51,272 bases of DNA from Acidimicrobiia bacterium (lineage in GTDB: Bacteria; Acidobacteriota; Vicinamibacteria; Vicinamibacterales; UBA2999). Within the stretch, counting starts at the first letter, position 1; every line of letters begins with the position of its first letter. Made by a program: the position numbers and the translations under genes. Below are positions 1 through 51,272 of this stretch, piece after piece. The stretch is from positions 1 through 51,272 of the forward strand of contig VFZH01000008.1 in NCBI GenBank assembly GCA_016871255.1. The letters are read 5' to 3'. The notes beneath the pieces were generated by a model, which saw only the letters and a program-made list of their open reading frames with translations, did no database searches and was not told the DNA's origin.

Positions 1-45
1 CAGCAGCGTCCCGCCCGAGAGCATGGCCGTGGATTTCCAGGTCAT
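1..45 (-). CDS. Possible MurJ (lipid II flippase), N-terminal fragment leaving the window
   Basis: Read on the minus strand, the first 45 bases give 15 codons, MTWKSTAMLSGGTLL, open to the edge. MurJ/MviN flippases usually begin with a similar K-S-x-x-x-x-S-x-x-T-L-L pattern at the head of the first membrane helix, so MurJ is a guess from very little sequence. The in-frame triplet 12 bases upstream is a stop, which fixes the ATG at 43-45 as the first possible start. A TAGAAT box lies 11 bases upstream (57-62 on the plus strand), like the start-proximal boxes of other genes here. The gene would diverge from kdsB. Confidence 0.3.
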   Translation of the reverse strand, partial: MTWKSTAMLSGGTLL

Positions 46-137
46 CGACGCGCTTCATTCTACTCTTTCGGATTCCGGTGCCGGCTCCGATACCCGCACG
101 AGGGACCGGCGTGCGTGGGTCTGTGTTAGGATTCGCC

Positions 138-2694
<2,557 letters not shown>

Positions 2695-2759
2695 CGCCGC
2701 GGCGTCCGACCCCCGGCGAGCGCCCGGCCCCGGTGCCCGGCGCCCCGCCATCGCCACCC

Positions 2760-2765
2760 TATAAT
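2760..2765 (+). promoter_or_regulatory. TATAAT -10 box six bases before the kdsA start (leaderless type)
   Basis: A perfect TATAAT ends six bases before the GTG start of kdsA at 2772. A sigma-70 promoter with this box would start transcription at or within a base or two of the start codon, leaving no room for a Shine-Dalgarno site. No clear -35 hexamer is visible. This gives kdsA a probable private promoter inside the kdsB-lapB cluster. Confidence 0.55.
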
Positions 2766-2771
2766 GTCCCC

Positions 2772-3617
2772 GTGGATCCGGTGCGTATCGGGCCGCTGGC
2801 GATCGGCGGCGGGAGCCCCCTGGCCGTCATCGCCGGTCCCTGCGTCATCGAAAGCCCCGCGCACGCGATGGATCTCGCCGAGGCGCTTCGAGAGATCGGC
2901 GCCCGCACGTCGGTGCCGGTCGTCTTCAAGGCCTCGTTCGACAAGGCGAACCGGACCTCGATACGCTCCTTTCGAGGACCCGGGCCTGGCGATGGCCTGC
3001 AGGTGCTGGCCGACGTCCGGGCCCGGACCGGCCTTCCCGTGCTCACCGACATTCACGAACCCGCGCAGGCGGCCCCCGCGGCGCAGGCGGTCGACGTCAT
3101 CCAGATCCCGGCATTCCTCTGCCGCCAGACGGACCTGCTGATCGCCGCGGCCCGCACCGGGCTCCCGGTGAACGTGAAGAAGGGCCAGTTCCTCGCCCCG
3201 CGTGACATGCGGCACGTGGCCGAGAAGATCGTCTCGACGGGCAACCGGGCCGTGCTCCTCACCGAACGTGGCACCAGCTTCGGATACCACGACCTGATCG
3301 TGGACATGCGCGCGCTTCCGATCCTGCGCGGGCTCGGCTACCCGGTCGTCTTCGACGTGACCCACAGCCTGCAACTGCCGGGCGCCGGCGACGGCGTCAC
3401 GGCGGGCCTGGCGGAGTTCATCGAGCCGCTGGCGGCGGCGGGGGTGGCTGCTGGTGTCGACGCGGTCTTCCTCGAGGTTCACGACGACCCGACCCGCGCC
3501 AGGAGCGACGCGGCCAACGCGCTGCACCTCGATCGGCTCGAGCCGCTGATCCGCCGCCTGACGCGCATCGACGCCGCCGCCCGTGAGCCTGCCGCCGCAC
3601 TGGGGGCCGGCACGTGA
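2772..3617 (+). CDS. kdsA: 2-dehydro-3-deoxyphosphooctonate aldolase (Kdo-8-phosphate synthase)
   Basis: Condenses phosphoenolpyruvate with arabinose 5-phosphate to Kdo 8-phosphate. The 281-residue barrel shows FKASFDKANRTS, TDIHEP, QIPAFLCRQTDLL, NVKKGQF, GTSFGY and FDVTHSLQ. The N-terminal strand reads AGPCVIES: the Cys is the ligand that marks metal-dependent KdsA (Aquifex type), whereas the E. coli metal-free type has Asn there. The start is GTG 2772, the only good start before VDPVRIGPL, directly behind a TATAAT box. Its stop overlaps the kdsD start by four bases, so product and substrate supply are coupled. Confidence 0.96.
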   Translation: MDPVRIGPLAIGGGSPLAVIAGPCVIESPAHAMDLAEALREIGARTSVPVVFKASFDKANRTSIRSFRGPGPGDGLQVLADVRARTGLPVLTDIHEPAQAAPAAQAVDVIQIPAFLCRQTDLLIAAARTGLPVNVKKGQFLAPRDMRHVAEKIVSTGNRAVLLTERGTSFGYHDLIVDMRALPILRGLGYPVVFDVTHSLQLPGAGDGVTAGLAEFIEPLAAAGVAAGVDAVFLEVHDDPTRARSDAANALHLDRLEPLIRRLTRIDAAAREPAAALGAGT

Positions 3618-4588
3618 AGGGGCCGGGCGACGTCGACCTGTCCCTCGCCCGCAAGGTGCTGCAGACCGAAGCGGCCGCCATCCTGGCACTCGTCGATCGG
3701 CTGGACGACCGCTTCGCCGCCGCCGTGCGGCTCCTGCTCGCGTGCCGGGGACGCGTCATCGTGACCGGCATGGGCAAGTCCGGCATCATCTGCCGCAAGC
3801 TTGCCGCGACGTTCTCCAGCACGGGCACACCGGCGTTCTTCCTCCATCCGGCCGAAGCGATTCACGGGGACCTCGGCGTCATCCGCGCCGACGACGTGGT
3901 CCTGGCACTCTCTCTCAGCGGGGAGACGGACGAGATCCTCCGGCTGCTCGAGACGATCAAGCGGCTCGGCGCGCGGCTCATCGCCATCACGGGCGACGAG
4001 CGGTCCACGCTGGGACGCGCCGCCGACGTCACGCTCGACGGCAGCGTCTCCGAAGAAGCGTGCCCGATGAACCTGGTGCCCACGGCGAGCACGACGGCCG
4101 CCCTGGCGCTCGGCGATGCGCTGGCCATGACGCTGCTCGTGGCGAAGGGGTTCCGGCAGGAGGACTTCGCCAGCCTGCACCCCGGGGGAAAGCTGGGCAA
4201 GCGGCTCATGCGGGTGGAGCAGCTGATGCACACCGGCGCCCAGGTGCCGCTGGTCACCACGGAAACGCCGATGGCGGACGTTGTCTACGAGATGTCGCGC
4301 AAGGGGCTCGGCATGACCTGCGTGACCGACGGCGATCAGCGGCTCGCCGGCATCATCACCGACGGCGACCTGCGGCGCCACATGAGCCTGGAGCACGACA
4401 TCCTCCGCCGGACGGCCGCCGACGTGATGACACCGGGGCCGGTCACCATCGATGGCGGAATCCTGGCGGCCGAAGCGCTGCTGCGGATGGAGCAGCAGCG
4501 CATCACGTCGCTCGTGGTCGTCGACAGCGACGGGCGGGTCGATGGCGTCCTGCACCTGCACGACCTGTGGCGGACCGAACTGATCTGA
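3614..4588 (+). CDS. kdsD: D-arabinose 5-phosphate isomerase (KpsF/GutQ family)
   Basis: Isomerises ribulose 5-phosphate to arabinose 5-phosphate, the KdsA substrate. The 324 residues hold an N-terminal SIS sugar-isomerase domain (MGKSGIICRKLAATFSSTGT, HPAEAIHGDLG, LSLSGETDEIL, the HPGGKLGKRL hinge) and two C-terminal CBS domains (from about residue 205 to the end). The GTG start lies in the four-base GTGA overlap with the kdsA stop, indicating translational coupling. KdsC, the phosphatase that completes the Kdo pathway, is not in the window. Confidence 0.95.
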   Translation: MKGPGDVDLSLARKVLQTEAAAILALVDRLDDRFAAAVRLLLACRGRVIVTGMGKSGIICRKLAATFSSTGTPAFFLHPAEAIHGDLGVIRADDVVLALSLSGETDEILRLLETIKRLGARLIAITGDERSTLGRAADVTLDGSVSEEACPMNLVPTASTTAALALGDALAMTLLVAKGFRQEDFASLHPGGKLGKRLMRVEQLMHTGAQVPLVTTETPMADVVYEMSRKGLGMTCVTDGDQRLAGIITDGDLRRHMSLEHDILRRTAADVMTPGPVTIDGGILAAEALLRMEQQRITSLVVVDSDGRVDGVLHLHDLWRTELI

Positions 4589-4595
4589 TCGACGG

Positions 4596-5819
4596 GTGAA
4601 CGCGACCCCGATGTCCACGCAGTTCTACCTGCTCGCCGCGCTGCTGGCCCTGCTCGTCGGAGTCGCCGCGGGCAAGGCGTGGGAGCGCTACAAGCTGCGG
4701 GACGGCCGCTGGATCGATCGGCGCCGCCTTCGCGACACGCCGCACTACATGCTCGGCCTGAACTTCCTGACCGAGCACCAGGTCGACCAGGCGATTGAGG
4801 AGCTGACCCAGGCAGCCGGCACCGACGGCGACGCTCTCGAGATCCAGATGATCCTGGGCAACCTGTACCGCGGGAAGGGGCAGGTCAGTCGCGCCATCAC
4901 CGTCCACCAGGCGCTCCTGCAGCGCCCGTCGCTCACCCGCCTCGAGCACGCCTACGTCCTGCTGTGTCTGGGCCTCGACTTCCGCCACGCGGGCTTCGTC
5001 GATCGGGCCCTGGAGACCTTCCTGGAAGTGCTCGTGCTCGATCCGGGGAACCGGTACGCGCTCACCCACCTCCAGAAGCTGCACGAAGAGCAGCACCAGT
5101 GGCGCGACGCGCTGCGCGTGCGGGAGCAGATCGCGGCCGGGGCGGGCGGCTCATCCGGCGAGAACGCCGCGATCCTCGCGTTCCTGCGAAACGAGATCGG
5201 GGTCGAGCAGCAGCGTGCCGGAGACCTGAAGGCGGCCGCCCGCACGTTCGAGTCCGCCATCGACGCGAACGCCTCGACCGCGCCCGCCCGGCTGAATCTC
5301 GGGGACGTCCGGGAGCGGCTGGGCGATCTTCGCGGCGCCCTGCACGCGTGGGAGGCGCTCGTGGACGTCTCTCCGGAACGCGCGTACCTGGCGTTCGATC
5401 GGCTCGAGCGCGGATATCGCTTGACCGGTGCACAGGCACGTTTCGTCGAGCTGTGCGAGCGGCTGATCCGCGAGCACCCGGGTGACTGGCGTGCGCGCGC
5501 AGCGCTCGCCCGCCATCTCCTGCAGGCCGGCCGGCCGCGCACGGCGTTCGACCTGCTGATCGAGGCGCTGCCCCACCACCCGCACGGCCTCGCCGTCCAC
5601 CAGGAAATCTGGCACACGCTCGCCGAACTCGACCTCGACCCCGCCCTCGTCTCACGCTACGTGTCGCTCGCGCGCGACGCCGTGTTCTACCTCGACCCGC
5701 ACATCTGCACGAGCTGCCGCTATCGAAGCACGGAGCTGCTCTGGCTGTGCCCTCAGTGCCACACCTGGAACAGCTTCGTCGAGGAACGGATCGCCCCGGG
5801 CAAACAGCTGAGCGAGTGA
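4596..5819 (+). CDS. lapB: LapB (YciM)-type TPR protein, LPS assembly regulator
   Basis: LapB is an inner-membrane-anchored cytoplasmic TPR protein that, in E. coli, controls LPS synthesis by directing LpxC to FtsH. This protein has one N-terminal membrane helix (FYLLAALLALLVGVAAG), a basic stretch, about nine TPR-like helical pairs and a C-terminal rubredoxin-type metal knuckle with CTSC and CPQC, the LapB hallmark. At 407 residues from GTG 4596 it is close to the family's roughly 390; ATG 4611 is also possible and neither has a clear ribosome site. Its place behind kdsA and kdsD supports the LPS role. It ends 12 bases from the convergent coaE. Confidence 0.88.
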   Translation: MNATPMSTQFYLLAALLALLVGVAAGKAWERYKLRDGRWIDRRRLRDTPHYMLGLNFLTEHQVDQAIEELTQAAGTDGDALEIQMILGNLYRGKGQVSRAITVHQALLQRPSLTRLEHAYVLLCLGLDFRHAGFVDRALETFLEVLVLDPGNRYALTHLQKLHEEQHQWRDALRVREQIAAGAGGSSGENAAILAFLRNEIGVEQQRAGDLKAAARTFESAIDANASTAPARLNLGDVRERLGDLRGALHAWEALVDVSPERAYLAFDRLERGYRLTGAQARFVELCERLIREHPGDWRARAALARHLLQAGRPRTAFDLLIEALPHHPHGLAVHQEIWHTLAELDLDPALVSRYVSLARDAVFYLDPHICTSCRYRSTELLWLCPQCHTWNSFVEERIAPGKQLSE

Positions 5820-5831
5820 CCCGCCGAGCGG

Positions 5832-6452
5832 CTATGGCCCGCCGGCCGACTTGGCCGCGGCCGCACGCACCAGGGCGCCGTGGACCTCGCGTACGCGCGC
5901 GTCGGTCACGGCCACCGGACCGTCGGTCAGGATGACGTAGTCGGCCTTCGCCACCTTGTCCGCGAGCGGCAGCTGCGCCCGCACGCGCTGCCGTGCCTCC
6001 GCTTCGCTCAGGCCGTCCCGCGACATGATCCGCAGGATCTGCGTGTCCGGAGCGCAGGCCGTCACGATGACCGCGTCGAAGTCCCGCTCCCGGCCCGTCT
6101 CGAAGAGGAGGGGGATGTCCGCCACGCCGAGCGCCTCCGTCGCCGGGAGATCGGTGAACCACTGTTCGATGGCCCGCAGCACTAGCGGGTGCACGATCGC
6201 CTCGAGCGCGCGCCGGGCCTCGTCGTCGGCGAACACCTTCGCCGCCATCACCCGGCGATCGAGCGCACCGTCCGGATCGAGTACCACCGTCCCGAAACAT
6301 TCGACCACCGCCGCCAGGCCGGCGCTGCCGGGCGCCACGACCTCGCGAGCCAGCTCGTCGGCGTCGATCGTGGGCGCACCCAGCAGGTCCAGGCGGGCGC
6401 GCACGTGGCTCTTGCCCGTGGCAATGCCGCCGGTCAGCGCCACGCGCAGCAT
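5832..6452 (-). CDS. coaE: Dephospho-CoA kinase
   Basis: Last step of coenzyme A synthesis: phosphorylates the ribose 3'-OH of dephospho-CoA. The P-loop GGIATGKS lies at residues 8-15, followed by DADELAREV and the lid-region arginines, in 206 residues (family about 200). The ATG at 6452 opens MLRVALTGG, the conserved N-terminal strand. It follows folD by 14 bases on the same strand and faces lapB tail to tail. Confidence 0.95.
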   Translation of the reverse strand: MLRVALTGGIATGKSHVRARLDLLGAPTIDADELAREVVAPGSAGLAAVVECFGTVVLDPDGALDRRVMAAKVFADDEARRALEAIVHPLVLRAIEQWFTDLPATEALGVADIPLLFETGRERDFDAVIVTACAPDTQILRIMSRDGLSEAEARQRVRAQLPLADKVAKADYVILTDGPVAVTDARVREVHGALVRAAAAKSAGGP

Positions 6453-6466
6453 GGTCGGCGCCGTGA

Positions 6467-7426
6467 TCAGGGGTGCTGCCGTCCGGCGCCGGCCGGCTGG
6501 CGTTCCAGGCGCGCGCGCGCCGCGACCAGCGTGTTCCGCATCAGCATCGCGACCGTGAGCGGACCCACGCCCCCCGGAACCGGTGTCAGCGCTGCGGCCA
6601 CGGCGCCCACACCAGGGTGCACGTCGCCAACGAGCAGCGAGCCCTTCCGCTGGAACTGCGCCAGGCGCGGATGCCCGGCGCCGAAGAGCCCCTCCACCTG
6701 CGCCCAGTCCGTGATGCGGTTGATCCCGACATCCACGACCACGGCGCCCGGCTTCACGAACGCCGGCGTCACCAGTCCGGGACGTCCGACCGCCGCCACG
6801 AGGATGTCGGCCTCCCGGCACACCGCCGCGAGATCAGACGTGCGGGAGTGACAGATCGTCACCGTCGCGTGCCGGTGCAGCAGCAGCATCGCCAGCGGCT
6901 TGCCGACGATGTCGCTGCGCCCGATCACCACGGCCCGCTGTCCGGCGATCGGGACACCCTCCCATTCCAGCAGCTCGACGACGCCGGCCGGCGTGCCCGA
7001 CACGACGCTGGCACGGTTCTGGACCAGCAGCCCCACGTTGTGCGGGGAGAACCCATCCACGTCCTTGGCGGGCAGCAGCCGATCGAACACCTGCGGCTCC
7101 GCCTCGGGTCCCATCGCGGCAGGGAGAGGCGACTGCACGAGGATGCCGTCGTGCGCCTCGCTGAGGTTGAGCCGATCCACCAGGGTGAACAGGTCGCCCA
7201 GCGCCGCCGTGGCCGGCAGCCGCTCCAGATCGACCCGGAAGCCGATGGCCGAGGCGGTCCGCACCTTGCTCCGAACGTAGACCTCCGAAGCCGGATCGTG
7301 TCCCACGAGCACGATCGCGAGGCCAGGGGGACGCCCGTGCCGTCCGATGAACGCCTGCACCTCCGGGATGATGTCCACCTGCAGACGCGTCGCCAGCGCC
7401 TGCCCATCGAGGATCCGTGCCGCCAT
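6467..7426 (-). CDS. folD: Bifunctional methylenetetrahydrofolate dehydrogenase/cyclohydrolase
   Basis: Interconverts 5,10-methylene-, methenyl- and 10-formyl-tetrahydrofolate. The 319-residue protein has the catalytic region YVRSKVRTASAIGF (the lysine in RSK is catalytic), the substrate loop VQSPLP, the DGFSPHNVG segment and the Rossmann signature VVIGRSDIVGKPLA. The C-terminal extension is somewhat longer than in E. coli FolD (288). ATG 7426 sits six bases after TAGAAT with no Shine-Dalgarno sequence, so its mRNA is probably leaderless. coaE follows in the same unit. Confidence 0.96.
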   Translation of the reverse strand: MAARILDGQALATRLQVDIIPEVQAFIGRHGRPPGLAIVLVGHDPASEVYVRSKVRTASAIGFRVDLERLPATAALGDLFTLVDRLNLSEAHDGILVQSPLPAAMGPEAEPQVFDRLLPAKDVDGFSPHNVGLLVQNRASVVSGTPAGVVELLEWEGVPIAGQRAVVIGRSDIVGKPLAMLLLHRHATVTICHSRTSDLAAVCREADILVAAVGRPGLVTPAFVKPGAVVVDVGINRITDWAQVEGLFGAGHPRLAQFQRKGSLLVGDVHPGVGAVAAALTPVPGGVGPLTVAMLMRNTLVAARARLERQPAGAGRQHP

Positions 7427-7432
7427 TGCGCC

Positions 7433-7438
7433 ATTCTA
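7433..7438 (-). promoter_or_regulatory. TAGAAT -10 box six bases before the folD start
   Basis: On the minus strand TAGAAT is followed by GGCGCA and then the folD ATG at 7426. The spacing equals that of kdsA, pepP and nagZ and would place the transcript start on or next to the start codon. No convincing -35 hexamer is seen. Confidence 0.5.
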
Positions 7439-7485
7439 GCCAGTGCGCACGATGGCTGGTGTGCCCTGGCGGTGGACCATGGACG

Positions 7486-7514
7486 TTGACTTTTGGCGCT
7501 CGTTCCTGAATTCT
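7486..7514 (+). promoter_or_regulatory. Possible sigma-70 promoter of the symporter operon
   Basis: TTGACT (7486-7491), a 17-base spacer and AATTCT (7509-7514) lie in the gap between the divergent folD and symporter genes. The -35 is good, the -10 weak. Transcription would begin near 7521, leaving a leader of about 50 bases to GTG 7571. Confidence 0.35.
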
Positions 7515-7570
7515 CGGTCGTGCTCCCTTCGGCGAAGCGATCGACAGGCAGGTGACGCGATGGTGGCTCC

Positions 7571-9214
7571 GTGAGCGCAGTAGGTGAAGCATGGGGAACC
7601 CGGCTCGGCCTCGTGCTGGCCATGGCCGGCAACGCGGTCGGACTCGGCAACTTCCTTCGTTTCCCGGCCCAGGCGGCGCAGAACGGCGGCGGCGCGTTTC
7701 TCATCCCCTACCTGATCTCGTTCCTCCTCATGGGGATTCCGCTCCTCTGGGTGGAATGGGCCATCGGCCGCCACGGCGGGCAGTACGGCCATCACTCCAC
7801 CCCGGGCATGTTCGACCGGCTCGGACCGCAGCGCTGGCTGAAGTACATCGGCGTCTTCGGCCTGTTCACGAACTTCACGATCGCGGCCTACTACACCTAC
7901 ATCGAGTCCTGGACGCTGGCCTACGTCTGGCACTCGCTCGTCGGCACGTTCTCCACGTCCGATCCGCAGACGTTCTTCCCGGCCTACCTCGGCATCCACG
8001 AGAACTCGCTGTTCGCCCTGCCGATGGAAGCGCTGTTCTGGTTCCTGCTCACCCTGGCGCTCAACGTCTGGATCCTCTCGCACGGGCTGGCCAAGGGCAT
8101 CGAGATCGCCGCGAAGATCGGCTTGCCGCTGCTGCTGATCTTCGGCGCCGTGCTGGCGGTCCGCGGGCTGCTGCTCTCCCCCGGCGATCCCGGCGTCGTG
8201 CAAGACCCGATGGAGGGCCTCAATTTCGTCTGGGAGCCGCAGCTTGCCGGGCTCACGAACCCGACCACATGGCTGGCGGCGGCCGGCCAGGTGTTCTTCA
8301 CGCTGTCGGTCGGCATGGGCACGGTCCATTGCTACGCCGCCTACGTCAGACGCAACCAGGACATCGCCCTCAACGCGTCGGCCGCCGGCTGGATGAACGA
8401 GTTCGTCGAGGTCATCCTCGGCAGCAGCCTGCTCATCCCGATCGCCACCGCCTACCTCGGCCTGCAGGCCGTACAGGCGGCGACCGCGGGGGGCAGCGGG
8501 TTCAGCATGGCGTTCCTCACGCTCCCCACCCTGTTCAACAACTGGGGCGCCTTCGCGCCGATCGCCGGCGCCATGTGGTTCGGGCTTCTCTTCTTCGCCG
8601 GCATCACCTCGTCCCTGGCGATGGGCCAGCCGATCGTGGCCTTCTTCGAGGACGAGTTCGGCCAGTCGCGGACCCGCGCGTCCGCCGTGTTCTTCCTGAG
8701 CACGCTGATCCTCGGTTTCGTGTGCGTCTGGCTCTATCCCGGCGGGTCGTTCGACGAGTTCGACTACTGGACGGGCACCTTCGCCCTGGTCTGCTTCGCG
8801 CTGGCTGAAGTCGTCCTGTTCGCCTACATCTTCGGCATCGATCGGGGGTGGGAGGAAATCACGCGCGGTGCGGACATGCGGGTGCCGCACGCCTTCCGCT
8901 TCGTCATCAAGTACGTCACGCCGGCCTTCATCCTGGTGGTGTTCGTGGGGTCGCTGATCAAGCCGGCGGGCGACTGGTCCGCCGCCCTCCTGTCGCTCAC
9001 GTCGGGCGCGGGCTGGCCTCTGGCCCCGGACAGCGTCATCGGCAAGATCTGGCACGTGGGTGTCTCGGACTACCGCTGGTTCGACAGCGACGGGCGCGGC
9101 ACGACCCATCTCGTTCAGGACATCACTCGGCTCTTCCTGACCGTCCTCTTCATCCTGTGCGCCTGGCTGGTCGCCGCCGCCTGGCGGCGCAAAGCAAAGG
9201 AGACACGCTCATGA
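7571..9214 (+). CDS. Sodium-dependent transporter, NSS (SNF) family
   Basis: Sodium-coupled uptake of an amino acid or similar amine across the inner membrane. The N-terminal segment WGTRLGLVLAMAGNAVGLGN with FLRFPAQAAQNGGGAF is the conserved TM1 unwound region that binds sodium and substrate in LeuT-fold NSS carriers. About 12 hydrophobic helices are visible in 547 residues. GTG 7571 is the only start giving the conserved N terminus. The substrate cannot be read from sequence. The stop overlaps the start of a one-helix partner, an arrangement known for MetP/MetS methionine-alanine transporters, which makes neutral amino acids the better guess. Confidence 0.93.
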   Translation: MSAVGEAWGTRLGLVLAMAGNAVGLGNFLRFPAQAAQNGGGAFLIPYLISFLLMGIPLLWVEWAIGRHGGQYGHHSTPGMFDRLGPQRWLKYIGVFGLFTNFTIAAYYTYIESWTLAYVWHSLVGTFSTSDPQTFFPAYLGIHENSLFALPMEALFWFLLTLALNVWILSHGLAKGIEIAAKIGLPLLLIFGAVLAVRGLLLSPGDPGVVQDPMEGLNFVWEPQLAGLTNPTTWLAAAGQVFFTLSVGMGTVHCYAAYVRRNQDIALNASAAGWMNEFVEVILGSSLLIPIATAYLGLQAVQAATAGGSGFSMAFLTLPTLFNNWGAFAPIAGAMWFGLLFFAGITSSLAMGQPIVAFFEDEFGQSRTRASAVFFLSTLILGFVCVWLYPGGSFDEFDYWTGTFALVCFALAEVVLFAYIFGIDRGWEEITRGADMRVPHAFRFVIKYVTPAFILVVFVGSLIKPAGDWSAALLSLTSGAGWPLAPDSVIGKIWHVGVSDYRWFDSDGRGTTHLVQDITRLFLTVLFILCAWLVAAAWRRKAKETRS

Positions 9215-9360
9215 CCGCATCCGCGTGGATCATGCTCGGCGCCACGTGGACCGTGATCGTGGTCTTCGTGGGCCGTTTCTTCTGGAAGGTCCTCACCACG
9301 CCGGTCGGCGCGGATCGGATCGAGCAGACGCAGGACGGCATCCTCGAGAAGGACGCCTGA
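9211..9360 (+). CDS. MetS-like small subunit of the NSS transporter
   Basis: A 49-residue protein whose ATG lies in the four-base ATGA overlap with the symporter stop. It has one membrane helix (AWIMLGATWTVIVVFVGRFF) and a short charged tail ending GILEKDA. NSS carriers of the MetP type have such a partner, MetS, needed for full function in Corynebacterium. The assignment rests on size, topology and the tight coupling, because the family is too short for motif evidence. Confidence 0.72.
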   Translation: MTASAWIMLGATWTVIVVFVGRFFWKVLTTPVGADRIEQTQDGILEKDA

Positions 9361-9376
9361 GCCCGGGGTCCCGACG

Positions 9377-9994
9377 TCAGCCACCCAGGGCCAGATACTC
9401 GCGCGTGCGCCGCGCCGGATCGTTCCCGGTCAGCAGATCGGTGATGACCGCGACGCTCGTGGCGCCGGCCTCCAGCACCGCGGCCGTGCGCTCCAGCGTG
9501 ATGCCCCCGATTGCGACGATCGGCAGGGCGGGCCCCGCCAGTGCCCTCGCCCGCCTGACCAGATCCAGGCCCACGGCCGCGTAGCCGGTGGCCTTCGTGC
9601 CGGTCTGGAACACCGGGCCGACGGCCAGGTACGAGATCGGCTCCTGGAGCGCTGCACTGATCTGTGACGTCGTATGCGTGGAGAGCCCGACGAGGGCATC
9701 GCCGGGAAGCTGTGCCCGGGCGTCCTTCACGCTCAGGTCGTCCTGCCCGAGGTGCACGCCAGCCGCGCCAGCCAGGCGCGCCACGTCCACCCGGTCGTTG
9801 ACAATGACGCGCGAACCGGCCGAGCGCCCGGCCTCGACCAGCTCCGCGGCCAGATCGAGCAGAGCCCCGGACGCCAGATGCTTGGCGCGCAGCTGCAGCA
9901 GCCGCGCACCCCCGTCGAAGCACGCCCGGGTGAACGCCAGCGGCGTCCACCCCGACGCCCCGCAGACGTCGACGTCGCAGATGACGTAGAGCAT
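9377..9994 (-). CDS. thiE: Thiamine-phosphate synthase
   Basis: Joins hydroxymethylpyrimidine diphosphate and thiazole phosphate to thiamine phosphate. The 205-residue barrel keeps the family motifs: LLQLRAKHL (substrate Lys), VNDRVDVA, GVHLGQDD, STHTT, YLAVGPVFQTGTK and IGGI. It therefore looks catalytically complete, unlike the second ThiE-like protein near 47.7 kb. It is the last gene of the pepP-accB-accC-thiE group and ends 16 bases from the convergent symporter subunit. No other thiamine gene or TPP riboswitch is visible nearby. Confidence 0.92.
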   Translation of the reverse strand: MLYVICDVDVCGASGWTPLAFTRACFDGGARLLQLRAKHLASGALLDLAAELVEAGRSAGSRVIVNDRVDVARLAGAAGVHLGQDDLSVKDARAQLPGDALVGLSTHTTSQISAALQEPISYLAVGPVFQTGTKATGYAAVGLDLVRRARALAGPALPIVAIGGITLERTAAVLEAGATSVAVITDLLTGNDPARRTREYLALGG

Positions 9995-10029
9995 GCCGGT
10001 CGCACGCCCGGCGGAACCCGGGGTGTGCC

Positions 10030-11403
10030 TCAGCCGGCGGCCGCCAGGGCGCCGCCCGGCGCCGCCGGCCGCGCGAACCGTTCCATGAAGCCGGTGCTCA
10101 GCTTCCCGGCCGAGAAGTCCGGCTCGGCGAGGATCTTCAGGTGGAGCGGAATCGTCGTGTGGATCCCTTCGACCACGCTCATCTCGAGCGCACGGCGCAT
10201 CCGCGCGATCGCCTCGTCACGATCGCGCCCGTGCACGATCATCTTCGCCACCAGCGAATCGTAGTACGGCGGAATCGTGCACTCGGCGTGGGCCGCCGTG
10301 TCGATGCGCACACCAGGACCGCCGGCCATGTTGAAGGTGCGAATCAGACCGGGGGACGGGATGAATCGCTCGGGATCCTCGGCGTTGATCCGGCACTCGA
10401 TCGCATGGCCGGTGAACGTCACGTCGCTCTGCTTGAACGAAAGCCGCCCTCCGGCCGCCACGCGGATCTGCTCCTTGACGATGTCGATCCCGGTGACCAG
10501 TTCCGTCACCGGATGCTCCACCTGCAGCCGCGTGTTCGCCTCCATGAAGTAGAACTTGCCGTCCGCGTCCATCAGGAACTCGAACGTGCCGGCGTTGGTG
10601 TACTGCACCGCCCGGGCCGCATCCACCACCAGGTGGCCCATCTTGCGCCGCACCTTGTCAGTCAGGGCGGGCGCGGGCGACTCCTCCATGAGCTTCTGGT
10701 GACGGCGCTGAATCGAGCACTCGCGCTCGCCCAGGTGCACGATGGCGCCGTGGTGATCGCCGAGCACCTGGAACTCGATGTGGCGGGGGTTCGCGACGTA
10801 CTTCTCGACGTAGCAGTCGCCCACGCCGAACGCCGCTTCGGCCTCGCGCTGGGCAGCCTTCAGGGCGGGACCCAGTTCCTCGGGCGCCTCGACGACGCGC
10901 ATGCCCCGCCCCCCGCCGCCGGCCACCGCCTTGATGATCACCGGGTAGCCGATGTCCCTGGCGACCTTCAGCGCCCGCTCTTCAGACTCGACCGGCCCCT
11001 CGCTGCCGGGCAGCACCGGCAGCCCGGCCTTCTTCATCGCGCGCCGCGCGCGGGCCTTGTCGCCCATCAGGCGAATGACTTTCGGATCCGGCCCGATGAA
11101 CCGGATGTGACAGGCCTCGCAGATCTCCGCGAAGTACGCGCTCTCGGACAGGAACCCGTAGCCCGGATGGACCGCGTCCACGCCGGTGATCTCGGCCGCG
11201 CTGATGATCGCCGGGACGTTGAGGTAGCTGTCGGCGCTCCGCGCCGGGCCGATGCACACGTCCTCGTCCGCATACCGGACATGGAGCGAGTGCTCGTCGG
11301 CCTCGGAATAGACCGCCACGGTCTTGATGCCCAGTTCCCGGCACGCCACGATGACGCGCACGGCGATTTCGCCACGATTGGCGATCAGGACCTTCTTGAA
11401 CAT
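10030..11403 (-). CDS. accC: Acetyl-CoA carboxylase, biotin carboxylase subunit
   Basis: ATP-dependent carboxylation of biotin on AccB, first half of malonyl-CoA synthesis for fatty acids. The 457-residue ATP-grasp protein starts [18 protein letters not shown] and shows GGGGRGMR (ATP-binding glycine loop), [21 protein letters not shown] and [16 protein letters not shown] (active site). ATG 11403 gives the standard N terminus. It lies 16 bases downstream of accB, the classical order. A short Ala/Gly-rich C-terminal tail ([11 protein letters not shown]) is added. Confidence 0.97.
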
Positions 11404-11419
11404 GCCAGGCTCGATCAGC

Positions 11420-11896
<477 letters not shown>

Positions 11897-11930
11897 CAGA
11901 TCCGGGCGCTTCGCGTGCCGGCGTCCTGAA

Positions 11931-13070
11931 TCACAGCGCCAGCAACTCGGCCGGCACCCTGGTCAGTACTTCGGCTCCAGCGGCCGTGACCAGCACGTCG
12001 TCTTCGATTCGCACCCCACCCCAACCGGGGATGTATGCCCCCGGCTCGACCGTGAAGACCATGCCGGTTTCGAGCCGAGCGGGCTCCACGCCCGCCTGCG
12101 GGCGGCTGACCCGCGGCAACTCGTGCACTTCCAAGCCGAGGCCGTGGCCGGTGCCGTGTCCGAAGGCCTCCCCGAGGTCCTCCGCCTCGAGAACGGCGCG
12201 TGCCGCCCGATCCACGCCGCTGGCGGCCACCCCCGGACGGACGGCGCCGATCGCCGCCTCCTGTGCCCGCCGTACGGCCCCGTACACTCGTTGGGCCTCC
12301 ACGCTGGGAGGCCCGACCGACACCGTCCGGGTGAGGTCCGAGCAGTATCCGTCCAAGACGCCGCCGAAGTCCAGCACCACGAGGTCTCCCTGCGCCATCA
12401 CCCGATCGCTGGAACGATGGTGCGGAAGGGCGGCATTCGGCCCGGACGCGACAATGGTGTCGAAGGCGAACCGCTCGAAACCCGCCCGGCGCAGGGCCGC
12501 CTCGATCGCCGCCGCAACCTCTCGTTCCGACCGGCCAGGCGCCACGGCGGCAAAGGCCGCCTCGGCGACCGGCGTCAGGAGGCGGGCGCTCGTTCTGAGG
12601 CGGTCCACCTCCGAGGCATCCTTCACCTGCCGCTCCTGCTCCACCACCCGGCTGGTCGTCACCAGGGTCAGTCCCGCGTCGGCCACCGCCGCCGTCAGCC
12701 ACTGGTACCGGGACACCGTGAGGTGATCACCCTCGATTCCGATTTGCCGATCACCTAGCTCGGTCAAACACCCGACCAGCGCCTCGTCGTAGCCATTCGC
12801 CACCGTCCACACCCGAAGATCCTGGCTTCCGCCCCGCCCGCCCTGGAACCGCTTCACCGCTTCCAAGTACCGCGAGTCCACCAGCAGGTGAATACCGTTG
12901 GCGGTCAGGACGGCGATCCCCGCGGTGCCGCTGTGGCCAGTCAAGTAGGTGACGTTGGGAAGATGCGTCACGACCAGGCTGCTGACGCCGGCGGCGGCCA
13001 TCCTGGCGCGAACCCGTCGAAGACGGTCTGCGAACGGACTGAACGAACCTGCCTTTCCCGATCCTGGCAT
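11931..13070 (-). CDS. Xaa-Pro aminopeptidase/dipeptidase, M24 family
   Basis: Cytoplasmic metallopeptidase expected to remove an N-terminal residue next to proline. In 379 residues an N-terminal creatinase-like domain (LPNVTYLTGHSGT) precedes the pita-bread catalytic domain. Metal ligands are visible: the two Asp in LDFGGVLDGYCSDLTR, the His in FGHGTGHGLG, and Glu in VFTVEPGAY and VRIEDDV. ATG 13070 lies six bases after TACAAT, so the transcript is probably leaderless. It heads the group with accB, accC and thiE; pepP genes next to accB occur in other bacteria. Confidence 0.93.
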   Translation of the reverse strand: MPGSGKAGSFSPFADRLRRVRARMAAAGVSSLVVTHLPNVTYLTGHSGTAGIAVLTANGIHLLVDSRYLEAVKRFQGGRGGSQDLRVWTVANGYDEALVGCLTELGDRQIGIEGDHLTVSRYQWLTAAVADAGLTLVTTSRVVEQERQVKDASEVDRLRTSARLLTPVAEAAFAAVAPGRSEREVAAAIEAALRRAGFERFAFDTIVASGPNAALPHHRSSDRVMAQGDLVVLDFGGVLDGYCSDLTRTVSVGPPSVEAQRVYGAVRRAQEAAIGAVRPGVAASGVDRAARAVLEAEDLGEAFGHGTGHGLGLEVHELPRVSRPQAGVEPARLETGMVFTVEPGAYIPGWGGVRIEDDVLVTAAGAEVLTRVPAELLAL

Positions 13071-13076
13071 TCGCCG

Positions 13077-13082
13077 ATTGTA
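13077..13082 (-). promoter_or_regulatory. TACAAT -10 box six bases before the pepP-like start
   Basis: On the minus strand TACAAT is followed by CGGCGA and the ATG at 13070, the same geometry as at kdsA, folD and nagZ. It implies a leaderless transcript and a promoter separating pepP-acc-thiE from the pilus genes upstream. Confidence 0.5.
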
Positions 13083-13089
13083 CGCCTCC

Positions 13090-14373
13090 TCAGTCGTCGC
13101 GACTGACGGTCACCGGCCGCGTGGTGGTCGCCACCCGGCCCAGCGAGTCCCGCAGCGTCAGGCGGATCGTGTACGTCCCCGGCGTTTCGTAGGAGGTCGA
13201 GGCATCAGGGCCACCTCGGGTCGCGGTTTGCCCGTTCCCGAAGTCCCAGAGGTACTCGACGATCGTGGCGCCCGCACTGGTCATCGAATCGGCACCGTGG
13301 ACCCGGACCATCTGACCGACGACCGGATTGGCGGGCGACACCGAAAAACCAGCGGCAATTCCCGCGCCCACGGTCAAAGTGGCCCCGTGCGTCCGGGACT
13401 GCCCGGCGTCATCCGTTACAGTGAGACTGGCCACGTAGTTGCCAGCGTGCGCGTAGCGGTGGGTGACCGTGACACCGCTGTCCACGCCCCCGTCCCCGAA
13501 GTCCCACCTGTACGCGGTCAACGCATGCCCCGGCGCCGCTGCCGAGCCCGTCGCGTTGAATCGCACCACCTGCTCCGCCGATGGCACGCCCGGTGAGAAC
13601 GTGAACGCAGGAACCGGTGGCGGCGGCGGCACAATGGTGACCGCCGCGGACACCGAGGCCGCCGCACCGGTCGGATCCGTCACCCGGAGCGTCACGACGT
13701 ACGTCCGGGCGCGGCCGAACCGATGCGTGGCCACGACGCCGGCGGCGCGCGCCTCCCCCTCGAAGTCCCACTCGTACGTGCACGAAGCCCCACACGCCGT
13801 TCCTTCGTCCGTCGTCTCCGCGGCGTCGAAGCGAACCGCCTGGCCAGGGGTGGCTACCGGGGGGAGCACGGTGAACGCAGGTGCCGGCGCCGTGCGGTTC
13901 GCGGGGCCGGTGAGCGAGACGGACACCACGCGCTCGATCGCGCCCTCGGCGTCTCCGCCGAGCGGGGTCACACGGATGTGCGCCCGATCCCCGGGAACCA
14001 CTGCGCTCACTGGAGGAGCCACGTAATCCACGACCGCCTGCCCGGCACCGTCGGTCACGACCTCCTCCCGGCTGAGCGTGCCGATCGACGCCCGCACGGT
14101 CAGCCGCTGCCCACCGACAGGGCGCACAGCCGCGTCGCGTACGTCGATGACGACACTCGACCGGGAACTCCCGTCCCGCGGCAACTGGTCCGGCCGGGCC
14201 ACGACCGTCACCGATAACCCGAACTCCGACGGGCCGGTCAGGGGCGTGAGCGCCGGGTCCGCCAGGCCACACGCCGTGACCAGCGTTCCGGCCAGTACCG
14301 CCAGCACCCCCGTGGCACGGCGGCGCGGGCGCGGACAGCCAGCTGCCCGCGACACGAGGGTGCCGGGCCTCAT
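13090..14373 (-). CDS. Secreted lipoprotein with Big-type and three PKD domains
   Basis: The N terminus ends in a lipobox (GTLVTACG), so the mature protein should be anchored in a membrane facing the periplasm or surface. Residues about 55-135 resemble a bacterial Ig-like (Big-1/invasin) fold with SSVVIDVRDAAVRPVGG. Three PKD repeats follow, each with a WDF core: YEWDFEG, YRWDFGDG and YLWDFGNG. PKD and Big domains are adhesive or stalk modules. The start overlaps the stop of the preceding lipoprotein by four bases, making it the last gene of the pilus operon. It may be a pilus-linked adhesin or spacer; that role is inference. Confidence 0.8.
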   Translation of the reverse strand: MRPGTLVSRAAGCPRPRRRATGVLAVLAGTLVTACGLADPALTPLTGPSEFGLSVTVVARPDQLPRDGSSRSSVVIDVRDAAVRPVGGQRLTVRASIGTLSREEVVTDGAGQAVVDYVAPPVSAVVPGDRAHIRVTPLGGDAEGAIERVVSVSLTGPANRTAPAPAFTVLPPVATPGQAVRFDAAETTDEGTACGASCTYEWDFEGEARAAGVVATHRFGRARTYVVTLRVTDPTGAAASVSAAVTIVPPPPPVPAFTFSPGVPSAEQVVRFNATGSAAAPGHALTAYRWDFGDGGVDSGVTVTHRYAHAGNYVASLTVTDDAGQSRTHGATLTVGAGIAAGFSVSPANPVVGQMVRVHGADSMTSAGATIVEYLWDFGNGQTATRGGPDASTSYETPGTYTIRLTLRDSLGRVATTTRPVTVSRDD

Positions 14374-15005
14374 GGATTCCCCTGCCCGGGGTCGCTGAAG
14401 TTGCCGAACTGCACGCCGATGCTGCCGGCTGCGATGACTTCGTGACCGGCCAGATCCCGTCCGATGAAAGTGACGTCCGCGATCGTGGCGATGACCACCC
14501 GGCTTGCTCGAAGCCCGGCCAGCGGCGCCTCCTCCTTCGCGGTCCGCCGAACGATCTCGAACTGGTGCGTTGCGGGCTGGTCGGGCGGCACTGTGAAGGT
14601 CGTACCCGACTCGAACGGATAGGGCACGTCCACGCCGGCCACGTTGCGCCCATCGGTCCGCCGATACTGGACCCGGTACCGGGTGATGGTGACCTGATTG
14701 AGCGCCGACGGACTCGCCGGCGCCCCTGGCGGGCCCGGATCCCGCGGCACGAGTCTCAGCGTGACCCGACCGGCATCACTGAAGACGACGGTCTCGGCCG
14801 CGCCACCACCGGCCCCCCGCACGCTCGTGACGACATCAGAGCTCAGCGTGCCGCTGAAGATCGAGGGGCTCGCACCGGACGCAGCCTCCAGCCGGACGAG
14901 GACCACCTGCACCGGCGATCGACCAGGCCCGGTTGCACGTCCGCAACCCGAAGCCGAGGCGAGCGCACACACCGCTGCCGCGAGCCAGAGCCGCACCGTC
15001 GTCAC
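14370..15005 (-). CDS. Conserved lipoprotein of the type IV pilus operon, function unknown
   Basis: From GTG 15005 (GGCGGGG lies about 8 bases upstream) the 211-residue product has a signal peptide ending in the lipobox SASGCG. The mature part is beta-rich, with VTITRYRVQYRRTDGRNVAG, VPYPFESGT and ADVTFIGRDLAGHEV. I recall similar unnamed lipoproteins behind pilQ in Acidobacteriota but know no function. It begins 49 bases after the pilQ stop and its own stop overlaps the PKD gene, so it is translated in the same unit. A pilotin or pilus-secretin accessory role is possible; nothing in the sequence proves it. Confidence 0.75.
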   Translation of the reverse strand: MTTVRLWLAAAVCALASASGCGRATGPGRSPVQVVLVRLEAASGASPSIFSGTLSSDVVTSVRGAGGGAAETVVFSDAGRVTLRLVPRDPGPPGAPASPSALNQVTITRYRVQYRRTDGRNVAGVDVPYPFESGTTFTVPPDQPATHQFEIVRRTAKEEAPLAGLRASRVVIATIADVTFIGRDLAGHEVIAAGSIGVQFGNFSDPGQGNP

Positions 15006-15054
15006 AGGATGCCCCGCCTCGCCACCGACCCCGCACCGGTCACACGCCCGAACC

Positions 15055-16443
15055 TCATGCGCCGCTCCCGGCCGAGGCCGCATCGAGCCGCACGATACGG
15101 GGGGTGATGAAGATCAGCAGCTCGCGGCTCTCATCGCTGACACCGTCGCGTTTGAACAGCCATCCGAGCAACGGGAGCCGGTGGAGTCCCGGCGTGCGAT
15201 CCTGCGCGGCCTGTTCCCGGCTCACGTAGATGCCACCGATCACCGTCGTCTCGCCATCGCTCACGAGCACCTCCGTGACGGCGCGTTGGGTGTCGATCGG
15301 CGGAATGTTGTTGACCGCGCGGCTGAAGTCGGGGGCCGCGTTCTCCACGGCGATCCGCATGATGACCGTGTCCGACGCCGTGATCTGCGGCGTCACGCGC
15401 AGGGTGAGCGCGGCATCCTTGAACGTGACCGTCACCGTGTTGTTAGCCACGGTCTGAATCGGGATCTGGATCCCTTGCGTGATCTCGGCCTCGACGTTGT
15501 TCTGCGTGGCGACACGTGGCGTGGACAGCAGCCGCCCATGCCCATGCCGCTCCAGCGCCGACAGCGCCATGTCCAGGCCGACCGCGCCGTTGACCGAACC
15601 GAGCGCCACGCCGATGGCACTGGTGGCCGCCGCCACCCCGAGGCCCACCGCCGTCGGGGCCGGCGTCCGCAAGTCCTCCCCTGCCTCCGCGCGTCCCGTC
15701 ACCGCAGCCTGATTCGGGAACACCACGGGAAACGTGTTCCCCAACGCCGGGCTCGCCCGGGCACCAACGCCCCATCGCACGCCGAGCGTGCGCGCGAACT
15801 CGCGCGTCGTCTGCACGATCCGCGCCTCGATCTCCACTTGAGGCTGAGGGCGGTCCAACGTGTCCAGGAGTGCGGTCGCCCGGGTCAGGCGTTCGCGCAG
15901 GTCGTGCACGATCAGCGTGTTCGTGCGGGCGTCGGTCTGCACCTGCCCGCGTGGCGAGAGGATCGTGCGCGTGACCAGGCCTTCCAGATCCTCGGCCCTG
16001 GCGTAGCTCAGCGAGCGCGTCAGGACGTCGAGTTCACCCGCGAGCGCCTGTTGTTCCGCCAGCGCCCGGCGCTCGGCCTCCGCCGCCGCCAGCACGGCGA
16101 GTGGCGCAACACGCAGGACGCTCCCCTCGACGGCGTATCCCAGGCGATACGTCTGCAGAATGGTGTCGAGCGCCTGGTCCCAGGGGACGTCGCGCACCAC
16201 CAGGTCCACGGTGCCCTGGATCGACGGGTCCAGGACGACGTTCAACCCGCTGATGCCGGCAAACGCCCGAAGGACGGCCCGCAGATCCGCTCCCTCGAAG
16301 TCGAGTGTCACGGGGTCGCCGGTGTACCGGGCCGCGTCCTGCGCAGCACGCACGCCCGCCGATACCAGCGCGACCCACGCCGCGCCAAGCACGACGAACC
16401 AGATCCTTCGTCGTCGCGAAATCCGCCGGGTCGACTCGCTCAT
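15055..16443 (-). CDS. pilQ: Type IV pilus secretin PilQ, short form
   Basis: Forms the outer-membrane channel for the pilus. After a signal segment (about residues 12-33) come an STN-like domain (VTLDFEGADLRAVLRAFAGI, IQGTVDLVVRDVPWDQALD), a secretin N-domain (TNTLIVHDL) and the C-terminal secretin core with VEIEARIVQT, STPRVATQNN and the final TPGLHRLPLLGWLFKRD. At 462 residues it is much shorter than proteobacterial PilQ (about 700) because the peptidoglycan-binding AMIN domains are missing. The ATG overlaps the pilNOP stop by four bases. The short secretin plus the fused NOP protein suggest a compacted pilus base. Confidence 0.9.
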   Translation of the reverse strand: MSESTRRISRRRRIWFVVLGAAWVALVSAGVRAAQDAARYTGDPVTLDFEGADLRAVLRAFAGISGLNVVLDPSIQGTVDLVVRDVPWDQALDTILQTYRLGYAVEGSVLRVAPLAVLAAAEAERRALAEQQALAGELDVLTRSLSYARAEDLEGLVTRTILSPRGQVQTDARTNTLIVHDLRERLTRATALLDTLDRPQPQVEIEARIVQTTREFARTLGVRWGVGARASPALGNTFPVVFPNQAAVTGRAEAGEDLRTPAPTAVGLGVAAATSAIGVALGSVNGAVGLDMALSALERHGHGRLLSTPRVATQNNVEAEITQGIQIPIQTVANNTVTVTFKDAALTLRVTPQITASDTVIMRIAVENAAPDFSRAVNNIPPIDTQRAVTEVLVSDGETTVIGGIYVSREQAAQDRTPGLHRLPLLGWLFKRDGVSDESRELLIFITPRIVRLDAASAGSGA

Positions 16444-17783
16444 CGCGTTCCCGCTTCCCGCTTCACCACACGGAGGACCACGTCGGCTCCACCCGTCGCT
16501 CCACGCGCCGCTCCACGCGCCGCCCCATCCATCTGCATCACCAGTGCACCCGGCCCGATGGTCTCGACGCGACCGTCGAGTACCCGATCGCCGGGCCGCA
16601 ACCGATAGTTGCGGTCGCGCCCCTGCACCAGCGCGACGTCACCCGCCGGGCTTCGTACGGTCCCCCTGAGCACGATCTCTGCCACCGCGAGTCCGGCCAC
16701 TCCTGACGGCCCCGTGTCGGACACGGGGGGGCGGGTCGCCGGGGCATGCTCTGTTCCCACGAACGGATCACGGTGCCTCGGGTCGGTTCCCTCCACGCCG
16801 GACCCGGCGTCTCCCCGAATGCGAGGCCGTGCGGCCGGCGCCATCTCGAAGACGTTCAGGTCGCACTGCGCGCTCAGTGTCGTGTCGCCGGGCACGGCCG
16901 TGTGCCGAGCCCGGATCTCCAGCGCACTCACGGTGACCACGACCGATGCGCTCCCGATTCGATCGAGGAAGGCCAGCAGGCCGTCGTAGGTGGCCGTCAG
17001 CTCCACACGTACCGGCAGCACGGCGGGCACAGGGGATCGCTCGGGCGCAAGCGGCGCGAAGGCACCGAGCACCACGCCTGTCTCCTGCGAGACCCGATGC
17101 AGGTCGCGCAGCAAACCCACGGTTAGCGTGTCTCGCCTGTCCCGGCCTCCAGGCGACGCCAGGTCGTCTTCGGCGGCCTGATGCTCCAGTCCGTCAGCGC
17201 GAAGGCGGTTCGCCGCCTCGTCCGCCATCTCGGTTTCGATGACGAACTCGAGCTCGCCAGGCCCGGGCGCCTCCCTGTCCGCGGATGCCGTGGACCGGCT
17301 GCTGACGACCCGCACCGCGGCGAAGACCGGCTCGACGGCGAGTGCCTCCACGAAGGCCGCCAGTGTCGCCAGCGACAAGGCCCTGCCCGACAGCGTAGCG
17401 CCCGCCGGCCCGAGCACGATCGCAGTCAATCGCACGTCGTCGGGCGAGCGTCGGGCGACCGCAGAGAGCAGGCGCACGGCCTGTTCCCGCGCGCGCTGGA
17501 TCAACCCGGCGGGATCCCGCGCGTCCTGCACCACATCGCGGCGGGCCTGCGGCGCGGCGGCTTCCGTCGCTCGATCCGGGCCCGGCTGCCCCTGGACGGC
17601 CGCCTCCAACCCTCGATCGCCCCCCGGCTCGGGCAGGATCCCCGCGCTCCATGCCGCCACGCCGGTGGCGATCCCTGCAAGGGCTGCTGCGGTCACGCCC
17701 ATCGCCCGCGACGAAGCCCACCACTCACGCCGCCCGTGTCCTCCCCGACCGGTCGCCGGGCCCAGCAGATTGATGCGGGTCAT
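16440..17783 (-). CDS. PilN-PilO-PilP fusion, type IV pilus alignment subcomplex
   Basis: One continuous 447-residue frame carries three proteins that are normally separate. Residues 1-190: MTRINLL, the PilN N-terminal motif that binds PilM, one membrane helix (about 28-50) and the PilN periplasmic fold (DDVRLTAIVLGPAGATLSG). Residues about 205-320: PilO-like fold (PVRVELTATYDGLLAFLDRI, VVVTVSALEIRAR), without its own membrane helix. Residues about 365-447: PilP-like (IVLRGTVRSPAGDVALVQG, YRLRPGDRVLDGRVETIGP), without its lipobox. These proteins link PilM to PilQ across the periplasm. The start overlaps the pilM stop and the stop overlaps pilQ, four bases each. Confidence 0.85.
   Translation of the reverse strand: MTRINLLGPATGRGGHGRREWWASSRAMGVTAAALAGIATGVAAWSAGILPEPGGDRGLEAAVQGQPGPDRATEAAAPQARRDVVQDARDPAGLIQRAREQAVRLLSAVARRSPDDVRLTAIVLGPAGATLSGRALSLATLAAFVEALAVEPVFAAVRVVSSRSTASADREAPGPGELEFVIETEMADEAANRLRADGLEHQAAEDDLASPGGRDRRDTLTVGLLRDLHRVSQETGVVLGAFAPLAPERSPVPAVLPVRVELTATYDGLLAFLDRIGSASVVVTVSALEIRARHTAVPGDTTLSAQCDLNVFEMAPAARPRIRGDAGSGVEGTDPRHRDPFVGTEHAPATRPPVSDTGPSGVAGLAVAEIVLRGTVRSPAGDVALVQGRDRNYRLRPGDRVLDGRVETIGPGALVMQMDGAARGAARGATGGADVVLRVVKREAGTR
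16498..16521. repeat. Two tandem copies of a 12-base unit in the pilNOP C-terminus
   Basis: GCTCCACGCGCC occurs twice head to tail. It codes for the Ala/Arg/Gly-rich segment GARGAR just after the PilP-like domain and could change length by slippage without breaking the frame. Confidence 0.5.
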
Positions 17784-18868
17784 CGGTCCCCCGCTCGCCG
17801 CAGTGCCAGGCCCACGGCCACGGCCGCCGTTGAAGGGTGGCCCGGATCCTCGTCGCTGTCTCCGCGGCCTGCCCTCGCGATGACCCGGAACGGGTCGAGC
17901 ATCGCGACCGGCGCCTGCAGTCGGGCCTCGAGCGACCGGGCGAACCCCGGCAGCCGCGAGGCCCCGCCGCTCATGAACACCTCGTCCACGGTTTCAACGG
18001 ATTCCACTGCGCGGAAGGCGTCGATCGTCGCCGCCACTTCCTGCATCAGGCGCTCGGTCGCCGCCTCCAGCACGTCTGTCACGTCCTCGCGGGAAGCGCC
18101 GTCCACGGCGCGACCGGCCTCGAGCCCTTCGGCCATCTCGAACGTCAGGCCGAGTTCGTGCTGAAGCGCCTCCGTGCAGGCATTCCCGCCAAGCGGCAGG
18201 TCGCGCGTGGCCAGCATCCGGCTACCCATCAGCAGGCTGACTGTCGTCAGGCTCGCCCCGGCGTTGACGAGTGCCACGCACCGCCCGGGCGCCGGGTCGT
18301 AGTTCAGGACGAAGGTGTTCTGGACGGCGAACGCGTCCACATCGACGACGACGGCCCCGAGGCCCGCCCGCTCCACCACCGCCAGGTAGCCGGCGATCCG
18401 CTCCCGCCTGGCCGCCACCAGCAGCACATCCATCGCGTCGCGCGCCGACGAGGGCCCTTCACGCCTCAGCACCTGGTAGTCCAGGGCCACGTCCTGCAGC
18501 GGGATCGGAATCTGGTACGACGCCTCCCACCGCACGGCCTCCTCCAGTTCCTCAGCCGTCATGGGAGGGAGCGACACTCTCCGGACGACGGCCGCGCTGC
18601 CTGACACCGAGACCGCCACCGGGAGGCCGGCGCACCCCTCGTGCCGCAGCACACGGCGGACCGCGGCAGCAACGGCTGCCGGATCGAGGACCGTGCTGTC
18701 CACGATGGCGCCCCGGGGAACCGGTTCGCTGTCCCAGATCCCCAGCGCGTATCCGCCCGCCGTCTCCTTCAACTGCACGGCTTTCACCGCGCTCGACCCG
18801 ATGTCGAGGCCGATGGAGCTTGCCCCGATGGACGAGCTGTCCCGCCGCCACCGAACCAGCGTCCGCAC
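17780..18868 (-). CDS. pilM: Type IV pilus actin-like ATPase PilM
   Basis: Cytoplasmic actin-like protein that binds the N terminus of PilN and links the pilus base to the motor. SIGLDIGSSAVKAVQLKE is the phosphate-1 motif, LPPMTAEELEEAVRWEASYQ follows the family, and VFMSGGASRLPGF is the adenosine motif. From GTG 18868 it is 362 residues, close to the usual 350. The start is chosen because homology begins at residue 15; the frame stays open upstream without conserved sequence. It heads pilM-pilNOP-pilQ-lipoprotein-PKD. The motor ATPases PilB/PilT and PilC are not in the window. Confidence 0.92.
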   Translation of the reverse strand: MRTLVRWRRDSSSIGASSIGLDIGSSAVKAVQLKETAGGYALGIWDSEPVPRGAIVDSTVLDPAAVAAAVRRVLRHEGCAGLPVAVSVSGSAAVVRRVSLPPMTAEELEEAVRWEASYQIPIPLQDVALDYQVLRREGPSSARDAMDVLLVAARRERIAGYLAVVERAGLGAVVVDVDAFAVQNTFVLNYDPAPGRCVALVNAGASLTTVSLLMGSRMLATRDLPLGGNACTEALQHELGLTFEMAEGLEAGRAVDGASREDVTDVLEAATERLMQEVAATIDAFRAVESVETVDEVFMSGGASRLPGFARSLEARLQAPVAMLDPFRVIARAGRGDSDEDPGHPSTAAVAVGLALRRAGDR

Positions 18869-19049
18869 CTGCCGGCTCGTGGCAACTGACGTGCCAGCCG
18901 CCGGCGGTCGCCCGGGCTCTGAAGTCCGGCCGTCCTGCCTGGACAGTCCCCTCTCCGGGCCCCCGGGCCCGGGTAGCGGGGCGCGCTCGGGGTATCCGGG
19001 AGCCGTCCCTCCCAGGATACGGGCCCGACCTCCCATGGCGGCGATCACC

Positions 19050-19078
19050 TTGACAGCAACCGGAACCGTAACTATCAT
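19050..19078 (+). promoter_or_regulatory. Strong sigma-70 promoter of the rplM operon
   Basis: TTGACA (19050-19055), exactly 17 bases, then TATCAT (19073-19078): the best consensus promoter in the window. Transcription should start near 19085, giving a leader of about 75 bases before rplM, long enough for translational autoregulation as known for L13 in E. coli; no defined structure was established. The rest of the 292-base divergent gap to pilM (18869-19049) shows no clear pilM promoter. Confidence 0.7.
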
Positions 19079-19160
19079 CAGCGTTTGCGGCGATAGCGAT
19101 CGGAATGGCCGTGAAGGCCGCGCCCGGAGTGTGTCCAGGCAGCCGCAACTCGGAACGACT

Positions 19161-19595
19161 ATGCGAACGTGGATAGCAAGCGCGCAGGCTGGTGCCGGCC
19201 GGAAGTGGCACGTCATCGACGCAAACGGGCAGGTGCTCGGACGCGTCGCGACGGTAGCGGCACGCCTGCTGCAGGGCAAGCACAAGGCGACCTACACGAC
19301 GTTCATCGACACGGGTGACCACGTCGTGATCGTCAACGCGGCCCAGGTCAGGCTGACCGGCCGCAAAGAAGATCAGAAACTCTACCGCTACCACAGCGGG
19401 TACGAGGGCGGGTTGCGCGAGGAGCGCGCCGGGGTGCTCCGGAAGCGGATTCCGGCGCGGATGGTCGAAGAGGCGGTGCGCGGCATGCTCCCGAAAACGA
19501 AGCTGGGTGACGCGATGTACCGCAAGCTCAAGGTCTACGCGGGCGCCGATCACCCGCACGCGGCGCAGCAGCCGCAGCCGATCGAGGTGTCCTAG
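19161..19595 (+). CDS. rplM: 50S ribosomal protein L13
   Basis: Early-assembly protein of the large subunit. The 144 residues show WHVIDANGQVLGRVATVAAR, TGRKEDQKLYRYHSGYEGGL, RMVEEAVRGMLPKTKLG and LKVYAGADHPHAAQQPQPI, the complete family signature. ATG 19161 gives the standard N terminus (homologues start MKTYxAK); the ribosome site is weak (GGAAC). A strong promoter lies about 75 bases before it. rpsI follows, the near-universal pair. Confidence 0.97.
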   Translation: MRTWIASAQAGAGRKWHVIDANGQVLGRVATVAARLLQGKHKATYTTFIDTGDHVVIVNAAQVRLTGRKEDQKLYRYHSGYEGGLREERAGVLRKRIPARMVEEAVRGMLPKTKLGDAMYRKLKVYAGADHPHAAQQPQPIEVS

Positions 19596-19625
19596 TGGGA
19601 ACTGTTGAAAGGAGGGGCCGGTAAG

Positions 19626-20018
19626 GTGGCCGCACTCGAGTACTACGCAACCGGGCGTCGCAAGACGTCAACCGCCCGTGTGTTCCTGCGCCCCGGCAGC
19701 GGCGCCATCACCGTCAACCACCGCGAGTTCGCCAACTACTTCCCCACCGATCAGCTGCGGACGCAGGTGCGCCGGCCGCTGCTCCTCACCGAGACGGGGG
19801 ACAGGTTCGACATCCTCGCCACGGTCGCCGGCGGCGGCATCAACGGCCAGGCCGGCGCGGTGCGACTGGGGATTGCGCGCGCGCTGGTGGAGTTCAACAC
19901 GGAGCTGCGCAGGCAGCTCAAGAAGGAAGGGCTCCTGACCTCCGATTCCCGGATCAAGGAGCGCAAGAAGTACGGTCTGGCTGGGGCCCGGAAGCGGTTC
20001 CAGTTCTCGAAACGGTAG
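19626..20018 (+). CDS. rpsI: 30S ribosomal protein S9
   Basis: Small-subunit head protein whose C-terminal tail reaches the P-site tRNA. From GTG 19626 it has 130 residues, equal to E. coli S9, with [38 protein letters not shown] and the tail [17 protein letters not shown]. The start is set by AAGGAGGGG 9 bases upstream; a TTG at 19605 would add seven unconserved residues and include the ribosome site in the gene. Confidence 0.96.
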
Positions 20019-20051
20019 TCCGCGCTCCGCGCGGCTGTGCAGGGAGGAAGC

Positions 20052-20870
20052 TTGTCGGCGATTGCAATCAAGGATCTGCTCGAAGCGGGCGTCCATTTCG
20101 GCCACCAGACGAAGCGCTGGAATCCGAAGATGAAGGAGTTCATCTTCGGGGAGCGCAACGGCATCTACATCGTCGATCTCCACAAGACGGTGAAGCTGTT
20201 CACGGAAGCCGAAGAGTACGTGACGTCGCTGGCCGCCTCGGGCCGCACCATTCTCTTCGTCGGCACCAAGCGGCAGGCTCAGGACGTCATCGCCGAGGAA
20301 GCGCAACGCTCCGGCATGTTCTTCGTCAATCAGCGCTGGCTGGGTGGCCTCCTGACCAACTTCACGACCATCCAGCGCAGCCTGGGCCGGTTGCGCGACC
20401 TCGAGGCGATGGCCACGGACGGCCGCTACGACACCCTCTCGAAGAAGGAAATCGCCCGCAACGAGAAGGAGAAGCGCAAGCTCCTGAAGAACCTCGAGGG
20501 CATCCGCCAGATGGGCCGGCTGCCGGACGCCGTCTTCGTGGTCGACACTCGCAAGGAGAAGATCGCGGTCGACGAAGCCCGCAAGCTGAAGATTCCCGTC
20601 ATCGGCATCGTGGACACCAACTGCGATCCCGACGAAGTGGACTTCGTGATCCCGGGCAACGACGACGCGCTGCGCTCCATCCGCCTGTTCGCGTCGCGGA
20701 TCGCCGAGGCGGTGCTGGCCGGCCGTGCGCAGCGCGAGTCGCGCCTGGCCGAGGAAGCCGCCGCGCAGGCGGAGGAAGAAGCGGCCGCCGACGCCTCGGC
20801 GCGCCTGACGCGCGTCGTGCGCCCGCAGCGCCGCGCGGCAACCGAAACCCCGGCGACGGCCAACGCCTGA
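20052..20870 (+). CDS. rpsB: 30S ribosomal protein S2
   Basis: Binds S1 and the small-subunit body. [20 protein letters not shown] opens the family, followed by [42 protein letters not shown] and [20 protein letters not shown]. The C-terminus is extended by a Glu/Ala-rich then basic tail (about residues 230-272). AGGGAGGA at 20041-20048 points to TTG 20052 as start although the spacing is short; GTG 20037 is the alternative. It lies between rpsI and tsf. Confidence 0.95.
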
Positions 20871-21002
20871 GGGGATCGCCCCCCGGCTCGCCACGCCCGT
20901 CCGGCAGGTCGAGGGCGCCGGCTCGTATCACATCCGGGCCGGCGGTTCCTCTGTACGCACCCTGCCCCGTCACGACATCGCATCCACCGCACGGAGCCAG
21001 CC

Positions 21003-21608
21003 ATGCCAGCCATCACCGCAGACCTCGTCAAGCAGCTCAGAGACCGTACCGGCGCCGGAATGATGGAGTGCAAGGCCGCGCTCACCGAGGCGGCCGGCGA
21101 CATGGAGGAGGCGGTCATGCTGCTCCGCAAGCGCGGCCTCGCGCAGGCGGCCAAGCGCACGGGCCGCAGCACCGGCCAGGGCCTCGTCGGCAGCTACATC
21201 CACATGGGAGGCCGCATCGGCGTCCTCGTCGAGGTGAACTGCGAGACGGACTTCGTCGCCCGGACCGATGCCTTCCAGAACCTCGTCAAGGAGGTGGCGA
21301 TGCACATCGCGGCGGCCGACCCGAAGTGGGTGCGTCGCGAGGACGTGCCGGCCGAGGCCATCGAACGCGAGCGCGCGATCTACCGCGCCCAGATGGAACA
21401 GAGCGGCAAGCCACCCGCGGTCATCGAGAAGATCATCGACGGCAAGCTGGGCAGTTTCTACTCCCAGTTCGTTCTGGTCGACCAGCCGTTCGTCCGCGAT
21501 CCGGCCGTCACCATCGCGCAGCTCGTGGCGCAGACGGCGGCGGGCACGGGTGAGAACATCACCCTCGGCCGCTTCGCACGGTTCCGCGTCGGCGAGCACG
21601 CCGAGTAG
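21003..21608 (+). CDS. tsf: Elongation factor Ts, short form
   Basis: Guanine nucleotide exchange factor for EF-Tu. The N-terminal module is complete: ITADLVKQLRDRTGAGMMEC, KRGLAQAAKRTGRST and VEVNCETDFVAR (TDFV contacts EF-Tu). At 201 residues it is the short, Thermus- or plastid-like type with one core repeat, against 283 in E. coli. ATG 21003 has GGAG 7 bases upstream. A 132-base gap after rpsB holds no clear terminator. pyrH follows after 32 bases with its own TATAAT box. Confidence 0.95.
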   Translation: MPAITADLVKQLRDRTGAGMMECKAALTEAAGDMEEAVMLLRKRGLAQAAKRTGRSTGQGLVGSYIHMGGRIGVLVEVNCETDFVARTDAFQNLVKEVAMHIAAADPKWVRREDVPAEAIERERAIYRAQMEQSGKPPAVIEKIIDGKLGSFYSQFVLVDQPFVRDPAVTIAQLVAQTAAGTGENITLGRFARFRVGEHAE

Positions 21609-21622
21609 CCGGACGAGCCGGC
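21608..21622 (+). terminator. Short GC hairpin between tsf and pyrH
   Basis: GCCGG-ACGAG-CCGGC, a five-pair stem, begins at the last base of the tsf stop codon and ends five bases before the pyrH -10 box. It lacks a T-run, so it is at most a weak attenuator. Confidence 0.25.
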
Positions 21623-21626
21623 GGAC

Positions 21627-21632
21627 TATAAT
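21627..21632 (+). promoter_or_regulatory. TATAAT -10 box eight bases before the pyrH start
   Basis: A perfect TATAAT is followed by CTCTGTCC and GTG 21641. Transcription would begin at or within two bases of the start codon, and there is no Shine-Dalgarno sequence. This would give pyrH-frr a separate leaderless transcript. Confidence 0.5.
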
Positions 21633-21640
21633 CTCTGTCC

Positions 21641-22420
21641 GTGCCGTTCGACGCGCCCGCCGCTCCCATCTACCGCCGCGTTCTCCTCAAGCTTTCGGGC
21701 GAGGCCCTCATGGGCGACCAGCAGTTCGGGGTCGATCCCGCGGTGGCCGCCCGGATCGCCCGCGACGTGGGCGAGCTTCGTGCGCTCGGTGTCGAAACCG
21801 CCATCGTCATCGGCGGCGGCAACATCTTCCGGGGCCTGGCCGCCAGCGCCCGCGGGATGGACCGCGCCACCGGCGACTACATGGGCATGCTCGCTACCGT
21901 CATCAACGCGCTGGCCCTGCAGGACGCACTGGAGCAGCAGGGCACGCTGACGCGGGTCGTGACGGCCATCGAGATGCGGGCGGTCGCCGAGCCCTTCATC
22001 CGGCGGCGCGCGATCCGGCACCTCGAGAAGGGGCGCGTGGTGATCTTCGCGGCCGGCACGGGGAACCCGTATTTCACGACCGACACGGCCGCAGCGCTCC
22101 GCGCGATGGAGATTCGGGCCGACGTGATCCTGAAGGGCACCAAGGTGGACGGCGTGTACACCGCCGATCCGATGCTCGACGCCGCCGCCACGAAGTACGA
22201 ACGCATCTCGTACCTCCAGGTGCTCGAGCGCCAGCTCAAGGTCATGGACACCACGGCCATTTCGCTCTGCATGGACAACAAGCTGCCGATTGTCGTGTTC
22301 AATCTCCGGCAACCCGGTACCATACGCCGCGTCGTGATGGGAGAACCGATCGGGACCACGGTCTCCGTCGAGGGTGGTGAACCGCGAACCGCTCAGGCCT
22401 CGCTGAGCGAGGTACGGTGA
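21641..22420 (+). CDS. pyrH: UMP kinase
   Basis: Phosphorylates UMP to UDP in pyrimidine nucleotide synthesis; hexameric amino acid kinase fold. The 259 residues hold [59 protein letters not shown] and [14 protein letters not shown], all family hallmarks. GTG 21641 gives a slightly extended N terminus ([10 protein letters not shown]) and follows a TATAAT box by eight bases. The stop codon shares one base with the frr ATG. The order rpsB-tsf-pyrH-frr is common in bacteria. Confidence 0.97.
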
Positions 22421-22989
22421 TGGACTTCAACGACCTGAAGGGGATGTTCGAAGCGGTCACGGCGCGCATGGACGGCGCGATCGAGCACGTGCGCCGCGAG
22501 ATGGCGGGTGTCCGAACCGGCCGCGCGTCGGTCGGGCTGCTGGACGGCGTGCAGGTCGAGGCCTACGGGTCGAAGATGCCGCTGAACCAGGTGGCGTCGC
22601 TGTCGGTGCCCGAGCCCGCGATGATCGTCGCTCAGCCGTTCGACCCGTCGCTGGCGTCCGCGATCGAGAGGGCCATCATGGCGTCCGACCTCGGCCTCAA
22701 CCCGTCGAACGACGGGAAGATCATCCGGATCCCCATTCCCGCCCTCACCGACGAGCGGCGCAAGGACCTGTCGCGACACGTGCACAAGCTGGCGGAGGAA
22801 GGGCGGAACGCCGTCCGGCAGGTGCGCCGCGACGCCAACGACCGGCTCAAGAAGCTCCTCAGGGACCACACCGTGTCCGAAGACGACGAGCGGCGCGGGC
22901 TGGATCAGGTCCAGAAGATCACCGACGAGCACGTCCGGCTGATCGACGACCTCCAGAAGAAGAAGGACGCGGATCTGCTCGGCCGCTGA
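22420..22989 (+). CDS. frr: Ribosome recycling factor
   Basis: Splits post-termination ribosomes with EF-G. The 189 residues (E. coli 185) show VRTGRASVGLLDGVQVEAYG, SVPEPAMIVAQPFD, GLNPSNDGKIIRIPIPALT and EERRKDL-type helix residues (TDERRKDLSRHVHKLAEEGR), the two-domain tRNA mimic. The ATG at 22420 overlaps the pyrH TGA by one base (TGATG), so translation is coupled. An in-frame GTG one codon earlier is possible. It ends the operon, tail to tail with pfkA. Confidence 0.97.
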   Translation: MDFNDLKGMFEAVTARMDGAIEHVRREMAGVRTGRASVGLLDGVQVEAYGSKMPLNQVASLSVPEPAMIVAQPFDPSLASAIERAIMASDLGLNPSNDGKIIRIPIPALTDERRKDLSRHVHKLAEEGRNAVRQVRRDANDRLKKLLRDHTVSEDDERRGLDQVQKITDEHVRLIDDLQKKKDADLLGR

Positions 22990-22997
22990 CGCGGCCG
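22980..22997. terminator. Hairpin at the frr-pfkA convergence, possible bidirectional terminator
   Basis: CGGCCGC-TGAC-GCGGCCG forms a seven-pair all-GC stem whose loop contains the frr stop codon. It sits between two converging genes 12 bases apart. No T-run follows on either strand, so intrinsic termination is uncertain. Confidence 0.4.
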
Positions 22998-23001
22998 GCG
23001 A

Positions 23002-24084
23002 TCAGTCGCCGAACGACACGCCGACCGCCCGCGCCGTCTTCACCAGGTCGAGGTCGAGCGGCACGGTCTTGATCTTCCCCACCACCTCGCTGAGCGGCAC
23101 CGGCTGCAGGTGCGGCGGCCGGTTCGCGACCATCACGCCGTACACCCCGCTCAGCACCAGCTCCACCGCCTTGCCGCCGAAGCGCGTCGCCAGGGTCCGG
23201 TCGAAGGCCGTCGGGGCACCGCCACGCTGGAGGTGCCCGAGGACGACGTAGCGCGCCTCCTTGCCGGACATCTCCTCGATCTCACGGGCGCAGCGGGCGC
23301 CGATGCCGCCGAGACGCTCGACCGTGCCTCCCTCTGCCGCCTTCATGACCGTCACGTCCCCGCCGACCGGCTTGGCGCCTTCGGCGACCACCACGATGGT
23401 GAAGCTGGCGCCGAGGCGGTCGCGCGTCCGGATGCTCTCGACCACTTTGGCCGGATCGTACGGAATCTCCGGAATCAGGATGACGTCCGCGCCTCCTGCC
23501 ACGCCGCCGTGCAGCGCGATCCACCCGGCGTAGCGCCCCATCACTTCCACCACCATGACGCGCCGGTGGGCCTCGGCCGTCGTATGCAGCCGATCGATCG
23601 CGTCGGTGGCGAAGCTCACCGCCGTGTCGAAGCCGAAGCAGCTGTTCGTGCCGACGATGTCGTTGTCGATCGTCTTCGGCACGCCGACCAGCGGGATGCC
23701 GCGCTTGTGGAACTCGTGGGAGATCGCCAGCGTGCCGTCGCCGCCGATGCACACGAGCGCATCCAGCCCCAGCTTCCCGAACATCTCGACCACGCGGTCG
23801 GCGTAGTCGAACGTGCCGTCGGGCGTGACGATCGGCTGCGCGAGCGGGTTGCCCCGGTTCACCGTGCCGAGGATCGTGCCGCCGAACCGCAGAATCCCCG
23901 TGACGTCCTTCGGGGTGAGCGTTCGCGTCTTGCCTGGGGAGATCAGGCCGTCGAAGCTGTCCTCCAGCCCCAGCACTTCGACACCCGCGTTGTGCGCCGA
24001 CTTGACAACCGCGCGGATGACCGCGTTCAGGCCGGGGGCGTCGCCGCCACCCGTGAGGACACCGATCTTCTTGACACGTCGCAT
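23002..24084 (-). CDS. pfkA: 6-phosphofructokinase, group III type
   Basis: Phosphorylates fructose 6-phosphate in glycolysis. The 360 residues show IGVLTGGGDAPGLNAVIRA, ICIGGDGT-like VCIGGDGTLAIS, PKTIDNDI, EVMGRYAGWIALH, VVVAEGA and LGHLQRGG. At the two donor-deciding sites it has Gly (GGDGT, E. coli position 104) and Lys (PKTIDND, position 124). PPi-dependent enzymes have Asp and Lys, classical ATP enzymes Gly and Gly; the Gly/Lys pair is known from ATP-using group III enzymes such as that of Streptomyces. ATP is therefore likely, though not certain. ATG 24084 has no clear ribosome site. It diverges from tRNA-Ala. Confidence 0.93.
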   Translation of the reverse strand: MRRVKKIGVLTGGGDAPGLNAVIRAVVKSAHNAGVEVLGLEDSFDGLISPGKTRTLTPKDVTGILRFGGTILGTVNRGNPLAQPIVTPDGTFDYADRVVEMFGKLGLDALVCIGGDGTLAISHEFHKRGIPLVGVPKTIDNDIVGTNSCFGFDTAVSFATDAIDRLHTTAEAHRRVMVVEVMGRYAGWIALHGGVAGGADVILIPEIPYDPAKVVESIRTRDRLGASFTIVVVAEGAKPVGGDVTVMKAAEGGTVERLGGIGARCAREIEEMSGKEARYVVLGHLQRGGAPTAFDRTLATRFGGKAVELVLSGVYGVMVANRPPHLQPVPLSEVVGKIKTVPLDLDLVKTARAVGVSFGD

Positions 24085-24202
24085 GGAGGACCCAGGCGCG
24101 CAGGGCGCGTGCTGATGAAAGGAGGCCGACGCGCCCTATGTTACACTTGCCGTTCGCGCGTCCTGCGCGAGCTCCAATCTTGTCGGAGCGTTCCGGTTCA
24201 GG

Positions 24203-24278
24203 GGGCGGCTAGCTCAGCTGGGAGAGCGCTGCGTTCGCAACGCAGAGGTCGGGAGTTCGAGCCTCCTGCCGTCCACCA
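24203..24278 (+). tRNA. tRNA-Ala (anticodon CGC)
   Basis: The 76-base cloverleaf folds fully: acceptor GGGCGGC pairs with GCCGTCC, D-arm GCTC/GAGC, anticodon stem CTGCG/CGCAG around loop TTCGCAA with anticodon CGC at 24236-24238, T-arm GGGAG/CTCCT with TTCGAGC loop. Discriminator A and an encoded CCA end it. The third acceptor pair is G-U, the identity element of alanine tRNA. It reads GCG codons, which are abundant in this GC-rich sequence. Confidence 0.97.
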
Positions 24279-24303
24279 GACTTCCTCCCGCGCCTCTCCG
24301 GCT

Positions 24304-26382
24304 CTACTTCGCCAGCGGGTCCGGCCGCATCTGGAACTTCACGGCCTTCGAGCCGTTCCCCTCGGTACCGATGCCCTCCATGTGCCAGAGCGCGTAGTTG
24401 GAGAAGCTGGACCAGACCCCTCGGCCCTTCCAGCCGGTCGCCGGGTTGTCGATGCGGCCGTTCGACGATCGCGAGAAGAACCCCATCGGGTACGGCACGT
24501 TCAGCTCGACGAACTGCCGCGCCTCCGACAGCAGCGCCACGTTCATGTTCGCGTTGACGGTGCCGTACATCGGCACGCCGCGTCCGAGCCCGAGCGCATC
24601 GTGGAGATCGACCTGCGGCAGGTACGTCAGGTCGGCCTCGACCGCCGTGCTGCCGTTGCCGTAGGCCGGTCCGCCACGCCTGTAGAGCGTCCAACCCTCC
24701 CTGCACAACTCGCCCGTGGCCGCGCCGGGACCGTTCGTGGTCGTGCACTTCCGGTAGTCGAACGACGTGAAGTGCTGGCTGCCCCGCCAGTTGACCCAGA
24801 CCACGCCCGCGTCGTCCACGGTCGCCTCCGCCGCGCCGCTGACTTCCGGTTCCGACCCCGTCTTCGGAGGCACGAAGACCTGCGCCCGGCACGACTGCGG
24901 CGGCGACGGGCCCTTCTCAATCCGCGTCAGCCGCCCGGCATCGCCGCACCAGGCCACGCCGTTGGGGTCGTTGTGGTCCACGGCGACCTGGTAACACCCG
25001 ATCGACACGCGGCGATCCTTCGCCGGATCCGTCGGCTGATCCGGCTCGGTCCACTCCGTGATGACGCCGTCCGCGTTCGTGTCCACCACGGCCGGACACC
25101 AGCCTTGGGACGCCTCGGCGTCCTTCGTGTCCAGGAACTTCGGCGTGTCGAGCCACCACACCACGTCGCGCGACCCGAAGTACCAGTAGTCGTCCGGACC
25201 GAACTGGTTGTGATCGAGGCTCGCGCACACATCGCCGATCGGCGTGAACCGCGCCGTTCCCGGTTCGTAGAGCATCGCCTGCCGCGCTCCCCCGCCGGCG
25301 CTCTCGATCGGGAAGAACCGGGCGAACCTGTTGTCTGGCGACGTGCAGAATGCCGGCTGCTCGTCACCGCGCACCATGGCGCTGAACCAGACGCGCGCCT
25401 GCCGATCCATCGCCAGGCTGCGCGGCTCGGCTCGACGCTTCCAGACCGGCTCGTCGCCCCAGTAGGCGCTCCAGGGCGTGTTCGTCCGCTTCTCCGGCGC
25501 GTTCGACGGCACGGTGTGGACCTGCACCCGATGCTCGTCCGGGTCGAGCGTCGTCATCACGTCGTTGGACCGCGACACCATGTAGACGAGGCCGCCGGCG
25601 TTGACGCGGGCATCCCGGAGATCGCTCGCCACGGCGTCCGTGCGTCCGTCGAACTTCGTTCCCCAGTCCCACAGGCTCACGACCAGGTTGCGCTCGACGC
25701 CGGTGGGACGCCGGGGCGTCTGACGCGGGATCTCCCCTCGCGCGACGCGATCCGTCCACTCGACCCAGGCCTGCTGCTCCTCCGCAGAGAAGCGGCTCCA
25801 GGCTGCCGCCATGCTCGCACCCTCGACCCCCGCGGCCATCCGCAGTTGCCAGGCGTGGAGCGTCGAGCGGCTCTTCTCGAGGATGCTCGCCGGGATCTCC
25901 CGCGTGGCCTTGTTGCCGATCTGGTGGCACGCGAGGCCGCACTGCCCCACCGGCTGCTCCATCATCGCGAGCCAGTAGGCGGCCGGGTAGTATTCGGCAG
26001 CCGCGGCGGGCGTCGGCGCTGCCACCGCCGTCAGGTTGAGCTGCTGTCCGGGCCGGGCGGCCCGGCGCGGAGCATCCACGAGTCCGTAGCCCCGCACCCA
26101 CACCTGGTAGTCGCCTCGCGGCAGGTCCGGGAGCACGTACCGCCCCTGCTCGTCGGTCACGACGATCCGCGCGAACGGCGTTGGCAGCGACGCCGTTTCG
26201 GCGATGACCCACACACCTGCCTCCGGTCCCGCCGGGCCGGTCACCACGCCGCCGATGTCGTCCGGGTCGATCGGCACCGCGCCACCCGACTGCGTGCCGA
26301 CCGGGGCCGTACACCCGATCAGCCCGCCGAGCAGGCCGACACCGAACGCGAGGTGGCAACAGGCTGGAATCCAGCGGGTCAT
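24304..26382 (-). CDS. Secreted beta-propeller-like lipoprotein with carboxypeptidase-regulatory domain and CX3CH site
   Basis: The 692-residue product begins with a signal peptide and lipobox (GLLGGLIGCTAP). Residues about 35-125 form a carboxypeptidase-regulatory-like beta domain (VVTDEQGRYVLPDLPRGDYQ). Next is QCGLACHQIG: two Cys and a His in CX3CH spacing, close to but not the c-type heme motif CXXCH. The rest has repeated strands with aromatic turns (SLAMDRQARVWFSAM, VVWVNWRGSQHF) like streptogramin-lyase/SMP-30 propellers, and a DTNADGVITEW loop resembling an EF-hand. AGGAG lies 5 bases before ATG 26382. It follows feoB by 14 bases, so it may act in iron or redox chemistry at the envelope; function unknown. 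Confidence 0.75.
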   Translation of the reverse strand: MTRWIPACCHLAFGVGLLGGLIGCTAPVGTQSGGAVPIDPDDIGGVVTGPAGPEAGVWVIAETASLPTPFARIVVTDEQGRYVLPDLPRGDYQVWVRGYGLVDAPRRAARPGQQLNLTAVAAPTPAAAAEYYPAAYWLAMMEQPVGQCGLACHQIGNKATREIPASILEKSRSTLHAWQLRMAAGVEGASMAAAWSRFSAEEQQAWVEWTDRVARGEIPRQTPRRPTGVERNLVVSLWDWGTKFDGRTDAVASDLRDARVNAGGLVYMVSRSNDVMTTLDPDEHRVQVHTVPSNAPEKRTNTPWSAYWGDEPVWKRRAEPRSLAMDRQARVWFSAMVRGDEQPAFCTSPDNRFARFFPIESAGGGARQAMLYEPGTARFTPIGDVCASLDHNQFGPDDYWYFGSRDVVWWLDTPKFLDTKDAEASQGWCPAVVDTNADGVITEWTEPDQPTDPAKDRRVSIGCYQVAVDHNDPNGVAWCGDAGRLTRIEKGPSPPQSCRAQVFVPPKTGSEPEVSGAAEATVDDAGVVWVNWRGSQHFTSFDYRKCTTTNGPGAATGELCREGWTLYRRGGPAYGNGSTAVEADLTYLPQVDLHDALGLGRGVPMYGTVNANMNVALLSEARQFVELNVPYPMGFFSRSSNGRIDNPATGWKGRGVWSSFSNYALWHMEGIGTEGNGSKAVKFQMRPDPLAK

Positions 26383-26396
26383 GGGTTCTCCTCTCG

Positions 26397-28616
26397 TCAG
26401 GCGATCAGCCGCCACACCTGCGCCACCAGGAAGCACACCGTCAATCCCATGGCCACCGGCAGCAACGCGGCCACCGTGGTCCAGCGCGCGCTGTGCGTCT
26501 CCCGGTAGATCGTGTAGATCGTCGTCGAACACGGGTTGTGCAGCAGGCTGAACAGCATCAGGTTCACGGCCGTCAACAGCGTCCAGCCGGCCGCTCGGAG
26601 CAGTTGCCCGGTGGCGTCCGCGCTGTCCAGCTCGAACATCACGCCGGCCCCTTCCCCCAGGCCGGTCATGCCGCCCGTCAGCACGGTCAGCATGAGGACT
26701 GTCGGAATCACGATCTCGTTGGCCGGTATCGCCACGACGTATGCCAGGAGGATCACGCCGTTCAGGCCGATCAGCAGCCCGAACGGGTCCAGCCACGACA
26801 CCACGTGCTGGGCCAGGCTCGCACCGCCCACCGTGACGTTCGAGATGAGCCAGATCACCGCGCCAGCCGGAGCCGCGAAGACGATCGCCCGCCACAACAC
26901 GATCGCCGTCCGATCGATCAGCGACGTATACAGCGTCTGCAGGACCCGGGGCGGCCGGTACGGCGGCAGCTCGAGGCTGAAGCTGGTGGCTTCACCGCGC
27001 AGGACGGTCTGCGACAGCAGCCAGGACGTGAGGAACATCACGCCGATGCCCAGGAGCGCAATGCCGACAACCGCCGCCGCCGAGACGAGCCCAGCCAGGT
27101 GTGCCGGCGCCACCCCCCCGATGAAGATCGAGGCGATCAGGATCTGCGTCGGCCACCGCCCGTTGCAGAGCGAGAAGTTGTTCGTGATGATCGCGATCAG
27201 GCGCTCCCGCGGGCTGTCGATGACCCGCGTCGCCACCACGCCGGCCGCGTTGCAGCCGAACCCCATGCACATGGTGAGCGCCTGCTTGCCGTGGGCGCCC
27301 GCCCGGCGGAACAGACCATCCAGGTTGAACGCCACCCGCGGCAGGTAGCCGAAGTCCTCGAGCAGCGTGAACACCGGGAAGAAGATCGCCATCGGCGGCA
27401 GCATCACGCTCACGACCCACGCCGTGGACAGGTACACACCGTCCAGTGCGAGCCCCCCGAGCCAGGCTGGCACGCCCGCCGCCGCGCTCACCCCCTTCAG
27501 CCAGGGGTGCCACGCGTCGATCAGCAGCGACGCCAGCATGGCCGACGGCACGTTGGCGCCTTCGATCGTGATCCAGAAGACCACGGCGAGCACCGTGAGC
27601 ATCAGGGGAAACCCGAACCAGCGGCTCGTCAGCAGCCGATCGAGCGTCCGGTCGAAGTCGAATCGCGCCCGCTGGACCCCGCGCAGCTGTGCGCCCTCCG
27701 CGATCTCCTGCGCCGCCGTGAACGTCCGCTCGGTGATGGCATCCTGGAAGTCCGGGGGCAGCTCCCACCGCAGGCGAACCGCCTCCCGCAGAACATGGGT
27801 GCGCCCGGCGTCGGGTTCCCCGGTCGCCGAGGGCGCCGCCTCCCCTTCGATCAGGCCCAGCTCGCCCGAGCGCACGGCGTCGATGACGGCTTCGTCGGCG
27901 TTGAGCAGCCGCTGCGCCACCCATCGTGCGTTCGGCACGCCAGGAAACGCCCTCTCCACGACCTCGGCCATCTCGGCGACGGCGCGCTCGATGGCGGGCG
28001 CCTGCCGCGTCAGGCGGAACGGCCTGGTCTGGACCTCTCCGGCAGCCACGCGGAACGCGGCATCGAGCAGCTCGTCGATCCCTCGCCGCTCCCGGGCCAC
28101 GCCGGCCACCACCGGCACACCCAGCGCGCCCTGCAGCTTCAGCGGATCGATCGCTACGCCGTGGCGCCGGGCCTCGTCGATCAGGTTGAGGAAAACGACG
28201 ACCCGATCCGTGATGTCCAGGATCTGGAGCACCAGGTTCAGGTTCCGCTCGAGGCGGGTCGCGTCGACCACGACGATCGTCACGTCGGGGCGCCCGAACA
28301 GCACGAAGTCCCTGGCCACTTCCTCGTCGGCACTGCCGGCGTGCAGGGAGTAGGTGCCCGGCAGATCCACCAGCTTGACGCGCTTCCCCCTGTGGGCGAA
28401 GGCGCCTTCCGCGCGCACGACGGTCTTGCCCGGCCAGTTGCCGGTGTGCTGCCGAAGGCCGGTGAGGGCGTTGAAGACGGTGCTCTTGCCGACGTTGGGG
28501 TTGCCGGCGAGGGCGGCGAGCACGTCCCATTTGTCCGGCTTGAGCCCGAGCCGGATCAGGTTCTCGTCCCGGCGACCGGACCGCTCGGGGCCGTAGACGG
28601 AGGGGGCGCTCGGCAT
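26397..28616 (-). CDS. feoB: Ferrous iron transporter FeoB
   Basis: Inner-membrane Fe(II) uptake protein with a cytoplasmic G domain. In 739 residues: G1 GNPNVGKST, the following HTGNWPGKTV segment (G2), G3 DLPGTYSL, G4 NLID; then a helical insertion domain and a membrane part with two Gate repeats, including the conserved Cys segment LHNPCSTTIYTIYRE near the C-terminus. The N-terminal 30 residues (SVYGPERSGRRDENL) are an extra hydrophilic lead. Its ATG shares one base with the stop of the DtxR-FeoA gene, so regulator and transporter are coupled. No separate feoA exists: the FeoA domain is in the regulator. Confidence 0.96.
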   Translation of the reverse strand: MPSAPSVYGPERSGRRDENLIRLGLKPDKWDVLAALAGNPNVGKSTVFNALTGLRQHTGNWPGKTVVRAEGAFAHRGKRVKLVDLPGTYSLHAGSADEEVARDFVLFGRPDVTIVVVDATRLERNLNLVLQILDITDRVVVFLNLIDEARRHGVAIDPLKLQGALGVPVVAGVARERRGIDELLDAAFRVAAGEVQTRPFRLTRQAPAIERAVAEMAEVVERAFPGVPNARWVAQRLLNADEAVIDAVRSGELGLIEGEAAPSATGEPDAGRTHVLREAVRLRWELPPDFQDAITERTFTAAQEIAEGAQLRGVQRARFDFDRTLDRLLTSRWFGFPLMLTVLAVVFWITIEGANVPSAMLASLLIDAWHPWLKGVSAAAGVPAWLGGLALDGVYLSTAWVVSVMLPPMAIFFPVFTLLEDFGYLPRVAFNLDGLFRRAGAHGKQALTMCMGFGCNAAGVVATRVIDSPRERLIAIITNNFSLCNGRWPTQILIASIFIGGVAPAHLAGLVSAAAVVGIALLGIGVMFLTSWLLSQTVLRGEATSFSLELPPYRPPRVLQTLYTSLIDRTAIVLWRAIVFAAPAGAVIWLISNVTVGGASLAQHVVSWLDPFGLLIGLNGVILLAYVVAIPANEIVIPTVLMLTVLTGGMTGLGEGAGVMFELDSADATGQLLRAAGWTLLTAVNLMLFSLLHNPCSTTIYTIYRETHSARWTTVAALLPVAMGLTVCFLVAQVWRLIA

Positions 28617-29659
28617 CAGGCCACCACGCGGGAGGGACTCTCCCCCGCCCTCTCGACGTAAATCGCCGCGGCCTGCTCGCGCCGGAGCGCGATGAGCGCC
28701 CCCCGAATGCGGTAGGCCACCGGATCGCCCGAGGCGCTCTGGAGTTCCGCCGAAATCTCTGTCCCCTTCACGACACCCAGATCCAGCAGTCGCCGGCGCT
28801 GCGAGCCGTGGCAGGTGGCGGCAATCCCCTCCACGCGCGCGGTCTCGCCCAGCCGCACGTCCAGCAGCGTCGGGCGCGCCGACGCGTCCGCCTCGCTGTC
28901 CGAGAGTCTCCGAACCGTGACGTTGCGCGCCAGCACCTGACTGATCGCCCGCTCGCGTCCCGCCAGGCGGAACCCCACCGCCCGGTCGGTCACGTCGACC
29001 TGCGACAGGCGGCTCCCCAGCGCAAGCCCCTCGCGGACGAGGGCGTCGTAGATCTCGCGCGGCTCATCCTCCAGATGGACGACTTCCACCGTCCCGCCGG
29101 CCGGCGCGGCGAGCAGGCTGGCGCCCCGCGGCGGGGGAATGTCGCCGCTCGACGTGGGAATCGGATCGCCGTGGGGATCCCAGCGTGGGTGCCCCAACTT
29201 GGAGGCCAGCGCGTCGGTCTGCGCATCCGACAGCACGTGCTCCATCTGCTCGGCGCGGTCGTGCCATTCTCCGGCGGGAACCCCCGTCCGATCCGCGAGG
29301 TACCGCTCCCACAGCCGGTGGGTGCGCACGAGCCGCAGCGCCGTCTGCGATCCCTCGCCGGTGAGCACGGGCCCGCCGGCGCCGGGGCGCACGAGCCCGA
29401 GGTCGGTGAGGCGCGAGAGGAGTGCCGCAGCGCGGGCCGTGGACACTTCCAGCCGGCCCGCCAGGCTCTCGAGTGAACAGGTATCTCCGTTCCGCTGGCA
29501 CGTGAACACGTGCTTGAGCGCGTCCTCGAGCCGGACACGCTCATCGAGGCGCAGCAGCTGCGACACTCGCGCCACCACCCCCCGACGGGGCCACAGGAGC
29601 AGCGCCAGCCCGGCGGCCAGCACGGCGAACACCGCGAGCGCCAGGAGCGGGTCGGTCAT
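28616..29659 (-). CDS. Membrane-anchored DtxR-family metal regulator fused to FeoA domains
   Basis: The 347 residues begin with a hydrophobic helix (LLALAVFAVLAAGLALLLW, about 5-23) and a basic stretch (PRRGVVAR), predicting inner-membrane anchoring. Residues about 40-105 are the DtxR winged helix (SLESLAGRLEVSTARAAALL), then the dimerisation domain with AEQMEHVLSD and DPHGDPIP. The metal-site residue is Glu as in MntR, not the Cys of DtxR (ACRWEHV). Two SH3-like FeoA domains follow (about 185-255 and 265-340; RRLLDLGVVKGTEI). It is translationally coupled to feoB. It could sense metal at the membrane and regulate transcription or FeoB; both are inference. Confidence 0.85.
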   Translation of the reverse strand: MTDPLLALAVFAVLAAGLALLLWPRRGVVARVSQLLRLDERVRLEDALKHVFTCQRNGDTCSLESLAGRLEVSTARAAALLSRLTDLGLVRPGAGGPVLTGEGSQTALRLVRTHRLWERYLADRTGVPAGEWHDRAEQMEHVLSDAQTDALASKLGHPRWDPHGDPIPTSSGDIPPPRGASLLAAPAGGTVEVVHLEDEPREIYDALVREGLALGSRLSQVDVTDRAVGFRLAGRERAISQVLARNVTVRRLSDSEADASARPTLLDVRLGETARVEGIAATCHGSQRRRLLDLGVVKGTEISAELQSASGDPVAYRIRGALIALRREQAAAIYVERAGESPSRVVA

Positions 29660-29671
29660 CGCGCTGCCCCT

Positions 29672-29692
29672 ATCATCCCACCCCTCGGGGTG
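29672..29692 (-). promoter_or_regulatory. Palindrome and -10-like box upstream of the DtxR-FeoA gene
   Basis: CACCCC-TC-GGGGTG, a perfect six-pair palindrome (29679-29692), directly adjoins GATGAT (29672-29677) on the minus strand, which lies 12 bases before the ATG. AGGGGC follows as a possible ribosome site. A palindrome just upstream of a -10 box is where a repressor would bind, so autoregulation is possible. It does not resemble the AT-rich DtxR box. Confidence 0.3.
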
Positions 29693-29731
29693 CGCCGCAC
29701 GGCCCCGCTCGCGACCGGGCCGGGGCCCGCA

Positions 29732-30286
29732 CTACGACACGGTCGGGCCGAACAACACACCCATGAGGATGGCAAGCGCCGCGGTCAGCCCCCACGCCAG
29801 CACCGCCACCGCCACGGCGCGCGTCACCCGGGCGTAGTCCAGGGCATGGCCAATGGCCACGACCGTCGCGACCAGGAGCCACACGGTGACGATCGCAAAC
29901 ACCGGAGACCGTACGGGGGACCACGCGCCGATGCACAGGAACACCGCCGGGGCGCTGCCGTACCCCAACGTCCGCAGCAGCTCACCCATGTCCGTCCGGG
30001 TGCGAGCACCCGGCAGGATCCGCGTGCCGATCTGGTAGACGAGCACAGCCCAGGCGAACCAGGCGGCCAGCGCCAACGTGGCAAAGAACGTCAGCCGCTC
30101 GACGCCATCGGCCACGGCCCCCGAGCCGCCGACACCTGCCGCCATGCTGCCGAGCAGCACGACGGCCAGCGCCTCGACCGTGGCGCTCCGGTCGTGTTCG
30201 ATCTCCTCGTAGATCGAGCCCTTCAGCATCAGCGCACCCCCCATCCGCCTCAGCGGCGTGAACGGCGTCTTCGTTGTGCGGTCCAC
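29732..30286 (-). CDS. YIP1-family membrane protein
   Basis: An integral membrane protein of 184 residues with five hydrophobic segments (for example VEALAVVLLGSMAAGVG, FVATLALAAWFAW-like FFATLALAAWFAWAVL, PVFAIVTVWLLVATVVAIGH). ILKGSIYEEIEHD-type text near the N-terminus (LKGSIYEEIEHDRSAT) and the spacing of helices match small bacterial YIP1 proteins, whose function is unknown. GTG 30286 has TGGAGG eight bases upstream. It lies 72 bases upstream of the iron operon on the same strand; a functional link is not shown. Confidence 0.65.
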   Translation of the reverse strand: MDRTTKTPFTPLRRMGGALMLKGSIYEEIEHDRSATVEALAVVLLGSMAAGVGGSGAVADGVERLTFFATLALAAWFAWAVLVYQIGTRILPGARTRTDMGELLRTLGYGSAPAVFLCIGAWSPVRSPVFAIVTVWLLVATVVAIGHALDYARVTRAVAVAVLAWGLTAALAILMGVLFGPTVS

Positions 30287-30433
30287 GGCGAAGCCTCCAC
30301 TGACCTCTCTACGCTCGCAACACTCGTGCCTCTATCCTCCACACGCGGCGCACGCCACTCCAGGCGAGCCGAGAGCGCGTCTGCCGAAAAAGTCCCCACG
30401 ACGTCGAATACCCCGCGATTCGGTCCCCCCGCC

Positions 30434-30463
30434 TTGACACCTCAGAAACGCCACGGCAACAAT
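30434..30463 (+). promoter_or_regulatory. TTGACA-18-AACAAT promoter, seven bases before a GTG start
   Basis: TTGACA (30434-30439), 18 bases, AACAAT (30458-30463), then seven bases to GTG 30471. It combines a consensus -35 with the start-proximal -10 seen at kdsA, folD, pepP, pyrH and nagZ, again leaving no Shine-Dalgarno site. Confidence 0.45.
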
Positions 30464-30470
30464 ACTGCCC

Positions 30471-30842
30471 GTGCCGGTTCCGCGCATCAGCCGTGAAGAT
30501 CTCAAGTCGCGCCTGGAGGCCGAGGACGCCGCTGGGCGTCCGGTCGTCGTGGACGCCAGGCTCAAGTACCCCTACGAACACAGCACGCTGCAGCTGCCCG
30601 GGGCAATTCGGCTGGCAGGGAGCGACTTCTCTGCGCTGCCGCGCGATCGCGACATCGTCGCCTACGACTCCGACCCTGACGAGCTGGTCAGCTCGAAAGT
30701 GGCCGTCGATCTGATCCGGGCCGGGTACAAGGCCTCGGCGCTCAGGGGCGGCATCGTGGACTGGCTGGCGGCCAGCTTCCCCACCGAAGCCAAGCAAGCC
30801 ATCAAGGCGGCACCCCCTGAACCGGGTTCCCTGAAGGGGTGA
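30471..30842 (+). CDS. Rhodanese-like protein without the catalytic cysteine
   Basis: A 123-residue single rhodanese domain: VVVDARLKYPYEHSTLQLPG is the CH2A-like substrate region and ALRGGIVDWLAA the C-terminal helix. The active-site loop, usually Y-C-S-C-P-N-E in this subgroup, reads YDSDPDE, so sulfurtransfer is unlikely and a binding or sensing role is more plausible. GTG 30471 follows a promoter by seven bases. The next gene, a PolX-derived PHP protein, starts 19 bases after its stop and probably shares the transcript. Confidence 0.8.
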   Translation: MPVPRISREDLKSRLEAEDAAGRPVVVDARLKYPYEHSTLQLPGAIRLAGSDFSALPRDRDIVAYDSDPDELVSSKVAVDLIRAGYKASALRGGIVDWLAASFPTEAKQAIKAAPPEPGSLKG

Positions 30843-30861
30843 GCAGACGAGCGGCCTGAGC

Positions 30862-32151
30862 GTGCGCATGTCCCTCGGCCGCGCGCACGTGCTGGCCTCG
30901 AGGGTCATCGACGCCCTGTGGCGCGCCACGGCCGGCGCCCACACCATCACGCCCGTCGGCGCGCTACGGCGCTCCGAGGCGGAAATCGACGACATCCCCC
31001 TGCTGGCGGCCCTCGATGAGGGTGACGGCCAGGACCTGCTCGACGCGGCGAGCCGGCTGTCATTCGTCGATCGCGTCGTGTCCCGATCGCCCGGGCAGAT
31101 CGCGCTCGTCGTCGACGACACTCCCGTGACCATCCACCTCGTCGCCGCGGAGGCCGCCGGCGGCGCCCTCCTCGCGTTGACCGGTTCGGCCGCCTTCGTG
31201 GCAGCCGTCGGGGCCGTGGCCCGCGAGCACGCATTGGCGCTCGACGGCTGGCACCTGCTCGATGCCTCCGGCCGGCCCATGCCCTGCCCGTCCGAAGAGG
31301 AGTTGTACGACCGGCTGGGCATGGCCGTCGTCCCGCCGGAGCTCAGGGACGGCGCCGAGGCGGTTCCGCTCGCGCGACAGCGCCGCCTGCCGGCGCTCCT
31401 GAGCGACCTGCACATCCGCGGCGATCTCCACATGCACACCACGTGGAGCGACGGCCGGGACAGCTTGACCGACATGGTGCGCGCCGCGAAAGCGATCGGC
31501 TACGAGTACGTCGCGATCACCGATCACTCCCAGAGCGCCGCCTCGAGCCGGAAGCTGGCGCTCGAGGACGTCCAGCGCCAACGCACCGAGGTGGTCCGGG
31601 CCGCACGCGCCAACCCGGAGATCGAAGTGCTGCACGGGATCGAGGTCGAGATCCTGCCAGACGGCAGCCTCGATTTCGACGATGGCGTGCTGGAGGGATT
31701 CGACATCGTGCTGGCGTCGCTCCACGACGCCGCTGGCCAGACTCCATCCGCGCTCACGGCGCGGTGTCTGCAAGCGATGGAGAACCCGTTCGTCAACGTG
31801 CTGACCCATCCCGCCAACCGGGTCCCGGCGCTGTCGCCCGGCTACGATCTGGACTTCGACGCCCTGTTCCGGGCGGCGGCCGCAAGCGGGACGGCGCTCG
31901 AGGTGGACGGCGCGCCGGGGCACCTCGACATGGACGGCGCACTGGCCCGCCGGGCGATCGGGCAAGGGGCCACGCTCGTCGTCAGCAGCGACGGGCATCG
32001 CGGCGACGTGCTCGGCCGGCAGATGCGGTTCGCCGTGGCGACCGCCCGCCGAGGCTGGGTCGAACCGCGCCACGTGCTGAACGCCCGTCCGCTGGCGCAG
32101 GTCCGCGCGTTCGTTGCGGCAAAACGGGATCGGGTCCGATCCCGTACCTGA
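30862..32151 (+). CDS. PolX-derived PHP-domain phosphoesterase with inactive polymerase domain
   Basis: The 429 residues align with the middle and C-terminus of DNA polymerase X. Residues 1-185 match the palm/thumb: VGALRRSEAEIDDIP replaces the canonical GSLRRxxExxGDIDxL, and VTIHLVAAE replaces the VDLR strand, so two of three catalytic Asp are gone. The N-terminal HhH DNA-binding domain is absent. Residues about 190-429 are a complete PHP domain: GDLHMHTTWSDG, AITDHSQSA, HGIEVE, LTHPANR, SSDGHRG, which in PolX gives 3'-5' exonuclease or phosphoesterase activity. The start is GTG 30862 or ATG 30868, both without a clear ribosome site. Substrate unknown. Confidence 0.85.
   Translation: MRMSLGRAHVLASRVIDALWRATAGAHTITPVGALRRSEAEIDDIPLLAALDEGDGQDLLDAASRLSFVDRVVSRSPGQIALVVDDTPVTIHLVAAEAAGGALLALTGSAAFVAAVGAVAREHALALDGWHLLDASGRPMPCPSEEELYDRLGMAVVPPELRDGAEAVPLARQRRLPALLSDLHIRGDLHMHTTWSDGRDSLTDMVRAAKAIGYEYVAITDHSQSAASSRKLALEDVQRQRTEVVRAARANPEIEVLHGIEVEILPDGSLDFDDGVLEGFDIVLASLHDAAGQTPSALTARCLQAMENPFVNVLTHPANRVPALSPGYDLDFDALFRAAAASGTALEVDGAPGHLDMDGALARRAIGQGATLVVSSDGHRGDVLGRQMRFAVATARRGWVEPRHVLNARPLAQVRAFVAAKRDRVRSRT
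32125..32144 (+). other. Nine-pair inverted repeat at the 3' end of the PHP gene
   Basis: CGGGATCGG-GT-CCGATCCCG is a perfect 20-base palindrome ending seven bases before the PHP-gene stop codon and 15 bases before the -35 of the proposed lolA promoter. No T-run follows. It could be an attenuator, a protein-binding site or a mobile palindrome. Confidence 0.4.
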
Positions 32152-32158
32152 CCCCCCC

Positions 32159-32187
32159 TTGGGGTGTCCGATCGGCCGTGCTAACGT
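32159..32187 (+). promoter_or_regulatory. Possible lolA promoter
   Basis: TTGGGG (32159-32164), 17 bases, TAACGT (32182-32187). The match to sigma-70 consensus is moderate. Transcription would start near 32194, with AGGGAG then 9 bases to the lolA ATG. Confidence 0.35.
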
Positions 32188-32204
32188 GGCAGGGAGAGCC
32201 GAGC

Positions 32205-32906
32205 ATGCCACGCCTGTCAGCCCGGACCGCTCTGGTCGCTGCCGGCCTGTTGACCCTGCCGGGCTTCGTGGCGCCCCAGGGGCCCATGGGCCGCCTGGGC
32301 GCGCAATCGCCTCCGGCACCCGAAGCGCTCGCCCGGCTGCTCCAGTCCCGCTACGACCAGATTCGGGACTTCTCGGCAGACTTCGTGCACACGTACCAGG
32401 GCGGAGTGCTGAAGACGCTAGTGACCGAACGCGGCGCCGCCTCGATCAAGAAGCCGGGCCGGATGCGCTGGACCTACACCAGTCCCGAGCGCAAGGAATT
32501 CGTGTCGGATGGTGAGCGCGTGTACACGTATGTCCCGGAAGACAAGCAGGTTATCGTTGGACCCTTGCCTTCGGCCAGCGAGGCGCCCACCGGAATCCAG
32601 TTCCTGACCGGCCAGGGGGACCTGGCCCGGGACTTCCTGGTCGCCCGAGCCGAGAGCCCGGTGCCCGGGACCTGGGCCCTGCGGCTGGACCCGCGTCAGG
32701 CACAGGCGGACTACGCGCACCTGGTGGTGGCGGTGGACCCGACGACCCTGCAGATCCGCGGGCTGACCACCTTCGACCACCAGGGTGGCGAGTCCTCCTT
32801 CACCTTCACGAACCTGAAGGAAAACAGGGGACTGTCCGATAAGGAGTTTGCGTTCCGTATCCCTCGCGGCGTTGACGTGCTGACCGATGATGGTGTCTTC
32901 CCCTGA
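32205..32906 (+). CDS. lolA: LolA-type outer-membrane lipoprotein carrier
   Basis: Periplasmic chaperone that ferries lipoproteins from the Lol transporter to the outer membrane. After a signal peptide (about residues 1-33) the 233-residue protein shows LQSRYDQIRDFSADFVHTYQ, KKPGRMRWTYTSPERKEFVS, GERVYTYVPEDKQV and a final LKENRGLSDKEFAFRIPRG, the LolA half-barrel signature. ATG 32205 has AGGGAG upstream at good spacing. Its last 20 bases overlap the secretin gene, itself a lipoprotein; other lipoproteins in this window would be clients too. Confidence 0.92.
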   Translation: MPRLSARTALVAAGLLTLPGFVAPQGPMGRLGAQSPPAPEALARLLQSRYDQIRDFSADFVHTYQGGVLKTLVTERGAASIKKPGRMRWTYTSPERKEFVSDGERVYTYVPEDKQVIVGPLPSASEAPTGIQFLTGQGDLARDFLVARAESPVPGTWALRLDPRQAQADYAHLVVAVDPTTLQIRGLTTFDHQGGESSFTFTNLKENRGLSDKEFAFRIPRGVDVLTDDGVFP

Positions 32907-34746
32907 CGACGCGGCTGCCCGCACCTCCCGACACGCCGCCCGGCTGGCGCGTCCCGTTCGCGGCGCGCTTTTCCTCGCCGTCTGTCTCCTCGTGTCGGCC
33001 TGCGCGACAACGGGCAACCTTCGCAAGGCGCGGCAGGCGGAGCGCCTCGAGGACTACGACGTCGCGGTCGCCGAATACACGAGGGCCGTGCAGGCGCGGC
33101 CCGATGACCTCGGTGCGCGCGCGGGCCTCGAGCGCGCCCGCCTGCGTGCGGCCCAGGAGCACTTCACGCGCGGACGCCGGCTGAGCTACACGGGCAAGCT
33201 GGACGAAGCGCTGGTCGAGTACCAGATCGCGTTCGAGATGAACCCGGCCAGCGGTGAGATCGAAGACGCGGTCACCGAAACGCGCAACCAGCTGCGCGCG
33301 CGCATCGCCGTCTCGCGCGAGGGCAAGACGGAGCTCGAGACCCTCATCGAACGCTCCCGGACGCAGGTCGGCATCGGCCTCGACCTGCCGGCCGGCACCA
33401 CGCTGCCCGAATCGCTCATGTTCCGCGACGCGCGATCCCGCGACGTCTTCACCGCCATCGGGCAGTTCGCGGGCCTGAGCGTCGTGTTCGACCCCGACTT
33501 CCGCGACGTCCCGATCACGGTCGATCTGCGCGACACGACCGTCGAGGAGGCGCTCTCGACGATCGCCGCCACCGCCCGCGCCTTCTATCGCGTCACGGCG
33601 CCACGGACGGTGACCATCATCCCTGACACCGCTGCCAAGCGGCGGGAGTACGAAGAAGAGATCGTCCGGACGTTCTACCTGAGCAACGCCGACCTGCGGG
33701 AAACGATCGACCTGCTGCGGATCGTCATCGACGCGCGCCGGATCGCTCCGCTTGCGGCCAACAACGCGTTCGCGATCAAGGACACGCCGGAGCGGGTCGC
33801 CGCCGTGGCGCGGCTCATCTCGGCCGTGGACAAGGCGCGGCCCGAGGTGGTGATCGACGTCGAGCTGCTCGAGGTCGACCGCACGCGGCTGCGCGACTAC
33901 GGCCTGCAGATCGCCTCGCCCGGGTCGGCGGGGGTCAGCGGCGCGGCCGACGTCAACCGCTCCGGGCTCACGCTCCGCAACCTCCGCAGCCTGAGTCAGT
34001 CGGACATCATGCTGACGAACCTGCCGGCGCTCTTCTACCGGCTGCTCAAGACCGACAGCAACACCCGTACGCTGGCCAACCCGCAGTTGCGCACGTCGGA
34101 AGGCCAGCCGGCCCAGGCTCGGTTCGGCGAGCGCGTGCCGGTACCGGTCACCACGTTCTCGCCGCTGGCCGCCGGGGGCGTCCTGCAGCAGCCGATCACC
34201 TCGTTCAACTACGAGAACATCGGCGTCAACATCGACATCACGCCGCGGACGCACCACGACGACGAGGTCACGCTGGCGCTGAAGGTGGCGGTGACGAGCA
34301 TTTCCGGGACCGGGTTCAGCGGGCTGCCCACGTTCGGCAACAGAGAGATCAACACCGTCATCCGCCTGCGGGACGGCGAGACCAACATGCTTGCCGGCCT
34401 CATCCGGGACGACGAGCGGCAGGTGCTGGACGGCATTCCGGGCCTGAGCGACATCCCGCTGGTGGGCCGGCTGTTCGCCCGGTCGCGCACCGAGACGCAG
34501 GAAACCGACATCGTGCTGATGCTGACGCCCCGGATCATCCGCGTGCTGGAGTTGTCGGAAGCCGACCTGAGACCGTTCCGCGTCGGCCGGGACACGGGTC
34601 TGGGTGGCGATGTCGGCGTGCCGCTCCCGGCGCCCGCACCGCTTCCCGCCCCGGTGCCGCAGGCTCCGCTGCCCCCGGCCGGTGCCGTGCCGATTCAGCC
34701 GCCCCCGCCCTCACCGGCTCAGCCTCCAGGCAGCCCCAACAACTGA
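32887..34746 (+). CDS. TPR-secretin lipoprotein (type II/III secretion secretin family)
   Basis: A 619-residue protein with signal peptide and lipobox (LLVSACATTG). Residues about 45-140 are TPR-like (DYDVAVAEYTRAVQARPDD, GKLDEALVEYQIAFEMNPAS), then an STN/N0-like domain (FTAIGQFAGLSVVFDPDF), an N1-type domain and the secretin core (VEVVIDVELLEVDRT-like PEVVIDVELLEVDRTRLRDY, ANPQLRTSEGQ, GIPGLSDIPLVGRLFARSR). A Pro-rich tail (about 590-619) closes it. Secretins form outer-membrane channels; TPR-secretin lipoproteins are not classical GspD. It overlaps lolA by 20 bases. No other secretion gene is nearby, so the system it serves is unknown; tight-adherence or T2SS-like machinery is possible. 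Confidence 0.85.
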   Translation: MMVSSPDDAAARTSRHAARLARPVRGALFLAVCLLVSACATTGNLRKARQAERLEDYDVAVAEYTRAVQARPDDLGARAGLERARLRAAQEHFTRGRRLSYTGKLDEALVEYQIAFEMNPASGEIEDAVTETRNQLRARIAVSREGKTELETLIERSRTQVGIGLDLPAGTTLPESLMFRDARSRDVFTAIGQFAGLSVVFDPDFRDVPITVDLRDTTVEEALSTIAATARAFYRVTAPRTVTIIPDTAAKRREYEEEIVRTFYLSNADLRETIDLLRIVIDARRIAPLAANNAFAIKDTPERVAAVARLISAVDKARPEVVIDVELLEVDRTRLRDYGLQIASPGSAGVSGAADVNRSGLTLRNLRSLSQSDIMLTNLPALFYRLLKTDSNTRTLANPQLRTSEGQPAQARFGERVPVPVTTFSPLAAGGVLQQPITSFNYENIGVNIDITPRTHHDDEVTLALKVAVTSISGTGFSGLPTFGNREINTVIRLRDGETNMLAGLIRDDERQVLDGIPGLSDIPLVGRLFARSRTETQETDIVLMLTPRIIRVLELSEADLRPFRVGRDTGLGGDVGVPLPAPAPLPAPVPQAPLPPAGAVPIQPPPPSPAQPPGSPNN

Positions 34747-34832
34747 GGCCGGTCCCCGGGGGCCGATCCCCTGCATCTGCTCGCTCACGCTTCTGGCGTG
34801 GTACACCGGGCGGCCTTCCTGGAGGATCGCGC

Positions 34833-35009
34833 TCAGTCGTGCTTCAGCCCGTCGTCCTCCAGTTGCACGGTGCGCGGCGCGCTCGCGCCATCCACGACGA
34901 GGAGAGTCAGGATGGTCGCCGTCAGGCCGGCAAGATCCCGGCTCCAGGTGACCGGGTGCAGAACAGGCGGGTCGAGCCATCCCCGCCGCCGGCGCGATAT
35001 GCTGGTCAC
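34833..35009 (-). CDS. Small hypothetical membrane protein downstream of murA
   Basis: A 58-codon frame begins at GTG 35009, 22 bases after the murA stop, and ends TGA at 34833. It encodes a basic start (TSISRRRRGW), one hydrophobic segment (LAGLTATILTLLVVDG) and a charged end (LEDDGLKHD). Codon third positions are strongly G/C, like real genes here, and it fills most of the 285-base gap between murA and the converging secretin gene. I recognise no family. The remaining 86 bases (34747-34832) show no clear terminator. Confidence 0.4.
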   Translation of the reverse strand: MTSISRRRRGWLDPPVLHPVTWSRDLAGLTATILTLLVVDGASAPRTVQLEDDGLKHD

Positions 35010-35031
35010 CTCTCGCGGGCAGGGCGCCTGA

Positions 35032-36300
35032 TCAGCTCTGCTCCCTGGAGACCTTCGCGCCCAGCGTCTCCAGCCGCTCGACGAGCTGGCTGTAGCCCCG
35101 CTCGACGGTCTCGAGCGGCGCCACCCGCGTCTGGCCGTCTGCCGCCAGTCCCGCCGCGATGAGCGACATCCCGGACCGCAGATCCCGCGAGTCCAGCGTC
35201 CGTCCGCCTTTCAGCTTCGTCGGGCCGGTCACGCTCACGCGGTGCGCGTCCACCAGGAACACGTCGGCACCCATGCCGCTCAACTGCTCCAGCGCGAAGA
35301 GTCGGAGCTCGTACATCCAGTCGTGCACGAGCGTGCGGCCTTCGGCCTGTGTCGCCAGCACCGTCACCAGGCTGACGAAGTCGCTCGGAAAGCCGGGCCA
35401 GATGCCGGTCGTGATCCGGCGGAGCCGCTTCGGCCGTGACGGCTCCACGGTGAAGACGCCGTCGCGCATTCCGCACACGACGCTCATGCGTTGCAGCACC
35501 GAGGACACGACCTCCAGGTCCTCCTCCCGCGCGCCTTCAATCGCCACCTCTCCACCGGTGATCGCGGCCACCACCGCCCAGCTGCCCGCCTCGATGTAGT
35601 CCCCGCCCAGCTCGTGCTCCGCACCACGGAGCCGCGCCGTCCCGGCGATCCGGATGCGCGAACTGCCCTCCCCCTCCACCTCCGCGCCCATCTTCCGCAG
35701 GAACTGACACAGCTCGACGACGTGCGGCTCCGCGGCGGCATGGCGGATCTCCGTGGCACCGCTGGCACCAGCGGCCGCGAGCAGCGCCGTCTCGGTGCCG
35801 GTGACCGACGCCTCGTCCAGGTACATCGACGCCGGGTGCAGCCCGTCCGGCGCCTCGAGCACGTGACCGGGTTCCTCGTCTTCGACCGTTCGCGCGCCGA
35901 GCGCCCTGAGCGCCTCGAGGTGCGTCGCGATCGTGCGGCGGGCCGGGAAGTCGCCGCCGGGTGGCGCGATCCGTGCCCGCCCGAACCGGGCGAGCAGCGG
36001 CCCGAGCAGCAGGACCGATCCCCGGAGCCGCCCTACCAGCGCCCGATCGGCCTCGCAGGTCGACAGCTTCGCCGCACGCACCCGAAGCGTCGTCGTGCCA
36101 AGCCCCTGCACCTCGGCTCCCAGGTGTTGCAGCAGGCCCACCATCACGTCGACGTCGCCGATGCGCGGCACGTTGGTGAGCACGCACTCGTCGTCCGTCA
36201 GCAGACAGGCCGCCAGCAGCGGCAGCGCCGCGTTCTTGTTCCCCCCGACCGCCAGGCGGCCCTGGAGCCGGTGGCCGCCCTCAATCAGCAGTGTCGACAT
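35032..36300 (-). CDS. murA: UDP-N-acetylglucosamine 1-carboxyvinyltransferase, Cys-to-Asp form
   Basis: First committed step of peptidoglycan synthesis: adds enolpyruvate to UDP-GlcNAc. The 422 residues keep the catalytic and binding sites GGNKNAALPLL (Lys22/Asn23), FPSDFVSLVT (Asp305) and SRDLRSGMSL (Asp369). The loop that carries Cys115 in E. coli reads PPGGDFPARRTIATHLEAL: Asp stands in for Cys. The same change in mycobacterial and chlamydial MurA gives natural fosfomycin resistance. The ATG follows the murB stop without a gap (TGAATG). Last large gene of the nagZ operon. Confidence 0.93.
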   Translation of the reverse strand: MSTLLIEGGHRLQGRLAVGGNKNAALPLLAACLLTDDECVLTNVPRIGDVDVMVGLLQHLGAEVQGLGTTTLRVRAAKLSTCEADRALVGRLRGSVLLLGPLLARFGRARIAPPGGDFPARRTIATHLEALRALGARTVEDEEPGHVLEAPDGLHPASMYLDEASVTGTETALLAAAGASGATEIRHAAAEPHVVELCQFLRKMGAEVEGEGSSRIRIAGTARLRGAEHELGGDYIEAGSWAVVAAITGGEVAIEGAREEDLEVVSSVLQRMSVVCGMRDGVFTVEPSRPKRLRRITTGIWPGFPSDFVSLVTVLATQAEGRTLVHDWMYELRLFALEQLSGMGADVFLVDAHRVSVTGPTKLKGGRTLDSRDLRSGMSLIAAGLAADGQTRVAPLETVERGYSQLVERLETLGAKVSREQS

Positions 36301-37389
36301 TCACTCGTTCGCTTTCCGGAGAAACGCCACTGTCTCATCGTCACCGAATCCCAGGAACAACGGTTCCGGCCGCAGCCAGACCCCGAAGGTATCCGCCACC
36401 CGCCGCTTGATCCGCGCGGCCAGCTCGACCACCTGACGCGCCGTCGCTCCACCCCGATTGGTGACGGCGAGCGCGTGCTTCGACGACAGCCCGACCGCAC
36501 CTTCGGTGTACCCCCGCGGGAAACCGGCGTGCTCGATGAGCCATCCCGCCGGCACCTTGGTGCGCCCGTCACCACCCGGCCGGCCAGGCGCGCGCGCACC
36601 CAGCCTGCCTGCCACCGCCTCGACCTCCGCATACGCGGAGGCCGTCAGCTGCGGGTTCACGAAGAAGGATCCCACGCTTCGGGCGTCCGGGTCCCGCCCG
36701 TCGATCACCATGGCCTTCGAGCGTCGCACCTCCAGTACGCCGCGGCGGATGTCCGCGGGGCCCGGGTGCGAGACGCCGAGCTCGCGCAGGCGGGCGGCGA
36801 GGTCGTCGTACGAGGGGATGCGGGCACCTCGCTCGAGCCGAAGCTGCAGGCGCGTGATCACGAACCGATTCCGATCGTCCTCGCGAAATCGGCTGCGGCG
36901 GTAGCCGAGGCCGCACGACCCGGCCGGGAGCGTGACGACGGCGCCCGACCCGCGCTCGACGGCCGTCACATCCACCAGCGTGTCCGACAGCTCCTGCCCG
37001 TAGGCACCGATGTTCTGAACGGGCGCAGCGCCGGCGGTGCCCGGAATCCCCGACAACGCATCGATCCCCCCGAAGCCCGCGGCGACGGCGGCAGCCACGA
37101 CGTCGTCCCACGGCTCACCAGCCTCGACCGCCAGCGTCAGTGTCCCGGCGTCGACGCGCTGCACGAGGCCGCGGAGCGCGGGCTGCAGGATCACGCCGTC
37201 GAAACCGGTGTCGGCCACGACCAGGTTGCTGCCGGCGCCGAGCACGAACAGGGAGCACCCGCGTTCCTGCGCCCAGGCACACGCGGCCTGCACCGACGCC
37301 GTGTCGCCCGCACGAACGAACCACCGGGCGGGGCCACCCACGCCCAGTGTCGTCAGCGGCGCCAGCCGGACGCCTTCCGCCGGCCTCAT
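36301..37389 (-). CDS. murB: UDP-N-acetylenolpyruvoylglucosamine reductase
   Basis: FAD enzyme that reduces the MurA product to UDP-MurNAc. TTLGVGGPARWFVRA and VLGAGSNLVVADTGFDGVIL are the FAD-binding segments; GIDALSGIPGTAGAAPVQNIGAYG, YRRSRF, the proton-donor Ser in SVGSFFVNP and Glu in RPEPLFLG complete the active site. The start is ATG 37389, 362 residues; TTG 37410 would overlap the pxpBC stop. Neither shows a ribosome site, so translation probably couples to the upstream gene. murA starts right at its stop, so the two consecutive pathway steps sit together. Confidence 0.95.
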   Translation of the reverse strand: MRPAEGVRLAPLTTLGVGGPARWFVRAGDTASVQAACAWAQERGCSLFVLGAGSNLVVADTGFDGVILQPALRGLVQRVDAGTLTLAVEAGEPWDDVVAAAVAAGFGGIDALSGIPGTAGAAPVQNIGAYGQELSDTLVDVTAVERGSGAVVTLPAGSCGLGYRRSRFREDDRNRFVITRLQLRLERGARIPSYDDLAARLRELGVSHPGPADIRRGVLEVRRSKAMVIDGRDPDARSVGSFFVNPQLTASAYAEVEAVAGRLGARAPGRPGGDGRTKVPAGWLIEHAGFPRGYTEGAVGLSSKHALAVTNRGGATARQVVELAARIKRRVADTFGVWLRPEPLFLGFGDDETVAFLRKANE

Positions 37390-37396
37390 CGCCGGG

Positions 37397-39031
37397 CTAC
37401 TGGACGGCAAGGAGCCGGCTCTCCTCCGCGAGCAGCGCCGCTGCCGCGTCCGCGTGGGTACAGAGGGCGAAGGCCACCCGGTCGCCGGGAAGCAGCTGCG
37501 CCGCGCGCAGCAGATCCGCAGAGATCACCACCGCGATCTGCGGGTAGCCGCCGGTCGTCTGCCGATCCGACAGCAGCAGCATCGGGTCTCCGGCGCCTGA
37601 CACCTGGATCGCCCCGGCGAAGGTCGGGCCCGAGATCGCGTCGCCATGAGAGCCGCTCGTCAGCGGCGCCGCACCCGACAGCCGCAGGCCCATGCGGCTC
37701 GACTCGGGCGTCACCGTGAAGCGACCGTCCACCAGACGGGACAGGGCGTCTTCGTGCGCGCGCGCGTCCGGTCCCGGCAGGATCCGGAGGCGGGCCGGCT
37801 CGGCGTCCACGCCGAACGGCCGCACGGACACCCTGTCCAGGCGCGGAAGCGCCCCGCCGGAGCGCCCGACCGGCAGCCGGTCTCCTTCGCGCAGGGCCCG
37901 TCCCCGCCAGCCGCCCAGGTGACTCGGCACATGGGTCGCTCGGCTGCCCAGAACAGGCGGGACGTCGAAGCCCCCTTCCACGGCAATGTAGGAGCGCGCC
38001 CCGCGCGTGCGCCGCCCGAATCTGAGGACGCCACCGGCCCTGATGCGGGTCCGGGTGGCCGGGGCCAGCCGCGCCCCGTCCACGGTGCCCGCCAGGTCGG
38101 CGCCGCACGTCGCCACGATCGCGTCGGATTCCATTCTGAGCGTCGGGCCGGTGATGGTGATCTCGAGTGTGGCCGCCTGGTCGGTGTTGCCCACCAGACG
38201 ATTCGCCAACCGGTGGGAGAACCAGTCCAGGGCGCCAGACACCGGCACGCCCTGGGCCTGCCACCCCCAGCGTCCCAGGTCCTGTACCGTGCTGAACAGC
38301 CCCGCATCGAGCACCGTCACCGCGCGATGGCCCTCGCTGGCGGCGGCTGGGGGCATCGCGGCAGCAGGTCCGGCCACGGCGTCAACCGGCACGAACCGCA
38401 CACAATCGCCGGGTGCCACGAGCGCCGGAGGCGTCGCGCCGGGATCGAACAGCGTGACGCCCGTCCGCCCGACGATCCGCCAGCCGCCCGGCGCCTCGAA
38501 CGGATATACGCCCGTCTGTCGGGCGGCGATGCCGATGGAACCAGCCGCAACGCGCACGCGCGGCGTCTCGAGCCGTGGCGTCTGCAGCCGCGGGTCGAGG
38601 ACGCCGAGGTACGGGAATCCCGGCATGAAACCGAGCATGAACGCGTGGTAGTCACGACCGGCGTGCAGGCTGACGACCTCACGCTCGCTCACACCCGCGG
38701 CGCGGGCCACGTCCGCCAGGTCCGGACCGTACTCGCCCCCGTAGCACGCTGGAATCTCGATCAGCCGTCCCATGCGCCCCGCGCCTGCAGGCGGTTCGGC
38801 CGCCAGCGTGGACCACAGCGCCTCCAGGCGTGTCGTCGTCGGGTCGAAGTGCACCGCCACGGCGCAGAACGTCGGGACCACGTCCCGCACGCCGGGCACA
38901 TTCGCCGACCGGATCGATTCCGCCAGGGCCATGGCCCGCGCGTTCACGGCGCGGTCGATGACGCTACCCAGGCGCAGAAGCACCGCCCCTTCTCCCACGC
39001 GCTCCCATCCCGGTGGCAAGGTCAGCGGCAC
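37397..39031 (-). CDS. pxpBC: 5-oxoprolinase subunits PxpB and PxpC fused in one protein
   Basis: PxpB and PxpC, with PxpA, hydrolyse 5-oxoproline (pyroglutamate) to glutamate using ATP. Residues about 1-220 are PxpB/KipI (LIEIPACYGGEYGPDLADVA, LHAGRDYHAFMLGFMPGFPY, AGSIGIAARQTGVYPFEAPG); about 238-544 are PxpC/KipA (VLDAGLFSTVQDLGRWGWQA, GPTLRMESDAIVATCGADL, SSRMGLRLSG, SGPTFAGAIQV, SDRQTTGGYPQIA). Fusions of this pair are known. PxpA is not in the window. GTG 39031 begins one base after the mpl stop. Its place in a murein recycling operon suggests handling of a pyroglutamate formed from muropeptide glutamate; that link is inference. Confidence 0.92.
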   Translation of the reverse strand: MPLTLPPGWERVGEGAVLLRLGSVIDRAVNARAMALAESIRSANVPGVRDVVPTFCAVAVHFDPTTTRLEALWSTLAAEPPAGAGRMGRLIEIPACYGGEYGPDLADVARAAGVSEREVVSLHAGRDYHAFMLGFMPGFPYLGVLDPRLQTPRLETPRVRVAAGSIGIAARQTGVYPFEAPGGWRIVGRTGVTLFDPGATPPALVAPGDCVRFVPVDAVAGPAAAMPPAAASEGHRAVTVLDAGLFSTVQDLGRWGWQAQGVPVSGALDWFSHRLANRLVGNTDQAATLEITITGPTLRMESDAIVATCGADLAGTVDGARLAPATRTRIRAGGVLRFGRRTRGARSYIAVEGGFDVPPVLGSRATHVPSHLGGWRGRALREGDRLPVGRSGGALPRLDRVSVRPFGVDAEPARLRILPGPDARAHEDALSRLVDGRFTVTPESSRMGLRLSGAAPLTSGSHGDAISGPTFAGAIQVSGAGDPMLLLSDRQTTGGYPQIAVVISADLLRAAQLLPGDRVAFALCTHADAAAALLAEESRLLAVQ

Positions 39032-39032
39032 G

Positions 39033-40427
39033 TCATCCGAGGGCGGCCAGCAGGCGCCGGTGAATGCCGCCGAAGCCGCCGTTGGACATCACGAGTACCA
39101 GGTCGCCGTCGCCCGCCTCGCCCGCAACGGTCCGAACGATCTCGTCCACACCCGGGATGTACCGGGCGCGCTGCCCACGCCGCACGAGGTCGGCCACGAG
39201 CTGCTCGGCCGACAGGCGCTCCCCTTCGGGCAGCGCAGACCGGTAGACGGCAGCCACCACGACCTCGTCGGCCGCCGGGAACGCGGCGGCGAATTCGTCC
39301 TGGAACACGCGCCGGCAGGACGAAGCCGAGCGTGGCTCGAACACGGCCCAGATCTTCTGGCCCGGGAATCCGCCGCGCAACGCGGCGAGCGTCTCCCTGA
39401 CCGCCGTCGGGTGGTGGGCGAAGTCGTCGATCACCGTCACGTGGCGCGCCTGCCCCACCACCTCGAGCCGCCGCTTCACACCAGCGAAGCGACCGAGCGC
39501 TGCCGCCAGTTCGCCGGGGCCGGCGCCGCAGAATGCGCCGGCGGCCACGGCCGCCAGTGCGTTCCGGACGTTGTGCGCGCCGAGCAGCGGCATCGTGAAC
39601 TCGCCGAACACCGTGCCCTTCCGCCGCACAACGAACCGCGTCTCTCCGTTGGTCGTCGAGACGTCCGATGCCCGCCAGTCGGCGTCCCGGGACAGGCCGA
39701 ACGTCTCCGTCGGGCTCACCGACGCGGCCGCGAGCGCCGCCGCTTCGGGACTGTCCGCGCCGAGCAGCAGCAGCCCGTTGCGGGGCACCAGGTTGACCAG
39801 CCGCCTGAATGCCAGCCGGACCGCGTCCATGTCGGCGTAGATGTCCGCGTGGTCGAACTCCACGTTGCCGACGATGGCCACGTCGGGCACGTACTTCAGG
39901 AACTTGGCCGTCTTGTCGAAAAAGGCGCTGTCGTACTCGTCTCCTTCGAGCACGACGTCGCGTCCCGCGCCACGGCGATAGCTCGACCCGGCTTCCCCGA
40001 AGTTCAGCGCGATGCCACCAAGGAAGACAGTCGGGTCGCGGCCGATCGCGGTCAGCAGCCACCCGGTCAGCGCGGTCGTCGTGGTCTTGCCGTGCGTGCC
40101 GGCCACGACGATGGAGCGGGCCTGCCAGAGGAACTCGTTTCGGAGGACGTCCGGCAGCGACGCGTAGCGGATCTTCCGGGCGAGCACCTCCTCCACTTCC
40201 GGGTTGCCGCGCGACACGGCGTTGCCGATCACGACCAGATCGGGATCATCCGCAACGTGCTCGGGGCGATAGCCGTCGAGCAGGCGGATGCCCTCTCTCA
40301 CGAGGAAATCGCTCATGGGCGGGTAGATGTGCTGATCGGATCCACGCACCTCGTGCCCGCGCCCCTTGAGCAGCGCTGCCAGCGTGGCCATGGCCGTCCC
40401 GCAGATGCCGATGAGGTGGACCCGCAT
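39033..40427 (-). CDS. mpl: UDP-MurNAc:L-alanyl-gamma-D-glutamyl-meso-DAP ligase (murein peptide ligase)
   Basis: Recycles the murein tripeptide by joining it to UDP-MurNAc. The Mur-ligase fold is complete in 464 residues: MRVHLIGICGTAMATLAALL, GSDQHIYPPMS (Mpl-specific), P-loop VVAGTHGKTTTTALT, LEGDEYDSAFFDK, VEFDHADIY, IDDFAHHPTAV and FEPRSASS. DEYDSAFFDK and the YPPMS start separate Mpl from MurC. Its ATG shares one base with the ldcA stop. Upstream LdcA trims the peptide; downstream MurB and MurA make the UDP-MurNAc it uses. Confidence 0.95.
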   Translation of the reverse strand: MRVHLIGICGTAMATLAALLKGRGHEVRGSDQHIYPPMSDFLVREGIRLLDGYRPEHVADDPDLVVIGNAVSRGNPEVEEVLARKIRYASLPDVLRNEFLWQARSIVVAGTHGKTTTTALTGWLLTAIGRDPTVFLGGIALNFGEAGSSYRRGAGRDVVLEGDEYDSAFFDKTAKFLKYVPDVAIVGNVEFDHADIYADMDAVRLAFRRLVNLVPRNGLLLLGADSPEAAALAAASVSPTETFGLSRDADWRASDVSTTNGETRFVVRRKGTVFGEFTMPLLGAHNVRNALAAVAAGAFCGAGPGELAAALGRFAGVKRRLEVVGQARHVTVIDDFAHHPTAVRETLAALRGGFPGQKIWAVFEPRSASSCRRVFQDEFAAAFPAADEVVVAAVYRSALPEGERLSAEQLVADLVRRGQRARYIPGVDEIVRTVAGEAGDGDLVLVMSNGGFGGIHRRLLAALG

Positions 40428-41386
40428 CACTCCGTCGCTGCTTCTTCGATGACGAGCGCGGGACGGGCGCCGGTCACCACGCTCGCGCGCACGCCCAACG
40501 GCAGCGTCCAGGTCGGCCCCGCGGTGTGACCGGAGGGAAAACCCGCCAGCACGGGTCCCTCGAAGGACGCCGCCGCCGCCTTCACCACGTCGAGCGCCAG
40601 GACCGACCCGCCCGGCTCGTCGCAGCCCGGCAGCTCGCCGAACACCAGAGCCGACGCGCGGGCGAGGATCCCGGACAGGCGCAACTGCGTGAGCATCCGG
40701 TCCAGGCGGTACGGGCGCTCGTTCACGTCTTCGAGGAACAAGACAGCCCCGGCGGGTGGCGCGAACGCGAACGGCGTTCCCAGCGACGACACCAGCGCCG
40801 TGAGCGTGCCGCCGAACAGCGGGCCGGTCGCCTCCCCTTCCCTGACGACCCGGAGACCCGGTGGACGCAGGCTCCCCATCGGTTCGGGCGCGAGCGCGCC
40901 GAACAACGAGGCCCGATCGCACCCTTCCTCTCCTCTGGCGATTCGCCCCTCGAGCATCGGGCCGTGGAAGGCGACGACGCCGCAGCGCGTGGTGAGCCAC
41001 GACAGCAACGACGTCGTGTCGCTGAAGCCGATGAACGCTTTCGGTGCGCCCTGACACCGGGCCGGATCGAGGTGCGGGAGCAACTGCACGCTGCCGTAGC
41101 CCCCCCTGGCCGCGATCAGCGCGGACACCGACGGGTCGGTCCACGCCCTGAGGAACGACTCCGCGCGCATCTCTGCCGAACCCGCCACGTAGCCGTTTCT
41201 GGCGAACACCGCCTCGTCCCAGGTCGGCTCGAAGCCCAGGCGCCGGAGCCCCTCGACCCCCCGGTCGAACTCGTCCCTGGCGAGGGGGCTGGCCGGCGCC
41301 ACGATGGCGACGCGATCGCCGCCGACCACGCGGCGGGGTCTGCGCAGGGACGCCCCCCCCAGGTCCGCACCGCCCGTGTCAGACAA
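40427..41386 (-). CDS. ldcA: Murein LD-carboxypeptidase, S66 family
   Basis: Removes the terminal D-Ala from murein tetrapeptides during recycling. The 319 residues carry the Ser-Glu-His triad of S66: Ser in FIGFSDTT, Glu in FLEDVNERPYRLDRML and His in GFPSGHTAGP, plus the N-terminal VAIVAPASP and ALIAARGGYGSVQLL. The TTG start at 41386 overlaps the nagZ stop by eight bases; the AGGAG about 12 bases before it is distant. The cytoplasmic location fits the recycling pathway with NagZ and Mpl. Confidence 0.93.
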   Translation of the reverse strand: MSDTGGADLGGASLRRPRRVVGGDRVAIVAPASPLARDEFDRGVEGLRRLGFEPTWDEAVFARNGYVAGSAEMRAESFLRAWTDPSVSALIAARGGYGSVQLLPHLDPARCQGAPKAFIGFSDTTSLLSWLTTRCGVVAFHGPMLEGRIARGEEGCDRASLFGALAPEPMGSLRPPGLRVVREGEATGPLFGGTLTALVSSLGTPFAFAPPAGAVLFLEDVNERPYRLDRMLTQLRLSGILARASALVFGELPGCDEPGGSVLALDVVKAAAASFEGPVLAGFPSGHTAGPTWTLPLGVRASVVTGARPALVIEEAATE

Positions 41387-42464
41387 ACCGCGCCATCTCC
41401 TCTGCTACGCGCTGGTGCTGCTCGCATCCGACGACATCCTTCCAGCGCAGCGGAACGCGACCAGCCGGATCGACCAGGAATCGTGCCTTCGCCCGCCGGC
41501 CTCGCGCGAGCGCGTCGTCGAGCCGCGCCGTCGGCAGCCGGCCGCTCTCGACAGCCCGCACGAGCGACTCGAGGACCGCCGCCTGCCGATCGACGTCCCC
41601 GCTGCACACGAGCAGGTGGTCGCAGCCGGCCGCGATGGCGTCCACCGCTGCGTCGGGCACGGCGCGTGTGGCCGACAGGCCCTTCATCTCGAGGTCATCG
41701 CTGACGATGACTCCGTCGAAGCCCAGCTCCTCGCGCAGCAGCCCCTGCACCAGGCGCGCGGAGGTCGTGGCCGGCTCCACCTCGTCCATCGACGGCACGA
41801 GCAGGTGGGCCGTCATCACGAACGCGACGCCGGCCTCGATCGCCGCGCGGAACGGCACGCACTCGACGCGGCGGATGCGATCTGGCGCGTGCTCGACGAC
41901 CGGCAGGTCCACGTGTGAATCAACCGACGTGTCGCCGTGCCCGGGAAAGTGCTTGCCGCACGCCGCCACGCCCTGGCGCTGCAGGCCATCGACGATCGCG
42001 GCCCCGAGCCTGGCGACGAGGCCCGCCTCCTCCGCCAGCGCACGGTCGCCGATCACCGGGTTGTCCGGGTTGGTGTGGATGTCGAGAACGGGTGCGTAGT
42101 CGAGCGTGATGCCCACGGCCCGGAGCTCCGCGCCCAGAGCCGCAGCGAACCGCGTGGCCAGCGCCGGATCGCCGCTGCGACCCAACACCGCCATCGGCGG
42201 CCACTCCGTGAACGGCCTCCGGAGACGCGCGACCCGCCCCCCTTCCTGGTCCACGCTGACCCAGAGCGGCTCGCCGGGCACCAGGTCGCGCAGCTCGCCG
42301 GCCAGCTCCGCCACCTGCGCCGGCTCCTCCACGTTGCGTCCGAACAGGATGACGCCGCCGAGCTGGAACTCGCGCGCGAGCGACCGGAGTTCCGGGGTGA
42401 CCGTTCGACCGGGCAGACTGCCCGTCAGCAGTTGGCCGATCGTGCGGCGGCGCGGCAACGGCAC
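41379..42464 (-). CDS. nagZ: Beta-N-acetylhexosaminidase NagZ, GH3 family
   Basis: Cytoplasmic glycosidase that releases GlcNAc from anhydro-muropeptides. The 361 residues show VDQEGGRVARLRRPF, the NagZ His/Asp loop KHFPGHGDTSVDSHVDLPVV, VMTAHLLVPSMD and the nucleophile Asp in VIVSDDLEMKG. GTG 42464 is six bases after a TATAAT box, implying a leaderless mRNA that heads the whole recycling operon. A short Arg/Trp-rich C-terminal extension follows the core. It diverges from the tandem secreted-protein genes. Confidence 0.95.
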   Translation of the reverse strand: MPLPRRRTIGQLLTGSLPGRTVTPELRSLAREFQLGGVILFGRNVEEPAQVAELAGELRDLVPGEPLWVSVDQEGGRVARLRRPFTEWPPMAVLGRSGDPALATRFAAALGAELRAVGITLDYAPVLDIHTNPDNPVIGDRALAEEAGLVARLGAAIVDGLQRQGVAACGKHFPGHGDTSVDSHVDLPVVEHAPDRIRRVECVPFRAAIEAGVAFVMTAHLLVPSMDEVEPATTSARLVQGLLREELGFDGVIVSDDLEMKGLSATRAVPDAAVDAIAAGCDHLLVCSGDVDRQAAVLESLVRAVESGRLPTARLDDALARGRRAKARFLVDPAGRVPLRWKDVVGCEQHQRVAEEMARFV

Positions 42465-42470
42465 CCGTCG

Positions 42471-42476
42471 ATTATA
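42471..42476 (-). promoter_or_regulatory. TATAAT -10 box six bases before the nagZ start
   Basis: On the minus strand a perfect TATAAT is followed by CGACGG and GTG 42464. The layout equals kdsA: TATAAT, six bases, GTG. It would drive the entire nagZ-murA operon as a leaderless transcript. Confidence 0.55.
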
Positions 42477-42545
42477 GATAGCGGGCTCGGCCGCACAGGA
42501 AGCCCGGCGCCTCACCTTGACGATCGGCCCGGTGCCGGACGCGCG

Positions 42546-42572
42546 TATACTGGGGCGTTTTCAGGCAGGAGG
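42546..42572 (+). promoter_or_regulatory. TATACT box and strong ribosome site of the tandem secreted-protein genes
   Basis: TATACT (42546-42551) is a good -10, and AGGAGG (42567-42572) is the best Shine-Dalgarno site in the window, seven bases before ATG 42580. The only TTGAC hexamer (42517) is 23 bases from the -10, too far for a normal spacer. Unlike the leaderless genes, this transcript has a leader. Confidence 0.45.
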
Positions 42573-42579
42573 GCTCAGG

Positions 42580-43503
42580 ATGCGGACACGGCTTTTCGGC
42601 GCACTGATCGCAACGGCGGCTGCCGGCCTGCTCGGTGCCGGCACGGATCTGCGGGCCCAGTCACCCGCCGAGGAACCCGATCGTGCGTGCCCGGCGGTGC
42701 GGAACTACCCCGCGTTCCACAGGTGCGCGATCGAGAAGATGAAGACCTTCACCCCGCAGATGACCCCCTGGGGCAGGCCCGATCTGCGCGGCATCTGGCG
42801 GCCGACCCGCATCGCCCAGGACATCGAGGAGGTCAAGCCGGGCATGTACGGCAACTTCGGTCACATGTACCCGCTGGTCGTGGAGCCGGCGACCAACAAG
42901 TTCCCCTACAACCCCTGGGCCATGAAGCAGCGGTACCTCAACGAGCAGATCTACCTGTCGCCGACCGCCGTCTGCCTCCCCGTGGCCCAGCCGCGCTGGT
43001 CCTACTCGCCGGTGTCGATCACCGGCCACCGGATCACCCAGAGCGACGACCTGATCACCTTCTCCATGGAGCGGCTCCACACCTACCGGATGATTCACCT
43101 GGACGACCGGCCCCGGCTGCCCGAGAACATGCACCTCTGGCAGGGCGATTCCCGCGGCCGCTGGGAGGGCAACACGCTCGTGATCACGACCACGAACCTG
43201 AACGACCTGATGTGGATGGACCACATCGGGACGTTCCTGAGTCCGGCCCTCGAAACGGTGGAACGGATCAGCCTCGTGGACCACAACACGCTGCACTACG
43301 AGCAGACGATGACCGACCCCAACGTCTTCACCGAACCGGTGAAGATCGCCATCGCGTTCCTGCGCGCCACGCCCGGCGACCCGATGGACGACATGGACCT
43401 GGAGGACACCTCGGTCGAAAACTGCGAGTTCGAGCTCAAGCACATGATGAACATCGGCCAGGTGCCCTTCCCGGGCTACGAGGCCGTCGCACCGAAGGAG
43501 TAA
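42580..43503 (+). CDS. Secreted protein of a PDLxGIW paralogue family, copy 1, function unknown
   Basis: A 307-residue exported protein: signal peptide with cleavage near DLRAQS, then GRPDLRGIWRPTRIAQDIEE, WQGDSRGRWEGNTLVI, TTNLNDLMWMDHIGTFLSP, a YEQTMTDPNVFTEP strand and the end VPFPGYEAVAPKE. Four Cys are conserved with copy 2 (ACPAVRNYPAFHRCA, AVCLPVAQ, ENCEFELKH), suggesting disulfides. The repeated beta pattern is like a lipocalin or propeller fold but I know no activity. I recall this family as many paralogues in Acidobacteriota and some Proteobacteria. It has the strongest ribosome site in the window, so high expression is likely. Confidence 0.75.
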   Translation: MRTRLFGALIATAAAGLLGAGTDLRAQSPAEEPDRACPAVRNYPAFHRCAIEKMKTFTPQMTPWGRPDLRGIWRPTRIAQDIEEVKPGMYGNFGHMYPLVVEPATNKFPYNPWAMKQRYLNEQIYLSPTAVCLPVAQPRWSYSPVSITGHRITQSDDLITFSMERLHTYRMIHLDDRPRLPENMHLWQGDSRGRWEGNTLVITTTNLNDLMWMDHIGTFLSPALETVERISLVDHNTLHYEQTMTDPNVFTEPVKIAIAFLRATPGDPMDDMDLEDTSVENCEFELKHMMNIGQVPFPGYEAVAPKE

Positions 43504-43532
43504 CCGTTTCTCTCGGGGGACACGCGCACTAT

Positions 43533-44462
43533 ATGCATCGACGACTCGTGGCCGGCGCGGCCTTCGCGCTCCTGCTGGCGGTGGTGTCCATCGGCACCAC
43601 CCCGCACGCTTCAGCTCAGACACCCGGAGCCGGCGATCCAACGCCGGCCTGTCCGATGGTTCGTGACTACCCGGCGTTTCACACGTGCGCCGTCGAGAAG
43701 GCGAAGTCGTTCACGCCGCCGCTGACCGCGTGGGGCAAACCTGACCTCAGCGGCATCTGGAACCCCTCGCGGAGCGCGCAGGACATCGAAGACATCAAGC
43801 AGGGGCAGTACGGAAACTTCCCGGCCTCCCGCACGCTGGTGGTCAATCCTCCGCACGGCCGGCTTCCCTACCGGCCCTGGGCGATGCGGCAGCGGTACCT
43901 GAACGAGCAGTACTACCTGTCGCCGACCGCCGTGTGCCTGCCTGTGGCCCAGCCCCGCTGGGCCTACTCGCCGGTGTCGGTCACCGGCCACCGGATCATC
44001 CAGCAGGAGAACCTGATCATGTTCTCGATGGAGCGGCTGCACACCTACCGCACCATCTACCTGGACAACCGCCCCGCTCTGCCGTCGCAGATCCATCTCT
44101 GGCAGGGGGACTCCCGCGGGCACTGGGAAGGCAACACGCTCGTCGTTCGAACCACGAACCTCAATGACTTGATGTGGATGGACCACATCGGCACCTTCAT
44201 GAGTCCGGCCGTCTCGACCGAGGAGCGCTTCACGTTCGTCGATCGGAACACACTGCACTACCAGCAGACGATCACCGACCCCAACACCTTCACCGAGCCG
44301 TGGACGATCTCGCTCGCCCTGACCCGGGCGAACAGCACCGACCCGCTGGATGCCATGGACCTCGAAGACACGTCGGTGGAGTACTGCGAGAACGAGCTCA
44401 AGCACATGATGAACGTCGGCCAGGTGCCCTTCCCGGGCTACGACGCCATCGCACCGAAGTAG
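43533..44462 (+). CDS. Secreted protein of the same family, copy 2
   Basis: A 309-residue paralogue of the preceding gene, similar along its whole length: signal peptide ending SAQTP, GKPDLSGIWNPSRSAQDIED, WQGDSRGHWEGNTLVV, TTNLNDLMWMDHIGTFMSP and VPFPGYDAIAPK. The four Cys positions are kept. The main differences lie in the signal peptide and around residues 90-105. It starts at ATG 43533, 29 bases after the previous stop, with GGGGGA rather far upstream, so it probably relies on the same transcript. Function unknown. Confidence 0.75.
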   Translation: MHRRLVAGAAFALLLAVVSIGTTPHASAQTPGAGDPTPACPMVRDYPAFHTCAVEKAKSFTPPLTAWGKPDLSGIWNPSRSAQDIEDIKQGQYGNFPASRTLVVNPPHGRLPYRPWAMRQRYLNEQYYLSPTAVCLPVAQPRWAYSPVSVTGHRIIQQENLIMFSMERLHTYRTIYLDNRPALPSQIHLWQGDSRGHWEGNTLVVRTTNLNDLMWMDHIGTFMSPAVSTEERFTFVDRNTLHYQQTITDPNTFTEPWTISLALTRANSTDPLDAMDLEDTSVEYCENELKHMMNVGQVPFPGYDAIAPK

Positions 44463-44485
44463 CCCACAGCAGAGGGACGATTGCC

Positions 44486-45280
44486 ATGATCAGAACAGCC
44501 GCAACAGGAGCCGCTGCCGCCATCGCCATGGCGCTGGCCGCGGGAACCGCCCTCACCGGGCAGCAGGCCTCGACCTACAAGGCCCCGCGCACCGCGCAGG
44601 GCACGCCTGACATCCAGGGGATCTGGCAGGTCCTCAACACGGCCGAATACGACATCCAGACGCACCAGGCCCGGTGGGGCGTCCCGGCCGGTATGGGCAT
44701 CGTCCGGGGCGAGGAGATCCCGTACCTGCCCGCGGCGCTCGAGCAGAAGCGGAAGAACCAGGCGGCCGGCGCCGAGGCGGACCCCGCGCAGCAGTGCTTC
44801 TTCCCGGGCACGCCCCGCATCATGTACATGCCGTTCCCCTTCCGGGTCGTGCAGACCGACACCTACGTCCAGTTCTTCTTCGAGTTCGGCCACCACACGC
44901 GCATCATCTACACCGCGGGCCAGCCGCACCATACCGACATCCCGATGTGGATGGGTGACGCGCGCGGGCGATGGGAAGGTGAGACCTTCGTCGTGGATAC
45001 GCGGAACTTCAACGGGATGACCTGGTTCGATCGCGCCGGCAACCACCACAGCGACGCGATGACGCTGATCGAGCGGTTCACCCGTACCGGTCCGGACCAC
45101 CTGCAGTACGAAGCCACGATCACGGACCCGAAGACCTTCTCGCGCCCGTGGACGATCAGCTTCCCGTTCTATCGCCGCATCGAAGACAACGCGCGCCTGC
45201 TCGAGTACGAGTGCTTCGCCATGGACATCTACGAGCGAGGCCGGGTCAAGCACATGGAGAAGCCGAGACCGCCACAGTAG
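44486..45280 (+). CDS. Secreted protein of the same family, divergent third copy
   Basis: A 264-residue exported protein (signal peptide to about TGQQAS) with the family core: TAQGTPDIQGIWQVLNTAEY, MWMGDARGRWEGETFVVDTR, FNGMTWFDRAGNHHSDAMTL, YEATITDPKTFSRPW. It lacks the N-terminal Cys pair of copies 1 and 2 and resembles the more common form of the family. AGAGGG lies nine bases before ATG 44486. It follows copy 2 by 23 bases and precedes the GHMP kinase by 16, so all probably form one unit. Function unknown. Confidence 0.72.
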   Translation: MIRTAATGAAAAIAMALAAGTALTGQQASTYKAPRTAQGTPDIQGIWQVLNTAEYDIQTHQARWGVPAGMGIVRGEEIPYLPAALEQKRKNQAAGAEADPAQQCFFPGTPRIMYMPFPFRVVQTDTYVQFFFEFGHHTRIIYTAGQPHHTDIPMWMGDARGRWEGETFVVDTRNFNGMTWFDRAGNHHSDAMTLIERFTRTGPDHLQYEATITDPKTFSRPWTISFPFYRRIEDNARLLEYECFAMDIYERGRVKHMEKPRPPQ

Positions 45281-45296
45281 CTGTCGGCGACCGCGC

Positions 45297-46310
45297 GTGC
45301 GCATTTCGGCCTCGGCACCGACCCGTATCGATCTCGCCGGGGGCACGATCGACATCTGGCCGCTGTACCTGTTCCACGACGGCGCCCAGACGATCAACGT
45401 GGCGATCAGCCTCCGGGCCAGCGCCGTCGTCGACACCCGGGGTGACGGCCGCGTCGTCATTCACTCCGAAGACACCGGGGGCGTCGTGGACGTCCCCGAT
45501 GTCACGCACCTCGACCAGGGCACCACGCTCCCCCTCCTGCGGCTCCTCGTCCGCTGGTTCTCGACCCACGGCAGGGACTCCCGGGTCCGCGGCGGCCTGA
45601 CGCTGACGACGTCCTCCGAGTCGCCCGCGGGCGCCGGCATCGCCGGCTCCTCGGCCCTCAACGTCGCCGTCTGCGCCGCTCTCGCCCGCTGGAGCGGCTA
45701 TGAGGCGGACGAAGAGACGCTCCTCGAGATCGCCAAGAACATCGAGGCGGTTGTCATCGGAGTGCCAACAGGGCTGCAGGATTATCGGCCGGCCATGTAC
45801 GGCGGGGTGGCCGCCCTGACCCTCGACGCCGCCGGGATCACACGGGTGCCGCTCGACGTGAACCCGGAGTCGATCCACGCCCGCTTCGTGCTCTGCTACA
45901 CCGGAGAGCCCCGGTCGTCCGGCACGAACAACTGGGAGATCGTCAAGCGTCACATCGACGGCGACCAGGGGGTCATCGACGGTCTGGCACGCATCAGGGA
46001 TACCGCGGCGGCCATGCGCACGGCCCTGGCCGCGGGAGACTGGCACGCCGTGGGGCTCGCCCTTGCCGAGGAATGGCGCAACCGGAAACGGCTGGCCCCG
46101 GGCGTCACCACGCCGACCATCGATGCGCTGGTCGACGCAGCGTCACGCGCCGGGGCCACGGCAGCCAAGATCTGCGGCGCCGGAGGCGGCGGGTGTCTCC
46201 TCTGTCTGGCGCCGCCCGAACGGCGGTCGGCGGTTGCCGCCGCCCTGCAGGACGCCGGCGCACGCCTCCTGCCCTTCCAGGTCGACCAGCGCGGTCTGGT
46301 GTACGGCTGA
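45297..46310 (+). CDS. GHMP-family sugar kinase
   Basis: ATP-dependent small-molecule kinase. In 337 residues: N-terminal RISASAPTRIDLAGGTIDIW (substrate strand), ATP loop SSESPAGAGIAGSSALNVAV, and the C-terminal motif KICGAGGGGCLLCLAPPE. The RIDLAGGTxD start resembles D-glycero-D-manno-heptose 7-phosphate kinase (HddA) and fucokinase-like GHMP enzymes more than galactokinase or mevalonate kinase; the substrate is not certain. GTG 45297 lies 16 bases after the third secreted protein and has no ribosome site. A sugar-nucleotide role would fit the envelope theme of the window. Confidence 0.85.
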   Translation: MRISASAPTRIDLAGGTIDIWPLYLFHDGAQTINVAISLRASAVVDTRGDGRVVIHSEDTGGVVDVPDVTHLDQGTTLPLLRLLVRWFSTHGRDSRVRGGLTLTTSSESPAGAGIAGSSALNVAVCAALARWSGYEADEETLLEIAKNIEAVVIGVPTGLQDYRPAMYGGVAALTLDAAGITRVPLDVNPESIHARFVLCYTGEPRSSGTNNWEIVKRHIDGDQGVIDGLARIRDTAAAMRTALAAGDWHAVGLALAEEWRNRKRLAPGVTTPTIDALVDAASRAGATAAKICGAGGGGCLLCLAPPERRSAVAAALQDAGARLLPFQVDQRGLVYG

Positions 46311-46320
46311 GCCGGCGTCC

Positions 46321-46602
46321 GTGCCCAAGTCCACGCCTGACTTCGTCTCCATGGACGCGCTGCGCGGCGGGCACGGCGATCCCGTCCGCGCGCTCGCCGC
46401 CATCCGGCGGATCTACTTCCGGACCACGCAGAAGACGATCGAGGCGGACCTGGCCGCGGCCATCGAGCTGCTGATGTCACTGCCCGACGAGGCCACGCGT
46501 GAGAAGGCCACGGTCTACATGGAGGGACTGGCCCAGATGCGGAAGGAGTGGCGCCGGTCCAGCGCCCGAGCGCCCCGCCGGACGCGCACGCCTCGCCGCT
46601 GA
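46321..46602 (+). CDS. Small hypothetical protein after the GHMP kinase
   Basis: A 93-residue hydrophilic helical protein from GTG 46321, ten bases after the kinase stop. The text DPVRALAAIRRIYFRTTQKT and IEADLAAAIELLMSLPDEATREKATVYMEG looks like a real helical fold with a basic Arg-rich tail (RRSSARAPRRTRTPRR). I recognise no family. Close spacing suggests co-expression with the kinase; it converges on the RodZ-like gene 12 bases away. Confidence 0.6.
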   Translation: MPKSTPDFVSMDALRGGHGDPVRALAAIRRIYFRTTQKTIEADLAAAIELLMSLPDEATREKATVYMEGLAQMRKEWRRSSARAPRRTRTPRR

Positions 46603-46614
46603 TCGTCGCGGCTG

Positions 46615-47346
46615 CTACGGAACTGCGAGGAACGCGCCGAAGTTCCCGCGCCCGATGTCGATCACCCGCGCTTCACCAGGAGCGCCCAGCACGACGGCCG
46701 GCTCCCCGTTGATCTCGAGCCGGACCGCCTCGGCGTCGCTCATGCCCAGCGTGACTTCGCGATCCGCCTCGACCGTCATCGCCTCGCCCGTGGAGAGCCC
46801 GCGCTGTTCGCGTCGCAGCCCGTCGATGCGCACGTCGATGGACACGTCGCGAATGGCGGCGATGACGAAGCGCAGCGGCTCCCGCGCACCGGCGTCCGCG
46901 AAGACCGCCTGATCCGCTGCCGCTGTCTCTGGCGTCCTCGATGCTGCCGGCACCCAGAGCGAGTAGTACAGGATGGCGGTGACGATTGGCACCGACATCG
47001 CCCCGAGCGTCACGGCGGTCCTCGCGATGCTCTGGGCACTCTCGACGGCCACGTGATCTTCGGGTGGCACGTGCGGGCTGCCTGCCGTCACGAAATCGTG
47101 GGGGTGCTGCGCCAGGAACTCGCGAATGGCGGCCTCAGGGTCGAGGCCGATCTCCGTGGCGTAGGCCCGGACGAACGCACGGCTGAAGATGCCACCCGGC
47201 ATCCTGGAGATGTTGTCGCGCTCCAGCGCCTCGAGCGTGGACAGGGAGATGCGGGTCCTGGTCGCGATGTCCCGCAGGGAGATGCCCCGCGTCTCCCGCG
47301 CCTGCCGCATTCTCGCGCCGAACGTCTCCCGGGCCGTCTCCGCCAT
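46615..47346 (-). CDS. RodZ-like protein (HTH, membrane helix, DUF4115)
   Basis: RodZ links MreB filaments to the wall-synthesis machinery in rod-shaped cells. The 243 residues show a cytoplasmic helix-turn-helix domain (FGARMRQARETRGISLRDIA, SLSTLEALERDNISRMPGG, FVRAYATEIGLDPE), one membrane helix (about 125-145) and a periplasmic DUF4115 domain (VSIDVRIDGLR, GLSTGEAMTVEADREVTLGM). ATG 47346 has a TACACT box 17 bases upstream. It lies 23 bases after the TenI/ThiE-like gene on the same strand. No mreB is in the window. Confidence 0.85.
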   Translation of the reverse strand: MAETARETFGARMRQARETRGISLRDIATRTRISLSTLEALERDNISRMPGGIFSRAFVRAYATEIGLDPEAAIREFLAQHPHDFVTAGSPHVPPEDHVAVESAQSIARTAVTLGAMSVPIVTAILYYSLWVPAASRTPETAAADQAVFADAGAREPLRFVIAAIRDVSIDVRIDGLRREQRGLSTGEAMTVEADREVTLGMSDAEAVRLEINGEPAVVLGAPGEARVIDIGRGNFGAFLAVP

Positions 47347-47369
47347 GGTGATCGTTCGGTCAGAGTGTA

Positions 47370-47999
47370 TCAAAGGGCTCGCGCCCAACTGCCGGCCCAG
47401 CGCCCGACGTCCGGCACACCGCCATCGAAGAGGCTGATGCCTGCCACACCGGCCGCGCCGGTGGCGGCCACGATCGGCAGCGTTGCCGGAGCAATCCCGC
47501 CAATCCCCAGGACGGGTACGGGCACGCTGCGGGCCACGGCCGCCAGCAGTCGGGTGCCGCACGGCTCACGGTCCGGCTTGGAGGAAGAAGGGAACACCGT
47601 GCCGAGCAGCAGGTAGTCGACCCCGCCGGCGGCCACGACATCGACGGCCTCGACAAGGCCGTGAACGGATCGTCCGATCAGGAAGCCGGCCGGTACAGCC
47701 GGGCGCAGGCGCGCGGCCGGCACGCCAGTGGCCGGAAGGTGGACGCCGTGTGCGCCGCCGGCGATCGCCACGTCAACCCGGTCGTTGACGACCACGCGGC
47801 ACCGCGTGCCGGCGACAGCGGCCACCGTTCGCCGCACCAGTTCCACGAGCGGCCGCGCATCGAGATCCCGCTCCCGAACCTGCACCAGGTGCACGCCTGC
47901 GCGCGCGGCGTCGGCTGTGCGGGCCACCAGGACCTGCTCCCACGACGCCCCGCAGCGCCGCCGATCCGTGACCAGGCACAGGACGGGTCCCATGGCCAC
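47370..47999 (-). CDS. ThiE/TenI-family protein, probably not thiamine-phosphate synthase
   Basis: A 209-residue barrel of the ThiE/TenI family: VVVNDRVDVAIAGGAHGVHL, GRSVHG, YLLLGTVFPSSSKPD and VPVLGIGGI. Two ThiE hallmarks are altered: the substrate lysine of Q-x-R-x-K is Glu (VQVRERDL), and GVHLGQxD is GVHLPATG. It therefore looks more like TenI (thiazole tautomerase) or a ThiE relative of unknown role, while the complete ThiE is at 9.4 kb. The GTG at 47999 follows the stop of the small membrane protein gene without gap; ATG 47993 is an alternative. Confidence 0.75.
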   Translation of the reverse strand: MAMGPVLCLVTDRRRCGASWEQVLVARTADAARAGVHLVQVRERDLDARPLVELVRRTVAAVAGTRCRVVVNDRVDVAIAGGAHGVHLPATGVPAARLRPAVPAGFLIGRSVHGLVEAVDVVAAGGVDYLLLGTVFPSSSKPDREPCGTRLLAAVARSVPVPVLGIGGIAPATLPIVAATGAAGVAGISLFDGGVPDVGRWAGSWARAL

Positions 48000-48281
48000 T
48001 CAGTCTCCGAGCGCCGGTCCCCGCATCCGCAGCGACGGCGGACCGTCGTCGCGCGCCTGCCTCCGGGCCAGGAACAGCGACACCAGCTCGCCGAGGCCGG
48101 CACCCAGGTTCACCAGGCCCAGTCCCGACACCGCTCCCCGCACGAAGTTGTTCGTGATGACGGTCTTGAGCAGCGGGCTCCACTGGGCGAAGTAGTTCCG
48201 GTCCCAGTACGCCGACCAGGGCACCACCAGCAGCAGCAGCCCCACCTCCAGGAAGAACGCGATGAAGAGCAGTCGTCTCAC
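48000..48281 (-). CDS. Small two-helix membrane protein, function unknown
   Basis: 93 residues with an N-terminal membrane helix (LLFIAFFLEVGLLLLVVPW), the segment WDRNYFAQWSPLLKTVITNN, a second hydrophobic helix (VSGLGLVNLGAGLGELVSLF) and an Arg-rich end. The sequence between the helices is distinctive and suggests a conserved family, but I know no name or function. It begins at GTG 48281, 51 bases after rnhB, and ends directly at the start of the TenI/ThiE-like gene. Confidence 0.68.
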   Translation of the reverse strand: MRRLLFIAFFLEVGLLLLVVPWSAYWDRNYFAQWSPLLKTVITNNFVRGAVSGLGLVNLGAGLGELVSLFLARRQARDDGPPSLRMRGPALGD

Positions 48282-48332
48282 GTGCCCTGTCGTCCGTCCG
48301 CCCGCGTCCGTGCACGCCCGGCTCCGGGGGGG

Positions 48333-48959
48333 CTACTCATCCGGTCCATCGAAGAGCGACGGGGGGCGGAACGACCGCCGGTGCAGCGATGAATAGCCGA
48401 ACCGGGCGACGGCCTGCAGGTGCGCCGCCGTCGCGTAGCCCTTGTGACGATCGTAGCCGTATCGCGGATCGGACGCATGATGGCGCAGCATTTCACGGTC
48501 TCGTGTGACCTTGGCCACGATCGACGCAGCCGCGATGGCGCTGCAGCGGCGATCGCCACCCACGACGCCCCGCTGCGGGATGAAGAGCCCCGGGATGCGG
48601 AACGCGTCCACGAGTACCAGGTCCGGCAGCGGCTCGAGCCCCAGGACCGCCCTCCGCATCGCCTCGAGCGATGCGCGGTGGATGTTCAGGAGGTCGATTT
48701 CATCGGACGCCGCCGCCGCCACGTGCCAGCCGGCCGCCCGTTCCAGGATCAGCGCGAAGAGCCGATCCCGGCCGATCGGCGTCAGCAGCTTCGAGTCGCT
48801 GAGACCCGGAATGGGCCGAGCCGGATCGAGCACGACCGCCGCGGCGACGACCGGTCCCGCCAGACACCCGCGGCCGACTTCGTCCACGCCGGCGATCCGG
48901 CGGAACCCCAGCCGCCGCGAAGCGTTCTCGATGGTCTGCCGCGCACGGGCGCGTGCCAT
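48333..48959 (-). CDS. rnhB: Ribonuclease HII
   Basis: Removes single ribonucleotides and RNA primers from DNA. The 208 residues contain GVDEVGRGCLAGPVVAAAVV with the first catalytic Asp-Glu pair, LSDSKLL, LVDAF (Asp), SIVAKVTRDREM and GYDRHKGYATAAH. It follows rplS by three bases; rplS-rnhB is the common order at the end of the rpsP operon. Confidence 0.96.
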   Translation of the reverse strand: MARARARQTIENASRRLGFRRIAGVDEVGRGCLAGPVVAAAVVLDPARPIPGLSDSKLLTPIGRDRLFALILERAAGWHVAAAASDEIDLLNIHRASLEAMRRAVLGLEPLPDLVLVDAFRIPGLFIPQRGVVGGDRRCSAIAAASIVAKVTRDREMLRHHASDPRYGYDRHKGYATAAHLQAVARFGYSSLHRRSFRPPSLFDGPDE

Positions 48960-48962
48960 CGC

Positions 48963-49307
48963 TCAGGCGCGCCTGGTCTCCTTCATGCGCGCTGCCTTCC
49001 CCTTGAGCCCCCTCAGGAAGTACAGCTTGGCCCGCCGGACACGGGCCGCGCGCACGACGTCCACCCTGGCGATCGACGGGGAGTGCAGCGGGAACGTCCG
49101 CTCCACGCCCTGCCCGAACGACACTTTGCGGACGGTGAACGAAGCTCTCGCTCCCCCGCGATGCATCCCGATCACGATCCCCTCGAAGATCTGGATGCGT
49201 TCCTTGTCGCCCTCGCGGACCTTGACGTGCACCCGCACGGTCTCCCCCGCCTTCATGTTCGGTCGATCCGTCAGCTGACTCTTCTCGACCAGTTCAATCG
49301 CGCCCAT
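48963..49307 (-). CDS. rplS: 50S ribosomal protein L19
   Basis: Interface protein near the 30S contact. With 114 residues it has the standard length: [59 protein letters not shown] and [23 protein letters not shown] 49307 lies 14 bases inside the end of trmD, with AAAGGAA seven bases upstream, so it is translated by overlap from the same transcript. Confidence 0.97.
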
Positions 49308-50112
49308 GACCCGTTCCTTTCGCTCCTGTCGGCTCTCCGACCCGATCGTCCTGTTCCTCTCCGGCACCCTCACCACGGGCCGCATCCCGTTCGAGGTCTG
49401 CGACCATCCGGCGCTCGTCCTCGTCGAGCGACGCACGCTCGAGCAGGTCGGGGCGCCGCGCCAGCGTGCGCGCCAGCGCCTGCCGCTGCCGCCACCGGCG
49501 CACTTCGGCATGGTGCCCCGAGAGCAGCACCGCGGGCACGTCGTGTCCGGCAAACGTGGCCGGCCGCGTGTAGTGCGGGTGGTCCAGCAGCCCCCGCGAG
49601 AAGGAGTCCTCCTCCACCGAGCCCGCGTCGCCCACCACGCCGGGCACGAGCCGGCCGACGGCGTCCACGATGACCAGGGCGGGAAGCTCTCCCCCGCTCA
49701 GCACGTAGTCGCCAATCGAGATCTCGTCCGTCGTGACCAGCTCCCGCACACGCTCGTCAACACCTTCGTACCGGCCACAGATCAGCGCCACGTGCCCGGC
49801 CGTCCGCAGCCGCTCCGCTTCGTGCTGCGAGAACACACGACCCTGTGGCGACAGCAGCACCACCGCGCCCGGTGCGCCGCGCCGGCTGCGGATCGACGCC
49901 AGCGCCCGGACGACCGGTTCCACCTTCATCACCATCCCGGGACCGCCCCCGTACGGCACGTCGTCCACCGTCCGATGGCGGTCGCCGGTGTACGCGCGCA
50001 GGTCGTGCACCGCGACGTCGAGCACCCCTGAGGCCGCCGCCCGGCCCACAACCCCCTCCGCGAGGCCGGCCTCCACCATGCGCGGGAAGATCGTGATGAT
50101 GTCGAACTTCAT
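49294..50112 (-). CDS. trmD: tRNA (guanine-N1)-methyltransferase
   Basis: Makes m1G37 in tRNAs and thereby prevents frameshifting. The 272-residue SPOUT protein shows [75 protein letters not shown] and [10 protein letters not shown], the trefoil-knot SAM site. ATG 50112 gives the conserved first strand. The acidic C-terminal tail (about 245-272) is longer than in E. coli (255). It overlaps rplS by 14 bases and follows rimM by 20. Confidence 0.97.
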
Positions 50113-50132
50113 GGCGGAGACGTCGGGCTCCC

Positions 50133-50702
50133 TCACCGATCGTTCAGTTCCAGCAACCCTTCCGGCGGATCCACCCGAATCCGCCTGCCAGCCACGTCCA
50201 CGTCCACGCAGATATCCGCCGCGAGCGGCACCAGAGCCTCGCCCCGCGGGCGGCCGACCACCAGGCACGGCGTCCCCGTTCCGCCGTCAACCCGCGTGAC
50301 GTGACCGATCGTCTCCCCGTCCACCGTTTCCACCGCGCAGCCGACCAGCTGGTGGTGGTAGAAGACCCCCTCGCCCAGCGGCTGCAGCGCGGTCTCCGAC
50401 ACGCGGAGCTCCTGCCCGACGAGCTGCTCGGCGTCTTCGCACGTCCCGGCGCCTTCGAACCGCACGATCGGCCGTCCCTGCCACACCCGCATCGACGCCA
50501 CGACGCGCGCCTCGACGCCGCCGGGCGTCCGCAGCCAGACGCGGGCGCCCTCCCGAAACCGCTCTTCGACGAAGTCGGTCTCGGGATTGATCACCACCTG
50601 CCCCCGCAGTCCGTGCGGCCTCGCCACACGGCCCACGAGCACCATCTCGTCCCACCCGGTCCCGTCAGCCCGGTTCCCGGGTGCCGGAGGCGCTGGGGAC
50701 AT
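50133..50702 (-). CDS. rimM: Ribosome maturation factor RimM
   Basis: Assists maturation of the 30S head through S19. The 189 residues hold [20 protein letters not shown], the N-terminal beta domain ([24 protein letters not shown]) and the PRC-barrel ([52 protein letters not shown]). About 20 Pro/Gly-rich residues precede homology, so a later start is possible. Position between khpA and trmD is the classical order. Confidence 0.94.
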
Positions 50703-50710
50703 GACGTCGC

Positions 50711-50974
50711 TCAGTCCCGCAGGTCGAGCGTGGCCCGAACCCCGGCGCGCTCGGAGGCCAGGCCCACCAGCGTGCGCAGCGCCGCAGCCGTCCGTCCCTG
50801 CCGGCCGATCAGCTTCCCCAGGTCTCCCGGGGCGGTGCTGAGCTGCAGCACCACGCTGCCGCGTCGCGAGGTCTCGACGATTCGAACGGCGTCCGGACGA
50901 TCGACGAGGGCTCGCGCGACGACCTCGGCCACCGCCCGCATCGGACTCGCCGCGTCCGGCCCCGACTCGCTCAT
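50711..50974 (-). CDS. khpA: KH-domain RNA-binding protein KhpA
   Basis: Small cytoplasmic RNA-binding protein, 87 residues, of the KhpA/YlqC family encoded between rpsP and rimM in many bacteria; with KhpB it affects envelope growth and small-RNA regulation. The KH fold shows VVLQLSTAPGDLGKLIGRQG with the GxxG loop GRQG, followed by RTAAALRTLVGLASE. ATG 50974 has GGAG eight bases upstream; GTG 50983, overlapping the rpsP stop by four bases, is the alternative. Confidence 0.9.
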   Translation of the reverse strand: MSESGPDAASPMRAVAEVVARALVDRPDAVRIVETSRRGSVVLQLSTAPGDLGKLIGRQGRTAAALRTLVGLASERAGVRATLDLRD

Positions 50975-50979
50975 GCCGA

Positions 50980-51258
50980 TCACTCCGCGGCGGCCGGCGC
51001 CTCGACGACCGCGCCGCGATCGCGTGTCAGGTGCCGCTGCAACAGCGTCCGCACCGTGTCCGAGGGCCGCGCGCCCTGGCGAAGCCAGTGCTCGACCCTC
51101 GCCTTGTCGATCTCCACGGTGGCCGGCCGGCTCCGCGGATAATACGTGCCCAGGTTCTCGATGAAGCGGCTGTCGCGGGCCGACCGCGCCTCCATCAGGA
51201 CCACTCGATAGTACGGCCGCTTGGCCGACCCCGTCCGCTGCAACCGAATCGCCAGCAT
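50980..51258 (-). CDS. rpsP: 30S ribosomal protein S16
   Basis: Small-subunit assembly protein and first gene of the rpsP-khpA-rimM-trmD-rplS-rnhB operon. The 92 residues start MLAIRLQRTGSAKRPYYRVV and contain ARSARDSRFIENLGTYYP and RVEHWLRQGARPSDTVRTLL; a short acidic tail (VVEAPAAAE) is added. GGAGGA lies a few bases before ATG 51258. The promoter is outside the window. Confidence 0.97.
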   Translation of the reverse strand: MLAIRLQRTGSAKRPYYRVVLMEARSARDSRFIENLGTYYPRSRPATVEIDKARVEHWLRQGARPSDTVRTLLQRHLTRDRGAVVEAPAAAE

Positions 51259-51272
51259 CCTTCCTCCAGAAC

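Follow-up and report, generated by a model that had tools for sequence, protein, structure and literature searches.

Fusion of PilN, PilO and PilP in one reading frame of a type IVa pilus locus from the Vicinamibacterales

One reading frame with three alignment-complex domains

The locus described here raises the question whether a single polypeptide can take the place of PilN, PilO and PilP in a type IVa pilus (T4aP) machine. Within the window (the whole stretch of 51,272 nucleotides that was analysed), one frame lies between pilM (TIGR01175) and the gene for a PilQ secretin (TIGR02515), as in the T4aP alignment subcomplex, and was originally predicted to be a PilN-PilO-PilP fusion. The open reading frame, Pfam searches, the separate genes of relatives and a structure model all agreed with this assignment (Table 1), including the four-base ATGA overlaps on both sides (pilM stop and fusion start at 17780-17783; pilQ at 16440-16443). 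The gene order around the fusion was kept in the closest relative, and at 18 of the 27 loci compared in relatives a homologue of the conserved protein downstream of pilQ occupied the same place. This protein is followed by a PKD-repeat protein (13090-14373, minus strand); homologues of both were present in most of these loci.

Table 1. Positions of the fused gene, its parts and associated genes (window coordinates, except where a contig is named).
Feature	Position	Strand	Remarks
Fused pilN-pilO-pilP gene	16440..17783	(-)	Single uninterrupted 447-aa ORF
PilN part, residues 1-190	17214..17783	(-)	INLL motif, membrane helix, Gly/Pro-rich stretch, ferredoxin-like core 104-186
Sole membrane helix of the fusion, residues 21-48	17640..17723	(-)	Hydropathy; model helix 21-48
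PilO core, residues 211-312; PilO membrane helix and PilO coiled coil absent	16848..17153	(-)	Pfam PilO; 2rjz
RDPFV, conserved motif of the PilP arm (residues 338-342; disordered linker)	16758..16772	(-)	Invariant in alignment
PilP/GspC-HR beta domain, residues 361-440	16464..16703	(-)	Identity to separate PilP; 2lc4
pilM (start codon uncertain)	17780..18862	(-)	TIGR01175, E 1.4e-69
pilQ, 462 aa, N0 directly after signal peptide, without AMIN	15055..16443	(-)	TIGR02515, E 1.3e-116
Conserved protein downstream of pilQ, putative pil-locus member	14370..15083	(-)	Same place in relatives
PilB without MshEN	G000:C25:6412-7701 (L168)		429 aa

Pfam PilN matched residues 104-184 (E 3.4e-7) and Pfam PilO residues 223-312 (E 1.3e-6), both above the gathering score. 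The PilO match began at profile position 54, which indicates that the fusion lacks the N-terminal portion of PilO. Pfam PilP gave no match in the fused protein; residues 336-416 were 36-49% identical to the products of relatives' separate pilP genes, and the separate PilP of one relative matched Pfam PilP with an E of 6e-5, just under the curated cut-off. The PilN motif INLL is contained in residues 1-8 (MTRINLLG), and the RDPF motif of PilP corresponds to residues 338-341. The fusion was collinear end to end with eight relatives, whose rows in this alignment were artificial concatenations of separate PilN, PilO core and PilP, and the INLL-type residues and RDPFV were invariant. The PilN part was collinear with 22 separate PilN proteins. 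The alignment to separate N, O and P proteins includes two reading-through rows, from genomes G141 and G053 (see below).

An AlphaFold2 model of the fusion was built with 40 aligned rows and had a mean pLDDT of 76, with three confident folded blocks and low confidence at residues 1-23, 49-67, ~200-206 and 327-356. In this alignment-based model, residues 100-186 resembled the periplasmic domain of GspL/XcpY (5n7l; Z 9.6, rmsd 1.8, 76 residues aligned), GspL periplasmic domains serving as the PilN counterpart, with no PilN structure among the fold matches listed. Residues 220-315 resembled PilO (2rjz; Z 13.1, rmsd 2.3, 91 aligned) and residues 359-444 resembled PilP (2lc4; Z 10.2, rmsd 2.9, 82 aligned); a broader Foldseek search agreed for these two blocks. 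The PilN, PilO-like and PilP-like folds that had been anticipated for the three segments were thus recovered, the first two by Pfam as well as by the model. The pTM was 0.47, and the model gives nothing firm on the packing between the domains.

A single membrane helix had also been predicted, and the only candidate found by hydropathy or in the model across the fusion was that at residues ~21-48. Residues 49-70 were Gly/Pro-rich, the same stretch being a coiled coil in the PilN of relatives. The membrane helix and coiled coil of PilO were absent from the fusion (those separate PilO proteins that were inspected do have the helix), and neither the lipobox, as expected from the prediction, nor any signal sequence was found before the PilP part. 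The related claim that two membrane anchors had been removed did not hold. In this order separate PilP is normally a signal-peptide protein that almost never has a credible lipobox: a loose lipobox pattern occurred in 11 of 101 separate PilP sequences, only that of locus L150 was plausible by eye, and in most of the 11 the Cys appeared, again by eye, to lie within the hydrophobic core, before an AQ-type cleavage site. What the fusion lost is therefore one helix (from PilO) and one signal peptide (from PilP). Production of PilO and PilP as individual proteins from internal translation starts was rejected as an alternative, since such proteins would have no export signal or helix.

These losses also bear on the question whether a sequencing or assembly error merged three normal genes into one frame. 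The genome is 3.9 Mb in 243 contigs, and the full fusion occurred in no second genome of the 193-genome class sample. However, the fusion entirely lacks the PilO helix, the PilO coiled coil and the PilP signal peptide, rather than just reading through them, the reading frame and third-position GC are continuous over both domain junctions, and a PilO-PilP fusion is present in five other genomes, which makes an error of this kind extremely improbable.

The PilO part also matched GspM models weakly (T2SSM_b, E 0.0096; XpsM, E 0.0009), as might be expected if the fused protein served the T2SS-like machine of this genome and not the type IV pilus. We consider this very unlikely. The fusion is not encoded together with T2SS GspD/E/F but between pilM and a PilQ-type secretin gene, and the T2SS-like operon, on contig C4 (G000:C4:54000-66464; L169:1080-9011, minus strand), has its own separate PilM-, PilN-, PilO/GspM- and GspC-like genes (the last two assigned by eye), GspE, GspF, two pseudopilins and a secretin with TPR repeats and a C-terminal cohesin-like domain. 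The presence of separate pilO and pilP at another site in the genome had been held to speak against a fusion. Such genes do exist on C4, but they belong to another machine, and the fusion therefore stands for the type IV pilus machine. In the whole genome there was one PilO-family match and one match to the composite profile, and Pfam PilP matched nowhere.

Recurrence of PilO-PilP joining among relatives

The window fusion was the only full-length single-frame N-O-P match among 193 genomes of the class, a sample that contains no genus-mate of the window genome (G000). No comparable match was found in the other 42 genomes of the family, the other 161 of the order or the remaining class sample. 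A search of the fused protein against all GTDB contigs found no relative, and PilM found only Myxococcota/Geobacter-type relatives (35-38% identity) in the same contigs.

The pil loci of 110 relatives were read, of which 106 had a readable PilO/PilP arrangement. PilO and PilP were separate in 101, and five held both in one ORF with PilN separate (G141, G053, G134, G133 and G070; loci L069, L070, L071, L072 and L074, respectively). The proposed search for the same fusion thus returned smaller PilO-PilP fusions in five relatives and, among the 193 class genomes, no second N-O-P fusion. As in the window, the PilP beta domain of these five is joined to the PilO end and the PilP signal is lost; unlike in the window, PilN is separate and the N-terminal segment of PilO is retained, and four of them show a clear membrane helix there. 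The hydropathy of this segment stays below 1.5 in G070. G141 and G053 were rejected as N-O-P fusions, for their PilN and PilO-PilP share a frame number but are separated by a stop (TGA and TAG, respectively). With pilN and pilO-pilP in the same frame and a single in-frame stop between them, a three-way fusion could arise from this layout by few changes.

A tree built on the secretin core of PilQ placed G005, whose genes are separate, as sister to the window genome (support 0.97). G070 was sister to the unfused G072 of the same genus, and the fused genomes of family f8 were found in three places. On this tree, PilO-PilP joining arose at least five times including the window, with at least four further origins within the order, and the fusion in the window is derived within its family. 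The repeated independent PilO-PilP fusions indicate that the O-P junction is tolerated.

Losses of AMIN from PilQ and MshEN from PilB

The shortening of PilQ and its lack of AMIN, both part of the original prediction, were confirmed: about 40 residues separate the start from N0 in the window, compared with ~180-640 in most relatives. When the extra N-terminal region of three relatives was excised, two of the regions matched Pfam AMIN (E 1e-5 and 5e-8); the third excised region and two full-length PilQ frames of relatives gave no AMIN match. The simplification that had been suggested for the machine was supported and reaches further than claimed, as PilB of the window genome also lacks MshEN. 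It starts at position 169 of the PilB model, with short N-terminal remnants visible; PilB of G005 retains MshEN (E 7.5e-27). AMIN domains bind peptidoglycan and, in Pseudomonas, position the alignment complex at the cell pole by way of PilP (PMC5285504), polar PilQ in Myxococcus requires AMIN domains (PMC10653833), and MshEN is a c-di-GMP receptor domain (PMC5013675).

Both losses recur in G070 alongside its independent PilO-PilP fusion (no AMIN in PilQ; no MshEN in PilB, L171:2085-3371), while in its genus-mate G072 the genes are separate, the N-terminus of PilQ is long and PilB is full-length. The other fused genomes were mixed. PilQ was AMIN-less in G053, G133 and G134, and one AMIN-like region was kept in G141; PilB was full-length in G134 and G141 and had lost only the first 48 model positions in G053, with MshEN kept. 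AMIN loss does not need a fusion, as PilQ is also AMIN-less in two genera of family f8 that keep PilO and PilP separate, g80 and g85 (L073, L077 and L088-L093). The short PilQ of L034 was dismissed as an artefact of start-codon choice, with ~220 codons between the PilP stop and N0. When fusions were placed at random by branch length, the probability of at least four of five falling on AMIN-less branches was P ~0.005, an exploratory value for a hypothesis formed after the data, on a chosen subset of the tree and with branches that carry both changes counted as AMIN-less.

We tentatively suggest that the fusion may be part of a convergent reduction of T4aP, in which PilP-PilO joining, loss of AMIN from PilQ and loss of MshEN from PilB came together in at least two unrelated lineages (the window genome and G070, of another family). 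This would leave a machine free of peptidoglycan anchoring and of c-di-GMP control of PilB, with the covalent chain replacing these constraints, and the window would be the extreme case in which PilN was joined too. If the pairing of O-P fusion with the AMIN and MshEN losses holds, it would amount to a natural experiment on placement and control parts versus assembly parts.

The main rival explanation is that the pil locus is decaying, so that the fusion, the losses of AMIN and MshEN and the fast divergence are steps in losing an unneeded pilus machine. Three parts are indeed reduced together, the window PilQ core is on a long branch (0.26 versus 0.10 for the sister), as relaxed selection could also give, and the fused protein diverges much faster than the neighbouring gene products, with 28-49% identity to relatives for the fused protein and up to 74% for PilQ. 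On the other hand, the pil genes are all intact ORFs with coupled overlaps, and the fusion retains INLL, RDPF and its domain cores. PilB, PilT (TIGR01420), PilC, a PilA-like pilin and PilD, the prepilin peptidase, are encoded together on contig C25 in a single stretch, all intact, and PilO-PilP fusions recur elsewhere with intact genes. Overall, we regard decay of the locus as unlikely.

Proposed role of the single chain and comparison with known systems

The fusion is probably a functional single-chain alignment protein of a slimmed-down T4aP machine. In the arrangement that we propose, the N-terminal INLL peptide would bind PilM in the cytoplasm and the one membrane helix would cross the inner membrane. 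The ferredoxin-like cores of PilN and PilO, with a linker of ~24 residues between them, would pair in cis like the separate PilN/PilO heterodimer, and a flexible arm of ~48 residues with RDPF would lead to the PilP beta domain, docking on N0 of PilQ. The layout from INLL to the PilP domain suggests that the fused chain spans the distance from PilM to the secretin. The PilM-PilN, PilN-PilO and PilP-PilQ N0 contacts are known from other systems (PMC4471445, PMC6916266, PMC5285504). The absence of AMIN is expected to leave the machine unattached to the pole, and PilB, lacking MshEN, is expected to be free of c-di-GMP control through that domain. The 1:1:1 ratio proposed earlier follows only if the fused chain stays uncleaved, as it may well do.

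Should the fused machine be functional, a diderm T4aP could do without a second membrane helix in each PilN/PilO pair, without the PilO coiled coil and without a PilP that diffuses freely, a point relevant to the disputed function of the PilNOP ring. In a PilNOP made as one chain, stoichiometry and connectivity are set, and structural studies would have a convenient tool in it.

Compared with PilN, PilO and PilP of the T4aP of Pseudomonas, Myxococcus and Neisseria, the window has the same three folds, identically ordered and flanked by pilM and pilQ, and retains the INLL and RDPF motifs. It differs in being one polypeptide with one membrane helix instead of two and no PilO coiled coil, and in a PilP part that is not exported separately and has no lipobox. 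It looks like a stripped-down form of a well-known machine, not a new machine.

Fusing alignment-complex proteins is already known: PilM and PilN are joined in Clostridioides difficile, in Campylobacterota and in GspL/PulL (equal to PilM plus PilN), and an FcpMNO fusion is part of the flagellar cage of Arcobacter, also of the Campylobacterota (PMC6916266, PMC10191384, PMC11870540). Like the window fusion, these place adjacent alignment-complex proteins in one chain; unlike it, they join M to N (and to O in Arcobacter), and none described there is an N-O-P fusion or includes PilP. The literature searched contained no account of PilO-PilP or PilN-PilO-PilP joining. Newly observed here is that, in the window genome, the fusion coincides with a PilQ without AMIN domains and a PilB without its MshEN domain, some of these losses recurring in unrelated relatives. 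The window PilQ resembles the AMIN-less secretin HofQ in aligning over nearly the full HofQ model (NF010083) and in lacking AMIN, but its score as a PilQ is far higher. Unlike the domains of the fusion, HofN, HofO and HofP are individual proteins.
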